Part shown: in pieces, positions 1 through 64,000 of the stretch
How positions within the stretch are numbered: the first letter of the stretch is position 1
Layout: each line of letters begins with the position of its first letter
DNA from: Blastopirellula sp. J2-11
GTDB taxonomy: Bacteria > Planctomycetota > Planctomycetia > Pirellulales > Pirellulaceae
Assembly (NCBI RefSeq): GCF_024584705.1
Contig: NZ_CP097384.1
Coordinates: forward strand, 2,790,001-2,854,000
Reading direction: 5' to 3'
Length of the DNA: 64,000 nucleotides
Translations under genes and position numbers: made by a program
Notes under the pieces: model-generated
The model's database searches: none
What the model was told of the DNA's origin: nothing
What the model saw: the letters and a program-made list of their open reading frames with translations, nothing else

Positions 1-39
1 GCCAATGCGGCGATCAAGAAGCGGGAGCAAGTCCAATGA
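1..39 (+). CDS. C-terminal end of the gene upstream of the RND permease (partial)
   Basis: Reading from base 1 gives ANAAIKKREQVQ followed by a TGA at 37-39. That stop overlaps the ATG of the next gene in an ATGA arrangement, so the two are translationally coupled. RND permeases are usually preceded by their periplasmic membrane-fusion protein, so this is probably the tail of that adaptor. Only 12 residues are visible, and the identity is inferred from position alone. Confidence 0.5.
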   Translation, partial: ANAAIKKREQVQ

Positions 40-3000
40 AGTTTCCTCACTTTTTCATTGAGCGTCCGATCTTTGCGTCGGTGCTTTCGTTCCTGATCGT
101 GCTGGTCGGTGGAATTACGTATCTGACGTTGCCGGTCTCGCAGTATCCGAGCGTCGCGCCCCCTACGGTGCAAGTGCGCGCCAGCTATCCTGGGGCAACG
201 CCTCAGGTGATCGCCGATACGGTCGCGACGCCGATCGAGCAAGAGATGAACGGCGTCGACGACATGCTTTACATGGAGTCTTCGTCCAGCGCCGACGGCT
301 CGATGCTGTTGACCGTGACGTTCAAGCTGGGGACCGATCTGGATGACGCTCAGGTGTTGGTTCAAAACCGGGTCGCGATCGCGTTACCTCGATTGCCCGA
401 AGCGGTGCGTCAGATCGGCGTGACGACGACGAAACAGATTCCCGACATGCTGCTGGTGGTCCATCTCAATTCGCCAGACAGCAGTCGCGATCAGCTTTAC
501 ATCAGCAACTACGCTTTCCTGCGCGTTCGTGACGCGATGATGCGCTTGGATGGCGTGGGAGACGTGCGCATCGCCGGCGGTAACGAATATGCGATGCGAG
601 TTTGGCTTGATATCGAGCGGATGACCTATCTCGATCTGACGCCTGGCGATGTTGTCGATGCAATCCGCGGTCAGAATGTGCAAGTCGCCGCTGGCGTGAT
701 TGGGCAACCGCCGACCGATGAGACCGGCGCGTTTCAGTTGAACGTCACGACGCAGGGACGATTGCGCGACCCTGAAGAGTTTGAACAAATCATCGTCAAA
801 CGGGGTGAGGATGGTCGCGTTACGCGACTGGGCGATATCGCTCGTCTCGAACTTGGCGCCCAGGACTATTCACGCATCAGTTATCTTGACGGCAAGCCGG
901 CGATCGCCGTCATCGTCTATCAACGCCCCGGCACCAACGCGGTGGATACGGCGGACGAAGTGAAACGGACCATGGCCGCTTTGGAAAAGGATTTTCCTCA
1001 AGGAGTCGGTTACGAGATCGCCTACAATCCGACCAATTTTGTCGAAGAATCGATCGCCGAAGTATTCGATACGCTGGTCATCACGACGGTGCTGGTGGTG
1101 TTGACCGTGTTTTTATTCTTGCACGGTTGGCGCCCGACCATTATTCCGGTCATCGCAATTCCGATTTCGCTGATCGGCACGTTCGCAGCGATGCAGTCGC
1201 TGGGAGTGACGCTCAACACGCTGTCGCTGTTTGGCCTGGTGTTGGCCATTGGGATTGTCGTGGATGATGCGATTGTGGTGGTCGAAAACGTGGAACGCCT
1301 GATCGGCGAAGGAATGGAGCCGCGGGCCGCGACCCATAAGGCGATGGACGAGGTCGGCTCGGCGCTGATTGCAACCACATTGGTGTTGATCGCGGTCTTT
1401 GTGCCGACCGTTTTTATCCCCAGTATCAGCGGAAAGTTTTATCAGCAGTTTGCGTTGACAATCGCTATTTCGACCGCCTTTTCGACCTTTGTCTCTTTGA
1501 CGCTTAGCCCGGCGATGTGCGCCTTGCTGCTGCGACCCAAGAATGAAGAGAAAAAAGGGTTGGGCAAAGTTGGCGACATCCTCTTTGGCTGGTTCTTCCG
1601 CTGGTTCAACCGTACGTTTGACATCACGAGCGATCTGTATGGTCGCCTGATTGGACGCACGATCCGCGTCTCGGCGGTTGTGCTGGTCGGCTATGTCGGC
1701 TTGTTGGCTTGCACCTGGTATAGCTTTGGGATGGTTCCGACCGGGTTTATTCCGCCCCAGGATCAAGGCTATTTGATCGTCGCGATTCGCCTGCCGGATG
1801 GCGCCTCGTTGGCGCGAACCGATGTGGTGACGCAAAAAGTCGCCGAAATCGGCGGCAAAGTGGACGGCGTCGCCCATTCGGTCGGCATCGCCGGTCTGTC
1901 AGGCGCAACGTTCACGATCAGTCCCAGCGCGGCCGTGACGTTTCTGCCGTTAGAAGATTCGAAAGAACGAAGTGCGCGGGGACGCGATCTACAAGCGATC
2001 ATGGCCGATCTGCGAAAAGACATGAGCCAAATCAATGAGGCCGAGATCTTTGTGATCCAGCCTCCTCCGGTGCGCGGCATTGGCCGCGGCGGCGGTTATA
2101 AGTTGTACATCCAGGACCAAGGCGGAGCCGGTCTTGACGCGCTGAACGAAGTCACCAATCGCATGTTGGTTCAAGCGAACGAGCAGCCGGGGCTGGTGCA
2201 GGTCTATTCCAACTATCGGCTCAGCGTGCCGCAAGTCTTCGCTGACGTCGATCGGACGAAGGCCGAGATGCTCGAGATTCCGGTGAGCAACGTGTTTGAG
2301 GCGCTGCAGGTTTACCTCGGTTCGTTGTACGTCAACGACTTTAATTTCCTAGGACGAACCTACCGCGTGACGGCCCAGGCCGAACCAGAGTTTCGCGACG
2401 ATCCAAGCGATATCTTGCAGCTGCGCACGCGCAGTGTGCGCGGAGCGAGCGTCTCGTTGGGATCGGTCGTCAAACTGAATCGCGTTACCGGTCCAGATCG
2501 ATTGGTCCGTTATAATTTGTTTCCCGCGGCCGATATCAACGGCGACACCGTGGCTGGTTTCAGCACCGGGCAGTCGCTCGCGACCATCGAGCAACTTGCA
2601 GAGCAAAATCTGCCGCCGGGCTTTGGTTACGCTTGGACCGATATCGCGTTTCAAGAGCGTCAGGCCGGCAATACCATCATCTATCTGTTTCCGCTGGCGG
2701 TGTTGTTCGTCTTTTTGACGTTGGCCGCCCAGTATGAAAGTTGGATCTTGCCGCTGGCGATTATCTTGATCGTTCCGCTCTGCTTGCTGTTTGCGATTCT
2801 CGGCATCTGGTTTCGCGGGATGGATAATAACATCCTCACGCAGATCGGATTTATCGTGTTGGTCGGTTTGGCTTGCAAGAACGCGATTTTGATCGTCGAA
2901 TTCGCCAAAGCGGAAGAAGACGCCGGCAAAGACCGCTTCGAAGCGGCGATCAGCGCTTGCCGATTGCGTCTGCGTCCGATCTTGATGACGGCGTTCTCGT

Positions 3001-3191
3001 TTATCTTGGGCGTGATTCCGCTCTTGATCGCGACCGGCGCCGGCTTTGAAATGCGCCGCGTGTTAGGAACCGCCGTCTTCGCCGGAATGCTGGGCGTGAC
3101 GATTTTTGGTCTGTTTTTGACGCCGGTGTTTTATGTCGTTTTGCGAAAATTCGCCCAGCGTCCCGAAGAGAAATCAAAACCAGCGGCGTAG
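36..3191 (+). CDS. RND multidrug efflux permease, HAE1 family (AcrB/MexB-like)
   Basis: Inner-membrane proton/drug antiporter of the resistance-nodulation-division superfamily. At 1051 residues it has the family's normal length, with the duplicated layout of one N-terminal helix, a large periplasmic porter loop, a helix block, and the same again. The N-terminus MKFPHFFIERPIFASVLS is the classic HAE1 start. The proton-relay acidic pair is in GIVVDDAIVVVENVER near residue 410, and the partner lysine is in GLACKNAILIVEFAK near 948. The upstream gene ends inside the start codon (ATGA overlap), consistent with an adaptor-permease operon. No outer-membrane factor lies downstream; the next gene is convergent. 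Substrate cannot be predicted. Family assignment is firm. Confidence 0.95.
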   Translation: MKFPHFFIERPIFASVLSFLIVLVGGITYLTLPVSQYPSVAPPTVQVRASYPGATPQVIADTVATPIEQEMNGVDDMLYMESSSSADGSMLLTVTFKLGTDLDDAQVLVQNRVAIALPRLPEAVRQIGVTTTKQIPDMLLVVHLNSPDSSRDQLYISNYAFLRVRDAMMRLDGVGDVRIAGGNEYAMRVWLDIERMTYLDLTPGDVVDAIRGQNVQVAAGVIGQPPTDETGAFQLNVTTQGRLRDPEEFEQIIVKRGEDGRVTRLGDIARLELGAQDYSRISYLDGKPAIAVIVYQRPGTNAVDTADEVKRTMAALEKDFPQGVGYEIAYNPTNFVEESIAEVFDTLVITTVLVVLTVFLFLHGWRPTIIPVIAIPISLIGTFAAMQSLGVTLNTLSLFGLVLAIGIVVDDAIVVVENVERLIGEGMEPRAATHKAMDEVGSALIATTLVLIAVFVPTVFIPSISGKFYQQFALTIAISTAFSTFVSLTLSPAMCALLLRPKNEEKKGLGKVGDILFGWFFRWFNRTFDITSDLYGRLIGRTIRVSAVVLVGYVGLLACTWYSFGMVPTGFIPPQDQGYLIVAIRLPDGASLARTDVVTQKVAEIGGKVDGVAHSVGIAGLSGATFTISPSAAVTFLPLEDSKERSARGRDLQAIMADLRKDMSQINEAEIFVIQPPPVRGIGRGGGYKLYIQDQGGAGLDALNEVTNRMLVQANEQPGLVQVYSNYRLSVPQVFADVDRTKAEMLEIPVSNVFEALQVYLGSLYVNDFNFLGRTYRVTAQAEPEFRDDPSDILQLRTRSVRGASVSLGSVVKLNRVTGPDRLVRYNLFPAADINGDTVAGFSTGQSLATIEQLAEQNLPPGFGYAWTDIAFQERQAGNTIIYLFPLAVLFVFLTLAAQYESWILPLAIILIVPLCLLFAILGIWFRGMDNNILTQIGFIVLVGLACKNAILIVEFAKAEEDAGKDRFEAAISACRLRLRPILMTAFSFILGVIPLLIATGAGFEMRRVLGTAVFAGMLGVTIFGLFLTPVFYVVLRKFAQRPEEKSKPAA

Positions 3192-3252
3192 AAAATTGAG
3201 ACGCAAGCTCGCAGCGCCAGTTTTGAGATTGCGCTATTTGACCGAACGGATT

Positions 3253-3440
3253 CCGGTTGGCCCCGATAGCTCCGCTATCGGGGTCGACGAAGTCGGTAGG
3301 AGGCGTCGAACCGCGGTCGAACTTACTTCGGTGGTCGCTCTACCGTTTGGAATGGCGAAAAGACCCTGAACTGCTTACGGGGAACCAATGCCTCCTACGG
3401 CTGCGCCGCCGCGGATAGCGAAGCTATCGCGGCCAACCGG
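3253..3440. repeat. Dispersed inverted-repeat element, GATAGC family, copy A
   Basis: Element of about 188 bases bounded by inverted ends: GGTTGGCCCCGATAGC on the left, GCTATCGCGGCCAACC on the right. Each end carries its own small hairpin (GATAGCTCCGCTATC and GATAGCGAAGCTATC). Inside the left end is CGACGAAGTCGGTAGGAGGCGTC; inside the right end is GCCTCCTACGGCTGCG, partly its complement. A second copy with the same order of blocks is at 44071-44284, and a short core is at 47774-47818. It fills most of the 406-base gap between the convergent RND and beta-propeller genes; no gene is seen in that gap. Confidence 0.75.
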
Positions 3441-3597
3441 GGAAATTGCGCAACGCTCTAGGGGGATGATTTTCGGTTGATTGTTATCCCTGTTTTTCCA
3501 TCCGCTTCACGATGGCTTGGCCCTGTTCCATGCTGCTTTTCCGGCAATGCGCGCAACTGCAAAGCGCTTGCGCTGCAGGCTACTGTTTTGTCTCAAG

Positions 3598-4698
3598 CTA
3601 CGATGACGGATCCAGTCTCTCATCGATGTGACACACGGCGTAGATCGGCGGCAATTGCGTGGAAAAGTTGCGCCACGATTCTCCCCGATCTCTGGACGTA
3701 AAAAGGCTGCCGCCGGCAGTCGCCAGCGCGAGGTGGTCGCCGCATAGGGCCAGGCCGTGACGATACGCGAAGTCGTAGCTATGCTCTTGCGGCAATCCTG
3801 CGCGGAACTGTCGCCAGTTCTTTCCGCCGTCCGTGGTTTGGGCGACGAAAAGTTTGCGGTCGATTGCGACACGCACTTCGTCGGCGATGGCCGGCACGAC
3901 CCAAGCGACGTCTCCGTCTTGCGGATCGACTTGAATCGCAAAGCCAAACTTGACGCCGGCCTCGGGCTGCGAGACGTCGCGCCAATTGGCGCCACCGTCG
4001 TCACTATGAAAAACGCCGCAGTGATTTTGTTGCCAAAGTTTGTGCGGTTGGTCACGACACTGAACCAACAAGTGAGGATCGTGTCCTAGTTCCGACTCTG
4101 GGTTGGGCAGAAAATCAGCACGCAGCCCTTTGTTTTTCGGATTCCAAGATTGACCGCCGTCTCGCGATTCAAAGACGCCGCTGCAACTGACGCCGACCAA
4201 CAGATGGTCGTCGTCCCGCGGATCGATGCAGATGCTATGGATGCCGGCCTCGTCGCGTCCGCCGCCAAACCAAAATTCGGGACGCGACGGATGATTCCAA
4301 AGTGACTCGTTCAGCGTGATCGTCGCGCCTTGTTCGGCCGCTGCAAACAAACCGCCAGGTTCGCTACCGAGATAAAATTGCCCCGGTCGCTTGCTGCTCG
4401 GAAATCCAAATCCCCACAGATATTTCAACACCGCCGCCGTGCCGGGACGAACTTCGCTCCCTTCGGGATACTTGGGCGCATCCAGCTCGGACCAGGTTTT
4501 GCCGAGATCGGTAGAGCGATGAAATTTGACCCCCCAGTGCCCATGATCCAGACACGCGTACAACACTCCGTCGCGCGGATCTTGAGCGGTCAGTGAAACG
4601 CGTGCGCCAAGAAAAGACTCGCTCAGCAGGACGAACCTGTCGCCGGCATCGCGAACCAACAGCAGACCTTTGCGAGTAGAAAGGGCTAGCAGCGACAT
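3598..4698 (-). CDS. Asp-box (BNR/sortilin-type) beta-propeller protein
   Basis: 366-residue protein built of WD40/YVTN/BNR-type propeller blades. At least five Asp-box motifs (S/T-x-D-x-G-x-x-W) are visible: STDLGKTW near residue 63, SRDGGQSW, SDDGGANW, TTDGGKNW and SRDRGESW. Asp boxes occur in sialidases, sortilins and plant photosystem assembly factors, but no sialidase catalytic residues can be assigned, so enzymatic activity should not be assumed. No signal peptide is evident, so it is probably cytoplasmic. The start codon lies three bases after the stop of the MoaD/ThiS-like gene upstream, which implies one transcript and a linked role. Confidence 0.8.
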   Translation of the reverse strand: MSLLALSTRKGLLLVRDAGDRFVLLSESFLGARVSLTAQDPRDGVLYACLDHGHWGVKFHRSTDLGKTWSELDAPKYPEGSEVRPGTAAVLKYLWGFGFPSSKRPGQFYLGSEPGGLFAAAEQGATITLNESLWNHPSRPEFWFGGGRDEAGIHSICIDPRDDDHLLVGVSCSGVFESRDGGQSWNPKNKGLRADFLPNPESELGHDPHLLVQCRDQPHKLWQQNHCGVFHSDDGGANWRDVSQPEAGVKFGFAIQVDPQDGDVAWVVPAIADEVRVAIDRKLFVAQTTDGGKNWRQFRAGLPQEHSYDFAYRHGLALCGDHLALATAGGSLFTSRDRGESWRNFSTQLPPIYAVCHIDERLDPSS

Positions 4699-4701
4699 CG
4701 A

Positions 4702-4974
4702 TCAACCTCCGGAAAGAGCCTGCATGATGAATAAGCGAGTTGCGCCAGCCGTCGAATCACTCAGCTGTCGGCGATCACGAACAAATTGTTCGTCCAGAAA
4801 AATATTGACATGTTGCCGCAGCGAGCCATCTTCGTGCCGCAGATACGAGTCGATCCCCGGCACGCGATCGGCCAGTTGATCAAGGGCGGTTGCGACGGTC
4901 GGCGCATCGACTTCGACCGTTTCCGGAATTGAAACCAGACGGCGCAGATGGGAAGTAAATTGAACTTCGAGCAT
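4702..4974 (-). CDS. MoaD/ThiS-family ubiquitin-like sulfur-carrier protein
   Basis: Small beta-grasp protein of 90 residues starting MLEVQFTSHLRRLV and ending ALSGG. The terminal Gly-Gly is the hallmark of MoaD/ThiS carriers, which are adenylated and thiocarboxylated there. The reading frame runs upstream to 5190, but the internal ATG at 4974 is chosen because it gives the expected length and strand order with no N-terminal extension. No molybdopterin, thiamine, E1-like or cysteine-desulfurase genes are nearby, so the pathway served is unknown. The gene directly precedes the Asp-box propeller with a three-base gap. Confidence 0.8.
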   Translation of the reverse strand: MLEVQFTSHLRRLVSIPETVEVDAPTVATALDQLADRVPGIDSYLRHEDGSLRQHVNIFLDEQFVRDRRQLSDSTAGATRLFIMQALSGG

Positions 4975-5379
4975 GGGACTAAGTTTGCGGCGACTAACAA
5001 AAGCGAAGCCGTTATGATTCCGGCTGCAGCGTTCTGATGCAAGAAAGAAAAAAGGACCGATCGGTTGGGGCAGGTAACCGATCGATCCCAAAGAACGCCG
5101 CCTACATGCAGCGGACGGCATCTTGTTAGAATGTTGTCGCAACGGACTTGTCGATGTCCGACATTCGCGGATTCCCTCATGTGGGGGCAATCCGTCCGTT
5201 CCTACTAGACGCTATCGTCATATTGCGGTGTACCGCTTTAGCGCAAAATCGACGCAATTCCCCACATTCTGGTAGGGCGGTAGCCGCCTTATTAAGCGTT
5301 TATAACGCGGGGAAATACTGTCGCTGTCGAGAATGGGAATCGCGAGCGATATGACAGCGGTTAACTGGTTTTTAGTTCG
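4975..5379. other. Gene-free gap between divergent genes
   Basis: 405 bases between the divergently read MoaD-like gene and the Dus gene. It should hold both promoters, but no convincing sigma-70 pair was found. A small hairpin GGCGGTAGCCGCC lies near 5277-5289. Open frames here are short and lack protein-like composition. Confidence 0.5.
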
Positions 5380-6465
5380 ATGAATGTTGAAAGCAGGATG
5401 GAATTGACTCCTTCAGTGTCAGCGCCGTTAATGATTGGGCCGATTCAACTTGATTTTCCGGTTGTTCAGGCGGCGTTGTCAGGCTACAGCGACATGTCGA
5501 TGCGCGTGATCGCGCGTCGCTTTGGAGCTTCCTACGCGGTTTGCGAAGTAATGCTCGATCAGTTTTTGGTGACCTTCAAAGACCGCAGCAAGAACAAGCA
5601 CTTTCTGGCGATCGCGGACGAAGAACATCCCGTTGGCGGGCAACTGATGGGCGCCGAACCGATCCAGTTCGCCGCCGGCGCGGTCAAACTGGCCCAAGCC
5701 GGCTATGACGTGATCGACATCAACTTCGGTTGTCCGGTCCGCAAAGTCCTGGGCCGTTGTCGCGGTGGTTTTCATCTCAGCCAGCCCGAAGTAGCGCTCG
5801 AGGTCATCTCACGCACCCGCGACGCGACGCCGCCCGAGATCCCGGTCACCGTCAAAATGCGCCGCGGCATCGATGACACGCCCGAGAGCCGCGATAACTT
5901 CTTCCGCATTCTCGACGGCGCGTTTGAACTGGGCGTCGCGGCGATCACCGTCCACGGCCGCACCGTCCAGCAGCGCTACGTCGGGCCGAGTCGCTGGGAA
6001 TTCTTGCGCGAAGTCAAACAACATGTCGGCAGTCGCGTCATTTTGGGAAGCGGCGATCTGTTTAGTGCGCAAGATTGTTTGGACATGATGCGCCAGACCG
6101 GCGTCGATGGAGTGACCGTCGCGCGGGGCGCGATCGGCAATCCCTGGATCTTCCAACAATGCCGCGCCCTCTACGCCGGCGAGCCCCTTCCTCCTCCCCC
6201 CACGGTCTTCGAGCAACGCGACGTCATTAACGAACATCTCCGTCTGGCCGAAGAGCTCTATGGCGAAAAACGGGGAATCACCCAGATGCGCAAGTTCGGC
6301 ATCAAGTACTCGTTCCTGCATCCTGACATGGAACAGTGCCGCGCCAAGTTCACCAAGATGCGAACCCTCGCCGATTGGCACGCGATCCGCGAGACGTTTT
6401 ATGTAGAAGATCGCCCTGGGCAGTATCTAAATCCGGGAGTCCATGCGGGAACGGCCGAGTGTTAG
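5380..6465 (+). CDS. tRNA-dihydrouridine synthase family protein (first of two)
   Basis: FMN- and NADPH-dependent TIM-barrel enzyme that reduces uridine to dihydrouridine in tRNA. 361 residues, standard for the Dus family. Recognisable motifs are the N-terminal barrel start PVVQAALSGYSDMSMR, the catalytic-cysteine motif DINFGCPVRKV, VKMRRG, the flavin/RNA motif ITVHGRTVQQRYVGPSRW, and the phosphate-binding ILGSGDLFSAQDC with VARGAIGNPWIF. A second start at 5398 would shorten it by six residues; neither has a good ribosome-binding site. A paralogue lies at 27642-28727. Which uridine each modifies cannot be told from sequence. Confidence 0.88.
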   Translation: MNVESRMELTPSVSAPLMIGPIQLDFPVVQAALSGYSDMSMRVIARRFGASYAVCEVMLDQFLVTFKDRSKNKHFLAIADEEHPVGGQLMGAEPIQFAAGAVKLAQAGYDVIDINFGCPVRKVLGRCRGGFHLSQPEVALEVISRTRDATPPEIPVTVKMRRGIDDTPESRDNFFRILDGAFELGVAAITVHGRTVQQRYVGPSRWEFLREVKQHVGSRVILGSGDLFSAQDCLDMMRQTGVDGVTVARGAIGNPWIFQQCRALYAGEPLPPPPTVFEQRDVINEHLRLAEELYGEKRGITQMRKFGIKYSFLHPDMEQCRAKFTKMRTLADWHAIRETFYVEDRPGQYLNPGVHAGTAEC

Positions 6466-7240
6466 TTGGCGTCAACATGGAAGCAGCGTCAAGCTAACGC
6501 TTCGAACGGCGCCGTCTAATCTTCACGTCAACGATCGATGATTCTGTATCGCGTGTCAGAATCGGTTCGACCGCCGCGGTGTTCTCCGCGACCAATTCTG
6601 GGGCCATTAACGGATAGTTGTCAGGAATATCCAGGACGTGGGTTTCTTGGAAACGCATTTCGCTGGAGTATTCCGCCTGCCCTCATTGCTCACGATGGAT
6701 GGGGCGGCCATCGCCGCGAGTTTGCGGCAAAGGTTGTGCCTGCATTTTCCGTTTGGCGGGCGCCCAAATGGGGTGAACTTCTAGATTGGTGCAGTGTTCC
6801 AGCGCTTCGCCGAATATAGTCGCCGGCGCATGCATTACCAGAAAACGGCGCCGCTGCGGGTGGGCGATGTCTTCGTTTCTCGCTCGTTCGATCTGGCGGT
6901 GTCCTGCGGATTCGCGCGAACCGCAATTCGCTTCTCTTTTTCGGTGCAAGCCGATCACTGACCGGTTTTCCCACAAATGAGCCCAAAATGCGATTAAGGG
7001 ATTCGATTACTAGATTATGCCAGAAGTCTGGGGAAATGCCACAATTGGCACCCTAATTCGATATCTGTGGTCAATAAATGGCCTTTACGTGGTGGTGATT
7101 TTAGTATACTATTCCTGCGTTCCCTCCTGCCCTTCCCTACGTCTCGCCCGTGCCGGCGGTATTCGAGACTGGGGAATAAAGGCAATTATTGCCTCCCTCT
7201 GTTTCTCAATTTTCCTTCCTTCGACCGAGGAACGTGCGCA
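6466..7240. other. 775-base gap with no convincing gene; possible gene remnant and promoter
   Basis: Several short frames overlap here on both strands, none with a start, length and composition that persuade. One frame from about 6785 to a stop at 6959-6961 has a plausible protein composition (QRFAEYSRRRMHYQKTAPLR) but opens directly after an in-frame stop and matches nothing I know; it may be the tail of a decayed gene. Near 7084-7110 there is TTTACG, 15 bases, TATACT, a weak sigma-70-like pair upstream of the glycoamylase-like gene. Confidence 0.4.
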
Positions 7241-8665
7241 ATGAAGCGACGAACTTTTCTCGCTGCCGGACTTTCGCTCCCGCTAGCAATGAGCGGGCTT
7301 CTGCCCCGTCGTGCATTGGCGGAGTTCATTTCCAGCGAGCCTGCCCTCGGTCAGCCTGGCGAAACGTTTGTTCGCGATATGCAGCGGCGCTGCTACCGGT
7401 ATTTCTTGGAAGCGGTCGATCCTCAAACGCAATTGGTCGCCGATCGGGCTCGTGCCGATGGCAGCGGGTACAGCGCGCACGCCAGCAGCGCGGCTTGCGG
7501 TTTTGGGCTCGCATCGCATGCCGTCGCGGCCCAATACAAATGGGCGCCGCGCGGCGAGATTCAAGAGCGCGTGCGGACGATGCTCGGCTCGTTGGTTAAT
7601 CTGGCGCCCCATGAAAACGGGTTTGTCTACCACTTCTTTGACGCGAAGAGCGGGGCTAGAGCGATGCAGTCGGAAGCGTCGACCGTGGATACGGCGCTGA
7701 TGCTGGCCGGCGCGCTGACGGCTTCGGTCGCTTTTAGCGACGATGCCGAAATCACGGCGTTGGCTGACCAGTTGTATCGCCGTGTCGATTGGCGCTGGAT
7801 GCTTGGCGCCAACGGGTGTATGCACATGGGATACAAGCCCGAAACCGGCGTGCTGCCGTATCAGTGGGACCAATACAGCGAACATTTTATCTTGCTGCTG
7901 TTGGCGATCGGCGCGCCGACGAATGCGATTCCCCCTTCGTCCTGGGACGCATGGCGTCGCGAACCGGTGCTGGAGCATAACGGCGAGAAGTTTCTCGGCT
8001 ACCCGCCGCTGTTCGTCCATCAGTACCCGATGGCGTTCTTCAAATTCCAAGATTACCGTTCGCCGCAAGGGCGCGACTATTGGGAGAATGCGGTTGTCGC
8101 CCATAAGGCGCAACTTTCGTTCATGACCAGCTTGGGCAAGCGGTTTCCAGAGCAACTGGGGCATTACGGGCAAGACCTATGGGGCATCACCAGCAGCGAC
8201 AGTCAGACCGGCTATCGCGACTGGGGCGGTCCCTACAAACATGGACGTATCGAACCAGACCGAGGAATTGACGGTACGATCGTCCCCAGCGCCGCCGCCG
8301 GCGGATTGGCCGCGGTTCCGGCCGAAGCGTTACGAACGCTGGAGTACCAGAAGGCCCAATTCGGCGACAAGGTCTACGGTCGTTATGGATTCGTCAATGC
8401 GTTTAACCCGGCCACCGGCTGGATCGACTCCGACGTGATCGGCATCGACACCGGGATTTCGCTGTTGATGGGAGAGAACATGCTAACCGGCAATGTGTGG
8501 AACATGTTCATGCAACATCCGGCCGCAACTCGAGCGCTGAAGCTGGCCCGGTTTACCGATGTGAAGGCTCGCGCTTCACGAGCATTGACGGAGACGGATC
8601 CGCCGGTGCGCACGCCGGAAACGATTCGCGTTTCGGTAGCGGAAACCGGATCGGCGGCGCAGTAG
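7241..8665 (+). CDS. Tat-exported glycoamylase-like domain protein (PF10091-type)
   Basis: 474-residue exported protein. MKRRTFLAAGLSLPLAMSGLLPRRALA is a twin-arginine-type signal with an AxA-like cleavage site near 27. The rest resembles the alpha/alpha-toroid glycoamylase-like domain found in cyclic beta-1,2-glucan enzymes: GANGCMHMGYKPETG, WGITSSDSQTGYRDWGGP, DGTIVPSAAAGGLAAVP and GFVNAFNPATGWIDSDVIGI, with a final MGENMLTGNVW segment. It probably acts on a glucan outside the cytoplasm, but substrate is unknown. The frame is open upstream; ATG 7241 is chosen for the signal peptide and a GAGG 10 bases before it. It sits alone on its strand. Confidence 0.82.
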   Translation: MKRRTFLAAGLSLPLAMSGLLPRRALAEFISSEPALGQPGETFVRDMQRRCYRYFLEAVDPQTQLVADRARADGSGYSAHASSAACGFGLASHAVAAQYKWAPRGEIQERVRTMLGSLVNLAPHENGFVYHFFDAKSGARAMQSEASTVDTALMLAGALTASVAFSDDAEITALADQLYRRVDWRWMLGANGCMHMGYKPETGVLPYQWDQYSEHFILLLLAIGAPTNAIPPSSWDAWRREPVLEHNGEKFLGYPPLFVHQYPMAFFKFQDYRSPQGRDYWENAVVAHKAQLSFMTSLGKRFPEQLGHYGQDLWGITSSDSQTGYRDWGGPYKHGRIEPDRGIDGTIVPSAAAGGLAAVPAEALRTLEYQKAQFGDKVYGRYGFVNAFNPATGWIDSDVIGIDTGISLLMGENMLTGNVWNMFMQHPAATRALKLARFTDVKARASRALTETDPPVRTPETIRVSVAETGSAAQ

Positions 8666-8685
8666 CGATTGCCGCTGGTGCTTGG

Positions 8686-9237
8686 TTATTCAGGAAAGCC
8701 GCGGAAGACGCCGTCTGAATCGGCGGCGCGGGTGAAATCTTCGAAGTCCATGTTGGCGATCGACAGATTGTTTTGGATCGCTTGAATCGTGGAGGGAACC
8801 GCGCGCAGCGTCTGGATGTCGGACGGGGGCGTTTGTTGCGGCGTTCGTTCGTAGTCCGCCGCGTTCACGCTATTGGGCGAAAAACCGATGACCAGGATCG
8901 GATGCTCTTCATCGCTTAGCGTGGTTGCATCGACCGCGAAACAAAAGAAGCCTGGGTAGTCGTCCGGCAGCGCATGGATCAGCTCGGTCGGGGCGAGATC
9001 GGCGAATTGCTGATCATCTTTGAAGTGGACATACGCGTAGAAGTCGATCCCCACGATGGAATCGCGCTGAGGCGCCGAGACCTGTTCGCAGACCGCCGAC
9101 CACTTTTCGTCGTCGGTGAAGTCGGTGCGGATCATCCACGGATCATGTTCGTTGGGGTCGTACATCGGACCTAAGGGAAAGCCGCAACCGACCAGCAGCG
9201 TAACGACCACAGCGAATGTCCGGTTGGCGTATGTCAT
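8686..9237 (-). CDS. Putative lipoprotein of unknown function
   Basis: 183-residue protein beginning MTYANRTFAVVVTLLVGCGFPLG, a hydrophobic signal with lipobox LVGC (acylated Cys near residue 18). The mature part is soluble and acidic, with FYAYVHFKDDQQFADL and PDDYPGFFCFAVDATTLSDE. No catalytic motif or known domain recognised. Its stop is 20 bases from that of the convergent glycoamylase-like gene. It is divergent from the lipoprotein at 9469 across a 231-base gap. Confidence 0.65.
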   Translation of the reverse strand: MTYANRTFAVVVTLLVGCGFPLGPMYDPNEHDPWMIRTDFTDDEKWSAVCEQVSAPQRDSIVGIDFYAYVHFKDDQQFADLAPTELIHALPDDYPGFFCFAVDATTLSDEEHPILVIGFSPNSVNAADYERTPQQTPPSDIQTLRAVPSTIQAIQNNLSIANMDFEDFTRAADSDGVFRGFPE

Positions 9238-9332
9238 GGTTTTTCGGATGACTTGTTGATAGATCGTTGCTTCCTATCAGCCATGCTTGATATTTATGCC
9301 AGTCTCGTTCTTGCAGAAATGTAGAGATTCTC

Positions 9333-9349
9333 ACAAACCGTCAGTTTGT
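9333..9349. promoter_or_regulatory. Small inverted repeat in divergent promoter region
   Basis: ACAAAC-CGTCA-GTTTGT, a perfect 6-base dyad with a 5-base spacer, between the divergent genes at 9237 and 9469. Its size and place fit an operator for either gene, but no regulator is suggested by the sequence. Confidence 0.3.
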
Positions 9350-9468
9350 ACGAAAAGGAGTGATTGAAAAGTATTGCAATCGAGAAAAAACAGGTGTAGG
9401 TTTGACGGGCATTAAGATTTTACAAAGTTGCGCGAATTTTATTTCCCCATCTGGCGGAGGGGTCTTGC

Positions 9469-9864
9469 ATGGCTGGATATGTTGCGCGAATTGGGATCAT
9501 GCTCCTGATCGGCTTCGGAGCCGGGTGTTCAGAAAATCCGAAGTCTCCCATCGTTCTGGGGAAAGTAACGATCGATGGCAAAGCGATCGCCGATGGTTTA
9601 ATCACCTTCACGCCGTTAGAAAGCGGAATGGGGACATCGAGCTCGGCGGTCATTAAGGATGGTCAATACCGCGCGGATGACGTGTCGGTTGGTCGCGTGC
9701 TCGTCCGATTTCATGCGATGAAGGAAACAGGCAAGACGTATCTCGAATTTGGCAAAGAGTATCCGGAGACGGTTAGCATTATTCCGCGGAAGTATGACAT
9801 CGGAGAGGAGATAACGGTGCCCGAGGGCGAGACGATTCGCGACTTTGAACTTACCTCCAAATAA
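9469..9864 (+). CDS. Planctomycete carboxypeptidase-regulatory-like lipoprotein
   Basis: 131-residue lipoprotein: MAGYVARIGIMLLIGFGAGCSENP, lipobox GAGC with acyl-Cys at residue 20. The mature part is one small beta-sandwich of the kind common in planctomycetes: GKVTIDGKAIADGLITFTPL, DGQYRADDVSVGRVLVRF, and an EGETIRDFEL end. These proteins are typically encoded next to DUF1559 genes, as here (DUF1559 starts 111 bases later). A strong GGAGG lies 8 bases before the ATG. Function is unknown; an extracytoplasmic structural or binding role is an inference. Confidence 0.8.
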   Translation: MAGYVARIGIMLLIGFGAGCSENPKSPIVLGKVTIDGKAIADGLITFTPLESGMGTSSSAVIKDGQYRADDVSVGRVLVRFHAMKETGKTYLEFGKEYPETVSIIPRKYDIGEEITVPEGETIRDFELTSK

Positions 9865-9975
9865 CAAGGATGTGCGAGATCGGCGACAGCTTGAGACCTC
9901 AAGCAGGCTTCCCTTCATTCCAGTGCTCTTTCGGGTTTGCAATCTTTCTCATCTCTTCTAATCGGAGACCTTCTT

Positions 9976-10932
9976 GTGATTCGCAAAACATCTCGCGGGT
10001 TTACGCTTGTAGAGCTTTTGGTGGTGATCGCCATCATTGGGGTTTTGATCGCACTGTTGTTGCCTGCGGTTCAGCAAGCGCGCGAAGCGGCCCGGCGCAT
10101 GCAATGCACCAACAATCTCAAACAGCTTGTTCTTGCTACGCACAACTATCACGATACGCATCTGGTGTTTCCGCCAGGGGTGGTGCAAAACAACATCGAC
10201 GCCGAATTCGTCAATCCTCGCCTAACTTGGGGTATTCATCTTTATCCCTATTTGGAAGCGGGAAACATCTACGATGATTTCGACTTCAATCAGACCGGCA
10301 TCGTCTGGATCAATACGGCCAATTCCGGTGGTCCGACGCGACCGGTGGGCCAGGTCCTTTCGATGATGCAGTGCCCTAGCGACGGCGTGGGAGCCGATAC
10401 TTATGAACACCCCTCCTTTCCCGACAACGTGTTCGCCAGAGGAAACTACGCGGTGTTCTTCGGAAATCTGACGAAGGGAGATACGCGAACTCTATCGACA
10501 AATCATCTGCCGGCCGCATTTGGGTATCGAACGGTGAAGATGGCGTCCATTATCGACGGCACCAGCAACACCATGGCGTTTGGCGAATTGTTGAAAGGGG
10601 TCGGATCCATCTCTGACTCGATGCGTGGTTCGTACTGGTATGATTTTCCCGGAGCGGCTTGGATCTTTACGCGTGAAATTCCCAATACGAGCGTGCCTGA
10701 CTCGATCCGCAGCTCCAGTTGCGGAACCGCCGCGAATAAGCCCGATTTAAATTTGCCCTGCGTCGGCGTCAACGGCGCCGGCGAAACGGCAGCGTCGCGG
10801 AGTCGGCATCCGAGCGGAGTGGAAGTCGGAATGTGCGACGGTTCCGTCCACTTTATCTCGGAAACCATCGGCCTCGAAGTATGGCAAGCCTTAGGTTCTC
10901 GAGCCGGCAACGAGACGTTCTCTCTGCCTTAA
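9976..10932 (+). CDS. DUF1559 pseudopilin-like protein
   Basis: Planctomycete-specific surface protein with a type IV prepilin-like N-terminus: [14 protein letters not shown], processed at the G/F bond, then a hydrophobic helix and [14 protein letters not shown]. It ends with the DUF1559 H-x9-DG motif ([12 protein letters not shown]). The start is taken as GTG 9976, with GGAG eight bases upstream; an ATG at 9937 in the same frame adds 13 residues ahead of the prepilin leader and lacks a site. 318 residues from the GTG, a usual family length. It follows a small lipoprotein on the same strand, the usual pairing. Molecular function of DUF1559 proteins is not established. Confidence 0.9.
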
Positions 10933-10946
10933 GAAAATCGCGCCCG

Positions 10947-10974
10947 CGTCGTCACCACGCTTGTGGTGACGACG
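10947..10974 (+). terminator. Strong hairpin after the DUF1559 gene
   Basis: CGTCGTCACCAC-GCTT-GTGGTGACGACG, a perfect 12-pair stem with a 4-base loop, 14 bases past the DUF1559 stop. No T-run follows, so it may terminate inefficiently or act as an mRNA 3' stabiliser. Confidence 0.6.
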
Positions 10975-11169
10975 GCGGATGCGGATCTGGCGCGGGGCCC
11001 CCTGATTGCTTTGGAGACGAAGCAACTTTGCGCGCCCCGTTGTTTTCCTTGTAGGCTCCCTCTTCGCCCATTAGACTGCATTACTACTGGCTCAGTTCGA
11101 CGAATAAGCACGATTGATTTTCCTTCCCGCCTCCCTTTCCCTGCCCTTTCTTTCAGCTGGCCTCCAAGC

Positions 11170-14100
11170 ATGATCGTTGCCCGAATGATGCGATTTGCAA
11201 CTTTGCCGCTCATCTTGGTGGCGATGGTTTCGTACGCCGTCCCGCTGCAAGGCGCTGACCAAGCGGCGGACGATGTCGACTACACGCGTGACATCAAACC
11301 GTTGCTCTCCAACAGTTGCTATACCTGTCACGGACCGGATGAAGGAACGCGGGAAGCGGATGTTCGGCTGGACGTGCGCGAGGTCGCGATCGACAGTGTG
11401 ATCGTCCCCGGCAAGCCAGGTGAGAGCGAGTTGGTGGCCCGCATCGCGAGCGACGATCCCGATTTGCAAATGCCGCCGGCAGATTCAAGTCGTCCCCGGT
11501 TAACGCGCGACGAAGTCGATCTCATTCGCCGGTGGATCGCCCAGGGCGCCAAGTACGACGAGCATTGGTCGTACGCGCCTCCCAAGGCGGTCGAGCTTCC
11601 GCAGGAAAACTCCCTATCGCCGATCGACGCTTTCATCGATCAACGTCTCGTGGAAAAAGGGCTGGAGCCTGCGGCGAAGGCCGATCCGCGCACGCTCATT
11701 CGCCGGCTCTACTTCGATCTAACCGGGCTGCCGCCGACGCCGTCAGAAGTCGCCGCCTTCGCCGCCGATCCATCCGACGCCGCATATGCGGCGCTGGTCG
11801 AAAAGCTGCTGGCCTCGCCGCGCTTTGGCGAACGGATGGCGATATATTGGCTCGATTTAGTGCGTTACGCCGATTCGGTCGGGATTCACGGCGATCAAGA
11901 GTGGAGCATGTCTCCGTACCGTGACTACGTCATTCGCTCGTTTAACGAGAACAAACCGTTCGACCAGTTCACCATCGAGCAATTGGCGGGCGATTTACTT
12001 CCCCACGCGACTCGAGAGCAGCAAATCGCTTCTGGCTATAACCGTTTAAACATGATTACCGCCGAAGGGGGCGCTCAAGCGAAAGAGTACTTGGCCAAGT
12101 ATGCGGCCGATCGCGTTCGCACGACGAGCACCGTTTGGCTTGGCGCGACGATGGGATGCTGCGAATGCCACGATCATAAGTTTGATCCCTACACGATCAA
12201 AGAGTTCTACCAGTTCGCCGCCTTCTTTGCTGATTTGGAAGAAAAAGGAGTCTATGCCGGCAGTAGTCGATCGAGCTATTGGGGCCCGAGTATCCCGGTA
12301 CCCAGTCCGCAACAGGAGACGCGGTTACAAGAACTCGATCAACAGATCGCGACGCTCCGTCAAACTCTGGAGTCGCCCACGCCAGAGTTGGTGAAATCGC
12401 AAACCGCATGGGAAGCCAATCTTCCGGATGATCCGTCGTGGCGAGTACTTCAGCCGACCAGCATGAAGTCGCACCCCGAAGTCGACTGGAAGACGTTGGA
12501 AGATGGATCGCTGCTGGCCACCGGCGCCAATCCAGAGAAGCCGACCTACGAACTCGAATTCACCACCCAACTAACGACAGCGACCGCAATTCGGCTGGAA
12601 GTTTTGCCCCATGATTCGCTGGCGGCCGCAGGACCTGGTCGAGCAGGCAACGGCAATTTTGTCCTGAACGACATTCAATTGGCGATCGACGGCAAGCCTG
12701 TCGCTTTCCAAACGGCGACGGCGACCCATTCGCAGTCAGGTTGGCCTGTCGCTAGTCTGCTGACAAGCGATAAAAAGGATGGCTGGGCCATCTTGCCAGA
12801 CATCGGCAAGGCCAACGAAGCGGTCTTGGAGCTACCGGCTGATTTGGCGCTTTCTCCGGCAAGTAAACTGACCCTGACCATGACACACAACCACGGCAGC
12901 AGTCATGCGATCGGAAGGTTGCGGGTCGCGCTGGTCGATGCTCCGCGACCCGTTAAGGCGAATCAGGCGATGGGCGTACCCGCCGAGATTCGCGATATCG
13001 TCGAGACGCCTGATGCGAAACGAAACGAAACGCAGCAGAAGCAACTGGCCGCTTACTATCGCACGATCGCCCCGCAGTTGGATCACACGAGGAAAGAACT
13101 CGCGGAGCGAACCGAACAGCGCAAACAACTGACCGATTCGATGACGACGACGCTCGTTTCCGTTTCCACCGAGCCGCGCACGATGCGCGTCTTGCCGCGG
13201 GGAAATTGGTTGGACGACAGTGGGGAGATTATCGAGCCAGGGGTTCCTGGTTTTTTGGGATACGATTTAGAAACCGACGGTCGGCGCGCGACGCGGCTTG
13301 ATCTGGCCCAGTGGTTGGTGGATCGTCGCAATCCTCTGACGGCCCGCGTCTTTGTGAATCGCTTGTGGCAGTTGACGTTCGGACGCGGACTGGTCTCGAC
13401 CGCAGACGACTTTGGCTCGCAGGGAGCGATCCCCACGCATCCGCAACTATTAGATGCGTTAGCGACCGAGTTTGTTGACAGCGGCTGGGACGTCAAGCAG
13501 ATGATGCGCCGTCTGGTTCAGTCGCAGGCTTACCAGCGATCGTCGGCACGAACGGCCAGTCAAAAGCAGAAAGACCTGAGTAATGCGTTTCTAGCGGCTC
13601 AGTCGGCGCATCGACTTCCGGCCGAAATGATTCGCGATAACGCGCTAGCGGCCAGCGGTTTGTTGGTCGAACAAGTCGGCGGCGAAAGCGCTCGCCCTTA
13701 TCAACCGGCCGGGTATTGGTCGCATTTGAACTTTCCGAAGCGTGAGTACCAGCGCGATCACGGCGGGAACCTTTATCGGCGCGGCCTCTACACGCATTGG
13801 CAGCGGACCTATTTGCACCCGAGCCTGGCCGCGTTCGACGCGCCGACGCGGGAAGAATGTACGGTTCGCCGGAACATTTCCAATACGCCGCAACAGGCGC
13901 TCGTGCTGATGAACGATCCGACCTATGTCGAAGCGGCCAGGGCGTTGGCCATTCGTCTGCTGCAAGAGGGAGGCGACACGCCGCAGGCGAAGATCCACTT
14001 TGGCATGCAAGCCGTTCAGCAACGCGACGCGACCGCAGCAGAAACCGAGATTCTTACCGCAACCTATCAGAAGCATCTCCAGCAATATGGCAGTGATCCG

Positions 14101-14232
14101 CAGTCGGCTCAACAACTGTTGAGCGTCGGCGAATACGTCACGCCGGAAGGGGTCGACCCTGTCGACCTGGCGGCGTGGATGTCGGTCAGTCGGATCCTGT
14201 TGAACTTGCATGAGACGATCAATCGCTATTGA
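11170..14232 (+). CDS. PSCyt1-PSCyt2-PSD1 planctomycete cytochrome protein (DUF1549/DUF1553)
   Basis: Large exported protein, 1020 residues from ATG 11170. Signal segment MMRFATLPLILVAMVSYAVPLQGA precedes a planctomycete c-type cytochrome domain with heme motif CYTCH near residue 50 (DYTRDIKPLLSNSCYTCHGP). A DUF1549 domain follows (DAFIDQRLVEKGLEPA, LTGLPPTPSEV, YWLDLVRYADSVG), then a middle sandwich region and the C-terminal PSD1/DUF1553 domain (NPLTARVFVNRLWQ, GRGLVSTADDFGSQG, RNISNTPQQALVLMNDPT). Open frame extends upstream to 10963, but that part is not protein-like; 11170 or the ATGs at 11185/11188 fit better. The DUF1501 gene follows immediately, the standard planctomycete pairing. Its job is unproven; extracytoplasmic redox or polymer handling has been suggested for the family. 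Confidence 0.92.
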   Translation: MIVARMMRFATLPLILVAMVSYAVPLQGADQAADDVDYTRDIKPLLSNSCYTCHGPDEGTREADVRLDVREVAIDSVIVPGKPGESELVARIASDDPDLQMPPADSSRPRLTRDEVDLIRRWIAQGAKYDEHWSYAPPKAVELPQENSLSPIDAFIDQRLVEKGLEPAAKADPRTLIRRLYFDLTGLPPTPSEVAAFAADPSDAAYAALVEKLLASPRFGERMAIYWLDLVRYADSVGIHGDQEWSMSPYRDYVIRSFNENKPFDQFTIEQLAGDLLPHATREQQIASGYNRLNMITAEGGAQAKEYLAKYAADRVRTTSTVWLGATMGCCECHDHKFDPYTIKEFYQFAAFFADLEEKGVYAGSSRSSYWGPSIPVPSPQQETRLQELDQQIATLRQTLESPTPELVKSQTAWEANLPDDPSWRVLQPTSMKSHPEVDWKTLEDGSLLATGANPEKPTYELEFTTQLTTATAIRLEVLPHDSLAAAGPGRAGNGNFVLNDIQLAIDGKPVAFQTATATHSQSGWPVASLLTSDKKDGWAILPDIGKANEAVLELPADLALSPASKLTLTMTHNHGSSHAIGRLRVALVDAPRPVKANQAMGVPAEIRDIVETPDAKRNETQQKQLAAYYRTIAPQLDHTRKELAERTEQRKQLTDSMTTTLVSVSTEPRTMRVLPRGNWLDDSGEIIEPGVPGFLGYDLETDGRRATRLDLAQWLVDRRNPLTARVFVNRLWQLTFGRGLVSTADDFGSQGAIPTHPQLLDALATEFVDSGWDVKQMMRRLVQSQAYQRSSARTASQKQKDLSNAFLAAQSAHRLPAEMIRDNALAASGLLVEQVGGESARPYQPAGYWSHLNFPKREYQRDHGGNLYRRGLYTHWQRTYLHPSLAAFDAPTREECTVRRNISNTPQQALVLMNDPTYVEAARALAIRLLQEGGDTPQAKIHFGMQAVQQRDATAAETEILTATYQKHLQQYGSDPQSAQQLLSVGEYVTPEGVDPVDLAAWMSVSRILLNLHETINRY

Positions 14233-14285
14233 TTCCGCTGGATCGTCAACGGCTCGGCGTGATCCATTTTCCCTTAGGCGACCTT

Positions 14286-15698
<1,413 letters not shown>

Positions 15699-15738
15699 TG
15701 GTGACTTTATTCTTTCGCAATGTTCAGCGAGCCTGAAA

Positions 15739-15776
15739 GAATCGGAACGTTCGGCGCGTTCCGATTCAGGTTTATC
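15739..15776 (+). terminator. Terminator after DUF1501
   Basis: GAATCGGAACG-TTCGGCG-CGTTCCGATTC, an 11-pair stem followed by AGGTTTATCTT. It lies 40 bases past the stop of the DUF1501 gene and between convergent genes. The same structure is present at 18877-18905. Confidence 0.75.
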
Positions 15777-15802
15777 TTACCCGCATCTTGGAAGCAAAAT
15801 GT

Positions 15803-18433
15803 TCACTTGAGGCCCCACTCGGCGGCGGCCTGTGGATCGATTTGACGCGCGGCCCATGCAGCGGCGACGCCGAACGCGCGGGTATCGCGATAAGCAACTT
15901 CGGCGAGCAGCGGGATTGCCGCCTTGGCGGGGGGCCCAATTCGGCCCAAGGCCCACGCGATATGCTGACGATCACCGCGACCCTCGCAATCTTCGACAAA
16001 GGGAGCCCGCTCGGGCTTCAACTGCCGCATCAGCTCGGTCGCCACGTCGCGATTTTCTTCGAGCCGCCAAATCGTGAGGCCTGCTACACCGCTAAAAATG
16101 CCGCCATCGCTCCGCTTGAGTTGGCCCCACAGCGCCGGAAGTTCCTCGTGGGCCCGCGGTCCGATCAGCGGCAGCAGCAGCGCCGCGGGCATTCCATACG
16201 CGGTTTTGTGCCCGTGCAGGAAGGGACCAAGGGCCCCGCCAACCGACCCCATCTCGCGGACTGTTTGCGCCGGGGCGACGCGGGCATCCACCATGATCGC
16301 CGGGATGAGCGGCGACTGCGTCAGCCGCCACAAAGCGTGGACGATCGCTTCGTGCTCGCGCCCACGATGGAACTCGAGGCGGTGGCGTTCGTGTAAGAGC
16401 AGCAGCAGCGGAGCAGCCGACTGCGCGGGCAGTGGTCCCTCGCCAAACTCCAGAATCCTCTCCGCATCACCACGGTTCCCAAGCCCAAAATGCTCCGAGT
16501 CCGCCACATAGTCTGGCAGTGTTCTTCGAATCGACGACGGCCGCGCCGCGGACGGCGGATCGATGTTGGCGTCGTAGGGTGGCGTCCAGAGCGCCGCACC
16601 TTGGGTCACGCGCTGGGCATAGGGAGCGGTGCTGGCGATCGCAGCTCGCGTGCTCTTCGGCATGTCGGACAGGTCCGGTCCCAGCCGCACGCCGATCTGC
16701 CGAATGGCGAACTCCGCGGCGAGGGAAGCTTCGCTCGCATCGCGCGGGGTCGCACGGAGAGCCTTGACGATCCGGGGTGCTGATTCTCGCGTCGCGACGC
16801 GGCCCAACGCTCGAGCTGATGAACGACGGATTCGCCAGCTCGGCGAGTCGAGCTGCTTGAGCAGATCGTCCGTGGCCGAGGCGGCAGGCGGACCGATTGC
16901 AGCCAGCACGTCCGCGGCCAGCCGGGCCGGTTCGAACTGGTCGTCGTCGAAAGTCCTGATTGGGGCGGGTGGTCGGCTCAGGAGTTGGGCGAGCTGGTCA
17001 ACGTGGGCCTCAACCCTTTCGGCCTCCTCAATCAGCACATGGGACACGTTTCGCCGGCAGAAGCCGTTGGGGCTGTCGCCCATGAGTTCGACCAGCCACG
17101 CGATCGGCCGCGGCTGCAGCTGCTTGAGTTGATGCCAGCTTGTTTCGAACTGGTTGTCTGGGCCCGGCAGTTTTGGCTCAATCAGTTTTCGAGCGGAATC
17201 CAAGCGACGGGGCGTTGGCTCAAGGCAATACAGGGCGACCGCCAGATCGATTTCGCGGCGATCGAGAGTCATTTCACTCAGCGGGCCGATCGCTTCGTTG
17301 GCGGCAGGGCCGATCGCGCGGAGCGCTTCAACGGCACAGATCCGCACTCGTCCACGGGGATCGTCGAGGCAGACAATCAGCGCAGGCACAGCGGGCGCCG
17401 CAATTGGGCCAAGTTCCTCCAGGAGCTCGGCAGCCAGTTCTTTCGAGCGCACGTCGTCGCTCCTGAGCACCTCGATCAAAGAGGGCGCCGCCTCCGCACC
17501 CCAGGACCGAATCGCGATGGTCGGTGGACCTGAGGCATCGCTGGCTCGGTTGCGGGTCATGGCAAATACTAGCTCGACCACTACGTCTGGACTGTAGGTG
17601 CGCACCAGTTGTTCGGCGGCGATGTAATCTAGGTCGCTGGACGCTCGCTCAATCAGCTCGCCAGCCGGCGTCGGAAGCTCAGCGCCGCGAATCTGGGACA
17701 GCGCCAATCTGGCGATCGCGGCAATTCGTTCATCATTTTCGTCGTTCAGCAGTTCGGTCAGCGCTTTCTCGATGTTCGCTCCCTGGGCCTGACGTGCGCC
17801 CAAGCAGGCGGCGGCATAACGTCGTGTAATTTCGTCCTGGCTGGCCAAGAGCGCCAGCAAATCAGCATCGGCTTGAGGCGGCAAGTCAACGACGAAGAAG
17901 GGATTGATTCGCAACAGAGCGGCGACCGCGCGACGCCGCATCGCCGGGGCGCCCTCTTCCGCCGCCAGCTTTTGCAGATCCGCCGCCGCTTGGTGGGCCT
18001 CAAAACCGATCGCGCCTAGCGCATCGACTGCGTGCGGCGCCAGTTCAGCATGTGTCAGCAGCTTTGCCAGCGATTCAATCGTCGCCGCCTCCGGTGGATG
18101 CAGTTTTGCGAGCTGAATGATCGCCTCGCGCTGAGAGTCGACATCGTCGCCAGCGAGTATTTGCTGCAGCTCCGCCGGGGAAAGTTGATCCACCTTGGCG
18201 GCAGGCGGAAGCTGAGCGGTCGCGGGGGCAGGTTGATCTAGCCGGCTCTGCTGGTCTAGCTCCCACACTTTCCGTACCAGCCCGAAATAGAGCCCCGCAG
18301 CCGCCACGATGCCGACGAGCACGATGCCTTTCACCAGCCAGGGCCGCCGCCGGGGTTCATCCGGCTGGTTCTGATGTTGGATCAGCTTGTGGAGCTGACG
18401 CCGTTTTTCTGCGCTGTCGTCGCTCGGCAGCAT
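15803..18433 (-). CDS. Membrane-anchored HEAT-repeat protein
   Basis: 876 residues. A short cytoplasmic head (MLPSDDSAEKRRQLHKLIQ) is followed by one membrane helix near residues 34-52 (VKGIVLVGIVAAAGLYFGL) and a Pro/Ala linker. The rest is a series of HEAT/PBS-lyase-like helical repeats: LAKLLTHAELAPHAVDALGAIG, VPALIVCLDDPRGRVRICAVEAL, LLKQLDSPSWRIRRSSARALG, AKAAIPLLAEVAYRDTRAFG. Such repeats serve as protein-binding scaffolds; no catalytic motif is seen. Topology suggests the repeats face the periplasm or paryphoplasm. It converges on the DUF1501 gene. Partner and function are unknown. Confidence 0.8.
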   Translation of the reverse strand: MLPSDDSAEKRRQLHKLIQHQNQPDEPRRRPWLVKGIVLVGIVAAAGLYFGLVRKVWELDQQSRLDQPAPATAQLPPAAKVDQLSPAELQQILAGDDVDSQREAIIQLAKLHPPEAATIESLAKLLTHAELAPHAVDALGAIGFEAHQAAADLQKLAAEEGAPAMRRRAVAALLRINPFFVVDLPPQADADLLALLASQDEITRRYAAACLGARQAQGANIEKALTELLNDENDERIAAIARLALSQIRGAELPTPAGELIERASSDLDYIAAEQLVRTYSPDVVVELVFAMTRNRASDASGPPTIAIRSWGAEAAPSLIEVLRSDDVRSKELAAELLEELGPIAAPAVPALIVCLDDPRGRVRICAVEALRAIGPAANEAIGPLSEMTLDRREIDLAVALYCLEPTPRRLDSARKLIEPKLPGPDNQFETSWHQLKQLQPRPIAWLVELMGDSPNGFCRRNVSHVLIEEAERVEAHVDQLAQLLSRPPAPIRTFDDDQFEPARLAADVLAAIGPPAASATDDLLKQLDSPSWRIRRSSARALGRVATRESAPRIVKALRATPRDASEASLAAEFAIRQIGVRLGPDLSDMPKSTRAAIASTAPYAQRVTQGAALWTPPYDANIDPPSAARPSSIRRTLPDYVADSEHFGLGNRGDAERILEFGEGPLPAQSAAPLLLLLHERHRLEFHRGREHEAIVHALWRLTQSPLIPAIMVDARVAPAQTVREMGSVGGALGPFLHGHKTAYGMPAALLLPLIGPRAHEELPALWGQLKRSDGGIFSGVAGLTIWRLEENRDVATELMRQLKPERAPFVEDCEGRGDRQHIAWALGRIGPPAKAAIPLLAEVAYRDTRAFGVAAAWAARQIDPQAAAEWGLK

Positions 18434-18745
18434 GCAAGGCGATCTCCAATGGCCCTAAAGAATTCCGCGCCGGTCTTTCCGTGCGTATCAACCGGGATTT
18501 CACATTTGGGTTGAACCAAATCGAGTCTGGAATCGCTCCAAGCCTATTCCCCTCCGCATCTTAGCATCGGGCCCCGCCATGTCTAGGGTTTGGGGGATTT
18601 CTGAAATTTTTCCGCCACGGAAGCCTCCGCTCGCCTTAGCCATGCCAAGCAAAATGGATAAATAAGGGACGCGGGTGAATGACGCTGTCGAAATGGAATG
18701 TGCGCGTAAGTTGATCTTGGCTTGAGCGGAATTTCTTTCCTCGTC
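18434..18745. other. Gene-free gap before the duplicated DUF1501 tail
   Basis: 312 bases upstream of the HEAT-repeat gene, which reads away from here. It includes that gene's promoter region, but no clear -35/-10 pair or gene was found. Confidence 0.4.
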
Positions 18746-18922
18746 CAATCACGAAAAGCGGACCTACCGTCAACAAGGGAGAGACTTTCGTCTGACCGAC
18801 GTGCATGGGCACGTGGTGCATGACATTCTGGCGTGATGGTGACTTTATTCTTTCGCAATGTTCAGCGAGCCTGAAAGAATCGGAACGTTCGGCGCGTTCC
18901 GATTCTGGTTTATCTTACCCGC
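18746..18922 (+). pseudogene. Orphan 3' fragment of a DUF1501 gene with its terminator
   Basis: This stretch encodes [16 protein letters not shown] and continues in frame through the same ending as the DUF1501 protein at 14286-15698, including the stop at 18833-18835. There is no coding sequence upstream to attach to: the match begins abruptly at 18746. Of six coding differences from the parent, four are synonymous, so it looks like the tail of a once-functional paralogue, not random drift of a recent copy. The distal 110 bases are nearly identical, which suggests gene conversion or a later exchange. Confidence 0.8.
18877..18914 (+). terminator. Second copy of the DUF1501 terminator
   Basis: GAATCGGAACG-TTCGGCG-CGTTCCGATTC followed by TGGTTTATCTT, identical in stem to 15739-15767. 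It now stands next to the 3' end of the G8-domain gene and could terminate that gene from the other strand. Confidence 0.65.
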
Positions 18923-18931
18923 GTCGCGTTG

Positions 18932-21118
18932 CTAGTGTCCTGCGTGGGAAGTCGTGACTTGATGTCCACCGCTCGATGGGCCCGAGCCCTCTTGCTGGTG
19001 GTAGTGCAGGATGTGCCCTTTGGTTTCGGAATTGCCGTTCTCATCTTCGGCATGAGCGGCAATTTTAACGGGGGCGCCTGGCTTCACTTGCAAGTCAATG
19101 GTCCAGTCCATTCCAGCGGGGTCGATCAAGCGTGCAGGCGCGCCATTCACGAGGATCTGCTTGACATCGTAATTGTCGGTCGTCAGCCCTTGAACACGGA
19201 TCATGCCGCTGGAAATCGGTTGAACAGACGTAATGACGGTAATGGGGGGCTGATCATCCACAGGCTCGAGGTCGAAGTAGTCTTCAACTCCATATTTGTA
19301 GTCAGCGTCATTCGAGCCCCGCGGAAAGAATACGGTAGTGTTCACCTGCGAAAAGTTCATGCGCAGATGCTCGTGCCGGTGCATGACGCAACGCCATAGC
19401 CCGTATGCACAATCGTGTAGTTGGGCATCTTGGATCTTCACGCAAGGAGAGCCGATGTGAAAGGCCCAGTGAGAATCCCATATCTTCGTATTGCGAAGGA
19501 TAAACGGGTGCTGGTAATCAGGTCCTACCCCTTCCACGTCGCTGTCTTTGTCTTGGAATCTTCCACCCGCGAATCCGCCCAGGTTGACGGCGAATAGTCG
19601 CTGGCAATGAGCTTCGTTGCTGTCAAATCGGATGAACGGCAAAGTCCGAATATCGACTTTTTGGAAGGCGCCGTCAGACTGGAGAATTTTCAGATTCGGG
19701 TCGAAGTCGTCTCGTTCGACCACTTCCAGTCGAAATCCGTCTTCATCACATTCCGCCGCGACGTTTCGAGTAAACGTATTTAGGCTATTCGCCCACCAGA
19801 AGCCGGATCCGAGATTGTTGTCGAAGGGCAAAACCTGTTCCGGCAACGGATCTCCATCCAAAGCTTGAACCGCCAGATTGCGATCGAAGATGTTGTAGAC
19901 TTCCGTTCCATCTTCCAAAAAATAACCGTGACCAACGCTCTTGTAGCCGACGCAATCTTTCACCACCAGGAACTGCGTCCCATGAATCGTGATCCAGCGG
20001 TTATGACTGTCCCACACGGACAGGCCAATCAAGCTGCTCCCGCGCATCGATTGATCGACCAGATGATAGTGAATTGGGTACTTTCCTAGCACGCCGCGTT
20101 TTCCGAGATGACGAAACTCGGCGTAGCTAATCCCGCCGGCGGAATTATTGTGGTACATCGTGTGTCCACGGATTCCATCGGGATTCGCGGATTCCACCAC
20201 GACGTTTCGTGACAGATTCGCAACCTCCGCGCGGTATTCGCCTGCGCCTAAATGATCAAACGCCAGCGGTTTGTCGAGACTGACGATCTGCAGTTTTGAA
20301 TCGATTCCGCCCCACTTACGCATTCGCGTAATGACCCGTTCTTCGGTCGTGGGGTTATCCGCTACGGAATTGTCATCTCCGTCTCGGCGATGACGCGTGC
20401 CGATGTAGCCGAATTGACGTGTGGTGCCGGTGATGATGATTCGATCTCCTACTTTCCACCCCGGCAGAGAAGCAGGCATCACCAGTCGAGATTCGCCCAC
20501 CTTCGCCGTCTGGTAAGGAAGCTTGATCCAAGTGCGCTCTAGCGGAGCGCCATGGATGTCCATTCGTCCGCCGCAACAGACAATCGCAGGACAGGTATTG
20601 GGATCCATCCCCTCTAGATAATGCAGGCGAATCGTCGCCTTATATTCGGCGGACAAGGGAGCTTCCGACGTGCCGATCTCCAAGGCGGCGCGGGAAGCAG
20701 GTTTTACGTCATGGTCGTGTCCCGCTTCGTCAGGAGCATGCTGACAATCAAACCCTGCTTCGCTGTATTGTTCGTTCGCTTCAATGCGAATCAGGCCGAC
20801 TTCCAGACGCGTATCGCGATCGGGGGCGAACTTCAAAGTTCCGGCGATCTGAACGCCGCGAATGACTTGATCAGAATCGACATCATACAGGACCTCATGT
20901 CCGTGTCGAATCACGACGCGATCACCCGCTTGAGGAACTTTCCCTTTTTCCCAAGTGGTCGCCGCAGACCAGGGCCCGCTGGCGGCCGTGCGAAGAACGT
21001 CTGGCGATTGCTGCGCCATCGTATGATGATGCTTGTGATCCTCGGCGGATGCGACAGCGATGTTGAAAGAAGTGAGCGTCAGGAGAAACGACGCGACACG
21101 AAGCGATTTCATGATCAT
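18932..21118 (-). CDS. Secreted G8-domain, parallel beta-helix protein resembling CEMIP/TMEM2
   Basis: 728 residues with signal peptide (MKSLRVASFLLTLTSFNIAVASA) and a His-rich start to the mature chain (EDHKHHHT). A G8 domain follows (residues about 45-170): SGPWSAATTWEKGKVPQAGD, VVIRHGHEVLYDVDSDQ, IRGVQIAGTLKF. Next comes a beta-helix region with motifs I associate with the animal hyaluronan-degrading proteins CEMIP and TMEM2: GKYPIHYHLVDQS near 347, SVWDSHNRWITIHGT, and VGHGYFLEDGTEVYNIFDRN near 395-412. The end is Gly/Ser/His-rich. Starts at 21118 and 21112 are both possible. An extracellular polysaccharide-binding or -cleaving role is inferred. It follows a DUF1559/lipoprotein pair on the same strand (120-base gap). 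Confidence 0.82.
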   Translation of the reverse strand: MIMKSLRVASFLLTLTSFNIAVASAEDHKHHHTMAQQSPDVLRTAASGPWSAATTWEKGKVPQAGDRVVIRHGHEVLYDVDSDQVIRGVQIAGTLKFAPDRDTRLEVGLIRIEANEQYSEAGFDCQHAPDEAGHDHDVKPASRAALEIGTSEAPLSAEYKATIRLHYLEGMDPNTCPAIVCCGGRMDIHGAPLERTWIKLPYQTAKVGESRLVMPASLPGWKVGDRIIITGTTRQFGYIGTRHRRDGDDNSVADNPTTEERVITRMRKWGGIDSKLQIVSLDKPLAFDHLGAGEYRAEVANLSRNVVVESANPDGIRGHTMYHNNSAGGISYAEFRHLGKRGVLGKYPIHYHLVDQSMRGSSLIGLSVWDSHNRWITIHGTQFLVVKDCVGYKSVGHGYFLEDGTEVYNIFDRNLAVQALDGDPLPEQVLPFDNNLGSGFWWANSLNTFTRNVAAECDEDGFRLEVVERDDFDPNLKILQSDGAFQKVDIRTLPFIRFDSNEAHCQRLFAVNLGGFAGGRFQDKDSDVEGVGPDYQHPFILRNTKIWDSHWAFHIGSPCVKIQDAQLHDCAYGLWRCVMHRHEHLRMNFSQVNTTVFFPRGSNDADYKYGVEDYFDLEPVDDQPPITVITSVQPISSGMIRVQGLTTDNYDVKQILVNGAPARLIDPAGMDWTIDLQVKPGAPVKIAAHAEDENGNSETKGHILHYHQQEGSGPSSGGHQVTTSHAGH

Positions 21119-21238
21119 AAAATTTGTTTCCGTATCTCTGGAGAGAGAGAAGCGTACTTGGAGAGAATTGTCAGGGGGCGGAGATCAACGAATGACCTCA
21201 AGTGTTGGTGAGATGACAGTGCAGTTGGGAAGGTCGCA

Positions 21239-21754
21239 CTAATCCACTTGGTCAAAATCAGCGGAATCTGTACGAGGACGACGCGTGGCGAGTCGGACCC
21301 CTGCCATGGTCAGAGGCGCCAACTCGGTGGTGTTTTCGTCGATCGAAACGTGCAGATTCGATTTGCCGGGCGCTGCGTAACGGCCGCCCAATTTGTCATG
21401 CGGATTGGATGAGTCGGGATTGTCGAACCACAACACGGAAAGATCGTATTCGCCTGCGGGGATTCCATCGTCCGACTGATAGGTCGTCATCGAAAATTGA
21501 CCATCCTGCCCGACGATCGCACGAGGGCGCGTTCCGCGGACGTCAAATTCTTCTCCATTGGCTGGGTGAAAGACCAGCATTGCGCCTTCGGCAGGTTTGC
21601 CGTTGATCGCAAAGGTTCCCTTAACAGGGATTAACTCGGGGCGCGGCTCTTCCGGCTGACCGCAACCGGTGAGGACCGTAAAAGCCAGGCTCGCGGCAAT
21701 TAGGCCCGCGCTTCGTTTGGCAGTACAAGCGGCGAATGCAAGCGGAATCAACAT
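21239..21754 (-). CDS. Carboxypeptidase-regulatory-like lipoprotein
   Basis: 171-residue lipoprotein. From ATG 21754 the leader is MLIPLAFAACTAKRSAG and on through LAFTVLTGCGQPEEP, lipobox LTGC. An AGGA about 9 bases upstream supports this start; the frame continues to 21868 but would overlap the gene before it. The mature domain has the same plan as the lipoprotein at 9469 (VKGTFAINGKPAEGAMLVFHP, DGIPAGEYDLSVLWF, DKLGGRYAAPGKSNLHVSI). It is read after DUF1559 with a 58-base gap, so they are likely co-transcribed. Function unknown. Confidence 0.8.
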   Translation of the reverse strand: MLIPLAFAACTAKRSAGLIAASLAFTVLTGCGQPEEPRPELIPVKGTFAINGKPAEGAMLVFHPANGEEFDVRGTRPRAIVGQDGQFSMTTYQSDDGIPAGEYDLSVLWFDNPDSSNPHDKLGGRYAAPGKSNLHVSIDENTTELAPLTMAGVRLATRRPRTDSADFDQVD

Positions 21755-21812
21755 AAAATAGTTCCTACAGGAAGGCGATTGAGATCGTGCAAAGGAGTTG
21801 CTGGACGGTCGT

Positions 21813-22769
21813 CTAGTCTTCACTGAAGACTTCTCCTCCGCTGTAGGTGCACAACGCGATAAAGACATTGTTGTTGGTCGTGTCGCTCAAGAATCGAACC
21901 GATCCATCCGTCAGGGCGACTTCGATTCCGCCGGTATGGAAACTAAGCGGATTGGCCCACTTGTTCGAGGCGTTGATAAAGCGCGGGCCTTTTTTGGTTA
22001 CCCCGTCATCTTCAAATCCATACATCCAGCCAGCTGAGGGGCCGGCCCAATAGTCAAACCAGCCGCCAAACTCCGGATTCGCGCTGATCAGTTCTCCATT
22101 GTCGCGATGCAGCCATTGGGCGCGACCGGCCGATTCGTGCACGATAATCGTGTTGGTCGTTCCATCTGTAATGTCCCGGAACTTGCGGCCCGTTCCGCCG
22201 CCGCCGAAGACGCCCAGATGATTCGTGCTGCCTGCGCCGGGTGCATAAATCGCATGGGTGCTGCTATGGATTCCCCGTTGGCCTGCATAGTCGGTCGTCC
22301 AGCCTCCGCGATCAGAATCGATATTAAAGCCGGACGAGTCGCGATAACGAAGCTCGGGAGTCAGTTGCGTGCCTCCCGGAGTCGATGGGCACTCAAAAAC
22401 GTTTAACTTCGTTTCGATCGCTTCTTGATTCTTGACATCAAAAAACGCGTAGTTTTGGTCATAGAGATTCGCCAGCGCAGATTGCTCAAAGTACGGCAAC
22501 AAACAGGGGATCCAGCTGTTGTAGTAATAGTTTCCGTCAGGATACTCGGAGACGTACGACTCCAGCGGGAAAGTGCCGTGCGTTCCTGCATAGTTGTGTA
22601 ACGCCAGCCCAATCTGCTTCAGATTATTGCTGCACTGCATCCGCCGTGCAGCTTCGCGAGCTTGTTGAACGGCAGGTAGCAAAAGCGCAATCAGAACGCC
22701 GATGATCGCAATGACCACGAGCAATTCGACGAGCGTAAATCCTCGCGGGGACTGGTGTGGGCGTGACAT
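21813..22769 (-). CDS. DUF1559 pseudopilin-like protein (second copy)
   Basis: 318 residues, same size as the copy at 9976. The prepilin-type leader is [19 protein letters not shown], cleaved before FTLVE, then [22 protein letters not shown]. The DUF1559 tail motif is FHTGGIEVALTDGSVRFL (H-x9-DG). It heads a leftward set with a lipoprotein and the G8-domain protein. A Fur-box-like dyad and a plausible promoter are just upstream (22871-22922). Here the DUF1559 gene comes first and the lipoprotein second, the reverse of the 9.5-10.9 kb pair. Confidence 0.92.
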   Translation of the reverse strand: MSRPHQSPRGFTLVELLVVIAIIGVLIALLLPAVQQAREAARRMQCSNNLKQIGLALHNYAGTHGTFPLESYVSEYPDGNYYYNSWIPCLLPYFEQSALANLYDQNYAFFDVKNQEAIETKLNVFECPSTPGGTQLTPELRYRDSSGFNIDSDRGGWTTDYAGQRGIHSSTHAIYAPGAGSTNHLGVFGGGGTGRKFRDITDGTTNTIIVHESAGRAQWLHRDNGELISANPEFGGWFDYWAGPSAGWMYGFEDDGVTKKGPRFINASNKWANPLSFHTGGIEVALTDGSVRFLSDTTNNNVFIALCTYSGGEVFSED

Positions 22770-22870
22770 CCAATAGCCTTTTCAATCGACGGAGAGGGGG
22801 AGCGTAATCCTGAGCCCCAAATGGCCTTGCGAGCGACGGATCTGGGATCAAGTTAAACGGCAAATTGACT

Positions 22871-22885
22871 TGAGAATCAGTATCA
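22871..22885 (-). promoter_or_regulatory. Fur-box-like operator candidate
   Basis: On the minus strand this reads TGATACT-G-ATTCTCA, matching the 7-1-7 Fur consensus TGATAAT-n-ATTATCA at 12 of 14 fixed positions. It lies about 100 bases upstream of the DUF1559 start and just downstream of a candidate -10, a classic repressor position. No Fur gene is in the window; chance cannot be excluded. Confidence 0.4.
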
Positions 22886-22894
22886 ACTAGGTCC

Positions 22895-22922
22895 AGTCTA
22901 GCCGATTAGAGAAAAATGACAA
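22895..22922 (-). promoter_or_regulatory. Candidate sigma-70 promoter for the DUF1559/lipoprotein/G8 set
   Basis: Minus-strand TTGTCA (22922-22917), 16 bases, TAGACT (22900-22895). The pair matches consensus at most positions and would start transcription inside or beside the Fur-like dyad. No gene is seen in the 358-base gap 22770-23127. Confidence 0.35.
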
Positions 22923-23127
22923 CCTGTGACGTCTGATTTTCCGACATCACTGGTGTGGATCTGTCGAAGCGAGCGTAAGCGTGCCCCGCTTCTGCATGGC
23001 CACAGAAATTGCGAACCGACTTGCCGACGGTGCTTTCGCGTCTGGACGTAGTCCAAAGAATGCAACGGGCTGGATTGCCGGCGTTGTCTGAAAAACGCGC
23101 TGTTGCGTCCCGACCCCACCGGTTAGA

Positions 23128-23865
23128 TTAATCTTTGTCAGCGACGACCATGTAATGGCGCGGCATGGTCTCTGGTGCGACTTGAGCGCGAAAGCCTGCG
23201 GCTTCGAGTTCTTGTTTGACCTGTTCCGGGGGGACGCGCATTTCTTTAGGCGGTCCGATCTCTCCATCGATTACTGACTCGACGATAACAAGTCTGCCGT
23301 GTGGTTTGAGTGCTAGAAAGATCTTCTTGGCATAGTCCAAGCGTTCGCCCATGTGATGCCAAGTGTCGAGAATTAGGATCGCGTCAGCACTCTCGTTAGG
23401 CAGATGAGGGTCATTGGGACTGGCTTTCTGCGGTATGACTGTCGCCGGTCGCAGTTCCTCAACGCGGTTTGAAAGGTACGCGAGCATCGCGTCCTCGGTG
23501 TCGACGGCGATGACCGTTCCCCCCTTGCCTACCGCATTGCTTAAGTGCGCCGCCATGTAGCCTGTCCCGGCGCCGATATCCGCGACCGTCGCCCCCGGTT
23601 TTAAAGCCAGCGCCGCAACGATTTCCTCCGGGTGTTGCCATTGGTCCCGTTGCGGATCGTTCCATTTCTTGGCAAGTTCTGCGGGGTCAGCGAAGGCGTG
23701 GTGATGATGGTGATCTTCGTGCATGGGTTGTTTTTCCTGTCTGGATTCCTGCGGGCTGGCCTTGTCGTCGTGGACCTCCGTCATGGCGGTTTCTTTGCGC
23801 TGGCTACAGCCTGCGATGCTGACCGCAATGGAGATTACGAGAATGAGAATGGCGCGGTTCTTCAT
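23128..23865 (-). CDS. Class I SAM-dependent methyltransferase, predicted lipoprotein, with His5 run
   Basis: 245 residues. The leader MKNRAILILVISIAVSIAGC is a lipoprotein signal (lipobox IAGC, Cys20), followed by a charged linker and a run of five histidines at 52-56 (MHEDHHHHHAF). The catalytic domain has the SAM-binding motif ATVADIGAGTGYMAAHL near 95, an acidic VIAVDTEDAM end of strand 2, and ADAILILDTWHHMGERLDY as motif IV. Export of a SAM-dependent enzyme is odd, since SAM is cytoplasmic. The His run suggests metal binding. It is downstream of the Rrf2 gene by 32 bases and probably co-transcribed. Substrate unknown. Confidence 0.8.
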   Translation of the reverse strand: MKNRAILILVISIAVSIAGCSQRKETAMTEVHDDKASPQESRQEKQPMHEDHHHHHAFADPAELAKKWNDPQRDQWQHPEEIVAALALKPGATVADIGAGTGYMAAHLSNAVGKGGTVIAVDTEDAMLAYLSNRVEELRPATVIPQKASPNDPHLPNESADAILILDTWHHMGERLDYAKKIFLALKPHGRLVIVESVIDGEIGPPKEMRVPPEQVKQELEAAGFRAQVAPETMPRHYMVVADKD

Positions 23866-23898
23866 TGGACTGTCACCGATTCATGGGGCTCTGTTCGT

Positions 23899-24366
23899 TC
23901 AAGAGGCATCCTGCGCTTCTTGACATTTAGGGGACTTTTCACGAGCAATGAGGCGAGCCTGATAGTCGGCGCTCAGCATGGCCAGCGTGACTTCGCCCAG
24001 GCGCGAGAGCAGTAACTCCTCGGCGTCATCAAACGTCTGTTGCAAGGCGGTATTTACGGCTTGCTCAACCAGACAGCCGGGCGCTTCCGTGCGATTGCCG
24101 ATAGCGAGCAGCGAAGGGCTGCCCAACGCAACATAGATATCGCGTAGCGTCACCTTCGATAGGTCGCACGATACCGTCCATCCGCCGCCGTGCCCCTTTT
24201 CCGATTGCACATAACCTTGCTGCCGGAGGCCGGCCATGATTCGTCGGATTACCACCGGATTGGTGCCCATCATTTTGGACAAGTCTTCCGAAGTAACGGG
24301 CTTCGCCTGCTCGGCCATGTGGAGCAGGATGTGAAGCACGCCCGATAATTTGCTGTCGCGTCTCAT
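23899..24366 (-). CDS. Rrf2-family transcriptional regulator
   Basis: 155-residue winged-helix regulator: LSGVLHILLHMAEQ, SEDLSKMMGTNPVVIRRIM as recognition segment, then the wing GYVQSEKGHGGGWTVS, typical of Rrf2 proteins such as YwnA. IscR/NsrR-type members bind an Fe-S cluster through three cysteines; here only one is found in the corresponding loop (APGCLVEQA), with another near the C-terminus (KCQEAQ), so a cluster is unlikely and a thiol switch is possible. It heads a two-gene unit with the methyltransferase lipoprotein. A dyad covering its own start codon suggests autorepression. Confidence 0.88.
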   Translation of the reverse strand: MRRDSKLSGVLHILLHMAEQAKPVTSEDLSKMMGTNPVVIRRIMAGLRQQGYVQSEKGHGGGWTVSCDLSKVTLRDIYVALGSPSLLAIGNRTEAPGCLVEQAVNTALQQTFDDAEELLLSRLGEVTLAMLSADYQARLIAREKSPKCQEAQDAS

Positions 24367-24386
24367 GTAACTTATGATATTACATG
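24364..24386. promoter_or_regulatory. Dyad overlapping the Rrf2 start codon, likely autoregulatory operator
   Basis: CATGTAA-N9-TTACATG, a perfect 7-base inverted repeat. The CAT at its left end is the complement of the Rrf2 gene's ATG. Rrf2 proteins bind AT-rich dyads of this size, commonly at their own promoters. Confidence 0.6.
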
Positions 24387-25036
24387 AAGTGCCCCGGCGT
24401 CAAGCGGCCGCGGCCGCTTCATTTAACGCGGGCACATTTATTGCTCGGAAGAGGTCGCACCGACACTCGCCGAGCTCGATTTTATCGATTGACAAAACGC
24501 ACGGAGTTCGGGTCGATTACAGAGGGCAGATTCGCCGTCCAATTGCAATTGTGCGTCCGAAAGTGGAGACCATACGTCGTTCAACATGGCCGTTTCTAAA
24601 ATCAGCTCAGCGTGATGACGCAGCTCTAGATTTGCTTGCGATCGCATTGCGCGCAAAGGGAACGATTTCATGGTCGTCATTCGGGCCCATGATCCGCCGC
24701 GAAAAAAAACGTCGCGGTCCAGTCCACACTGTGAAATCTATCACGAAGTCGGAAACCCGAACGTCGAAGGAAGTGCGAATGAACGTTGGAACGGTCCGGT
24801 CCAAGGATCCATCGCAAAAAAAACGTGCTGCAGTCCACTGCCCAAAAAAAGCGAAGCGGTCCAGTCCCAGGTTTCGATCCGAAAAAAACGTGTGGCCGAG
24901 TCCACCCCGTCTCCCAGAAAAAAAGAGGGCCAGCCTCAGTCCACTCGGCAGTCTAGAAAAAACGAATGCGGTCCGGTCCTACGGTCCCACGAGAATGGGC
25001 AAGTTGGGTAGCTTTGTTTGGAGCGGCTTTGCCAAT
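24387..25036. other. 650-base gene-free stretch between Rrf2 and queG
   Basis: Begins with an 18-base perfect palindrome AAGCGGCCGCGGCCGCTT at 24402-24419. The right half is the A-tract array described separately. Frames on the plus strand run through it (for instance to 25048 and 25011), but their lysine-rich content comes only from the A-tracts and the repeat spacing is not a multiple of three. I do not call a gene here. Confidence 0.55.
24702..24979 (+). repeat. Degenerate A-tract / GGTCCRGTCC array
   Basis: Six runs of 6-8 A at 24702, 24816, 24844, 24882, 24918 and 24957, the last five 28-39 bases apart. Each is followed within 8-14 bases by an AGTCC or GGTCC block. The 10-base motif GGTCCRGTCC occurs at 24716, 24793, 24858 and 24970. 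Spacing near 3.5 helical turns would phase the A-tracts loosely. Not a CRISPR: the units are too degenerate and no cas gene is present. Confidence 0.65.
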
Positions 25037-26194
25037 TCACGGCGCTAGATTGCGACAGCCCCGTTCTTGGAGTCCCAAGAGGATCTCTTCGACGACTTCT
25101 GGATCGGTTTCGATCGTTGCCCGGTTTTTTAATGCTTGTCGCGAAGCGTCGCAGTCATACTTGCCGAGCGCCCAAGCCGCCGCGCCGCGGATCAGCGGTT
25201 CCTGATCGTTTAACCCTTTTATCAAAGCGGCCGCGGCAGCCGGGGTTGGTCGATTGCCGAGCGCGATCGCGGCGTTGCGGAGTAGCCCGCGGCGTCGTGG
25301 ACGCCAGATCGGCGATTTGCGGAAGCGGCTGCGGAATGCGTCGTCGTCGAGATCGAACAGGGGGATTAGCTCGAGTGGGTTCGATCCGTTTTGAGGGATG
25401 AACGTTGGCTCGACGCTCAGAGGCGCTTTGCTGTTCCAGGGGCAAACGTCTTGGCATAGGTCGCAGCCGAAGACCCACTCGCCGAGACCAGGGCGCAAAT
25501 CGCGCGGGATCGGGCCGCGGAGTTCGATGGTGAGATAACTGATGCAGCGGGTTGCATCTAAGACGTGCGGCGCCGGGAACGCATCGGTTGGGCAGACGTC
25601 GAGACACGCGGTGCAGGTGCCGCAGTGGCTCGCGTCATGCGGATCGTCGTAGTCGAGTTCGATCGACGTGAGCAGCGCCGCTAAGAAGAAAAGACTGCCG
25701 GCATGTTTGTTGAGCAGCAGCGTGTTTTTGCCGATCCAACCGAGCCCGGCGAGTTGGGCGAAGTCGCGCTCTAGCAGCGGCGCGGTGTCGACGACTCCGC
25801 GGATGTTGGCCTCGGCCGATAGTTGTTGAAACTCCCGTTTGAGTTGTTTGAGTTTGCCATGGATCAGGTCGTGATAGTCGACTTCCCCCCACGCGTAGCG
25901 CGAGACGCGCCCCTGCCCTGTTGCGGTTGGCCGGGGATCATCCGTGCGATACGGCAGGGTCAGCATCACGATGCTGCGAGCGCCGGCCAAAACTTGGCCG
26001 GGGTCAGCGTAGGCTTCGGCCCGGTCGGCTAGATATTGCATTTCGCCGGCGTATCCGGCGGCGAGCCAATCGCGGAACGCATCGATGCCGGTCGGCGATA
26101 CGGCGGGGCAAACGCCAACATGTAGGAATCCGAGTCGACGCGCAGCTTCCTTTAACGAATGCGTGAGCGTCGATGGTTGGGGGAAACTCTTCAA
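25037..26194 (-). CDS. queG: Epoxyqueuosine reductase QueG
   Basis: Catalyses the last step of queuosine synthesis, reducing epoxyqueuosine in tRNA to queuosine, with cobalamin and two [4Fe-4S] clusters. 385 residues. Visible signatures: N-terminal GFLHVGVCPAVSPTG, the QueG-specific VDTAPLLERDFAQLAGLGWIGKN block, ferredoxin motif CGTCTACLDVCP near residue 190 and CDLCQDVCPWN near 243, and C-terminal HEAT-like repeats (LIKGLNDQEPLIRGAAAWALG). All eight cluster cysteines appear present. No other queuosine genes are in the window. Confidence 0.95.
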   Translation of the reverse strand: MKSFPQPSTLTHSLKEAARRLGFLHVGVCPAVSPTGIDAFRDWLAAGYAGEMQYLADRAEAYADPGQVLAGARSIVMLTLPYRTDDPRPTATGQGRVSRYAWGEVDYHDLIHGKLKQLKREFQQLSAEANIRGVVDTAPLLERDFAQLAGLGWIGKNTLLLNKHAGSLFFLAALLTSIELDYDDPHDASHCGTCTACLDVCPTDAFPAPHVLDATRCISYLTIELRGPIPRDLRPGLGEWVFGCDLCQDVCPWNSKAPLSVEPTFIPQNGSNPLELIPLFDLDDDAFRSRFRKSPIWRPRRRGLLRNAAIALGNRPTPAAAAALIKGLNDQEPLIRGAAAWALGKYDCDASRQALKNRATIETDPEVVEEILLGLQERGCRNLAP

Positions 26195-26297
26195 GCTTTT
26201 GGGTTGACTGCTAGCTGATCGTAATTAGCGTGGAACTAGTGGAGGTATACCGTCCACGATAGTGCTTATCGCCCCCCCTCGACAAGCGAGTCTCCCA

Positions 26298-26894
26298 ATG
26301 TTGCGTCCCCTTTTGTTCAGTTTGATCGCGGTTGTCGGCCTGTCGGTGGTCAGTTCGAGTGCCGAAGCCTACTTCCCTGGAACCTTTGGACCGCGCGTCG
26401 GTTACCGGGGCTTTGGAATCACCAACTTCGGCGGCCCTGGCTTTGGTTACGGCAGTTATGGGTATGGGTATGGCTACGTTCGCGGCAATGTGCCGACGCC
26501 TCCCTACTTTGCGCTGCATCCGCCGGTCTATTATTCGCACTCGGTCGCGCGACCTTATGGGATCAGCCCGTTTCCGATCGGTTCGTACCAGCCTTCGCAG
26601 CGGGTCGTTTATACAGCGCCGACCCCGGAGCCGCAGGTCGTGATCAATCCGTACGTGACGACCGAAGCGCCTGTCGCCGAAGAAGCCCCGGCCGATGTGG
26701 TCGAACCGGCCGAAACGACGGCGATCGATGCCGAAGCAGTGGAGCAGCCGGCTGAAGAAACGACCGAAGAAGCGCCGGCCGAAACCAACGAAGCCGCTGC
26801 TAGCTACTGGCCGGCCCCGCAAGTGGTGATCAACCCGTTTGTCGATAGCGACGCGGCCGTGCCGGTCAGCTTTACCAAAATTGTGACTCCGTAG
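26298..26894 (+). CDS. Secreted low-complexity protein (Gly/Tyr then Pro/Ala/Glu)
   Basis: 198 residues from ATG 26298, chosen so that MLRPLLFSLIAVVGLSVVSSSAEA forms a clean signal peptide; the frame opens at 26262. The mature N-terminal third is Gly/Tyr-rich (GFGYGSYGYGYGY), the rest acidic and Pro/Ala-rich with EEAPADVVEPAETTA. A phrase PQVVINPYV is repeated as PQVVINPFV near the end. No known domain. Probably a flexible cell-envelope protein; function unknown. Confidence 0.65.
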   Translation: MLRPLLFSLIAVVGLSVVSSSAEAYFPGTFGPRVGYRGFGITNFGGPGFGYGSYGYGYGYVRGNVPTPPYFALHPPVYYSHSVARPYGISPFPIGSYQPSQRVVYTAPTPEPQVVINPYVTTEAPVAEEAPADVVEPAETTAIDAEAVEQPAEETTEEAPAETNEAAASYWPAPQVVINPFVDSDAAVPVSFTKIVTP

Positions 26895-27060
26895 TCAGAT
26901 TTTGGATAATTCCTCTTGGTCGGCGCCAGCGATCTAGCTATCCTTCGCGTGCTTGCATCGACCCACTCAATCCGCTCGCCGTAACTTCCAAGCGAAAACG
27001 ACGAGCGTTCGCGTACGGCTCGTTCATCCAACGAGACGATTAAGGGGAAAGGAATTCCCG

Positions 27061-27585
27061 ATGAATCGAATATTTCTGGGGCTGGCGTTCGCTGCGTTAG
27101 GACTGACGCTCGGCTGCCAAGGAAAAAACGCTCAGCTTAATCCATTTTCGGCCTATGGCCCGCAGCGCGTACCGCCGCCGGCGACCGGCAGCTATGCTCA
27201 GCCGGGGACGACGGCGCCTTACTATCAGCCGACGGGTCAGCCGAGCGCGACGCTCGGTGCGCCAGCCGCAGGAACGTATGCACCGCCAGGCGGAACGTTG
27301 GCGCCGCCACCGGGAGCATCGCCTTATGGGGCTCCGCCGGCCCAATATCCTGGGACCAATGCACCACCGGCAACGTGGACGCCGCCGGCGGCCAGCAACA
27401 TGCCGAGTTCGGGGATCAACGAGGCTGGCTCCTCCCAGATCCAGTTGACGAGCGCCAACGAGCCGCTCCCGGTTCCATCGGTCACGACTGCGGTTCCGGC
27501 GACAGGTTCCTCTTCGCTGCAAACGCAAGGGATGGCGCCCAACGAGCCTGCCGGCGGATTGAACTGGAACGCCGTCAGTCAATAG
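27061..27585 (+). CDS. Proline/glycine-rich lipoprotein
   Basis: 174 residues. MNRIFLGLAFAALGLTLGCQGKN is a lipoprotein signal with lipobox TLGC (Cys19). The remainder is Pro/Gly/Ala/Thr-rich low complexity (AGTYAPPGGTLAPPPG, APPATWTPPAA) and likely disordered. Start ATG 27061 is preceded by AAAGGA; the frame is open further upstream without support. It sits between another low-complexity secreted protein and the second Dus gene. Function unknown. Confidence 0.7.
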   Translation: MNRIFLGLAFAALGLTLGCQGKNAQLNPFSAYGPQRVPPPATGSYAQPGTTAPYYQPTGQPSATLGAPAAGTYAPPGGTLAPPPGASPYGAPPAQYPGTNAPPATWTPPAASNMPSSGINEAGSSQIQLTSANEPLPVPSVTTAVPATGSSSLQTQGMAPNEPAGGLNWNAVSQ

Positions 27586-27641
27586 CGACTGCGGCAAGCG
27601 CGGCTTGACGTCAAGCGGCATGGCGCCGACGATAGAGCGTT

Positions 27642-28727
27642 ATGAACGATCCCGCTGAAACAACTTTGCCGCCTGTCATTGTGAAACCGCTGAAAATCGG
27701 CGATCTGGTCATCGATCCGCCGATTCTACAAGCGCCGATGGCGGGCTACACCAACTACGCTTTCCGGCAGATCGTCCGCGATTATGGGGGCGTGGGACTG
27801 CAGGCGACCGAAATGGTCAGCGCTCGCAGCTTTGTCTGGCTCGATCAACAGGCCGAGTTCCCCGACCGTCTGTGGGGGATCGAAGATGAGCCGCGGCCGT
27901 TAGCGGTTCAGATGTGGGATAACGAGCCGGACACGATGGCTCGCGTTGGAGAACGGCTGGTCGAAGAATTTCAGGTGAGCGTTGTCGACATCAATTTTGG
28001 CTGCCCAGTCAAACAGGTGACGCAGTCGGCCCATAGCGGATCGTACTTGCTGCGTTGGCCCGAAAAGATGTTCTCGATCATTCGCCGCGTCGTCGAGGCC
28101 TGTGCTCCGACCCCGGTGACCGCCAAGATTCGCTTGGGTTGCAGTCGTGACAAGATCAACGCCAACGAGATCGCCCAAGTGGTTGAAGAAGCGGGCGCCG
28201 CCGCACTCACCGTGCATGGCCGAACCGCCGCCGATTTCTTCAAAGGGAGCGCCGACTGGGAAAAGATCTCGGAGATCAAACCATATCTGAAAAAGATCCC
28301 GTTGATCGGCAACGGCGACTTGGATTCGGCCGCTAAAGTGGTCGAAGCGTTCCGCAGTTACCAGGTCGACGGCGTGATGATCGCGCGGGCCTGTTTGGGG
28401 CGACCATGGCTGTTCGCCCAAGCCGCCGCCGCGCTGCGGGGAGAGCCGGTTCCGGCCGATCCGACCCTCGCCGAGCAGCGGATGTGTCTGCTGCGGCACT
28501 ATGATCTGGTGGTGCAGCGATTTGGGATCGAAAAGGGAACGATGCTGATGCGGAAGTTCGCTTGCTGCTACGCACAAGGAATGTACGGTGCTCGCGCGTT
28601 TCGAACGCGGGCGGCGAAGGTTTCGTCACCGGCCGAGTTCTACGAGATTGTCGAGAATCTCTTCCCGCGCGATCCCGAAGTCGACGCGGCCGATTCGGCC
28701 AGCGCTGAGTTGGCCAGCGGGTCGTAA
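27642..28727 (+). CDS. tRNA-dihydrouridine synthase (second of two, DusB-like)
   Basis: 361 residues, same size as the paralogue at 5380. Motifs: LQAPMAGYTNYAFRQIVRDY, the catalytic cysteine in DINFGCPVKQVTQS, VTAKIRLG, LTVHGRTAADFFKGSADW, IPLIGNGDLDSAAK and MIARACLGRPWLFAQA. The two copies differ markedly in the active-site loop (this one AHSGSYLLRWPE, the other CRGGFHLSQPE), so they are probably not redundant. It is 57 bases after the low-complexity lipoprotein and converges on the membrane protein at 28735. Confidence 0.92.
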   Translation: MNDPAETTLPPVIVKPLKIGDLVIDPPILQAPMAGYTNYAFRQIVRDYGGVGLQATEMVSARSFVWLDQQAEFPDRLWGIEDEPRPLAVQMWDNEPDTMARVGERLVEEFQVSVVDINFGCPVKQVTQSAHSGSYLLRWPEKMFSIIRRVVEACAPTPVTAKIRLGCSRDKINANEIAQVVEEAGAAALTVHGRTAADFFKGSADWEKISEIKPYLKKIPLIGNGDLDSAAKVVEAFRSYQVDGVMIARACLGRPWLFAQAAAALRGEPVPADPTLAEQRMCLLRHYDLVVQRFGIEKGTMLMRKFACCYAQGMYGARAFRTRAAKVSSPAEFYEIVENLFPRDPEVDAADSASAELASGS

Positions 28728-28734
28728 ACGCGGA

Positions 28735-30234
28735 CTACTCGGCTTCGACCAGTTCTTCTTCGTTGGCTTCTTCCGGTTGCAGGATCGTGCAGAAAGCATG
28801 GAAGCCGGGGAAGAAGTTCGGGGAGGAGACCGGCTCGTGAATGACCGATTTCTCGCTCCCTTGCCGCCAAATATGGAACGTCCCTTCCTGGATGTCGAAG
28901 TTTTGAATCTGGTTCCAAGGGACTTGCACCGGCGCTTTTTTGCCGCCAAAAAATGAGGTCGGAACGAACTCGATACGGTCGTTGTAGAAGGTGATATTGG
29001 GGGTCCAAGCGACAGGGCGCCCCTCGGCGATTTCACGCAGCATTGCCGAGCCGACTACCCCAGAGACGTGAGAGCGGAGCACTTCCAGATCGTCGTCGGC
29101 GCCTTGAACGTTGGCGCTGTAACTGATATTTGCGGCTCCAGAACCGGGACGCGGTTCGAAAGACATCTGCGTTTGCGTGCCGGTATAGGCGCCGTTGTGG
29201 TACATCCGCGTCGCCGAGTAAGTGAAGGACTCGACATCTTCGTAACGCATTTTTTTCTCACCGGTAATGCCCGATTGATAGACTCCCTGCTCGTGACAGC
29301 GAAACGCGGTACGCTCGCAATAGAAATAGACGAACACGCTGAGGCCGATCACGCCCAGCGGCGCCGCGATCCCGAGCAACGGATGTACGAAGAACAGCAA
29401 GGTGGACGCCAGGGTGAACAGGATTGCAAGCGCCCAGCCGATCGCTTTGAACCGCGTCGCCCGCTCGAAGAGGATCCGACCAAGTCCGCCGCTAGGGGCG
29501 GCGTCGGCGTCGCGCTCAGGAATCATTTTTCCCAGTAACCGAATCAGCAAGTACGAGTTCCGTCCTTTAATCGGAAAGCGGATCGAAGCATGTTCGTCTT
29601 CCGTGCGCCAGATGCAGACTTCATCCCCAAACACATCGACGGCAAGCAACTGTTCAAAAGGGATCAAGCTCTCTTGCGAAGCGCCGGTTGCAAGCGCGGT
29701 TGGGCTGATCGCCCAGCCCTCGCCGGCCGCGTGTTCGCCGCGGTCGAGCGATTCGGTCGCGCGCTGCTCCAGCATGTCAAGCAGCCGATTGTGCAGATTG
29801 ACAATCTCGTCAGGCTGGTCTTCTTTGACGCGATAGTTCATCACGATCGGCTTGTCGCGATCGGCGACCCAGTAGCGAACATCGCGCTGCACGCCGGCCG
29901 CATTGCCGTTGTTAAAGACCTTCTTGTCCCACAGCGACATCGCCAAAACGTCGCCGTCCGAGAATGTATGATCTTCTCCTGCTTCGTGGAGGGTGAAGCC
30001 TTCGCCCAGATCGGTGCACCAAAGACGCGAGCGACGTTTGGCGAAAGCGATCGCTTCGATCAACCCGGTGACGGCAATGCCCCCGTAAAAGAAAACGTCA
30101 TCCCAGACATCCGCCTTCTGAATGCTAAGCACGATCCCCGCAACGATCAAAATGGGGCCGATGGCGCGGAGGAGATGAAAGACCCACGAGATTTTGCCGC
30201 GAACCAGGACCCGCTCTGAAGTGGAATCAGACAT
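28735..30234 (-). CDS. Membrane protein of unknown function
   Basis: 499 residues from ATG 30234 (MSDSTSERVLVRGKISWVF). Helices are visible near residues 20-70 (LLRAIGPILIVAGIVLSIQ, VFFYGGIAVTGLIEAIAFA) and near 255-300 (ALAILFTLASTLLFFV, IAAPLGVIGLSVFVYFYCER). Between them is a soluble part with repeated PH-like phrases (FGDEVCIWRTEDEHASIRFP); after them another such block (ITFYNDRIEFVPTSFFGG, NFDIQEGTFHIWRQG). The two halves may be related beta-barrel modules. The frame continues upstream to 30420, but that part lies in a hairpin repeat. Not recognised. Confidence 0.65.
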   Translation of the reverse strand: MSDSTSERVLVRGKISWVFHLLRAIGPILIVAGIVLSIQKADVWDDVFFYGGIAVTGLIEAIAFAKRRSRLWCTDLGEGFTLHEAGEDHTFSDGDVLAMSLWDKKVFNNGNAAGVQRDVRYWVADRDKPIVMNYRVKEDQPDEIVNLHNRLLDMLEQRATESLDRGEHAAGEGWAISPTALATGASQESLIPFEQLLAVDVFGDEVCIWRTEDEHASIRFPIKGRNSYLLIRLLGKMIPERDADAAPSGGLGRILFERATRFKAIGWALAILFTLASTLLFFVHPLLGIAAPLGVIGLSVFVYFYCERTAFRCHEQGVYQSGITGEKKMRYEDVESFTYSATRMYHNGAYTGTQTQMSFEPRPGSGAANISYSANVQGADDDLEVLRSHVSGVVGSAMLREIAEGRPVAWTPNITFYNDRIEFVPTSFFGGKKAPVQVPWNQIQNFDIQEGTFHIWRQGSEKSVIHEPVSSPNFFPGFHAFCTILQPEEANEEELVEAE

Positions 30235-30351
30235 GACGCGCCTTTCCTGCATGAAGAGAAGATGAAGAGCACCGAAACAGAAAGAGGTCGATGCGGTTCT
30301 TATATCGCAGGCGGAGAGCGATTGCAAATATTTGAAGGGGGGCAGTTCTTT

Positions 30352-30445
30352 GTAGCCCGATGCGCGAGCGAGGGAAAATCGCTTGGCGATTTCAAGACGG
30401 TTCGAAGTAGCCAACCGCATTTCCCTCGCTCGCGCGTCGGGCTAC
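30352..30445. repeat. GCGAGGGAA hairpin element, copy 1
   Basis: 94-base inverted repeat: left arm GTAGCCCGATGCGCGAGCGA, then GGGAAA; right arm TTTCCC then TCGCTCGCGCGTCGGGCTAC, with a centre containing TTTCAAGACGG. Related copies are at 52399-52495 and 61606-61701, plus a lone half at 61737-61780. Lies between the divergent-side ends of two leftward genes. Confidence 0.8.
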
Positions 30446-30460
30446 GAAGAGAATGGGGGC

Positions 30461-30490
30461 AAAAAAAAGCCGGCCCGATGGGGCCGGCTT
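30461..30490 (-). terminator. Rho-independent terminator of the 1270-residue gene
   Basis: On the minus strand AAGCCGGCCC-CATC-GGGCCGGCTT followed by a run of T (eight A at 30461-30468 on the plus strand). A textbook intrinsic terminator 25 bases past the stop of the PVC cytochrome gene. Confidence 0.9.
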
Positions 30491-30514
30491 ACAAATTCAA
30501 GTGGCATCCAACTT

Positions 30515-33500
30515 CTACCGTTTGGTCGATGGCTTACCGGCGACTTTCGCTTCGGGCGCGGCGCCCAGGAAGGTCATCAGGTCAGCGATCTCTTCGGCGG
30601 TGAGCGGGTCGAGCAAGCCTTCCGGCATCACGCTGGTCGGGCTGGCGGCGATCTCGTCGATCTCGTTGGAGAAGATCGTCCGTTTTCGTCCATCCTGACC
30701 GGTGAGGATAATGTCGCCGTCGGTCGTGCGGGTCACGAGTCCCACATAGATTTGACCATCCATCGTGAGGACTTTACGAGCGGCGTACTGATCCGAAATT
30801 ACATGCGACGGGAACAGCACCGATTCGAGAATCTGTCGTTTCTGGAAGCGGCGCGCCACTTCGGTCAGGTCGGGGCCAACCGCTTCGCCGACCGAGCCAA
30901 CGCGGTGACAAGCGACGCATTGCGCTTTTTTGAAGACCGCTTTGCCGTTGGTCGAATCGCCGCCGGCAAACTTGTCGTCGGTCATGTAGTCGAGCAATTC
31001 TTCCAGGTTCCAGTTCCCTTTCGCCACATCGATCGGCTTCGCTTCCGGCATCTCGGGATGCGTCTGGGCGAACCAGTCTTGCCAGGCGACGACGCGATCG
31101 GCGATCGGCGCCGAGTTGCTGGCCGGGAATTCCCCGGTCCATTTTTCGAGCAGGCGAATCGCGTTGATGCCCCCTTCATCTTGCAGTTGGTCGGCCAGGA
31201 TGATCAGCTGGCGGAGATGTTCAGGATTGGTCGAGGTCGCCGGGGCGTTGCGTAACTTGGCTAACACGGCGCTGGCGAACTCTCCTTTCAAAATCGAAAG
31301 GCTGTCCAGCAGTAATGCGAAGTTCTCGCCGGTCGGTTGTTGTGCTAGACCCATCGCGACCGAAGTACGGCGTTCTGGAAAGTCGCGATAGACCTCTCGC
31401 AGATAGGACATCATCTCTTCGTCGCCGCTTTCGGCCAGGATCGCGACGATCCCCATTTGCAGACGTTCGATCACAGCGCCTTCGCGGCCTTGCAGCTTTT
31501 GGTCGACGTCACGCAGCGTTTCGACAATATATGGAGGGCGATCTTCGGGCAGTTCAAATAACGCGGCGAGCGTTGCGTTCGGCCAAACGTCGCCCACGGT
31601 CAGCAGCAACAGTTTCTCGGTGTCATCCAGATGGCCGACAAACTGCTTGGTCGACATTTCGACATAGCCTCGCAGGCCTTCACCCCCTTCGATTTCAAGT
31701 CCCTTTTCCAGGTGGCCGATCAGCTTGAGCTTTTGCTCGCGCGTCCAGCCGGTGGGAATAAAGGTCATTTGCATCGCTAGGAACAAGCGTTCGCTGTTGG
31801 GGATATCGCTGTCGAGATGTGCGATATAACGATCGGTGATCGAGGATTCCTGCAGGAAGGCGAGCGTCTGAATGAGTTCGCGATTCATCACGTGATCGCC
31901 GGCCGGAAACTCACGGGCAACTTGTTCGCCGATCCGTCCCAGATCGGATTTTTGCAGTTCGCCCCGCAAGATGGCGACTTGAATGATACGCATGATATCT
32001 TTGAAGTCTTGGTCGTTTAGGTAGGTGTCCAGCAGTTCGCTGGCTCGATTGCAAACGGCCGTCGCACGCTCATGAGTGGGAGCTGCGGTCATCGCCGCCA
32101 GAGCGCCCATGTTGAACAAGTGAGCATCTTTGGTCGCGATGATTTCGGCAAACCATTCGTCGATCGGCTGACGTTCGAGCAAGCGTCGCGCGGCCCAAGC
32201 TTCGCGGCGATCACTGGAGGTGAGAGCCGCTTCAATAAGGCTCAACGGAACGCGAGCATCTTTGTAGGCGAGCGCTTCGCAAGCGGCGCGACGAACTTTG
32301 GGGCTGCCGTCCGAGACGAGGTCCGCGATCCGATCCATCGCTTCCTGATCGGATCGCAGGCCGAGCAATTTCAACGTCTTCAGACGCACGTCGGCGTCCG
32401 GATCGGCCGAAAGTTTCAGGAGAAATTCAATGCTGGGCGTCGGGCCATAAAGCTGCATCAGTTCCAATGCGCGAACGCGGAACTGCGATGGATTCTTTTC
32501 GGCGATCGCGACTCCTTGGACTTGCGCGTCCCAGGTATCGCCCATCGACTGTTGGATTTCGGCGATGTGCTGACGTCCCCAGGCGCTGTGCGGTTGGGGT
32601 TGGCGAACCGCAGCGGCGATGCCGGTTTCGTCTTTCAATTGGCCTGCGGGCTCCTCCCCTTTCCAGACGATGCGATACAGCCCGCCGTCGGTGCCGCGAC
32701 CGCCGGTGCAGACATACAGCCAGCCGTCGGGGCCGACATCAATATCGGTCGCGTTGAACTGCTTCCCTTCCAGGAAGACTTCCTGTTGGGCTCGATAGCC
32801 GGCGCGTTCGGTAATGAATTGCAGCGTGGTGATCCGGCCATTCGACCAGTCGCAAGTGAAAAGACGATCTTGATAGCGGATCGGGAACTTCTGGTGGTCG
32901 TAAAAAACCATGCCGGTCGGCGAAGCCGCTTTGGTTTCGAGCGTAGCCGGCAAGCTGTCAATATAGAACGACGGCCACTTGGCCCAACCGCTGCGCCAGC
33001 CAAATTCGGCGCCGGGGAAGACTTGCAATACGCGCGGCGGCAAGTGCCAGACGAGCCCTTCGTCCCACTCCATGTCGGAATCGTAGGTGAAGAGATCCCC
33101 TTCGCGATTGAATGCGATGTCGTACGAGTTGCGGAGGCCGCCTGCGACGATCTCGACAAAGCTGCCGTCGATATCGGTTCGCAAAACCATGCCGCCGGGA
33201 GCTTTAACGCCGACAGCATGGCCGCCGGGATCTTCAAAGCGTTTGACCAGGTCCCCTTCGTAATAGTTGCGGTGGGGGCTGGTTTCCGAAATCTTGCCGG
33301 CCAGTTCCGTATGGTTGCCGACCGTCAAATAGATCAATCCATCCGGGCCGAGCGCCATTTGATGCGCGCCATGTTCGCCCAGAGGACCAGTGAACCGGAT
33401 AAGCGTTTCGCTGATCGAAAGCTGCCCATCTTTATCTTCGTCTTTCAGGTGATACATCGCGGTCCCCTGCGGCCCTTCGCCGACGACATAGACGTCGCCG

Positions 33501-34327
33501 TTGAGCGGCAGGATCCCTTGTACGTTTTTGACTTCGTCGCAGTAGACGCGTGAGTTGTCGACGACGCCGTCCCCATTTTCGTCGGAGAAGAGCATCAACG
33601 GCCCTCCTTCTTGCGAAGCGACGACGCTGCCGAACTCGTTAAAGGCCATTGCGATCAATGAGCCGGTCTTTTCGGCTGAGATTACTTCCTGAATCGCGAA
33701 GCCCGGCATGATCTGAAAACGGGGCTCTTCCTGCGGTTCGGTCGACGTTGAGACGCTTGTCGCCGGCGCACCGACCGGCGGAACCGGAGCGAAGCCGTCA
33801 GCCAACCAGGGAGCGGTCGTCCCTAGCGGGCCCAATACCTGAGCTGCCGACCAAAGCGAATCATTCAATTGCAACGATTGCCATTGGGGGATGGACTGGA
33901 TGCTCGTCAGCCAGGTTCCGTCAGAGACGACATCTTGGACACGGCCATTGGAGTCGGTGAACTCGACTCGAACCGACAAACCGGCCGAAGAGCCGGTGGT
34001 ATTGGTGACTTGAACGCCGACGACGTTACGCCCTGCAATCAGGTGACGCGTGATGTCAATCGTGCGCATTTGTCGCCAATTAGAGCCGGAAGCGATGCGA
34101 GCTCCATTGATCCAGAGCTCATAGGCGTCATCGGCGGCGACCTGCAGGATCGCACGTTGCGATCCGCGCACGTTGATCGTCTTCCGAAAGAAGCAGCTAG
34201 AGCGAGGAACCGCATCTTTGGAATGCTGCGGGGCCCAGATCCAGTTGGCGGTCTCGGCTTGAACAGTTCCTGCTGCAATGAGCAGGAGACCGCAAGTCAC
34301 GAGCTGAGTCAGTCTTTTGGCGTTCAT
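30515..34327 (-). CDS. PVC-type dehydrogenase propeller, HEAT repeats and c-type heme, multidomain
   Basis: 1270-residue exported protein. Signal MNAKRLTQLVTCGLLLIAAGTVQA (ATG 34327; 34342 also possible). Domains in order: a jelly-roll like that in alpha-rhamnosidases (NWIWAPQHSKDAVPRSSCFF, DDAYELWINGARIASG), residues about 25-150; a sugar-dehydrogenase-like propeller of the PVC membrane-bound type (GPDGLIYLTVGNHTELAGK, TDIDVGPDGWLYVCTGGRG), about 210-560; HEAT-like repeats; and a C-terminal c-type cytochrome with CVACHRVG near 1137 followed by GPDLTEVARRF. This is the standard PVC heme-protein plan with an added jelly-roll. It likely oxidises a sugar in the periplasm; substrate unknown. Confidence 0.9.
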   Translation of the reverse strand: MNAKRLTQLVTCGLLLIAAGTVQAETANWIWAPQHSKDAVPRSSCFFRKTINVRGSQRAILQVAADDAYELWINGARIASGSNWRQMRTIDITRHLIAGRNVVGVQVTNTTGSSAGLSVRVEFTDSNGRVQDVVSDGTWLTSIQSIPQWQSLQLNDSLWSAAQVLGPLGTTAPWLADGFAPVPPVGAPATSVSTSTEPQEEPRFQIMPGFAIQEVISAEKTGSLIAMAFNEFGSVVASQEGGPLMLFSDENGDGVVDNSRVYCDEVKNVQGILPLNGDVYVVGEGPQGTAMYHLKDEDKDGQLSISETLIRFTGPLGEHGAHQMALGPDGLIYLTVGNHTELAGKISETSPHRNYYEGDLVKRFEDPGGHAVGVKAPGGMVLRTDIDGSFVEIVAGGLRNSYDIAFNREGDLFTYDSDMEWDEGLVWHLPPRVLQVFPGAEFGWRSGWAKWPSFYIDSLPATLETKAASPTGMVFYDHQKFPIRYQDRLFTCDWSNGRITTLQFITERAGYRAQQEVFLEGKQFNATDIDVGPDGWLYVCTGGRGTDGGLYRIVWKGEEPAGQLKDETGIAAAVRQPQPHSAWGRQHIAEIQQSMGDTWDAQVQGVAIAEKNPSQFRVRALELMQLYGPTPSIEFLLKLSADPDADVRLKTLKLLGLRSDQEAMDRIADLVSDGSPKVRRAACEALAYKDARVPLSLIEAALTSSDRREAWAARRLLERQPIDEWFAEIIATKDAHLFNMGALAAMTAAPTHERATAVCNRASELLDTYLNDQDFKDIMRIIQVAILRGELQKSDLGRIGEQVAREFPAGDHVMNRELIQTLAFLQESSITDRYIAHLDSDIPNSERLFLAMQMTFIPTGWTREQKLKLIGHLEKGLEIEGGEGLRGYVEMSTKQFVGHLDDTEKLLLLTVGDVWPNATLAALFELPEDRPPYIVETLRDVDQKLQGREGAVIERLQMGIVAILAESGDEEMMSYLREVYRDFPERRTSVAMGLAQQPTGENFALLLDSLSILKGEFASAVLAKLRNAPATSTNPEHLRQLIILADQLQDEGGINAIRLLEKWTGEFPASNSAPIADRVVAWQDWFAQTHPEMPEAKPIDVAKGNWNLEELLDYMTDDKFAGGDSTNGKAVFKKAQCVACHRVGSVGEAVGPDLTEVARRFQKRQILESVLFPSHVISDQYAARKVLTMDGQIYVGLVTRTTDGDIILTGQDGRKRTIFSNEIDEIAASPTSVMPEGLLDPLTAEEIADLMTFLGAAPEAKVAGKPSTKR

Positions 34328-34756
34328 GGCTGGTTGGAGCATTCGAGCAGTCGGCCTGTTTTCGTCGTTTCGTGTCTCTGCCCTGGGGTATGCCGATCTC
34401 CCACGACACTGCGTCGTGCGAAAGGAAATTCGACATCATTTCAAGAATCGGGACTCTGGATTCACAAAATCAGCAAAACTGACATGTCCGGCATAATTAT
34501 GAAAAATTACCATGCCTGCTAGCGAAAACGTGCCAGAGGGCTGGCGCATGCATTCCGAGAAAAGTAAGGGAAAAAGGTAACGCATTTACTTGTTATTGAC
34601 CGTCACCGCTTCAACGGGCTACGATGCAAATGCCCCGTCTAGATAGAATGCAGCGTTTGTGAGAACGCCCTGCCTTCCCCCATTTGACTCTATTCCGATT
34701 TTCCCCACTCGCGGCCTCGCTCGCTTATCGCGGCGCTGTGGAAAGGATATTCCCCG
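34328..34756. other. Divergent promoter region between the PVC cytochrome and the peptide ABC operon
   Basis: About 430 bases without a gene. A TTGACC / 18 bases / TACGAT pair at 34597-34626 is the best candidate promoter for the ABC operon. No hairpin element of the dispersed families is present. Confidence 0.5.
34597..34626 (+). promoter_or_regulatory. Candidate promoter of the peptide ABC operon
   Basis: TTGACC at 34597-34602, 18-base spacer, TACGAT at 34621-34626. It leaves a leader of about 120 bases before the ATG at 34757. Confidence 0.35.
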
Positions 34757-36763
34757 ATGAAATGGCGTCTACTGTCTTGTTTCTTGCTCTTTGCCTGCTT
34801 GTTGATAGCGGGGGTTTCGGGCTGTGGCGGATCAACTCCCACGGCCACCGACTCCTCCAAAGAAGGAGCATCCAGTTCTGAAGGAGAAACCACATCCGGG
34901 GATGGGATGGCTGCGGGGACTGGGGAGGAGAAAAAAGAAGATGTTGAGGAAGAGCCAGAGATGCTGCTGGAGCCGTTTGACGCTCCCCCTTTGGAAGAAA
35001 TTGACGCGAAAGTGAAATGGGTCGACCAGCGCGTCATCGATCCGATCGAACTGCTCGCAAAGCAACTCGAAAAAGAGCCGCCGCTCACCGATGTCGAGAC
35101 GGCGTTAAAACTAAAAAACAATTTTCCCCCCAACAAAGAGAACAACGACAAAATCTTGTCGGCGCTCGGGCGCTTGCCGAAGTCGGATAAAGAGGTCGAC
35201 TATGACGCGACGATTGTTCGGCATGTTGGCGGCGACGCCAAAAGCACCAATCCGCTGATGATCAGCTCGGTCACCGAGTTTGATGTGGTCGGGTTGATGG
35301 GGATCGAGATCTACGGTTTCGACTGGAACATGGATCCGCTGGCCAATTCCGACTACGTCGTCAGTTGGCAGACCAGCGAAGACGGCATGTACGACAAGCT
35401 CGTCTTGCGTGACGACATCTACTGGTCGGACGGCAAAAAGTTCACGGCCCAGGACGTGATGTTCTCGTTTCAGGTGATCATGGATCCTGAATCGCGCGTT
35501 CCGGCCGTCAAGCAAGGAACCGACAAGATTCGTTGGGTTCAAGCCTACGACGATCAGACGATCGTCTACTTTCACCGCGAGTCGACTCCGGTCAACGTCT
35601 GGAACATCAACTTCCCGGTGATCCCTAAGCATGTTTACGAAGAAACGATCAAAGAAGACCCGACGATGCGCTTGAGCGCGGCTCACGCCGAATTGGAGTC
35701 GAATCCGGTTTGCGGCGGCGCTTACAAGCTGGTCAAGCATGATCGCGGTCAAGAAATCGTGCTGGAGCGACGCGAAGGGTTCTACATGGTCGACGGCAAG
35801 CAAGTCCGCCGGAAACCGTACTTCAAGACAATTCGCTTTCGAATTATCGAAGATCCCAATACGGCGATGTTGGCGCTCAAAACCGGCTCGATCGAAGAGA
35901 TGGCGATCACGGCCGATCTTTGGACGACGCAGGCCAACGACGACAAGTTCTATGAAAAGAATACGAAAGTGACCGCGACCGAGTGGGTCAGCTTCCATAT
36001 TTGCTGGAACACGAAGTCTCCGTTTTTTACGGACAAACGCGTTCGCCAAGCGATGTCTTACGCATTCGATCATCAAGAGATGATCGACAAGCTGTTTAGC
36101 GGGCTTTACGAACCGGCGGCCGGACCGTTTCATCCGACTTCGTGGATGTCGCCTAAACCGATGCCGGAGCCTTACAAGCAAGATCTCGACAAAGCTGAAG
36201 AATTGCTGGACGAAGCCGGTTGGGTCGATAGTGACTTTGACGGTATTCGTGATAAAGAAATCAACGGCAAGCAGGTCCGCTTTGAGTTTTCGGTCACTTG
36301 CCCTCCCAGCCCCAATATGGAGCGGGTCGCCCGGTTGTTGAAACGGAGTCTGAGCAAGATCGGCGTCGCGTGTAACATCAAGCTGGTCGAATTCACGGCG
36401 CTGCAGCAGATGAACCTGGACGGCCAGTTTGAAGCGACCTTGGGAGGTTGGGGAACGAGCACCGATCCCTATTCTTCGGAGAACATCTTCGCCACCGGCG
36501 AAGGTCGCAACTACGGACGGTATTCCAATCCCGAAATCGACAAGCTCTTTGACCAGGGGCAAAAGGAATTCGATCGCGAAAAACGAGCCGAGATCTACGG
36601 CAAGATTCACAAAATCTTGTACGAAGATCAGGTCTACACCTGGCTCTTCTATCGCAATTCGTTCTACGGTTTCAACAAGAAGCTCCGCGGCTATCGCTTT
36701 AGTCCCCGTGGACCGTACAACTACAGTCCCGGTTTCAATAGCATTTGGGCCGCCCAGCCGTAA
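34757..36763 (+). CDS. Family 5 extracellular solute-binding lipoprotein (OppA/YejA-like)
   Basis: Captures peptides or similar solutes for the ABC importer encoded directly downstream. 668 residues, longer than OppA because of an acidic linker after the lipobox (LIAGVSGCGG, then a Ser/Glu-rich stretch to about residue 75). Family 5 motifs: LRDDIYWSDGKKFTAQDVMFSF near 210, VCGGAYKLVKHDRGQEIVLER, SPFFTDKRVRQAMSYAFDHQ near 425, and GGWGTSTDPYSSENIFATGEG near 570. Closest in style to YejA/DppA-type proteins; ligand not predictable. First gene of a four-gene operon. Confidence 0.92.
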   Translation: MKWRLLSCFLLFACLLIAGVSGCGGSTPTATDSSKEGASSSEGETTSGDGMAAGTGEEKKEDVEEEPEMLLEPFDAPPLEEIDAKVKWVDQRVIDPIELLAKQLEKEPPLTDVETALKLKNNFPPNKENNDKILSALGRLPKSDKEVDYDATIVRHVGGDAKSTNPLMISSVTEFDVVGLMGIEIYGFDWNMDPLANSDYVVSWQTSEDGMYDKLVLRDDIYWSDGKKFTAQDVMFSFQVIMDPESRVPAVKQGTDKIRWVQAYDDQTIVYFHRESTPVNVWNINFPVIPKHVYEETIKEDPTMRLSAAHAELESNPVCGGAYKLVKHDRGQEIVLERREGFYMVDGKQVRRKPYFKTIRFRIIEDPNTAMLALKTGSIEEMAITADLWTTQANDDKFYEKNTKVTATEWVSFHICWNTKSPFFTDKRVRQAMSYAFDHQEMIDKLFSGLYEPAAGPFHPTSWMSPKPMPEPYKQDLDKAEELLDEAGWVDSDFDGIRDKEINGKQVRFEFSVTCPPSPNMERVARLLKRSLSKIGVACNIKLVEFTALQQMNLDGQFEATLGGWGTSTDPYSSENIFATGEGRNYGRYSNPEIDKLFDQGQKEFDREKRAEIYGKIHKILYEDQVYTWLFYRNSFYGFNKKLRGYRFSPRGPYNYSPGFNSIWAAQP

Positions 36764-36801
36764 GTTGTCATCGCTCGCCGAAACCGAAGAAATCGAAGCC
36801 T

Positions 36802-37788
36802 ATGCTTGTTTATATCATTCGCCGATTGTTGATTAGCGTTTTGACGTTGGTCTTGATTACGGCTTTCGTCTACGGATTGGTTCGCTCGATGCCGGGCTCT
36901 CCTTTAACGGCGATGATCGCCGGCGGAGGGGACTCGTCAGACAAGTCGATCAGCACGCAGCAGTACGAGCGGATGAAGGAACAGTTCGGGCTCAACAAGC
37001 ATTGGACGCTCGGTTATTTGGATTGGCTGAACGGCGTACGCAAGGGAGATTTGCAAAACGCGCTGACGCAGCCGGGAACGGTCGCCAAGTTGATCAGTGA
37101 TCGGATGGCGGCGACCTTGCTGCTCTCGGTCACGTCCTTGATTTTGGCATATCTGCTGTCGATACCACTGGGGCTTTATTCGACCGCGAGAAACGGAACG
37201 ATACCTGAACGCAGCACGAGTCTTATTCTCTACATGCTCTACTCGTTTCCGGTCTTCGTCGCGGCGCTCTATCTGCAGATCTTGTTTCACGTCAATTTGG
37301 AATGGTTGCCGTTATACGGAGTGACCAGTTCCAACTACGCCGAGATGTCGATCTTTGGAAAGGCTTGGGATCTTTTCTTGCATTGCCTGTTGCCGGTTAC
37401 CTGCTTTACTTACACGTCGCTCGCTTACTACACCCGCTTCATCAAAGCGAACATGCTGGAAGTGGTGCAGCAAGATTACATTCGGACCGCCAAAGCGAAG
37501 GGAGTCGGCCCCTTCAAGATTTTGACGGTGCATGCTTTCCGTAACTCGCTGATCCCGTTTGTGACGTTGATCGGTCTGACGCTGCCCAGCTTGTTTAGCG
37601 GCGCGATCATCATCGAGAAGATCTTTAGCTGGCCGGGGATGGGCGCTCTTTTTCTCGAAGCGATCAGTCAACGCGACTACCCGCTGGAGATGGGGCTCGT
37701 CCTCATGTTTTCTGTCCTGACGTTATTGGGCCAGTTGCTCGCCGATGTGTTATACGGCGTGGTTGATCCGCGAATTACTTATTCTTAG
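36802..37788 (+). CDS. Peptide ABC transporter permease, DppB/OppB/YejB type
   Basis: 328-residue inner-membrane subunit. Starts MLVYIIRRLLISVLTLVLIT, the usual first helix of DppB-type permeases; the frame upstream (36745) overlaps the binding-protein gene and is not used. About six helices. The EAA loop that contacts the ATPase is visible as DYIRTAKAKGVGPFKILTVH near residues 230-250. Lies 38 bases after the binding protein and 12 before the second permease. Confidence 0.93.
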   Translation: MLVYIIRRLLISVLTLVLITAFVYGLVRSMPGSPLTAMIAGGGDSSDKSISTQQYERMKEQFGLNKHWTLGYLDWLNGVRKGDLQNALTQPGTVAKLISDRMAATLLLSVTSLILAYLLSIPLGLYSTARNGTIPERSTSLILYMLYSFPVFVAALYLQILFHVNLEWLPLYGVTSSNYAEMSIFGKAWDLFLHCLLPVTCFTYTSLAYYTRFIKANMLEVVQQDYIRTAKAKGVGPFKILTVHAFRNSLIPFVTLIGLTLPSLFSGAIIIEKIFSWPGMGALFLEAISQRDYPLEMGLVLMFSVLTLLGQLLADVLYGVVDPRITYS

Positions 37789-37800
37789 ACGCAGTTAAAT

Positions 37801-38925
37801 ATGTCGAGCGAAACAGCTCCTCCCACACCCGCCAAGCCGCGCGAGTCGCTCGGTTTTTGGCGAGAATCCTGGCGAAATTTTCGCCGTCGTCCCCAAGCGA
37901 TGGCGGCGTTGTCGTTCGTCGTGTTCCTCTCCCTGGTCGCTTTGACGGCGCCGATGATTGTCGGCACGCGTCCGATCATCTGCGAGTACAAGGGAGAGAT
38001 CTATTTTCCGGCGACGTACTACTACTACCGCATTCTTGGCCTAAACACGCAAGCCTACAAAACCGAGGCCGTGTTCACCAACGACAAGTTTCGCGGCGTC
38101 TATCCCGGCAATCTGAAAAAGAACGATCCTGATAGCTGGGCGATTTGGCCCTTGGTCTATCAAGATCCGTATCGCCCGATCGAAGCCGATGAATGGCCAG
38201 GCCAACCGGCAAGCCCGTCCGGCATTCAGGGAGCTCCCAACAAGTACAACCTGTTGGGGACCAATGACGATGGGGTCGACGTCTTTGCGCAGATGGTCCA
38301 CGCGACGCAGATCTCGCTGTTGGTCGGCTTCGTCTCGATGGGGATCGCTGCATTCATCGGCGTGATCGTCGGCGCGTTGTCCGGATTCTATGGCGGTTGG
38401 ATCGATATCATTCTCAGTCGCGTCATCGAAGTGGTGATGTGCTTGCCGACGTTGATATTGATCCTCGCCGTTCGATCCATCTTGGATGACATTACGATCT
38501 GGCACTTGATGGTCTTGATTGGGGCTACTGGGTGGACCGGCATCGCACGACTCACACGCGCCGAATTCATGAAGATCCGCGAGATCGAATATGTCTCGGC
38601 GGCGCGATCGCTTGGCGCCGGCCAGATGCGATTGATGTTCGTGCATATCCTGCGAAACGCGCTGGCGCCGATTCTGGTGCCGATTTCGTTTGGCATCGCT
38701 TCCGCGATTTTGACCGAAGGAGCATTGAGCTTTCTGGGCTTTGGCGCTCCGCCGCCGAATCCCAGTTGGGGAACGCTGCTGAGTGAAGGTCGGACGAGGA
38801 TCCAGACAATGTGGTGGCTGGTCGTTTATCCCGGCATGGCGATTTTCTCGACCGTGCTCGCCTACAACCTGATCGGCGAAGGCGTTCAAGAAGCGACCGA
38901 CCCGCGGACGCGTGAGACGTCGTAG
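37801..38925 (+). CDS. Peptide ABC transporter permease, DppC/OppC/YejE type, with long loop
   Basis: 374 residues. The N-terminal helix AMAALSFVVFLSLVALTAPMI is followed by about 90 non-membrane residues rich in Tyr/Pro (YFPATYYYYRILGL, PLVYQDPYRPIEADEWPGQP) before the DppC core begins at GTNDDGVDVFAQMVHATQIS. The EAA loop is EYVSAARSLGAGQMRLMFVH near 260-280. The exported loop is longer than in DppC and reminiscent of YejE, and may contact the binding protein. Confidence 0.93.
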   Translation: MSSETAPPTPAKPRESLGFWRESWRNFRRRPQAMAALSFVVFLSLVALTAPMIVGTRPIICEYKGEIYFPATYYYYRILGLNTQAYKTEAVFTNDKFRGVYPGNLKKNDPDSWAIWPLVYQDPYRPIEADEWPGQPASPSGIQGAPNKYNLLGTNDDGVDVFAQMVHATQISLLVGFVSMGIAAFIGVIVGALSGFYGGWIDIILSRVIEVVMCLPTLILILAVRSILDDITIWHLMVLIGATGWTGIARLTRAEFMKIREIEYVSAARSLGAGQMRLMFVHILRNALAPILVPISFGIASAILTEGALSFLGFGAPPPNPSWGTLLSEGRTRIQTMWWLVVYPGMAIFSTVLAYNLIGEGVQEATDPRTRETS

Positions 38926-38952
38926 ACGCATACTTCTCAGACGAATTGAATC

Positions 38953-40875
38953 ATGACTGACACGCTTGTCCAAATCGATCATCTCAAGACCTATTTCCAC
39001 ACCGAAGATGGCGTGGTGAAAGCGGTCGATGACGTTTCGCTGCACTTTGACGCCGGCACGACGATGGGAATCGTCGGCGAATCGGGATCTGGCAAGAGCG
39101 TGACGTCGCTAACGATCATGCAGCTGCTCGCCAAGTCGGCCCATATCGAAAGCGGTTCGATCTCGTTTCTGGGACGCGATCTGGTGAAATTGCCAGAGAC
39201 CGAGATGCGCAAGATCCGCGGCAAAGATATCGGCATGATTTTTCAAGAGCCGATGACGTCGCTCAACCCGGTCTTTACCGTCGGCGCGCAAGTGGCCGAA
39301 GCGATCTTGTTGCATCAGAAGGTGACCAAAGCCGAAGCCAAGCAGCGCACGATCGAACTGTTTGACGAGGTCGGCATTCCTGATCCAGAGCAACGCGTCA
39401 ACTCGTATCCGCATCAGATGTCTGGCGGGCAAAAGCAACGCGTGATGATCGCGATGGCGCTCTCTTGCAATCCCAAACTGCTGATCGCCGACGAACCGAC
39501 GACGGCGCTGGACGTAACGATCCAGGCGCAGATTCTCGACATCCTGCGCAAGTTGCGAGACCAGCGCGGCATGGCGGTTCTCTTTATCACGCATGATCTC
39601 GGCGTGATCGCCGATATCGCCGATCATGTGACGGTGATGTATCGCGGCAAGATTGTCGAACAGGGCGACGTCGTCTCGATCTTCGAAAACCCCCAGCATC
39701 CTTACACCAAGGGTTTGTTGGCTTGTCGGCCCCGGCTCGACACCAAATACAAGCTGTTGCCGACGGTCGATGACTTTATGGAGGTCGTTACCGAAGGGGA
39801 CGAGACGAAGATCATCGAGAAGTTTGTCGATGAGAAACGCCTGAACGAATTGATGACGACCGGTCGTGGACGTTTGCTGCATCCGCAGGCCGAACTGGCC
39901 GCGATGGGGCATCCTTGGGAAGAGGGGCATCACGCCGATGACGCCAAGATGGTTGCGGAAGGTGAAAAGCCGCTGTTGGAAGTTCGCGGTTTGCATGTCC
40001 ACTTCCCGATTCGTAAAGGACTTTTTCGCGGCGTCGCCGGTCATGTGAAAGCGGTCGACGGAATCAGCTTCAATGTCTACCGCGGGCAGACCCTTGGGTT
40101 GGTCGGCGAATCAGGTTGCGGGAAAACCACCACAGGGCGCGCAATCATTCAATTGATTCGACCCACGTCAGGCGAAATGTTGTTTGACGGGATCGATCTG
40201 GCGAAATTGAACCCCGCTGCTTCGATCCTCGATTCTTGGCCTCCGATCATGCTCGATCGCTGGTCGAAGTCGAAACAACTCCGTCGATTGCGCCGCCGTT
40301 TTCAGATCATCTTCCAAGATCCGTACGGAAGTTTGAATCCGCGGATGACGGTTCAAGCGGCGATCTGCGAGCCGATGGTCATTCAAGGGATCGGCAAAGC
40401 GAAAGAACGCCGCGATCGCGCGGCCGCGTTGTTAGAAGAGGTCGGGCTGAACGCTTCCCATTTGCGTCGCTACCCGCATGAATTTTCGGGCGGTCAGCGC
40501 CAGCGGATCTGCATCGCGCGAGCTTTGACGGTCGAGCCTGAGTTTTTGATTTGCGACGAGTCGGTTTCGGCCCTCGACGTCTCAGTTCAGGCCCAAGTGT
40601 TAAATCTTCTGAAAGATTTGCAGCTTCGCCGCGGTCTGACTTACCTGTTTATCAGCCATGACCTGAGCGTGGTGAAGTTCATGTCGGATATGATCGCCGT
40701 CATGAACCAGGGGAAGATCGTGGAGTTTGGCCCGGCAGACAACATTTACGCCAATCCGCAGCAGGAATATACCAAACGGCTAATCAGCGCCACGCCGCAG
40801 GATGACCTGGATCATATTCGCCGCCGCCAAGCGGAGCGGAAAACTGCCCTAGCGGCCCGCCTTTCAGCAGTTTAG
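38953..40875 (+). CDS. Fused double ATPase of the peptide ABC transporter (DppD-DppF, YejF-like)
   Basis: 640 residues with two complete ABC domains in one chain. First: Walker A GESGSGKS near 41, signature [12 protein letters not shown], Walker [13 protein letters not shown]. Second: Walker [12 protein letters not shown] near 386, signature [12 protein letters not shown], Walker [13 protein letters not shown]. About 90 residues join them, and the second has an insertion before its Q-loop ([20 protein letters not shown]). Both ATP sites look active. It ends the operon and is followed by a hairpin at 40909. Confidence 0.94.
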
Positions 40876-40908
40876 AAAGGTGATTCTTCTTTGCTCTCAG
40901 GAGGCAGG

Positions 40909-40934
40909 AAGCAGATCGGATAGTGATCTGCTTT
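40909..40934 (+). terminator. Terminator of the peptide ABC operon
   Basis: AAGCAGATC-GGATAGT-GATCTGCTT then TG, a 9-pair stem 33 bases past the last stop. A second hairpin CCCACG...CGTGGG follows at 40966-40989. Confidence 0.6.
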
Positions 40935-41057
40935 GTACGAATTGCCCCCAAAAAGCGTGATTTCGCCCACGATGTGAACCCGCCGTGGGTATTTTGGCTC
41001 TTCTGGTAGTTCGGACACGAATCATCCCCCCCTACCCTCGTTCAGGTTGTCGCTATA

Positions 41058-41978
41058 ATGTCGAATTCCACTACTATGACCGCCTCCTTAGGCGCAGTTC
41101 CAACCCCGGCAGAGTGCATGTCGTCGCAGCAAATTTATATCAACGGTAAGTTCTTTAGCAAAGAAGAAGCGGTCGTCAGCGTCTTCGACCACGGCTTGCT
41201 CTACGGCGATGGGGTTTTTGAAGGAATGCGGGTCTACGAGGGGAAAGTTTTTCGGATGGCGCAACATCTGAAACGCCTATACGACTCGGCCAAAGCGATC
41301 ATGCTGCAAATCCCGATTCCGATCGAAGGGATGCGGAGCGCTGTGCTGGAAGCAGTGGAGAAAAACGGACTGGACAACTGCTATATCCGTCTGGTCATCA
41401 CGCGCGGCGCCGGCACTTTGGGACTCGGTCCCGAGCGGACCTCGAATCCGCAAGTGATCATCATCGTCGACAAGATCGCGCTCTATCCAGAAGAACATTA
41501 CCGCAACGGGCTAGAGATCGTCACCGCCAGCACGATTCGCAATCATCCCGGCGCGTTGAGCCCGCAGATCAAGTCGCTGAACTACCTGAACAACATCATG
41601 GCGAAGGTCGAAGCTTCGAAGGCGGGTTGCCTGGAAGCGTTGATGCTGAACCACAAGGGCGAAGTCTCGGAATGCACGGCCGATAACATCTTTATCGTCC
41701 GCAACGGCGTTCTGATGACCCCGCCGACCGACGCCGGCATCCTCGAAGGGGTGACCCGCGAAGCGGTGCTCGAGCTTGCAAAAGAGGCCGGCGTTCCAAC
41801 TGAAGAAAAGACGCTGACCCGACACGATGTTTACATCGCCGACGAATGCTTCATGACCGGCACCGCCGCCGAAGTGATTGCCGTGGTTCGCATCGACGGA
41901 CGCCCCATTGGTGACGCTCGGCCTGGTCCGATCACCCTCAAGCTGCAAGAGCTGTTCCATAAACTGGCCCGCTCGTAA
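41058..41978 (+). CDS. ilvE: Branched-chain amino acid aminotransferase (class IV PLP)
   Basis: Transfers amino groups between leucine, isoleucine or valine and 2-oxoglutarate. 306 residues from 41058; an internal ATG at 41118 (MSSQQIYINGKFF) gives the more usual length, and the extra N-terminus looks unstructured. Motifs: VFDHGLLYGDGVFEGMRVYEG, the PLP lysine in SPQIKSLNYLNNIMAK, EALMLNHKGEVSECTADNIF, GILEGVTREAVLELA and ADECFMTGTAAEV. D-amino-acid aminotransferase is the main alternative in this fold, but the GVFEGMR and GTAAEV motifs favour IlvE. Single gene. Confidence 0.88.
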   Translation: MSNSTTMTASLGAVPTPAECMSSQQIYINGKFFSKEEAVVSVFDHGLLYGDGVFEGMRVYEGKVFRMAQHLKRLYDSAKAIMLQIPIPIEGMRSAVLEAVEKNGLDNCYIRLVITRGAGTLGLGPERTSNPQVIIIVDKIALYPEEHYRNGLEIVTASTIRNHPGALSPQIKSLNYLNNIMAKVEASKAGCLEALMLNHKGEVSECTADNIFIVRNGVLMTPPTDAGILEGVTREAVLELAKEAGVPTEEKTLTRHDVYIADECFMTGTAAEVIAVVRIDGRPIGDARPGPITLKLQELFHKLARS

Positions 41979-42045
41979 GAAGTAGCCGATAACACTGCCG
42001 ACGATACCCAGCGCTATCGATGCTGCAACGGTAAGTCTGAAGAGC

Positions 42046-42062
42046 GGCAGGCACGGCCTGCC
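42046..42062. terminator. Bidirectional terminator hairpin between convergent genes
   Basis: GGCAGGC-ACG-GCCTGCC, perfect 7-pair stem, midway between the stop of ilvE and the stop of the dehydrogenase. No T-run on either side. Confidence 0.5.
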
Positions 42063-42068
42063 CTATGC

Positions 42069-43415
42069 TTACGCACGGACGATCTTCTCTCGTCCGTGCT
42101 TCACGTTCTTGGTTGCGTTTCTGGTGTCGATCACCAGCTGCGAGTGGGTGACGATCTCTTGATAGTCGTACTCATCGTGATCGGTGACAATCATCACCGC
42201 GTCGAACGACGCCAGATTTTCTGGCGTTAGCTCGACGCTGGTCAAATCGGGCAAGTCGTAGTGCCGCATCGCCGGCAATTTTGGGATGAAGGGATCGTTG
42301 TACGAGAGGACGGCGCCCCGCTCGGCCAGCAGTTCCATGATCTTGAACGACGGGCTCTCGCGCGGGTCGTCCACATTTTTCTTGTACGCGGCGCCCAGGA
42401 TCAGCACTTTGCTGCCGTTAGCCGGTTTGCGAACCAGGTTGAGCGCGTCGCACAGTTTCTGAACGACGTACTGCGGCATCGACGTGTTGATCTCGCCGGC
42501 TAGTTCAATAAACCGGGTCGGCATCTCATTCGCGCGGGCTAACCAGCTGAGATAGAAGGGATCGATCGGAATGCAGTGTCCGCCGAGTCCCGGCCCTGGG
42601 TAGAACGCCTGAAAGCCGAACGGCTTGGTCTTAGCAGCTTCGATCACTTCCCAGACGTCAATGTCGAGCCGATCGAACAGCAGCTTCAGTTCGTTCACCA
42701 GCGCGATGTTCACCGCGCGATAGGTGTTCTCAAGGATCTTGCAGGCCTCGGCGACTTCGCAGCTACTGACGGGAATCGTTTTGACCACCGCCTGAGCGTA
42801 AAAAGCGTCGGCGATTTGCAAACTAACCGGGTCGTAGCCGCCAACCACTTTGGGAATCGCGCTGGCGGTGAAGTTGGGATTGCCGGGATCTTCCCGCTCA
42901 GGGCTGTAGGCCAAGAAGAAGTCGACACCCGGCGTTAATCCTGACTTGGCCAGGATCGGCGCGACGACATCGCGCGTCGTGCCGGGATAGGTGGTGCTTT
43001 CCAACACGACCAATTGCCCAGGACGAAGATTCTCGGCGATCATCTGCGCCGTCGACTCGACATAGCTGAGATCGGGATCACGATTCGCGGTCAGCGGCGT
43101 TGGGACGCAGATCAGCAGAATGTCGGCTTCCTTCAAGCGCTGGGGATCGCTGGTCGCGGCAAATCGCCCGCTGGCGACCCAGGCGGCGATCCACTTCGAA
43201 TCAACATGCTTGATGTAGCTCTCGCCGCGCGTCAGCGCGTCGACCTTGCGTTGGTCGACGTCAAATCCCAATGCCGAGAATTCGCTGCCGATAAAGGCCT
43301 GCACGAGCGGCAGTCCAACATAGCCCAGTCCGATGACCCCCACTTTGGCTTGTTTGGTGAGGATCGCCTGTTGAAGTTGGGCTGCTAATTGCTGGGTGCT
43401 AGCGTGTTTGCTCAT
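42069..43415 (-). CDS. Nucleotide-sugar dehydrogenase (UDP-N-acetylglucosamine 6-dehydrogenase, WbpA-like)
   Basis: 448 residues. NAD-dependent four-electron oxidation of a UDP-sugar to its uronic acid, feeding surface polysaccharide. Rossmann motif VGVIGLGYVGLPLV near residue 25, ESTTYPGTT, the catalytic cysteine in GPGLGGHCIPIDPFYLSW near 280, and C-terminal LILGAAYKKNVDDPRESP. The PGLGGHCIPIDPFYL form resembles WbpA/WecC-type enzymes more than UDP-glucose dehydrogenase. The GT2 glycosyltransferase at 44383 could act on related glycans but is on the other strand. Confidence 0.9.
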   Translation of the reverse strand: MSKHASTQQLAAQLQQAILTKQAKVGVIGLGYVGLPLVQAFIGSEFSALGFDVDQRKVDALTRGESYIKHVDSKWIAAWVASGRFAATSDPQRLKEADILLICVPTPLTANRDPDLSYVESTAQMIAENLRPGQLVVLESTTYPGTTRDVVAPILAKSGLTPGVDFFLAYSPEREDPGNPNFTASAIPKVVGGYDPVSLQIADAFYAQAVVKTIPVSSCEVAEACKILENTYRAVNIALVNELKLLFDRLDIDVWEVIEAAKTKPFGFQAFYPGPGLGGHCIPIDPFYLSWLARANEMPTRFIELAGEINTSMPQYVVQKLCDALNLVRKPANGSKVLILGAAYKKNVDDPRESPSFKIMELLAERGAVLSYNDPFIPKLPAMRHYDLPDLTSVELTPENLASFDAVMIVTDHDEYDYQEIVTHSQLVIDTRNATKNVKHGREKIVRA

Positions 43416-43762
43416 GGTTTCCGTCGTCGAAAGCTTCGCAGTTGACTTATCAGCCTGTTGAAAAACGCCCTCGTGGCGTTGTTCAACCTCGCCAAGTTCA
43501 GAGCGGAGCTCTTCACGGCTCGCAAAATAACGACTTACGTCGCTATTTTGGGCGTCTCATCCCTGAGACGCAGCAGCCGGTTGAGTAAACCAACAAGCTG
43601 CTAATTTCAAATCGTAATTCTAGCACAGACCTCTTTACCCGTATTTCGCGAACGTTTTGCCAGAAACTTTCGTCTAAGGACCTAAGGTGTCGGGCTGACT
43701 GCGATACATACAGCAGGCGAGAGTGACTCGCTAATAACCGCAGGAAGCAAAGGAATCAAATC
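43416..43762. repeat. Multi-hairpin dispersed element upstream of the dehydrogenase
   Basis: 347-base gap. From 43457 to 43602 four hairpins follow one another: GTTGAAAAACGCC/GGCGTTGTTCAAC (43457-43487), CAAAATAACGAC/GTCGCTATTTTG (43523-43550), GCGTCTCA/TGAGACGC (43552-43571) and AGCAGC/GCTGCT (43572-43602). The opening CAGCCTGTTGAAAAA resembles transposon ends, but no transposase is present. May be a structured RNA, a mobile remnant or a leader of the dehydrogenase mRNA. No gene seen. Confidence 0.55.
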
Positions 43763-44071
43763 ATGTCGAAATATTACGTGGAATCGGGTTCGGTCCGTCT
43801 GGTCATTCAAGCTGCTGACGCTCGCCGCGCTGCACTTTGGTCGGTCCATCGCGTGATGGAGCAGGTCTTGCCGCTGGTCGAAGAAGTGCCGGACGAAATG
43901 GATCAAGAGCCGGTCGGCGGCATGGTCTTGGGAGACGCGATCACGTTGAACGAACAGGGCTTTGGCCGGCTTGCCGACACCCAATACGACACGATGGACG
44001 TGGTCGCCGAATGGAGTCAGCTGATGCTGGTGCTAGACAAAATTGAAGGCCTGGCGCGAGGAGTTTGCTAA
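43763..44071 (+). CDS. Small acidic protein of unknown function
   Basis: 102 residues, MSKYYVESGSVRLVIQAADAR, soluble, with an acidic middle (LVEEVPDEMDQEPVGG) and GDAITLNEQGFGRL. The frame is compact, has an AGGAAG about 14 bases before the ATG, and uses codons like the neighbours, so it looks real. No domain recognised. Its stop is at the edge of a dispersed hairpin element. Confidence 0.65.
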   Translation: MSKYYVESGSVRLVIQAADARRAALWSVHRVMEQVLPLVEEVPDEMDQEPVGGMVLGDAITLNEQGFGRLADTQYDTMDVVAEWSQLMLVLDKIEGLARGVC

Positions 44072-44284
44072 ATGGCGACATGCATCGGGTTAGCCGCGAT
44101 AGCTTCGCTATCGGGGCCGACGAAGTCGGTAAGAGGCGTCAACCCGAGGGGGAATTCCACCGCAGTGATTTGCTTACCCTTTGAATGTCGCGTTGCTCCG
44201 ATTCGCAACCAGCCGGGGTCCAAGGCCTCCAACGGCTGCGCCGTCTCGATAGCGGAGCTATCGCGGCCAACCGAGATCGCCATT
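44071..44284. repeat. Dispersed inverted-repeat element, GATAGC family, copy B
   Basis: 214 bases with outer inverted ends AATGGCGA / TCGCCATT and the same internal blocks as copy A at 3253: CGATAGCTTCGCTATCGGGG, CGACGAAGTCGGTAAGAGGC on the left and GGCTGCGCCGTCTCGATAGC, GGAGCTATCGCGGCCAACC on the right. Its left edge touches the stop codon of the preceding gene. Confidence 0.75.
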
Positions 44285-44382
44285 GAGGTTGTCCCCCAAC
44301 AGGCATTTGGCTACACTTCGCCTCATCAATTTGCGTAGGAAGTGGTTGCGGCATGGAAGCTAGCAAAAGAGGATCGCATAGC

Positions 44383-45369
44383 ATGGGCGTTTCGGTCGTC
44401 GTTCCGATTTACAACGAACTAGAAAATATCCCTCTGCTTTACGAACAGATTCATAACGTCGTCGCCAAATTGGATCGACCGTATGAAATCATCTTCGTCG
44501 ACGATGGATCGAATGACGGCACTTTGGGTCGCGTTCAGGAGATCGCCGCGAGCGATCAACACGTCAAAGTGGTCGAGTTCCGCCGCAACTATGGCCAAAC
44601 AGCCGCGATGCACGCCGGCATTCAATACGCTTCGCTCGACGTCGTCATCACCATGGATGGCGATCTGCAAAACGATCCGACCGATATTCCAATGATGTTG
44701 GCGAAGATTGACGAAGGTTACGACTTGGTGCATGGTTGGCGGAAGAATCGCCAAGACACGTTCATCAATCGCAAGCTGCCGTCGAAGATCGCCAATTGGC
44801 TGATCTCGAAAGTGACGAAATTTCCGATTCATGACCTGGGCTGCACGTTAAAAGCGGTCCGCCGCGAGATCGCTCAAGAGCTGGAACTCTACGGCGAGAT
44901 GCATCGATTTATTCCGATCTTGGCCCATCAACGCGGCGCTCGTTGCGTGGAAGTCGTCACGCAGCATCATCCGCGACGCTTCGGAACCACTAAATATGGC
45001 ATCGGACGTACGACTCGCGTCGTGCTGGATCTGTTGACCATCACCTACATGCTCAACTTCTTTTCGAGCCCGATGAAATTATTCGGCCGCTTGGGGCTGG
45101 GTTGCTTGGTGCTGTCGATGGCGTCTGCGCTCGGCGTAGTCGGCATGAAGTTGGCTGGCGGCGTCGATATGACCGGCAATCCGTTGCTTCTGCTCTGCGT
45201 GCTTTCGACGATTATGGGGGGGCAGTTTTTTAGCTTAGGCATGATCGGCGAAGTCAACGCGCGAATCTACTATTCGGATCAGCGAAAACAGCCTTATGCT
45301 GTACGGTCGCTGACCAATTTTGAGCATGACTATGATCCTGCGGTGCCGCTGGATCGACGCGCGGCTTAG
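44383..45369 (+). CDS. Family 2 glycosyltransferase, DPM1/GtrB-like, with two C-terminal helices
   Basis: 328 residues from ATG 44383 ([17 protein letters not shown]); an in-frame ATG at 44353 adds ten. GAGG about 10 bases before 44383 supports the shorter form. GT-A features: [50 protein letters not shown] as the DXD-type metal site, and [13 protein letters not shown]. Two helices close the protein ([40 protein letters not shown]). Such enzymes load a sugar onto a polyprenyl phosphate at the membrane. Confidence 0.9.
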
Positions 45370-45405
45370 GCGCTGCGCATGTCGTCAGCCTTTGTCAGTT
45401 GCGAT

Positions 45406-45439
45406 ATGATACGGAAGATCGTTTGATTTTTCGTATCAT
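45406..45439. terminator. Hairpin between glycosyltransferase and oxidoreductase
   Basis: ATGATACG and CGTATCAT as a perfect 8-base inverted repeat with an 18-base centre ending in TTTGATTTTT. It could be a terminator for the glycosyltransferase or an operator of the next gene, which starts 24 bases later. Confidence 0.4.
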
Positions 45440-45462
45440 GCCCCCGCCCAGGTTGACGCACC

Positions 45463-46458
45463 ATGAAAGCCGCTTTCTTTACTGAGCCCGGTCCTCCCTC
45501 CGTCATTCAATACGGCGACATGCCGACTCCTTCGGTGGGGCCGCGACAAGCGCTTGTCAAAATGACGGCCGTCTCGGTCAATCCGATCGATACCTACATC
45601 CGCGGCGGCGCCGCTTATTGGGATTTGCCCCAGCCGTATGTCATCGGCGCCGATCTGGCCGGCGTGGTCGAAGAAGTCGGCGCCGAGGTCCGCGATTTAA
45701 AACCAGGCGACCGCGTTTGGTGCACCAATCAAGGTTTTCACGGCCTGCAGGGTACATTCGCGGAATACTGCGCGATCGACGCCGATTGGCTCTACAAGTT
45801 GCCGGATGGAGCGCAGGATCGCTGCGCCGCCGCTTGCGCACTGGTGGGGATCACGGCGCATCTTGGCCTGTTCAAAGAGAACGCCAATCTTCAGCCGGGC
45901 GAAACGATCTATATCCAAGGGGGCTCTGGCGGCGTCGGCTCGATGGTGGTTCAAATGGCGAAGCTTGCCGGAGCCCGCGTCATCGCTGCGGCAGGCAGCG
46001 AAGAGAAAGCGGCGATCTGCCGCGATTTGGGCGCCGATGAAGTGGTGCTCTACAAGTCAGAAAATGTCGGCGAGCGGATCAAAGAATTGGCGCCCGAGGG
46101 AGTCAACATCTTTTGGGAAACGCAGCGCGAGCCGAACTTTGACCTGATTGTGGATGCGCTCGCCGAACGAGGCCGGATCGTGTTGATGGCAGGCCGGACC
46201 GCTCGTCCCGAGTTTCCGGTCGGTCCGTTCTACGTCAAGCAAGGTCGCATGTACGGGTTTGTGATGTTCAAAGCCTCTGCGGCCGAAATGCGCGTTTGCG
46301 GCGAAGAGATTAGCGGTTGGCTGGCCGCAGGCAAATTGAAAAGCCAGATCGGCGCCGAGTTCCCGCTCAGTGAAGCGGCGAAGGCTCACGCGTTGCAAGA
46401 AGGGAATACGCTGCATGGTCAGCAAACCCTGGCTGGCAAAATTGTGTTGCACCCGTGA
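45463..46458 (+). CDS. NADPH:quinone oxidoreductase family protein (MDR superfamily)
   Basis: 331 residues, zinc-independent medium-chain dehydrogenase/reductase. Motifs: VSVNPIDTYIRGG, PYVIGADLAGVVEEVG, LKPGDRVW, the nucleotide site IYIQGGSGGVGSMVVQMAKLAGARVIA near residues 150-175, and a C-terminal IVLHP. No structural or catalytic zinc cysteines are evident. Likely reduces quinones or enones with NADPH; exact substrate unknown. Standalone gene. Confidence 0.9.
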   Translation: MKAAFFTEPGPPSVIQYGDMPTPSVGPRQALVKMTAVSVNPIDTYIRGGAAYWDLPQPYVIGADLAGVVEEVGAEVRDLKPGDRVWCTNQGFHGLQGTFAEYCAIDADWLYKLPDGAQDRCAAACALVGITAHLGLFKENANLQPGETIYIQGGSGGVGSMVVQMAKLAGARVIAAAGSEEKAAICRDLGADEVVLYKSENVGERIKELAPEGVNIFWETQREPNFDLIVDALAERGRIVLMAGRTARPEFPVGPFYVKQGRMYGFVMFKASAAEMRVCGEEISGWLAAGKLKSQIGAEFPLSEAAKAHALQEGNTLHGQQTLAGKIVLHP

Positions 46459-46530
46459 TTCGCGCTTGCGGGTGAACTACAATAGTTCCAACGTTGATCG
46501 CACCCGCCTCTTCGTAGCTCGAATGATTAT

Positions 46531-46599
46531 CCGTAGGGTCCGCTGTGCGGACCAAGAATCGTCAAACGATTCGGATGGTCCGCACAGCGGACCCTACGG
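46531..46599. repeat. Perfect 24-base-arm hairpin (GTAGGGTCCGC element)
   Basis: Arms at 46531-46554 and 46576-46599 are exact complements beginning CCGTAGGGTCCGCTGTGCGG. The centre holds AGAATCG TCAA ACGATTC, itself pairable. Immediately before it, 46511-46522 is TTCGTAGCTCGA, the same sequence that forms the outer arm of the element at 47731. The pair brackets the NHL-propeller gene. Confidence 0.75.
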
Positions 46600-46621
46600 C
46601 TGCACAAGGAATAATCCTGCA

Positions 46622-47713
46622 ATGCGCCCTCTCGCTATCCTCCTTTGCCTTTGTCTGTCGAACTCTCTGTTGGCCGAGTCGCCGTCGATCGTCACGATCG
46701 CCGGGACCGGAAAGCCCAAGCTTAACGCCGTTGGAGCGGCGCTCGAAACCAACGTCGGCCAGCCGTTTGGCGTTGAGATCGGGCCGGATGGCGCTCTGTA
46801 TATTGCCGAGGTCGAAAATCATCGCGTGTTGCGGCTTGATCCCAAGTCAAAACAGATCTCGGTGGTCGCTGGAACCGGCGAGCCAGGGATCTCGGGCGAC
46901 GGCGGACCGGCGACCGCGGCGAAGTTGATCGAACCGTACGAACTCCGATTTGATACGGCCGGCAATCTGTACATCGTCGACAGGATCGGGCACAACATCC
47001 GCCGCGTTCTGAGCAAATCGAACACGATCGAAACGCTGGCCGGAACTGGCAAGCCGGGCTTTTCTGGCGACGGCGGACCGGCTGTCGAGGCCCAGATGAA
47101 TCAGCCGCACAGCATCGCGGTCGATCCGGCCGGCGAAAACCTGTATGTCGCCGACATTCAAAATCATCGCATTCGCCATGTCAACTTGAAGACCGGCGTT
47201 ATCGACACGCTCGCCGGAAACGGCAAAAAGACATTGCCCAGCGCAGGACTGCTGGACGCGACCAAGCCGCTGCTTGGCCCGCGTGCACTTTTCTTGGATG
47301 GCGACACGCTCTGGATCGCCCTGCGAGAAGGACACAGCGTGTGGCGACTGGATCTCCCCTCAAAGCAGTTGACGCATGTCGCCGGCGAGGGAAAGCAGGG
47401 ATTCGCCGGCGATGGCGGCCCTGCCAAAACCGCTCGGTTTAACGGTCCCAAGGGAATCGCTTTGGGGCCTGATCACGACCTGTTTGTGGTCGACACCGAG
47501 AACCAGACGATCCGCCGGATCGATCTCGACGAAGGCACCGTGACCACCGTCGCCGGCAGCGGACCGAAGGCTCGCGGAGGCGCCGGAGATGGCGGCGCTG
47601 CCGTCAAAGCCGAACTCGATCGCCCGCACGGCGTTTGCGTTGGCGAAGATGGCGCGGTCTATATCGGCGACACCAACAATCATCGCGTGCGGATGGTGGA
47701 GCCGAAGAAGTAA
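46622..47713 (+). CDS. Secreted NHL-repeat beta-propeller
   Basis: 363 residues from ATG 46622, which gives the signal MRPLAILLCLCLSNSLLA; upstream frame overlaps the previous gene and a hairpin. About six NHL blades: PFGVEIGPDGALYIAEVENHRVLRLD, NLYIVDRIGHNIRRV, PHSIAVDPAGENLYVADIQNHRIRHV, KGIALGPDHDLFVVDTENQTIRRI, HGVCVGEDGAVYIGDTNNHRVRMV, separated by GDGGPATAAKL-type loops. Exported, likely a binding scaffold or lyase-like propeller; no catalytic residues assigned. Confidence 0.88.
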   Translation: MRPLAILLCLCLSNSLLAESPSIVTIAGTGKPKLNAVGAALETNVGQPFGVEIGPDGALYIAEVENHRVLRLDPKSKQISVVAGTGEPGISGDGGPATAAKLIEPYELRFDTAGNLYIVDRIGHNIRRVLSKSNTIETLAGTGKPGFSGDGGPAVEAQMNQPHSIAVDPAGENLYVADIQNHRIRHVNLKTGVIDTLAGNGKKTLPSAGLLDATKPLLGPRALFLDGDTLWIALREGHSVWRLDLPSKQLTHVAGEGKQGFAGDGGPAKTARFNGPKGIALGPDHDLFVVDTENQTIRRIDLDEGTVTTVAGSGPKARGGAGDGGAAVKAELDRPHGVCVGEDGAVYIGDTNNHRVRMVEPKK

Positions 47714-47730
47714 AGGGGGCGCCCTATTTT

Positions 47731-47862
47731 TTCGTAGCTCGAAGCGCGCATTTTGGGGGTGCACTTTTTCCCTGGTTGGCCGCGATAGCGGAGCTATCCG
47801 GGCCAACCGGAATGCGTTCGGCCAAATAACGCAACCTCAAAACTCGCGCTTCGAGCTACGAA
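47731..47862. repeat. Nested double hairpin, TTCGTAGCTCGAA arms around a GATAGC core
   Basis: Outer arms TTCGTAGCTCGAAGCGCG (47731-47748) and CGCGCTTCGAGCTACGAA (47845-47862) pair perfectly over 18 bases. Inside is the GATAGC-family core GGTTGGCCGCGATAGCGGAG to GGCCAACC (47774-47818). Lies between the convergent NHL and hypothetical genes. Confidence 0.8.
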
Positions 47863-47894
47863 GAAAAAGATGCAGAGGGCTACGGTAGGCTTCC

Positions 47895-48776
47895 CTAGAA
47901 CTCGGGAACCATCCGGTCGAGCGCTTGTAAAGCGACGGCCCAAGGGGCGCGGCTTAGCTCGTAGGTTTGCCACCATCGCATCGCCGTAGATGGCAAGTCA
48001 AGCTGCGGTCCCTGGGGAAAACGCCAGAGCTCACATGCCAGGATGAGCATATCCTGGTTGAATTGCGTCAGTTCGACATGCTCACCTGCGTTAAGTATCG
48101 CCGGCAGCGCCGCGAGTCCTGCGATCGTAGGAAGTCGATCAGGCGAGATCACTTCGCTATAAACCGGCAGATCTAAATTCAATTGCGAAAGGCCCCAAGC
48201 CAATCGCACAACTTCTGGCAGCTTGGGCTCCGGATCGTAGAGCACTGCTTCTATCCGAACGCTGTTGTACGGCAGATGAGCGCGCAGCCCTCCCCCCCGG
48301 CATGGCTGAACGAGAATCACTTGCGCCGTCTCCACCACCAGTTCGTCGCTGGTCAGATCGGCGAATTGCCGCAATAGTCCAGGGCCGCGGGCTTCCCAAT
48401 GTTCGCGCAGCGGACCGCCGCGTTGGGCCAGTTCGTCGGTCAGATTGGGCTTGGCGTTTCGCATCGCCAGCTTGAGATCACGGATGCGGCCTGCGATTCG
48501 AGGGCTGGCGCCGCCGCCACCGCCACCGATTTTGCGAAGAATCACGTCGACCAGTTCTTGGTCGCTTTCGATTCCGGCCGCTAGCGGAACGACGTGACGC
48601 CAAAACAGGCGAATATTAATTCCTGACGTATCCAGCTCTGCGCAAAGCAAGTCCAGCGGCTGTTGGATCGCTTCAACCAGTCCCAGATCATCGATCGTAT
48701 CGCCCCGCCGCAATAGCTCGGCGACGTGCAAACAACTGGACGAACTACTAGCCAACCAAGTCAACTCAGGTTTCAT
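47895..48776 (-). CDS. Hypothetical soluble protein with poly-Gly loop
   Basis: 293 residues, no signal peptide or helices long enough for membrane. A glycine run (KIGGGGGGASPRI) near residue 85 splits the chain. Conserved-looking phrases are RDLKLAMRNAKPNLTDELAQ, ETAQVILVQPCRGGGLRAHLPY and VRLAWGLSQLNLDLPVYSE. I do not recognise the family. It is divergent from speA across a 119-base gap. Confidence 0.6.
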   Translation of the reverse strand: MKPELTWLASSSSSCLHVAELLRRGDTIDDLGLVEAIQQPLDLLCAELDTSGINIRLFWRHVVPLAAGIESDQELVDVILRKIGGGGGGASPRIAGRIRDLKLAMRNAKPNLTDELAQRGGPLREHWEARGPGLLRQFADLTSDELVVETAQVILVQPCRGGGLRAHLPYNSVRIEAVLYDPEPKLPEVVRLAWGLSQLNLDLPVYSEVISPDRLPTIAGLAALPAILNAGEHVELTQFNQDMLILACELWRFPQGPQLDLPSTAMRWWQTYELSRAPWAVALQALDRMVPEF

Positions 48777-48895
48777 CGGGGATGCTTCCTTTCACAACAG
48801 GCGCTAAATGACGTAGAATACACCCCTGGCGTTTCCACCTCCGTACCGCCTGATTCCAGGCGATTCGCCTTTGACATTCCAATCTAAGGTTAGCG

Positions 48896-50809
48896 ATGCT
48901 CACAGAGGCAGGCAATCGATGGACCGTTTCCGACTCCCGTGAACTCTACGAAGTTGCGCGCTGGGGGAAGGGGTTCTTCTCGGTCAAAGAAAACGGCAAA
49001 CTGGCCGTCCATCCCAATCGTGATCCCGAAGTCTCGGTCGAGCTCGAGTCGATCGTCAACCGATTGGAGCAGCGCGGGCTCGATCTGCCGATCCTGATCC
49101 GTTTTAGCGGAATTTTGGAAACGCGACTGAAAGAGATCCGCGACGTCTTTGATGTGGCGATTCGCGAATACGGCTATCAAAACAAATATGCCTGCGTTTA
49201 CCCGATCAAAGTCAATCAGCAGCGCCAAGTGGTGGAAGAAGTTCTGCAATATGGACGCCAGCACGGATTTGGGCTGGAAGCCGGCAGCAAGCCCGAATTG
49301 TTGGCGGTCATTGCGCTGACCGACAACGAAACGCCGATCATCTGCAACGGCTTCAAAGACGCCGAGTACATCGAAATTGCGATGCACGCGTTGAAGTTGG
49401 GGCGAAACATCATTCCGGTAGTCGAGAAATATAGCGAATTAGAGCTAATTCTCGAATATTCGGCCAAGATCGGCGTTCGCCCGCAGATCGGGATGCGGGT
49501 GAAGCTCGCTTCGCGCGGCGCCGGCAAATGGTCCGCTTCCGGCGGTTATCGCAGCAAGTTCGGCCTGACGGTGACCGAAGTCCTGAAAGGACTGGAAGAG
49601 TTAAAGTCGCGCGGCATGGAAGATTGCTTCAAACTGCTTCACTATCACCAGGGGAGCCAGGTTAGCAACATTCGCCATGTGAAGTCGGCGCTGGTCGAAT
49701 CGGCCCGCATTTATGTCGACCTGGTTCGCCGCGGCGCAGGACTTTGCTATCTCGACGTCGGCGGCGGATTGGGGGTCGACTATGACGGCTCGCAGACCGA
49801 TTTTGAGTCGAGCATGAACTACACGATCGAAGAGTATGCGCGCGACGTCGTTTCGCATGTCCAGGGGATTTGCGACGCCGCCGGCGTGGCGCATCCGCAT
49901 CTGCTGTCCGAAAGCGGCCGCGCGATCGTCGCGTTTCACAGCATGCTGATCTTTGAAGTGCTGGGCGTCGCCGAGCAGACGACCGGCGATGAGATCGAAC
50001 CAGTGCCGGATGACGCTCCTTCGCCGCTCCGCGAATTGTATGAAGCGTATCAAAGCGTTACGCAGCGAACGGTGTTGGAAAGTTTCCACGACGCGCAAAT
50101 GGCGCTCGACGTATCGTTGAACATGTTTAGTAACGGCAACTTGACGCTGGAGCAACGGAGCATCGCCGAGACGGTCTATTGGAATCTGTGCGCGAAGATT
50201 CGGACATTGACCAAGACCATGTCGAACGTGCCGGAAGAGTTGCAAGGGTTGGATCGCTTACTCTGCGACACCTACTTCGGTAACTTTTCGCTGTTCCAAT
50301 CGATGCCTGACAGTTGGGCGATTGGCCAGTTGTTCCCCGTGATGCCGATTCACCGCTTGGAAGAAGAACCGCAGCGCAGCGCCGTGATCGGCGATATTAC
50401 TTGCGATTCGGACGGCAAGATTGATTCGTTTATCGATCTGCGCAATGTGAAACGTTCGCTGCCGCTGCACAAGCTGAACGGCGGACAGTATATTCTGGGC
50501 GCTTTTCTGGTGGGCGCCTATCAAGAGATCCTGGGAGATCTGCACAACCTGTTCGGCGATACGAACACCGTGCATGTCGAGTTGGGCGAAACGGGACAGC
50601 CCCATTTTTCGCACATCATCAAAGGGGATACCGTCACCGAGGTGCTGCGGTATGTTCAGTTCACCGATCGAGAACTGATCGACAAAATGCAGCAGTCGGT
50701 CGAAGAAGTGACGCGATCCGGCGTATTGGATCATAAAGAAGCCGGCGCGATTATGCAGTACTACGAGCAAGGCCTGCGCGGGTACACCTATCTCGAAAAA
50801 TCGTCGTAA
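48896..50809 (+). CDS. speA: Biosynthetic arginine decarboxylase SpeA
   Basis: PLP enzyme converting arginine to agmatine, the first step of the polyamine route. 637 residues, the expected length for SpeA. The PLP lysine is in YACVYPIKVNQQRQVVEE near residue 105; other motifs are GLEAGSKPELLAV, FKLLHYHQGSQVSNIRHVK, YLDVGGGLGVDYDGSQTDF, LLSESGRAIVAFHSM, FGNFSLFQSMPDSWAIGQLF and GDITCDSDGKIDSFID. No agmatinase or agmatine deiminase lies nearby. A strong hairpin follows the stop. Confidence 0.96.
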   Translation: MLTEAGNRWTVSDSRELYEVARWGKGFFSVKENGKLAVHPNRDPEVSVELESIVNRLEQRGLDLPILIRFSGILETRLKEIRDVFDVAIREYGYQNKYACVYPIKVNQQRQVVEEVLQYGRQHGFGLEAGSKPELLAVIALTDNETPIICNGFKDAEYIEIAMHALKLGRNIIPVVEKYSELELILEYSAKIGVRPQIGMRVKLASRGAGKWSASGGYRSKFGLTVTEVLKGLEELKSRGMEDCFKLLHYHQGSQVSNIRHVKSALVESARIYVDLVRRGAGLCYLDVGGGLGVDYDGSQTDFESSMNYTIEEYARDVVSHVQGICDAAGVAHPHLLSESGRAIVAFHSMLIFEVLGVAEQTTGDEIEPVPDDAPSPLRELYEAYQSVTQRTVLESFHDAQMALDVSLNMFSNGNLTLEQRSIAETVYWNLCAKIRTLTKTMSNVPEELQGLDRLLCDTYFGNFSLFQSMPDSWAIGQLFPVMPIHRLEEEPQRSAVIGDITCDSDGKIDSFIDLRNVKRSLPLHKLNGGQYILGAFLVGAYQEILGDLHNLFGDTNTVHVELGETGQPHFSHIIKGDTVTEVLRYVQFTDRELIDKMQQSVEEVTRSGVLDHKEAGAIMQYYEQGLRGYTYLEKSS

Positions 50810-50817
50810 TGCAGCGA

Positions 50818-50845
50818 CCCAACGCCGCCAGCCGGCGGCGTTGGG
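50818..50845 (+). terminator. Strong hairpin after speA
   Basis: CCCAACGCCGCC-AGCC-GGCGGCGTTGGG, a perfect 12-pair stem with 4-base loop, 8 bases past the speA stop. No T-run follows. Confidence 0.65.
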
Positions 50846-50866
50846 CCCCAATGAGTAGAGGCGGAA

Positions 50867-52285
50867 TTGTCCACGCATCTCGTTCGTGCGACCGGCGAGT
50901 TTCGGCCGATGTTGCAACTTGCGCTGCCGGTCTTGGCCGAGCAGTCGCTTGAGTTTCTGGTCGGCATGGTCGACACCTACCTGGCCGGACATGCGCTGCC
51001 TGATGAGCTGAAAACGCCGGCGCTGGCCGCCGTCGGGCTGATGGCCTACGCGATGTGGATGACCTTTACGATCTTCGCATCGGTCGGCGTTGGCGCTACG
51101 GCGGTTGTCGCCCGATTGATCGGCGCCGGCGAGACCCAGGACGCCGCGCTTGCCGCGAATCAGGCCTTGGTCGCCGGCGCTTGCGCCGCGGTCATCGGCA
51201 CGATTGCGCTCTATTTTGGCGCCGATGCGTTTGTTGCGATGATGCAATTGGAAGCGGACGCCGCCCAGTTGGCGACCCGCTATTTGCGGATCATCGCTCC
51301 TTCGCTTCCCTTCCTGATGGTGATCGCCGTTGGGACCGCTTGCTTGCATGGCGCGGGAGACACCGTCAGTGGGCTCGGCGTGATGACGATCGTCAACTTG
51401 ATCAACGTCGCGGTCAGCACGACGCTCGCCTTTGGACTGGGGCCGGCGCCCAATCTGGGGTGGACCGGGATTGCGGTTGGAACGGCCGTCGCGCACATCG
51501 TCGGCGGGTGTCTGGTCTTGTTGCTGATGCTGGGGGGACGCGCCGGCATGCAGCTTCGTCTGCGTTGGCTGCGTCCCAATCGCGTGATGATCTGGCGTTT
51601 GATTCGAATCGGTTTGCCCGGCGGCGCCAACGACGCGCTGACGCTCGGTTGTCACCTTTGGTATTTGGGAGTGATCAACAGTCTGGGGACGTTGGCCGCT
51701 GCGGCGCATGGATTGGGCGTTCGCTGCGAAGGGCCCAGCTATCTGGGCGCTGGCGCTTTTGCGGTCGCCGCGTCGACGATGACAGGCCAGTTTCTGGGAG
51801 CGAAAGATCCCGCGCGAGCCATGCGCGCAACGATGCTTTCCCTAGTGGCCGGCGCTTCGTTGGTGACCGCCTACGGCGTGTTTCTCTACTTCGGCGGAGC
51901 GAGTCTGACGTGGCTTTATCTGGGCGAAGTAGAGCCCGGCGGCGAGAACGCTGAGACGGCCGACTTAACGGTACGACTGCTGAAAGTCGTCGCGTTTTCG
52001 ACTCCCTTCATGGCGGCCCTCTCGATCATCAGCGGCGCGCTGCGCGGCGCGGGAGATACGAAATTCCCGTTTATCATCACGCTGGTCGGACTGTTGCTGA
52101 TCCGAATCCCCGGCGTCTATCTTTTCGCACTCGACGAAATCCCGCTGCCGCTGATCGGCAACGTGCCTGGCTTTGGCTATGGAATTCTTGGAGCCTGGTG
52201 GGTGATGGTGTTCGACATCACCCTGCGCAGCGTGCTGGTCGCCGCCAGGTATTGGCACGGCGCTTGGCGACAGATTGAAGTTTGA
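50867..52285 (+). CDS. MATE-family multidrug/toxin exporter
   Basis: 472 residues, 12 predicted helices, NorM/DinF type. Motifs: MLQLALPVLAEQSLEFLVGMVDTYLAGH at the start of helix 1, ARLIGAGETQDAALAANQALV, TACLHGAGDTVSGLGVM, and in the second half GTLAAAAHGLGVRCEGPSYL, GALRGAGDTKFPFII. It starts with TTG at 50867, supported by GAGG five bases before it; no ATG near enough gives the complete first helix. Coupled cation (Na+ or H+) and substrate unknown. Confidence 0.92.
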   Translation: MSTHLVRATGEFRPMLQLALPVLAEQSLEFLVGMVDTYLAGHALPDELKTPALAAVGLMAYAMWMTFTIFASVGVGATAVVARLIGAGETQDAALAANQALVAGACAAVIGTIALYFGADAFVAMMQLEADAAQLATRYLRIIAPSLPFLMVIAVGTACLHGAGDTVSGLGVMTIVNLINVAVSTTLAFGLGPAPNLGWTGIAVGTAVAHIVGGCLVLLLMLGGRAGMQLRLRWLRPNRVMIWRLIRIGLPGGANDALTLGCHLWYLGVINSLGTLAAAAHGLGVRCEGPSYLGAGAFAVAASTMTGQFLGAKDPARAMRATMLSLVAGASLVTAYGVFLYFGGASLTWLYLGEVEPGGENAETADLTVRLLKVVAFSTPFMAALSIISGALRGAGDTKFPFIITLVGLLLIRIPGVYLFALDEIPLPLIGNVPGFGYGILGAWWVMVFDITLRSVLVAARYWHGAWRQIEV

Positions 52286-52398
52286 GAGAAGCCGAGCGGC
52301 TTGCGTCTTTTGAAGTCGCGCTATTTGCAATTCGCGAACGGAACGATCGAACACGAATAAAGGACGTGAATACGGCCAGAATCAACTGCAAATTGTCA

Positions 52399-52495
52399 CA
52401 CTAGAGCGCCAGCGCCAGCGAGGGAATAGAGTTGGCGATCCTACACGGATTGAAGTGGCGAGCCGTATTCCCTCGCTGGCGCTGGCGGGCTAGTG
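52399..52495. repeat. GCGAGGGAA hairpin element, copy 3
   Basis: 97 bases. Left arm CACTAGAGCGCCAGCGCCAG then CGAGGGAATA; right arm TATTCCCTCG then CTGGCGCTGGCGGGCTAGTG. Compared with 61606-61701 its centre is inverted (GATTGAAGTGGCGAGC here, GTCGCCACTTCAAGCC there), so the element sits in the opposite orientation. Between the convergent MATE gene and the small membrane protein. Confidence 0.85.
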
Positions 52496-52574
52496 TTCGA
52501 TGGATTCGAAATAGCGCAACTTCAAAAACTCGCGTTTCGGGCTACGATTGGAACTCGCTTACCTACCCTACCGC

Positions 52575-53102
52575 TTAATGGTGCGTCGGAACCATGCGCA
52601 GATCGTCCGGCGTATCAAACTGTTGATCGGGGCCGGCGCTGCGGACGGCGTATTGGCCGGAGTCTTCTGGTTCGTAGCGCAGCGATTGTTCCCAGGCATC
52701 AGTGATCGGCAGAACTAGTTTGTTGCCGTCGACACCTTCGGGCAGTTCCCCTTTCGCTTGGCGATCGGTTTCAATCACGACGATCGCTTCATCCAGATGC
52801 GCCAAGGTTTGCTCGATCTGCGGCATTTCGTGCGCGTAGTGATGATAGGCGTCGGCCGCTACCGTCGCAGTGCCGACGATCGCGGCAATGAGGGCGGTTC
52901 CCATCAGGCCGAACAGCACGCCGGCGACCGCGAATCCACGGCGCGGGTGAAATAGCGCCATCAAGCTGATCAACAGTCCGACGGGACTGATCGCCCCGAG
53001 GGTGAAGACCAATCCAAATAGCGAAACGAAAAAGCCGAAGACTCCCATCGAGTTGACAGGAGTACGCAAAGATTTCTCTGGCTTGGAGTTACGGCAGCAC
53101 AT
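52575..53102 (-). CDS. Small membrane protein, two helices (DUF4190-like)
   Basis: 175 residues from ATG 53102, with GAGGGA eight bases upstream; the frame extends to 53138 without support. Two close helices, SMGVFGFFVSLFGLVFTLGAISPVG and FAVAGVLFGLMGTALIAAIVGT, resemble DUF4190-type proteins. The C-terminal soluble part has AWEQSLRYEPEDSGQYAVRS and GPDQQFDTPDDLRMV, a phrase seen in type II secretion pseudopilin GspG-like tails. It is 51 bases downstream of the symporter gene? No: the symporter ends at 53154, so this gene follows it on the same strand. Function unknown. Confidence 0.65.
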   Translation of the reverse strand: MCCRNSKPEKSLRTPVNSMGVFGFFVSLFGLVFTLGAISPVGLLISLMALFHPRRGFAVAGVLFGLMGTALIAAIVGTATVAADAYHHYAHEMPQIEQTLAHLDEAIVVIETDRQAKGELPEGVDGNKLVLPITDAWEQSLRYEPEDSGQYAVRSAGPDQQFDTPDDLRMVPTHH

Positions 53103-53153
53103 TTTCGATCCCTCAGGACAAAAAGATTCTTGTTCCAAGAGGGTGTTCGTCGG

Positions 53154-55349
53154 CTATTTGTACTTCTTGAACTCTCCGCCCTTATATTTTTGCCAATATT
53201 CGTGAAGAGCACGTTTTACTTTCGGAGCCAGCAGCACAACCCCCACAATATTGGGGAAGGCCATCGACAACAGCATCATGTCGGAGAAATCGACCACGGC
53301 GCCCAAGTTGGCGACGGCGCCGATAAAGACGAACCCGACGTAGATGATCTTGTAGACCATCGTGCTGTCGGCGCCAAACAGCCGTTCCCAGCACCGTTCG
53401 CCGTAGTAGCTCCACGAAATGATCGTCGAGTAGGCGAAAAGCAGAATCGCGATCGAAAGGACATAGGAGAACCAGCCGACTTCTTTCTCAAATGCCTGGG
53501 AGGTTAGCGCCGCTCCTTCGAGGCCTTGGTCGACGATCCATTCTTTGTTGTTCCACGCGTTGGTAATCAAGATCACCATCGCGGTCATCGAGCAGACGAC
53601 GATCGTATCGATGAACGGGCCGAGCAATGCGACCAGACCTTCGCGAACCGGTTGATCGGTTTTGGCGGCGCTATGTGCGATCGCTGCGCTGCCGACGCCG
53701 GCCTCGTTGCTGAACGCGGCTCGTTGGATGCCGATAATCGCGACGCCGATGATGCCGCCGAGCGCGGCCTTGGGGGTGAACGCTTCGGCGAAGATACTTT
53801 GGAAGAGCGCCGGGACTTCGGTGATGTGGACCAGGATGACATAGATGCACATCAGCACGTACGAAATGCACATGACCGGCACGATCTTGCTGGAGACCGC
53901 CGCAATCCGCTTGATGCCGCCGATGATTACCAGCGCGACCAGAATCGCAAAGACGACGCCAAAGATCATCTTGAAGGTTTGCGCGAATTGGGTGACTTCG
54001 GTTTGCAGTACGGTTTTTTGCTGCTGCAACTCACCCAGCGTCTCCCAGTCTTCCGCCGCTTCCGCCGCTTTGATCTGCAGGCCAAGATCGGATATCTGAT
54101 CTTGTTTGGCGCCTTGGATCAATTGGACTGCCGCATTTGCGGATTGATTCGACTGGAACATGTTGCCGCCGCCGAAGCTGGCCATAATGCAAAGCACGGC
54201 GAAGACGATAGAGAAGACGACGCCGACCGGTTTCAGGCCGATTTCTTCAAAGCCGCGTAATAAATATTGCATCGGACCGCCCAGGATCGTCCCGTCCGGT
54301 TTCACTTCGCGATACATCTGTCCCAGCGTGCACTCGGCGAATTTGCTGGCCATCCCCATAAAGCCGCAGACCATCATCCAGAAAAACGCGCCGGGGCCGC
54401 CGGTGGTCATCGCGATCGTTACGCCTGCGATGTTGCCGAGACCGACGGTCGCCGACAGCGCCGAAGCGAGCGCCTGAAAGTGAGTCACTTCGCCCGGCTC
54501 ATCGGGATCGTCATAGGTACCGCTCACGACCGAGATCGCATGGCGGAAACCCCAGAAATTGACGAAGCCAAAAAAGATGGTGAAGAACAACGCGCCGCCG
54601 GCGAGCCAGACCACGACCAAGGGGGCTTTGCCGACCGGCTCGACTAAGATGTAAGGATCCTGGGCGTTCTTCCCTGCGTCGGAATTCAATTTCAGCAGAT
54701 GGCGTTTGGCCATCTCGGCAACTTGCTCCGGCGTTTTCCAATCCGCTTCATCCTTGCTAAGCAGTCCGCGAATGTCGCCGGCAAGTTTGTAGACGACTTG
54801 GCCGTCGGCTTCGGTCTGCTGAACGTATTTGGTTTTCGTGTCGACGCGGATAGCGATGACTTCGACGTTTTTCCCGCCCAGTTTGCCGGGACTGAACGGC
54901 TGCTTTGAATTGCCGGAGAGTAGTTTGCCGCGCGCTTGCCAAGTGTCCGCCTCTTTTACGGTGAGCACTTCGGGATAGTTGGCCGGTTTCTCGGCGGCAT
55001 CCGGGGGATAGATCGTAAACGACGGCGATTCGCCGTCATCGATCGGACGCGTGTAGTGGACGACATGGTCGAGCTGCACATACTTCTGGTCGGTCCAATA
55101 GACGGGCCGCATTAAAACCATCCCGGCTAAATCAACGCCGGGTTTAAAGACCGAGTTGATCTTTCCGTTGATGATTTCGGCCGTCGACTGATCTTCATCG
55201 AGCGTTTCAAACGTCAAATCGGGGGCGGAATCTGACGTCGCTTGTTCGGTCGGCGGCGATTTCGGCTCTTCTTGAGCCTTGCTAGCGAGTGGTGCGAAAG
55301 TGATTGCAAAGCAAGCAATTACGCAGAGGGAGAGAGGCGCGCGAAACAT
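53154..55349 (-). CDS. Sodium:alanine symporter (AGCS) with exported N-terminal domain and coiled-coil insertion
   Basis: 731 residues; normal AGCS proteins have about 450-550. From ATG 55349 a signal peptide (MFRAPLSLCVIACFAITFAPLASKA) precedes some 200 soluble residues of unknown fold, then the AGCS core starts near residue 240 (VVVWLAGGALFFTIFFGFVN). AGCS motifs: ATVGLGNIAGVTIAMTTGGPGAFFWM, FGGGNMFQSNQSANAA, IGIQRAAFSNEAGVGSAAIAHSAA. Between FQSNQSANAA and the next helix is a 45-residue Gln/Glu-rich segment (SDLGLQIKAAEAAEDWETLG) likely to form a coiled coil. Imports alanine or glycine with Na+. AAGGA precedes the ATG. Confidence 0.88.
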   Translation of the reverse strand: MFRAPLSLCVIACFAITFAPLASKAQEEPKSPPTEQATSDSAPDLTFETLDEDQSTAEIINGKINSVFKPGVDLAGMVLMRPVYWTDQKYVQLDHVVHYTRPIDDGESPSFTIYPPDAAEKPANYPEVLTVKEADTWQARGKLLSGNSKQPFSPGKLGGKNVEVIAIRVDTKTKYVQQTEADGQVVYKLAGDIRGLLSKDEADWKTPEQVAEMAKRHLLKLNSDAGKNAQDPYILVEPVGKAPLVVVWLAGGALFFTIFFGFVNFWGFRHAISVVSGTYDDPDEPGEVTHFQALASALSATVGLGNIAGVTIAMTTGGPGAFFWMMVCGFMGMASKFAECTLGQMYREVKPDGTILGGPMQYLLRGFEEIGLKPVGVVFSIVFAVLCIMASFGGGNMFQSNQSANAAVQLIQGAKQDQISDLGLQIKAAEAAEDWETLGELQQQKTVLQTEVTQFAQTFKMIFGVVFAILVALVIIGGIKRIAAVSSKIVPVMCISYVLMCIYVILVHITEVPALFQSIFAEAFTPKAALGGIIGVAIIGIQRAAFSNEAGVGSAAIAHSAAKTDQPVREGLVALLGPFIDTIVVCSMTAMVILITNAWNNKEWIVDQGLEGAALTSQAFEKEVGWFSYVLSIAILLFAYSTIISWSYYGERCWERLFGADSTMVYKIIYVGFVFIGAVANLGAVVDFSDMMLLSMAFPNIVGVVLLAPKVKRALHEYWQKYKGGEFKKYK

Positions 55350-55524
55350 GCCCGAAGAGTCCTTCGTGATTGGCGGCGAAATGGCCGTTAGGGATGGGAT
55401 TAGCCAGCGCATGAGGTTTTAGGGCGTCGTGGTTCTACCATTTTAACTAGTTTCCTGTCAACCGTTTACGTCGCCAGATAGGGCTGGCCGCGAATTTTCA
55501 AACATATGGTTGTCAAAAATGCGA

Positions 55525-55539
55525 TAATCAATAAGATTA
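55525..55539. promoter_or_regulatory. Candidate operator upstream of the SufR-like gene
   Basis: TAATC-AATAA-GATTA, perfect 5-base dyad 20 bases before the start codon, in an AT-rich 150-base gap. SufR and other winged-helix repressors bind dyads in their own promoters, so autoregulation is plausible. The dyad does not match the cyanobacterial SufR box CAAC-N6-GTTG. Confidence 0.35.
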
Positions 55540-55559
55540 CCTACAGAGGACTTAAACCT

Positions 55560-56246
55560 ATGGCGGAACAAGAGTACATCTCGAGCAGCGCCGAACAGGT
55601 CAAACAGCCCGCTAGCGATCCCTATTGGACGCAAGAAGTGGTGCCGTCGGACATTGTGTTGCTTGATCTGTTGCGAAATGTTCCCCACATGACGATTGCG
55701 GTGCTCGCCGGCGAGCTGGAAGTGACCGCAACGGCGGTGCGTCAACGGTTAAATCGTTTGATGGCACAGGGTTACGTCGAGAGATTTGCGGAGAAGTCTG
55801 GTCGCGGTCGCCCGATCCACCATTATCGCTTGTCGGAAAAGGGAAAGCGAAAAGGTGGGGGTAACTTTGCCGATCTGGCGGTCGCTCTCTGGCAAGAGGT
55901 CCGATCGATTAAGGATCCTGCCGTCCGTCGTGGTTTGCTGCAGCGGATTTCGGAGCGATTGGTCGCCCAGTATGCGGAAGAGTTGGAAGGGATCGAGCTG
56001 GACGAGAAGCTGCGAAAGATCGCCGAGATCTTTGGTGAGCGTCGCATCCCCATCCAGATCGAACAGCAAGAGGGAGAACTTCCCGTGCTGAACGTGATGG
56101 CCTGCCCCTATCCGGGACTTGCCGAACTGGATCAATCCATTTGTGCAATGGAGAAGATCATGTTTAGCGAGATGCTGGGTAGCGATGTGCGGCTTGGTAA
56201 ATGTCGCCTGAACGGCGAGAGTTGTTGTTCGTTCGAGTTGTCGTAA
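55560..56246 (+). CDS. SufR-like Fe-S cluster regulator
   Basis: 228 residues from ATG 55560 (GAGGA about 9 bases upstream). Winged helix: MTIAVLAGELEVTATAVRQRLNRLMAQGYVERF, wing GRGRPIHHYRLSEKGKR. The C-terminal part has CPYPGLAELDQSIC (C-x12-C, as in SufR), then a third Cys 19 residues later and a CC pair six after that, suited to hold a cluster. Known SufR repressors sense cluster status and control the suf operon; the suf genes begin 750 bases downstream on the same strand. Spacing of the later cysteines differs from cyanobacterial SufR. Confidence 0.85.
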   Translation: MAEQEYISSSAEQVKQPASDPYWTQEVVPSDIVLLDLLRNVPHMTIAVLAGELEVTATAVRQRLNRLMAQGYVERFAEKSGRGRPIHHYRLSEKGKRKGGGNFADLAVALWQEVRSIKDPAVRRGLLQRISERLVAQYAEELEGIELDEKLRKIAEIFGERRIPIQIEQQEGELPVLNVMACPYPGLAELDQSICAMEKIMFSEMLGSDVRLGKCRLNGESCCSFELS

Positions 56247-56323
56247 GCGGCCCCTAAAACGTGTAGGATGTTCGCGTTATCCGCAGCGGCGGATTCGCTT
56301 GGTCCTGCAGACGGAGCTTGGTG

Positions 56324-56920
56324 ATGACGAAACCTTGGATTGAAGGTCGGTTTGAAGAAAACGTCGTATTCACGACGTTGGAACAAGCGATCAACTGGGC
56401 GCAGCAATCCAGCATTTGGCCGATGACGTTCGGTCTGGCTTGTTGTGCGATCGAGATGATGGCGGCCGGCGCCAGTCGTTACGATTTGGATCGGTTTGGG
56501 GCGGGCGCATTTCGCGCGACTCCGCGGCAAGCGGACCTGATGATCGTCGCCGGGACCGTGACTTACAAAATGGCGAGCCGAGTTCGTCGCCTTTACAACA
56601 TGATGCCCGATCCGAAGTATGTCATTGCGATGGGCGCTTGCACCGTCGGCGGCGGCCCTTACTTCAAGTATGGCTATCACGTCGTGAAGGGTGTCGACCT
56701 GGTCGTGCCGGTCGACGTGTATGTGCCTGGATGTCCGCCGCGGCCCGAAGCGTTGCTGGAAGGGCTGATGCGAATCCAGGACAAGATCAAGGGAAAACGA
56801 ATCAACAAGCGAAACGGCGTACGCGTCGAAGACGAGTTGCCGATTCCGCATCACAGCGGTTGGGTCGACGCCCCGGGGGGCGACGCTCCATTAACAGATC
56901 ATCAAAAAATTACGGGCTAA
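56324..56920 (+). CDS. nuoB: NADH-quinone oxidoreductase subunit B (NuoB)
   Basis: 198-residue complex I subunit carrying cluster N2. The four ligands are present: adjacent cysteines 40-41 in [11 protein letters not shown], Cys106 in [12 protein letters not shown], and Cys137 in [21 protein letters not shown]. The C-terminus is somewhat extended and hydrophilic ([19 protein letters not shown]). ATG 56324 has GGAG seven bases upstream. No other nuo gene is in the window: the neighbours are the SufR-like gene and sufC, both on the same strand. A related [NiFe]-hydrogenase small subunit is excluded by the cysteine pattern. Confidence 0.93.
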
Positions 56921-56990
56921 GTTGGACCGGTTCCAACTTCGTTTAGTTCGATGCTTCGCCGCTCGGTATTAAAGAGTGTGGTGAAGCGCT

Positions 56991-57833
56991 ATGGGATTGA
57001 TTGAGACGAGCATGACCGACGTTTTAAAGATTGAAAACCTGCATGTCGCCGTAGAAGGCAAGCCGATTCTCACCGGCGTCAACTTAACGATTCGCCGTGG
57101 CGAGACGCACGCGCTGATGGGACCGAATGGTTCCGGTAAGAGCACGCTCGGTTACGCGATTATGGGGCACCCCAAGTACGAAGTGACCGATGGCGCGATC
57201 TGGCTGAATGACGAGAACGTGTTGGAGATGGCCGCTGACGAACGTGCCCGAGTTGGGTTGTTCATGGCCTTTCAGCGCCCGATGTCGATTCCCGGCGTTA
57301 AGCTGGCCGACTTCCTGCGTCATGCGACGACCAATGTTCGCAATCCCGAACGTAAAGAGGGTGAAGAACTGATTCCGATGCGGGAATTCCGTCAGGAAAT
57401 GAAGTCGAAGATGCAACAATTGCAGATGGATCTCGACTTCGCTCGCCGTTATGTCAACGACGGCTTCTCTGGCGGCGAAATGAAGCGTGCCGAGATCCTG
57501 CAGTTGGCGATGCTGCAACCGAAGTTCGCCATCCTGGACGAAACCGATAGCGGTCTTGACGCCGATGCGGTTCGTTTGGCGAGTCAAAGTATCGCCGAGA
57601 TCGGCGGCGCCGAGATGGGGCTTTTGATCATTACGCACCATGACAAGCTGCTGGAACACAATCCGCCGGATTTCGCCCACGTGATGTTGGGGGGGCGGAT
57701 TGTGGAAACCGGCGGCGTCGAACTGGCGAAAGAATTGCATTCGTCCGGTTACGATCGGATTCGCAACGCCTATCCGGACGCGGCCGCGATCGAACAAGTC
57801 ATGAATGAAGAAGAGACGCAAGTCGCCGGGTAA
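56991..57833 (+). CDS. sufC: Fe-S assembly ATPase SufC
   Basis: ABC-type ATPase of the SufBCD scaffold. 280 residues from 56991; the ATG at 57012 (MTDVLKIENLHVAVEGKPIL) gives the usual N-terminus and may be the true start. Walker A GPNGSGKST, the SufC-type LFMAFQRPMSIPGVKLADFL, signature FSGGEMKRAEILQ, Walker B FAILDETDSGLD, and the switch histidine in LIITHHDKLL. Followed 67 bases later by sufB. A small hairpin ACGAAACG/CGTTTCGT overlaps its stop (57833-57853). Confidence 0.95.
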   Translation: MGLIETSMTDVLKIENLHVAVEGKPILTGVNLTIRRGETHALMGPNGSGKSTLGYAIMGHPKYEVTDGAIWLNDENVLEMAADERARVGLFMAFQRPMSIPGVKLADFLRHATTNVRNPERKEGEELIPMREFRQEMKSKMQQLQMDLDFARRYVNDGFSGGEMKRAEILQLAMLQPKFAILDETDSGLDADAVRLASQSIAEIGGAEMGLLIITHHDKLLEHNPPDFAHVMLGGRIVETGGVELAKELHSSGYDRIRNAYPDAAAIEQVMNEEETQVAG

Positions 57834-57900
57834 CGAAACGTATTTCGTTTCGTCAGCACGTAGCGACTTCGACCTCCAGAAAAAGAAATAGAGCAAGAAA

Positions 57901-59316
57901 ATGGCGACTGATATTACGACAGACGCGCTCGAATCTCCGGTCGGCGAGATCAATAAATATGACTTCCGCACCGAAACCACCGGCATTTTCAAGGCCCGCA
58001 AAGGGGTCGACGCCGAAGTGGTCAATCAGATCTCGGACATCAAGAACGAGCCTGATTGGATGCGCAAGTTCCGGTTGGACTCGCTGGAGATCTTCAACGC
58101 GAAGCCGATGCCCAAATGGGGCGGCGACATCGCGATTGATTTCCAAGACATCTTTTACTACCTGAAGCCGACCGATGGTCAGGGTCACACCTGGGACGAC
58201 GTCCCGGCTGAGATCAAAGATACGTTTGAGCGGCTCGGGATTCCGGAAGCGGAACGCAAGTACCTCTCTGGGGTCAAGGCGCAGTTCGAGAGCGAAGTGG
58301 TCTACGGTTCGTTGCAGGAAGATCTCGCCAAAAAGGGCGTGCTCTTCACCGACACCGATACGGCCGTTCGCGAACATCCCGAATTGCTGCGGGAATACTT
58401 CGGCAAAGTCATCGCGCCGGACGACAACAAGTTCGCCGCGCTCAACTCGGCCGTTTGGTCCGGCGGATCGTTTATCTACATTCCGAAAGGAGTGAAGATT
58501 GACTTCCCGCTGCAGGCCTACTTCCGGATCAACGCCGAAAGCATGGGGCAGTTCGAGCGAACGCTGATCATCGTGGACGAAGGCGCCCAGGTCCACTACG
58601 TCGAAGGGTGCACCGCCCCGATGTATACGACCGAAAGCTTGCACTCGGCCGTGGTCGAAGTGGTTTGCAAGAAGGGGTCGCGTTGTCGTTACTCGACGAT
58701 TCAGAACTGGGCCAACAATATTTACAACCTGGTGACCAAGCGGGCCCTCGCTTATCGCGACGCGACCATGGAATGGGTCGACGGCAACTTGGGAAGTCAC
58801 CTGACGATGAAATATCCGGCCGTTTACATGATGGAGCCGGGCGCTCGCGGCGAGATTTTGTCGATCGCGTTTTCGGGCAAGGGACAGCATCAAGACACCG
58901 GCGCCAAACTGGTGCACTGTGCTCCCAACACCACCGGACAGATCGTGTCGAAATCGATCTCGAAGGATGGGGGACGCGGCAGTTATCGCGGTTTGGTCAA
59001 AGTGGAGGAAGGCGCTACCGGCTCGAAGTCGAGCGTCGTCTGCGATGCTTTGATTCTCGACCCGAAAAGCCGTAGCGACACCTATCCCTACATCGAAATC
59101 GCCGAGCCCGACGTTTCGATCGGTCACGAAGCGAGCGTTTCCCGCATCGGTGAAGAGCAACTCTTCTATCTCATGAGCCGCGGTTTGTCTGAGTCGGAAG
59201 CGAGCACGATGATCGTCAACGGCTTTATCGAGCCGCTAGTCAAGGAACTGCCGATGGAATACGCCGTCGAGTTGAATCGCTTGATTGAATTGCAAATGGA
59301 AGGTTCGGTCGGTTAG
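57901..59316 (+). CDS. sufB: Fe-S assembly scaffold SufB
   Basis: 471-residue core of the SufBCD scaffold on which clusters are built. Start [15 protein letters not shown]. Family motifs: [96 protein letters not shown] (candidate ligand cysteine), and [27 protein letters not shown] terminator-like hairpin lies between this gene and sufD. Confidence 0.96.
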
Positions 59317-59342
59317 TCCGAATCGTTCCACCCCTATAATTG

Positions 59343-59390
59343 CAGTTCGGCCGGGCCCGCTGCCCTGGGTCCGGCCGAAACTGTTTTCTT
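59343..59390 (+). terminator. Internal hairpin between sufB and sufD
   Basis: CAGTTCGGCCGGGCCC and GGGTCCGGCCGAAACTG form a long near-perfect stem (one bulge and one mismatch) around GCTGCCCT, followed by TTTTCTT. It resembles an intrinsic terminator but lies inside the suf gene run, so partial termination or RNA processing is likely. Confidence 0.65.
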
Positions 59391-59416
59391 ACTGAGACAC
59401 TTCCGCCAATAGAGTT

Positions 59417-60742
59417 ATGCCGATGGGCGTTACTGCCGTGACTGATACCGCCAAATTCAGCGCCTCCGCGTTGGACGAATTGATCGCCAAACGACAAGAG
59501 CCAGATTGGCTGGTCGATCTTCGCCGCGCCGCGTTCGAAACCTTTTGCGAAAAAGCGTTGCCTTCGCGCAAGGAAGAAGAGTGGATGCGGACCGATATCC
59601 GCACGTTCCACCTTGATAAATTTGACCCGCCGGCCGAACTGACCGAAGTCCCGGCCGATCTGCCGACCGGTCTGCTGACCGAAGGGGTCGATCTCGGCGG
59701 TCGTCTGGTTGCTTATAACAGCCGGACCGTCTCTTCCGAGCTTTCCGAAGAACTAAAAGCGCAAGGAGTCATCTTCGGCAGTTTTTCCGAAGTGTTGGCA
59801 TCGCATCCCGAGATCGTGCGTAAGCATTTCGCCCAGGCGGTCGATCCGCACTTCGACAAGTTCTCGGCGATGCACGCCGCGTTCTTCACCACGGGACAAG
59901 TTTTGTACGTTCCGCGCGGCGTGGTGGTGAAAAAGCCGTTGCACGCGTTGTCGTTGCTGGGCGCAGGCGGCGTCGATCTGGGGCACACATTGGTGATCTT
60001 GGAAGAAGGCGCCGAAGCGACCATGCTGAACGAGACGGCCAGCATCGATGAAGCCGCACCGGGGCTCCACTGCGGAGCGATCGAACTGTTCGTTCACCCG
60101 CGAGCTCGCCTTCGCTATATCAATTTGCAAAACTGGGGACGCGGCGTTTGGCACTTCGCCCATCAAAAGGGGGTCGTGGAACGCGACGCCCACATCCAGT
60201 GGACGATCGGCGCGCTCGGCAGCAAGCTGTCGAAGGTCAATCAGCATGTCGCGTTGGCCGGCGTCGGCGCCGAGAGTGAAGTGAACGGCGTGATGTTCAC
60301 CGAAGGTCGTCAGCATCTGTCGTATCACACGCTGCAGCATCACGAAGCCCCCAATTGCCGCAGCAACTTTCTGTACAAGACGGCCCTGCAAGATCGCTCG
60401 CGCACCGTGTGGCGCGGCATGATCAAGGTCGACAAAGACGCGCAAAAGACCGACGGCTATCAACGGAACGACAACCTGTTGTTGACCGAGCATTGCCGCG
60501 CGGACTCGATTCCTGGGTTGGAGATCGAAGCGGACGACGTTCGTTGCACGCATGGCGCGACGATCGGCCGTGTCGACGAAGAACAAATTTTTTACGCCCA
60601 ATGCCGCGGCTTTACGCGGAAAGAAGCGATTCGTGCGATCGTAATCGGTTTCTTCCAACAGGTCTTTGACCGGATTCCGGTCGAAAGCGTGCGGGAAGCT
60701 TTGGGCAAAGCGATCGCGACGCGCGTTCGCGAGTACGAATAA
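59417..60742 (+). CDS. sufD: Fe-S assembly scaffold SufD
   Basis: 441 residues, partner of SufB. Start at 59417 or 59423. Motifs: LPSRKEEEWMRTDIRTF near the N-terminus, YVPRGVVVKKPLHALSLL, LVILEEGAEATMLNETAS, LQNWGRGVWHFAHQKG, and CTHGATIGRVDEEQIFYAQCRG near residue 375, with the histidine used in cluster assembly. Ends ATRVREYE. The Rieske gene starts 28 bases later. Confidence 0.95.
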   Translation: MPMGVTAVTDTAKFSASALDELIAKRQEPDWLVDLRRAAFETFCEKALPSRKEEEWMRTDIRTFHLDKFDPPAELTEVPADLPTGLLTEGVDLGGRLVAYNSRTVSSELSEELKAQGVIFGSFSEVLASHPEIVRKHFAQAVDPHFDKFSAMHAAFFTTGQVLYVPRGVVVKKPLHALSLLGAGGVDLGHTLVILEEGAEATMLNETASIDEAAPGLHCGAIELFVHPRARLRYINLQNWGRGVWHFAHQKGVVERDAHIQWTIGALGSKLSKVNQHVALAGVGAESEVNGVMFTEGRQHLSYHTLQHHEAPNCRSNFLYKTALQDRSRTVWRGMIKVDKDAQKTDGYQRNDNLLLTEHCRADSIPGLEIEADDVRCTHGATIGRVDEEQIFYAQCRGFTRKEAIRAIVIGFFQQVFDRIPVESVREALGKAIATRVREYE

Positions 60743-60770
60743 AAACGCGGCTAGAAAGCATAAAGAATAC

Positions 60771-61085
60771 ATGGCTGAATTTGTACGTGTCGCGTCGGTG
60801 GATGCGATTGCGGATCCTGGCAAAAGCGTTTTTGAAGTCGACGATCAAGTCGTGGTGGTGTTTCATGTCGATGGGCAATTCTCTTGCCTGGATGATGTTT
60901 GCACGCACGACGATGGGCCCCTCGGCGAAGGCCGTTTGGAAGGGGGTACGATCGCCTGTCCGCGGCATGGAGCCAAGTTTGATATTCGCACCGGTGCGGC
61001 GCTCTCGATGCCCGCCACGCGAGCGACGGTTTGTCACGAAGTCAAAGTAGAAGACGGCGCCGTTTGGGTTCGGCTTCGCAGTTAG
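60771..61085 (+). CDS. Small Rieske-type ferredoxin in the suf operon
   Basis: 104 residues, MAEFVRVASVDAIADPGKSV. Full [2Fe-2S] Rieske ligand set: Cys44-x-His46 in CTHDDGPL and Cys63-x2-His66 in CPRHGAKFD, matching NirD/BphA3-like ferredoxins. It has no signal peptide, so is cytoplasmic. It probably supplies electrons to, or is an early client of, the Suf system; its place between sufD and the sufT-like gene is common in actinobacteria and planctomycetes. Confidence 0.92.
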   Translation: MAEFVRVASVDAIADPGKSVFEVDDQVVVVFHVDGQFSCLDDVCTHDDGPLGEGRLEGGTIACPRHGAKFDIRTGAALSMPATRATVCHEVKVEDGAVWVRLRS

Positions 61086-61102
61086 TAGGGAGAATCAGTT
61101 CA

Positions 61103-61423
61103 ATGGCGATTAGCGAAGATTCCGTACGCGAAGAAATCAAGAAAGTGATCGACCCCGAGTTGTTCGTCAACATCGTCGATCTCGGTCTGGTTTACGTCAT
61201 CGATGTCCAACCGGCCGACGAACCAGAAATGTCGAACGTCTTGATCGAAATGACGATGACCAGCCCGGCCTGTCCCGCTGGCCCGCAACTGATTGGACAA
61301 ACCAAGCAGTTTGTCGGTCAGATCGAAGGCGTCAAAGAGGTCGAAGTGAAGATCGTCATGGAACCGCCGTGGACGCCGGATCGCATGACGGAAGACGCGC
61401 GAGATCAGCTCGGCATCTTTTAG
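61103..61423 (+). CDS. SufT-like MIP18-family (DUF59) Fe-S assembly factor
   Basis: 106 residues from ATG 61103 (AGGGAG upstream; the longer frame overlaps the Rieske gene). MIP18 motifs: REEIKKVIDPELFVNIVDLGLVY, MTMTSPACPAGPQLIGQ with the conserved Cys, and VKIVMEPPWTPDRMTEDAR. SufT proteins help deliver clusters to client proteins; PaaD is the alternative in this family, but the suf context makes the maturation role likely. Last gene of the suf run. Confidence 0.9.
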   Translation: MAISEDSVREEIKKVIDPELFVNIVDLGLVYVIDVQPADEPEMSNVLIEMTMTSPACPAGPQLIGQTKQFVGQIEGVKEVEVKIVMEPPWTPDRMTEDARDQLGIF

Positions 61424-61481
61424 AAAACGGGCCAGATAATTGTCTCGTCACGCGAGCATTTTCGGGCGTCATGTTTTTATT

Positions 61482-61569
61482 AGCCGTAGTGCGTTAGCAC
61501 CGGTTTCTGATGAGAACTCATTTGCGAAAGACAATTGGTGACAGAAACCGCGGCTAACGCCGTGCGGCT
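61482..61569. repeat. AGCCGTAGTGCG inverted-repeat element
   Basis: Left arm AGCCGTAGTGCGTTAGCACC then GGTTTCTG; right arm CAGAAACC, then GCGGCTAACGCCGTGCGGCT. Imperfect pairing over about 28 bases each side of a 32-base centre. Only one copy in the window. Confidence 0.65.
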
Positions 61570-61605
61570 GATTTCGTGGAAGCCGAAAATAGCGGTTTGA
61601 CAGAA

Positions 61606-61701
61606 CACTAGCCCGTTGCGCCAGCGAGGGAATGCGGGTCGCCACTTCAAGCCGTGTTGGCGTCGCCAGCCGCATTCCCTCGCTGGCGCAACGGGCTAGT
61701 G
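61606..61701. repeat. GCGAGGGAA hairpin element, copy 2 (perfect 32-base arms)
   Basis: 96 bases. Arms CACTAGCCCGTTGCGCCAGC-GAGGGAATGCGG and its exact complement enclose GTCGCCACTTCAAGCCGTGT. The exact match over 32 bases means recent spread or strong selection for pairing. Confidence 0.85.
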
Positions 61702-61789
61702 TCGAATCGATTCGGATTTCGATCTCCGTCATTCCTTTGCGACCGTATTTCCCTCGCTCACGCTCTTGGGCTACGAAGAGGTTCGCACC

Positions 61790-62770
61790 GTGAAACGCGT
61801 CTTCGTTTACGAGTTCATCACCGGCGGCGGGCTTTTCTGCTTACCCAACGCGCCCTCACCTTCCGGTTCTCTCTTGGAAGAGGGAGCTTTGATGCGGTCG
61901 GCGGTTGTGGACGGACTGTTGGAAGCCGGCGTTTCTGTCTCATTGCTGCGAGACCAACGACTGCCGGCTGAAGGGAAGCCAGGGTGCGAAGAGGTGGTCG
62001 TTACCTCGTCGGCAAACGAACGAACCACGTTTGAGGCCGCCTGTGAACGCGCAGACGCCGTATTGGTGATCGCTCCCGAATTTGACTCTCTATTGCTGGA
62101 TCGCGTTCGCTGGGCCGAAGCGGGGGCGGCTCGCTTGATCAGTCCCGGTTCCGACTTGGTGGCAATCGCCGGCGATAAGTGGAAGACTTACCAATGCTGG
62201 CTTCGCGCCAGCGTGCCGACTCCGCCCACTTGGCTAGCGAAAGACTTCACGCTTGCAGACGATTGCGATCGTTACGTTCTCAAACCAAGGGATGGAGCAG
62301 GCTCACAAGATACTGATTTTTTAGATTCCGTCGAAAAATTGGCCGAACGTCCCGGGGCCATTGTTCAAACTTACTGTGATGGTTTGCCTGTCAGCACTGG
62401 CCTGTTGAGTGACGGAAATCAAATCGTTTCGCTTCCTCCAGCAATCCAGCAGATCGACTGTTATAAGGGATTTCAATATCGTGGAGGCTCTTGGCCCCTT
62501 ACTGGGGATCTGAAGGAGCGTGCAGAGACGTTGGCGCGACGCAGCGCTGCGGCTCTGCCACCTTTTCGGGGTTATATCGGCGTTGATATGATTCTGAACG
62601 CGATGGATGGCGGTGATTTCGCCATTGAGATCAATCCTCGCTTGACGACTTCCTATTTCGGATTGCGTCAGCTTTGTCGCGGCAACTTGTCAGCGGCGAT
62701 GTTGGCTTTCGCTCTGGGCGAACCAATCGAAATCGAATTTTCCAGCGAAGCGTATCAATTCAAACTTTGA
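61790..62770 (+). CDS. ATP-grasp protein, probable MfnD-like ligase (methanofuran-type cofactor)
   Basis: 326 residues from GTG 61790, with GAGG eight bases upstream; no ATG gives the full first strand KRVFVYEFITGGGLF. ATP-grasp features: DKWKTYQCWLRASVPTPPTW, YVLKPRDGAGSQDTDFL and the metal-binding end FAIEINPRLTTSYFGLRQL. MfnD of methanogens ligates glutamate to tyramine. Downstream genes resemble MfnF and MfnE, so the same pathway is inferred; the bacterial substrate may be tyrosine instead of tyramine. Confidence 0.8.
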   Translation: MKRVFVYEFITGGGLFCLPNAPSPSGSLLEEGALMRSAVVDGLLEAGVSVSLLRDQRLPAEGKPGCEEVVVTSSANERTTFEAACERADAVLVIAPEFDSLLLDRVRWAEAGAARLISPGSDLVAIAGDKWKTYQCWLRASVPTPPTWLAKDFTLADDCDRYVLKPRDGAGSQDTDFLDSVEKLAERPGAIVQTYCDGLPVSTGLLSDGNQIVSLPPAIQQIDCYKGFQYRGGSWPLTGDLKERAETLARRSAAALPPFRGYIGVDMILNAMDGGDFAIEINPRLTTSYFGLRQLCRGNLSAAMLAFALGEPIEIEFSSEAYQFKL

Positions 62771-62792
62771 CGACGTCTACGGTGATAAACTG

Positions 62793-63803
62793 ATGCCGGT
62801 ACTTGCTCTCGACGTTGGCGGAGCCAATATCAAACTCGCCAACGCTTCTGGCTACGCCGATTCGATGGAGTTTCCTCTTTGGAAACGTCGCGACGCGCTG
62901 CCTGAAATCCTGAAGGAAGTTCGCGAACATGCGCCCGTGTTCCAGCGGCTGGCGTTGACCATGACCGGCGAGTTGGCCGACTGTTTTGGCACCAAGCAGG
63001 AAGGGGTTCGTTTTATCCTCTCTTGCGTTCAGGACATTTTCAACGATGTTGAGATTCGGGTCTATCTAACCACCGGCGAACTAGCGTCGGTATCCAGCGC
63101 GGCGGAACGTCCGTTGGACGCGGCGGCTTCGAACTGGCACGCGCTGGGGCGCTACGCATGTCGTCACTTTCCGACCAAGGGAGATGGCGCGGTGATCGAT
63201 ATCGGTTCGACGACGACTGACTTTGTGCCGATTCGTGACGGCAAACTGCTCAACGTAGGGCGAACCGATCCGCAGCGGCTGCTCGCAGGCGAGTTAGTCT
63301 ATTCCGGCATCGAACGTACGCCGATCTGTGCGATGGCTCAAACCGTCCAACTACGCGGCGCCGATTGTCCGCTGGCGGCCGAATTGTTCGCGACTTCGCT
63401 CGACATCTTTTTGGTGATGGGGCTGATCGACGAAGCGACCGAGAATCATGAGACCGCCGATGGCCGACCGGCGACGCGCGAATTCGCCAAATCACGACTG
63501 GCCCGCATGGTTTGTGCCGACGCTGAAGAGCTGACCTGGACCGAAGTGAACGAGATGGCGCGTGAGTTATATCGCAAGCAGGTAAAGTTCGCGGCCGCTC
63601 GCTGGGAACGTGCGATGAGCGCCAAGAGTTTATCGCCTGAGTTGGTCGTCATCTCAGGGCATGGCGATTTTCTGGCGGAAGCGATCTTAGACGCCGCTGG
63701 GGTCACCTCGCAACGGATTTATCTTTCGGACTTGATTAACGATCGCGCCGCGCGCTGCGGTCCTGCGTTTGCGCTCGCGGTCTGGGCGGAAGAGAACTGG
63801 TAA
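62793..63803 (+). CDS. H4MPT-linked C1-pathway ASKHA protein, MfnF-like
   Basis: 336 residues of the hydantoinase/oxoprolinase-like ASKHA fold: phosphate-1 loop LALDVGGANIKLANAS, LALTMTGELADCF, phosphate-2 loop GAVIDIGSTTTDFVPIRDGK, and adenosine-binding VVISGHGDFLAEAILDAAG. These match the family linked to H4MPT C1 transfer, which includes MfnF, the enzyme joining the furan and tyramine moieties of methanofuran. Starts 22 bases after the ATP-grasp gene and ends 7 bases before the kinase gene: a tight operon. Confidence 0.85.
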   Translation: MPVLALDVGGANIKLANASGYADSMEFPLWKRRDALPEILKEVREHAPVFQRLALTMTGELADCFGTKQEGVRFILSCVQDIFNDVEIRVYLTTGELASVSSAAERPLDAAASNWHALGRYACRHFPTKGDGAVIDIGSTTTDFVPIRDGKLLNVGRTDPQRLLAGELVYSGIERTPICAMAQTVQLRGADCPLAAELFATSLDIFLVMGLIDEATENHETADGRPATREFAKSRLARMVCADAEELTWTEVNEMARELYRKQVKFAAARWERAMSAKSLSPELVVISGHGDFLAEAILDAAGVTSQRIYLSDLINDRAARCGPAFALAVWAEENW

Positions 63804-63810
63804 CGCGGCT

Positions 63811-64000
63811 ATGAACCTACGCGTCGTTAAACTGGGAGGAAGTCTCTTTGACTTGCCTGACTTAGGGCGACGCGTAGAAGTCTGGCTCGCTGAGCAAACG
63901 CCGATGCCGACCGTGCTCATCGCCGGCGGCGGCATGTTCGCCGACGCGGTTCGCCAGTTTGATGCGATTCATCAGCTCCCCTCCCCTACTTCGCATCAGT
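63811..64000 (+). CDS. Amino-acid-kinase-family protein, MfnE-like (partial, runs off the window)
   Basis: 63 residues visible, MNLRVVKLGGSLFDLPDLGR, then TVLIAGGGMFADAVRQFD. The VVKLGGS and IAGGG phosphate-binding loops define the aspartate/uridylate kinase fold. In this context the best guess is an MfnE-like kinase acting on aminomethylfuran phosphate. ATG 63811 lies 7 bases after the previous stop. The remainder is outside the window. Confidence 0.75.
   Translation, partial: MNLRVVKLGGSLFDLPDLGRRVEVWLAEQTPMPTVLIAGGGMFADAVRQFDAIHQLPSPTSHQ

Follow-up and report, generated by a model that had tools for sequence, protein, structure and literature searches.

A DUF1559 pseudopilin-like gene, a small lipoprotein gene and a gene encoding a CEMIP-like protein form a real, inherited trio that is conserved in one clade. 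We describe the trio from a 64,000-nucleotide stretch of the Blastopirellula sp. J2-11 genome (the window). The CEMIP-like protein is a member of the CEMIP/TMEM2 beta-helix superfamily (PF24606). The explanation we favor, with modest confidence, is that the trio was inherited as such and that its secreted beta-helix protein acts on polysaccharide in a metal-dependent manner while being presented by both partners. Such a unit would be co-transcribed and would make a DUF1559 pseudopilin, a lipid-anchored small lipoprotein and a secreted CEMIP-superfamily beta-helix protein. The latter would act on extracellular polysaccharide via a divalent metal, and the pseudopilin and lipoprotein would retain or display it at the envelope.

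As the initial annotation described, the three open reading frames all point leftward on the minus strand, with intergenic gaps of 58 and 120 bp. They are the DUF1559 gene (21813-22769, 318 aa), the lipoprotein gene (21239-21754, 171 aa counted from its ATG) and the CEMIP-like gene (18932-21118, 728 aa). A 13-pair inverted repeat just 3' of the CEMIP-like stop codon (18876-18906) is a candidate terminator; it was scored on the plus strand only, and the T tract on the minus strand is short. In a promoter and terminator scan of the region, site counts were no higher than in shuffled sequence, and we therefore dropped the scan as an argument for an operon.

The CEMIP-like protein, encoded throughout on the minus strand, starts with a Sec-type signal sequence judged by eye (residues 1-25, ...VASA^ED; 21044-21118). 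A G8 domain (residues 55-200; 20519-20956) precedes the CEMIP beta-helix (residues 318-506; 19601-20167), and a small beta domain lies at the C-terminus (residues 620-706; 19001-19261), with predicted strands at 626-706. The initial annotation had recognized G8 and CEMIP/TMEM2-family motifs, among them GKYPIHYHL (residues 345-353) and GHGYFLEDGTE (396-406). Pfam profile searches bear this out and extend the match beyond G8, with scores far above cut-off for both PF24606 CEMIP_beta-hel (134.8 bits, cut-off 27.3, E 4.6e-39) and PF10162 G8 (63.8 bits, cut-off 22.9, E 1.8e-17). A copy in Blastopirellula marina is 96% identical and occupies an open 730-aa frame.

Structure prediction points to the same family. 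Human TMEM2 is the sole solved relative by sequence (profile E 1.3e-55; PDB 8C6I), and it was also the top Foldseek match of the AlphaFold2 model, which has a mean pLDDT of 88 (8c6i_A, E 1.7e-19, TM by query 0.51). The rmsd of 7.2 over 788 alignment columns indicates that the domains are not all alike. The next matches, with low TM-scores, were polysaccharide lyases, tailspikes and glycoside hydrolases. For example, the K1 capsule lyase 7w1c, GH110 and GH87 share the right-handed parallel beta-helix with the window protein but reach a TM by query of only about 0.12-0.24 and an identity of about 10%. From the fold, we infer a surface glycan-handling role for the CEMIP-like protein.

How far does the likeness to TMEM2 extend? 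The two proteins have a beta-helix core of 333 profile positions in common, but the window protein is secreted, bacterial and 728 aa long, compared with 1301 residues in the TMEM2 crystal chain (the comparison was made with TMEM2 and not with CEMIP itself). The POMGNT1-like lectin insert of TMEM2 (between 8c6i chain positions 165 and 335) has no counterpart in the window protein between profile positions 200 and 206, where the preceding flank is weakly aligned (5.6 bits), and a scan against all of Pfam with E up to 0.1 found no lectin-like domain. There is likewise no sign of domain X or of the second lectin domain of TMEM2, only the small C-terminal beta domain. Since the insert is absent, the positions R265, D273 and D286, at which loss of activity is reported for TMEM2, are missing as well, and hyaluronan activity cannot be carried over. 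Hyaluronan was considered as a substrate and set aside because nothing in the gene neighborhood points to it. Indeed, the neighbors of the family loci indicated no substrate: those that recur outside the trio are DUF1501, PSCyt/PSD1 and sulfatase genes, which are common in planctomycetes. We disregarded the largest neighbor clusters, which were antisense or shadow open reading frames of the CEMIP-like gene.

In contrast to these lectin-insert positions, a set of His/Glu residues in the beta-helix is kept, including in TMEM2. Residues 350-409 (19892-20071, minus strand) contain H350, H352, R374, H379, H397, E402, D403, E406 and N409, which correspond to H550, H552, R580, H585, H603, E608, D609, E612 and N615 of TMEM2; H319, encoded just upstream (20162-20164, minus strand), also has a TMEM2 equivalent. 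H319, H350, H352, H379, H397, E402, D403, E406 and N409 are invariant in all 25 family members found by profile rather than by motif. Moreover, H319, H379 and H397 are constant across 105 family sequences, and none of these three residues was part of the patterns used to fetch 80 of the relatives. Those patterns contained H350, H352, E402, E406 and N409, so that selection itself accounts for part of the invariance of these five positions among the sequences fetched. Conservation also reaches more distant sequences. A profile search of 64 loci returned 32 family members and 29 distant rows (L057 and L058 had no match, and L056 was below inclusion). The distant rows amount to 26 distinct sequences, as L086 and L087 duplicate L037 and L036, and L175 seems to repeat L174. 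Three of them (L173, L174 and L176) had been fetched by patterns that included H379 and E402, which leaves 23 of the 26 free of that bias, and 18 of these 23 keep H350, H352, H379 and E402 together.

The conserved His/Glu residues of the window protein may thus be regarded as a candidate metal site. H350, H352 and H379 would hold the metal from successive rungs, a stacking read from the predicted strands, and H319, H397, E402 and E406 would assist at this putative site. One published statement places a Ni2+ at His552 of TMEM2, which corresponds to H352, and this Ni2+ may be an artefact of purification or crystallization. Human CEMIP and TMEM2 are associated with the breakdown of hyaluronan, but whether they cut it, and by what means, is disputed between studies, as is catalysis by TMEM2 itself. 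In one study of soluble TMEM2, activity was absent and an active site could not be assigned; the crystal-structure paper does not settle where the active site lies, and human TMEM2 is, in the title of one paper, not a catalytic hyaluronidase (PMC10276149). Another study reports that the activity of TMEM2 is intrinsic.

The window protein could instead be a non-catalytic carbohydrate-binding or structural surface protein whose histidines hold a structural metal. The study that saw no activity in soluble TMEM2 fits this alternative, as does PKHD1L1, a stereocilia coat protein that has a TMEM2-like domain with an equivalent histidine. His2479 of PKHD1L1 matches TMEM2 His552 and therefore H352 of the window protein, and His2479Gln has been reported in a hearing-loss family. 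The TMEM2-like domains of PKHD1L1 and fibrocystin have G8 followed by a parallel beta-helix, as in the window protein, but they belong to animal membrane proteins of very large size that carry IPT domains, and they were matched to the window protein via TMEM2 only. Two points weigh against a purely structural role: the constancy of H319, H379 and H397 across the 105 sequences goes beyond the usual demands of folding, and one study reports an intrinsic activity of TMEM2. We consider a non-catalytic protein a plausible but rather unlikely alternative to the metal-dependent, polysaccharide-acting one.

The kinship with CEMIP/TMEM2 proposed in the initial annotation is supported at the level of the superfamily, by profiles and by fold, but the tree sets the window clade apart from the bacterial group to which TMEM2 belongs. 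In the beta-helix tree, the window protein falls in a clade of Planctomycetota and Verrucomicrobiota (support 99/96) and does not group with TMEM2. The latter, the sole animal sequence in the tree and placed on a long branch, sits with bacterial proteins in a separate 17-row group (96/92). The bacterial PF24606 proteins that join TMEM2 (L003-L011, L032-L035, L037, L040 and L048) have the beta-helix in common with the window protein but mostly occupy longer open frames. H350, H352, H379 and E402 are kept in 13 of these 16 proteins, the exceptions being L010, L011 and L033.

The first partner has both an N-terminal prepilin motif and a DUF1559 domain (PF07596, 185.4 bits, cut-off 23.3, E 2.8e-54; PF07963, E 4.3e-8; TIGR02532 and TIGR04294 above cut-off). 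Its structure model has a single long N-terminal helix, and the top three PDB matches were type IV pilins at E 0.27 and above, which is not significant. The second partner carries a lipobox-like LTGC judged by eye (21662-21673, minus strand) and has no Pfam or NCBIfam match at E up to 0.1; in related genomes, its homologues are flanked by a DUF1559 gene and a CEMIP-like gene. In Planctopirus limnophila, DUF1559 proteins make up the largest group of paralogues, with 68 copies and unknown function (PMC10632474). The host genome has 151 DUF1559 matches in 6.43 Mb, and a lipoprotein homologue follows the DUF1559 gene in 22 of 27 sampled. Such pairs are thus generic, and a pair by itself is uninformative about glycans: the grouping noted in the initial annotation stands as a conserved trio, but its first two genes are not glycan-specific. 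Other planctomycete DUF1559 (PF07596)-lipoprotein pairs consist of these two genes in identical order, but elsewhere in the host genome an unrelated gene follows the pair, whereas the window pair has a fixed CEMIP-like partner. Seven of nine scanned post-pair genes had matches, in seven families (HpcH aldolase, PhoPQ-related, PepSY_TM, DUF3891, FGE-sulfatase, sigma factor and GntR).

The trio does recur in other genomes. We surveyed 81 loci: the window and the 80 best of 325 relatives, a sample that is consequently biased towards the window. In 15 loci, the CEMIP-like gene has a same-strand DUF1559 gene no more than 3 kb upstream, whereas the three alternative placements account for 0, 4 and 1 loci; in 14 loci a lipoprotein homologue stands between the two genes. 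The remaining 66 loci have no DUF1559 gene within 3 kb upstream (13 of these are truncated near a contig end). The family tree kept 105 of 113 rows, after exclusion of second copies (L060, L062, L083 and L092, of L093, L108, L163 and L147, respectively), of the short L091, and of L068, L071 and L144 at less than 600 aa. All 22 rows with such an upstream DUF1559 gene fall inside one 28-row clade, and this label changes 6 times on the tree compared with a shuffled mean of 20.2. L097, L099 and L107 have the trio, with an out-of-frame open reading frame overlapping their DUF1559 gene.

The three proteins have also diverged in step. Among 21 full trios, distance correlations were 0.92 for CEMIP-DUF, 0.90 for CEMIP-lipoprotein and 0.80 for DUF-lipoprotein; among 16 non-redundant trios, they were 0.86, 0.71 and 0.53. 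The window DUF1559 protein shares 70-72% identity with its counterparts in the trios of L077, L078, L079 and L094, compared with 44% for its best-scoring host paralogue and at most 50% among the 19 listed. Matched divergence speaks for joint inheritance of the trio, not for the proteins working together. It is nevertheless improbable that the gene order is incidental, with a CEMIP-like gene behind a DUF1559-lipoprotein pair by chance and the proteins working apart. The abundance of such pairs and the many loci without an upstream DUF1559 gene would suit chance, but the bias in strand and position, the clade restriction and the matched divergence argue against it, as does the finding that both family members of the host carry the trio yet belong to different subclades. 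Similarly improbable is a metal scavenging or storage protein rather than a glycan enzyme: the metal-type ligands are conserved, some members have His-rich stretches and a TonB-dependent receptor adjoins a few, but His-rich stretches, in 9 of 105 family sequences compared with 8 of 309 other long open reading frames and 2 of 105 shuffled sequences, are too weak as evidence, and a beta-helix is characteristic of enzymes that act on polysaccharides.

A compact bacterial relative that keeps the core but lacks the lectin insert separates out the conserved metal-type site and tells which residues to mutate, and the disputed CEMIP/TMEM2 active site becomes testable in a simpler protein. A broader proposal, which we offer as speculation, is that planctomycete DUF1559-lipoprotein pairs may be a general surface-display module present in many copies per genome, one of which now serves a minimal CEMIP-type depolymerase that is lectin-free and metal-dependent. 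If so, CEMIP/TMEM2 chemistry would reside in the histidine-metal site of the beta-helix, not in the lectin insert with its reported loss-of-activity mutations. The trio itself assigns a specific partner to one DUF1559 protein.

The 728-residue protein encoded at window positions 18932-21118 (minus strand) is a member of the CEMIP/TMEM2 beta-helix superfamily and the product of the last gene of a leftward trio. The kinship proposed in the initial annotation is borne out by Pfam matches far above cut-off to G8 (PF10162, residues 55-200) and CEMIP_beta-hel (PF24606, residues 318-506), and human TMEM2 is the best match in both sequence and fold. TMEM2 (8c6i) is the sole solved relative by sequence, found at E 6.2e-18 with the window protein alone and at E 1.3e-55 with a 25-sequence profile that includes it. 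Our AlphaFold2 model, built from 56 sequences (mean pLDDT 88, pTM 0.88), has TMEM2 as its best fold match (E 1.7e-19, TM 0.51 by query); polysaccharide lyases, tailspikes, and glycoside hydrolases come next, at low TM-scores. The copy in Blastopirellula marina DSM 3645 is 96% identical.

The family is patchily spread. At E 0.001, PF24606 is found in 48 of 199 same-family genomes and 30 of 392 genomes of the phylum (47 and 27, respectively, over the cut-off), and among 14 control genomes only in Deinobacterium chartae. Scanning the GTDB species genomes gave 325 confirmed relatives, and the best 80, which we kept, are nearly all from Planctomycetota or Verrucomicrobiota by record title. In the beta-helix tree, the window protein falls in a clade of 22 representatives (support 99/96), apart from a 17-row group that joins TMEM2 to 16 other bacterial proteins (support 96/92). 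Exact places in this tree are unsure because TMEM2, the sole animal row, sits on a long branch, and because four rows fill less than half of the columns. The proteins placed nearest to human TMEM2 in it come from the same phylum as the window (L037/L086 in genome G301, L040 in G403, and L048 in G367); they may hint at where animal CEMIP came from, but their branches are long. At another locus, L068 (8854-11352), the CEMIP-like gene is in two pieces, with ORFs of 512 and 310 aa.

Which residues does the family keep? H319, H350, H352, R374, H379, H397, E402, D403, E406, and N409 (window numbering) are invariant in all 25 sequences found with the Pfam profile, and TMEM2 keeps all ten. Across 105 family sequences, H319, H350, H352, H379, H397, E402, E406, and N409 do not vary. 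Most of these sequences were fetched by patterns holding H350, H352, E402, E406, and N409; H319, H379, and H397 were in no fetch pattern, and their invariance does not carry this bias. Of 23 distinct sequences that the profile found at greater distance, 18 keep H350, H352, H379, and E402 together, and 17 keep H397. Departures include L054, with D at position 402, and L050, L052, L053, and L055, which have lost R374 and H397 and keep H350, H352, H379, and E402. L010, L011, L033, and L051 have lost at least one of the three core histidines (H350, H352, H379) and are possibly non-metal paralogues. A motif-based fetch also gave three distinct sequences from a viral collection in which H350, H352, H379, and E402 are kept. 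The viral-collection contigs L173 (4569-7280), L174, L175, and L176 encode CEMIP-like beta-helix frames; those of L173 and L176 keep H319, H350, H352, H379, H397, and E402, and L174 and L175 have N at 397.

Several of these residues can be linked to a metal through TMEM2. Full-length TMEM2 numbering is chain position plus 82, by which chain Cys472 becomes the unpaired Cys554 of the crystal paper (PMC10206443), and window H350/H352/H379/H397/E402 correspond to TMEM2 H550/H552/H585/H603/E608. The 8C6I refinement table contains one Ni2+ (PMC10206443). A later paper places TMEM2 His552 at this Ni2+ site, suggests that it might mediate catalysis, and locates the hearing-loss variant His2479Gln of PKHD1L1 at the equivalent residue (PMC11043200). 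The crystal paper describes the active site as not assignable and, in the passages covered here, leaves the Ni2+ undiscussed (PMC10206443). In the window model, H319 lies on strand 319-322, H350/H352 on 349-355, and H379 on 376-381, and H397/E402 flank strand 399-401, a predicted placement as expected for neighboring rungs. By analogy with TMEM2, the window protein would bind a metal.

We infer that the CEMIP-like protein would be a secreted, metal-dependent beta-helix protein that acts catalytically on polysaccharide, and that the pseudopilin and lipoprotein of the trio would hold it at the envelope. The main alternative is that it is a non-catalytic, metal-stabilized surface protein, a reading that stands because the activity of TMEM2 itself is disputed. 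The crystal study found no activity (PMC10206443), and another paper denies in its title that human TMEM2 is a catalytic hyaluronidase (PMC10276149), but intrinsic activity has also been reported (PMC10474455), and a review describes the CEMIP mechanism as incompletely defined (PMC13113925). The POMGNT1-like lectin domain of TMEM2, an insert within the beta-helix in which R265C, D273N, and D286N are reported to abolish activity (PMC10206443), has no counterpart in the bacterial profile, where chain positions 165 and 335 lie no more than six profile positions apart, with the flank ahead of the insert only weakly aligned. Among the papers listed from the open-licence literature, none dealt with CEMIP-like proteins of bacteria or with the DUF1559-lipoprotein-CEMIP trio.

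The other two genes lie within the span first given for the trio, whose coordinates are exact, with gaps of 58 and 120 bp. The DUF1559 gene (21813-22769, minus strand) encodes 318 aa with a prepilin N-terminus, matching PF07596 (2.8e-54) and PF07963 (4.3e-8) as well as TIGR02532 and TIGR04294, both above cut-off. Its structure model (pLDDT 79) has a single long N-terminal helix, and type IV pilins make up its three best PDB matches, none significant (E 0.27 and above). The small lipoprotein (171 aa, 21239-21754, minus strand) has an LTGC lipobox, judged by eye, and is without a match in Pfam or NCBIfam at E up to 0.1. At a distance of 358 bp upstream of the trio, a minus-strand segment (23128-24366) encodes an Rrf2-type regulator and, 33 bp after it, a methyltransferase that has a lipoprotein-like N-terminus and an HEDHHHHH stretch.

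The three genes co-occur in relatives: the complete trio is present in 23 of 113 loci, second copies included. In the window and the best 80 of the 325 relatives, a set biased towards the window, 15 of 81 loci have a same-strand DUF1559 match no more than 3 kb upstream, and 14 have a lipoprotein homologue in between; 13 of the 81 lack an upstream DUF1559 and are cut near a contig end. Other DUF1559 placements are rare (none upstream on the opposite strand, four downstream on the same strand, one downstream on the opposite strand). Among profile-found loci that were fetched with flanks and passed the family threshold, 9 of 32 have the complete trio. In a tree of 105 rows, an upstream DUF1559 occurs in 22, every one of them inside a single 28-row clade (support 97); this label needs 6 changes, compared with 20.2 when shuffled, and none of 500 shuffles went as low. 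The six remaining rows of the clade are L064, L114, and L117, which have a downstream DUF1559 gene instead, and the Verrucomicrobiota L101, L104, and L106. The association looks old, since a second CEMIP-like gene of the host genome is also in a trio and sits in a different subclade. Pairwise distances agree among the three proteins in 21 full trios (0.92, 0.90, and 0.80) and in 16 trios below 80% identity (0.86, 0.71, and 0.53), with permutation p of 4e-4 or less; this match shows joint inheritance, not joint function. The window DUF1559 protein is 70-72% identical to its trio counterparts in L077, L078, L079, and L094, of which one is from a Gimesia sp. and the others are from three further genomes of its subclade, versus at most 50% to the 19 home-genome paralogues listed (44% for the best-scoring one).

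Outside the trio, the DUF1559-lipoprotein pair is generic. A search of the host genome for DUF1559 gave 226 first-look candidates, of which 150 were scored, and 151 matches, a few of them within a single frame; the window lipoprotein has 45 matches there, itself counted. In 20 host regions picked by list order, a lipoprotein homologue directly follows 22 of 27 DUF1559 genes. Fourteen same-strand genes were found after such pairs; nine of these were scanned, and seven had matches, each in a different family (aldolase, PhoPQ-related, PepSY_TM, DUF3891, FGE-sulfatase, sigma factor, and GntR). Planctopirus limnophila has 68 DUF1559 paralogues, two of them essential, described as of unknown function (PMC10632474). 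Rhodopirellula baltica has 74, nine of which respond to cold and salt shock; they are called a solute binding protein family (PMC2754498), which differs from the pseudopilin reading that we take for the window protein.

The neighbors of CEMIP-like genes beyond the trio clade are DUF1501, PSCyt/PSD1, sulfatase or, at a few loci, TonB-receptor genes, given here as raw occurrences. A PSCyt/PSD1-type cytochrome gene is directly upstream in L129, L145, and L159 (Pfam) and L156 (similarity cluster), and three of these four overlap the CEMIP-like gene by 4 bp. In L106, one of the Verrucomicrobial rows of the trio clade, a TonB-dependent receptor gene lies 8 bp upstream of the CEMIP-like gene (Pfam match); in the other two, L101 and L104, one adjoins it as judged by similarity cluster only.
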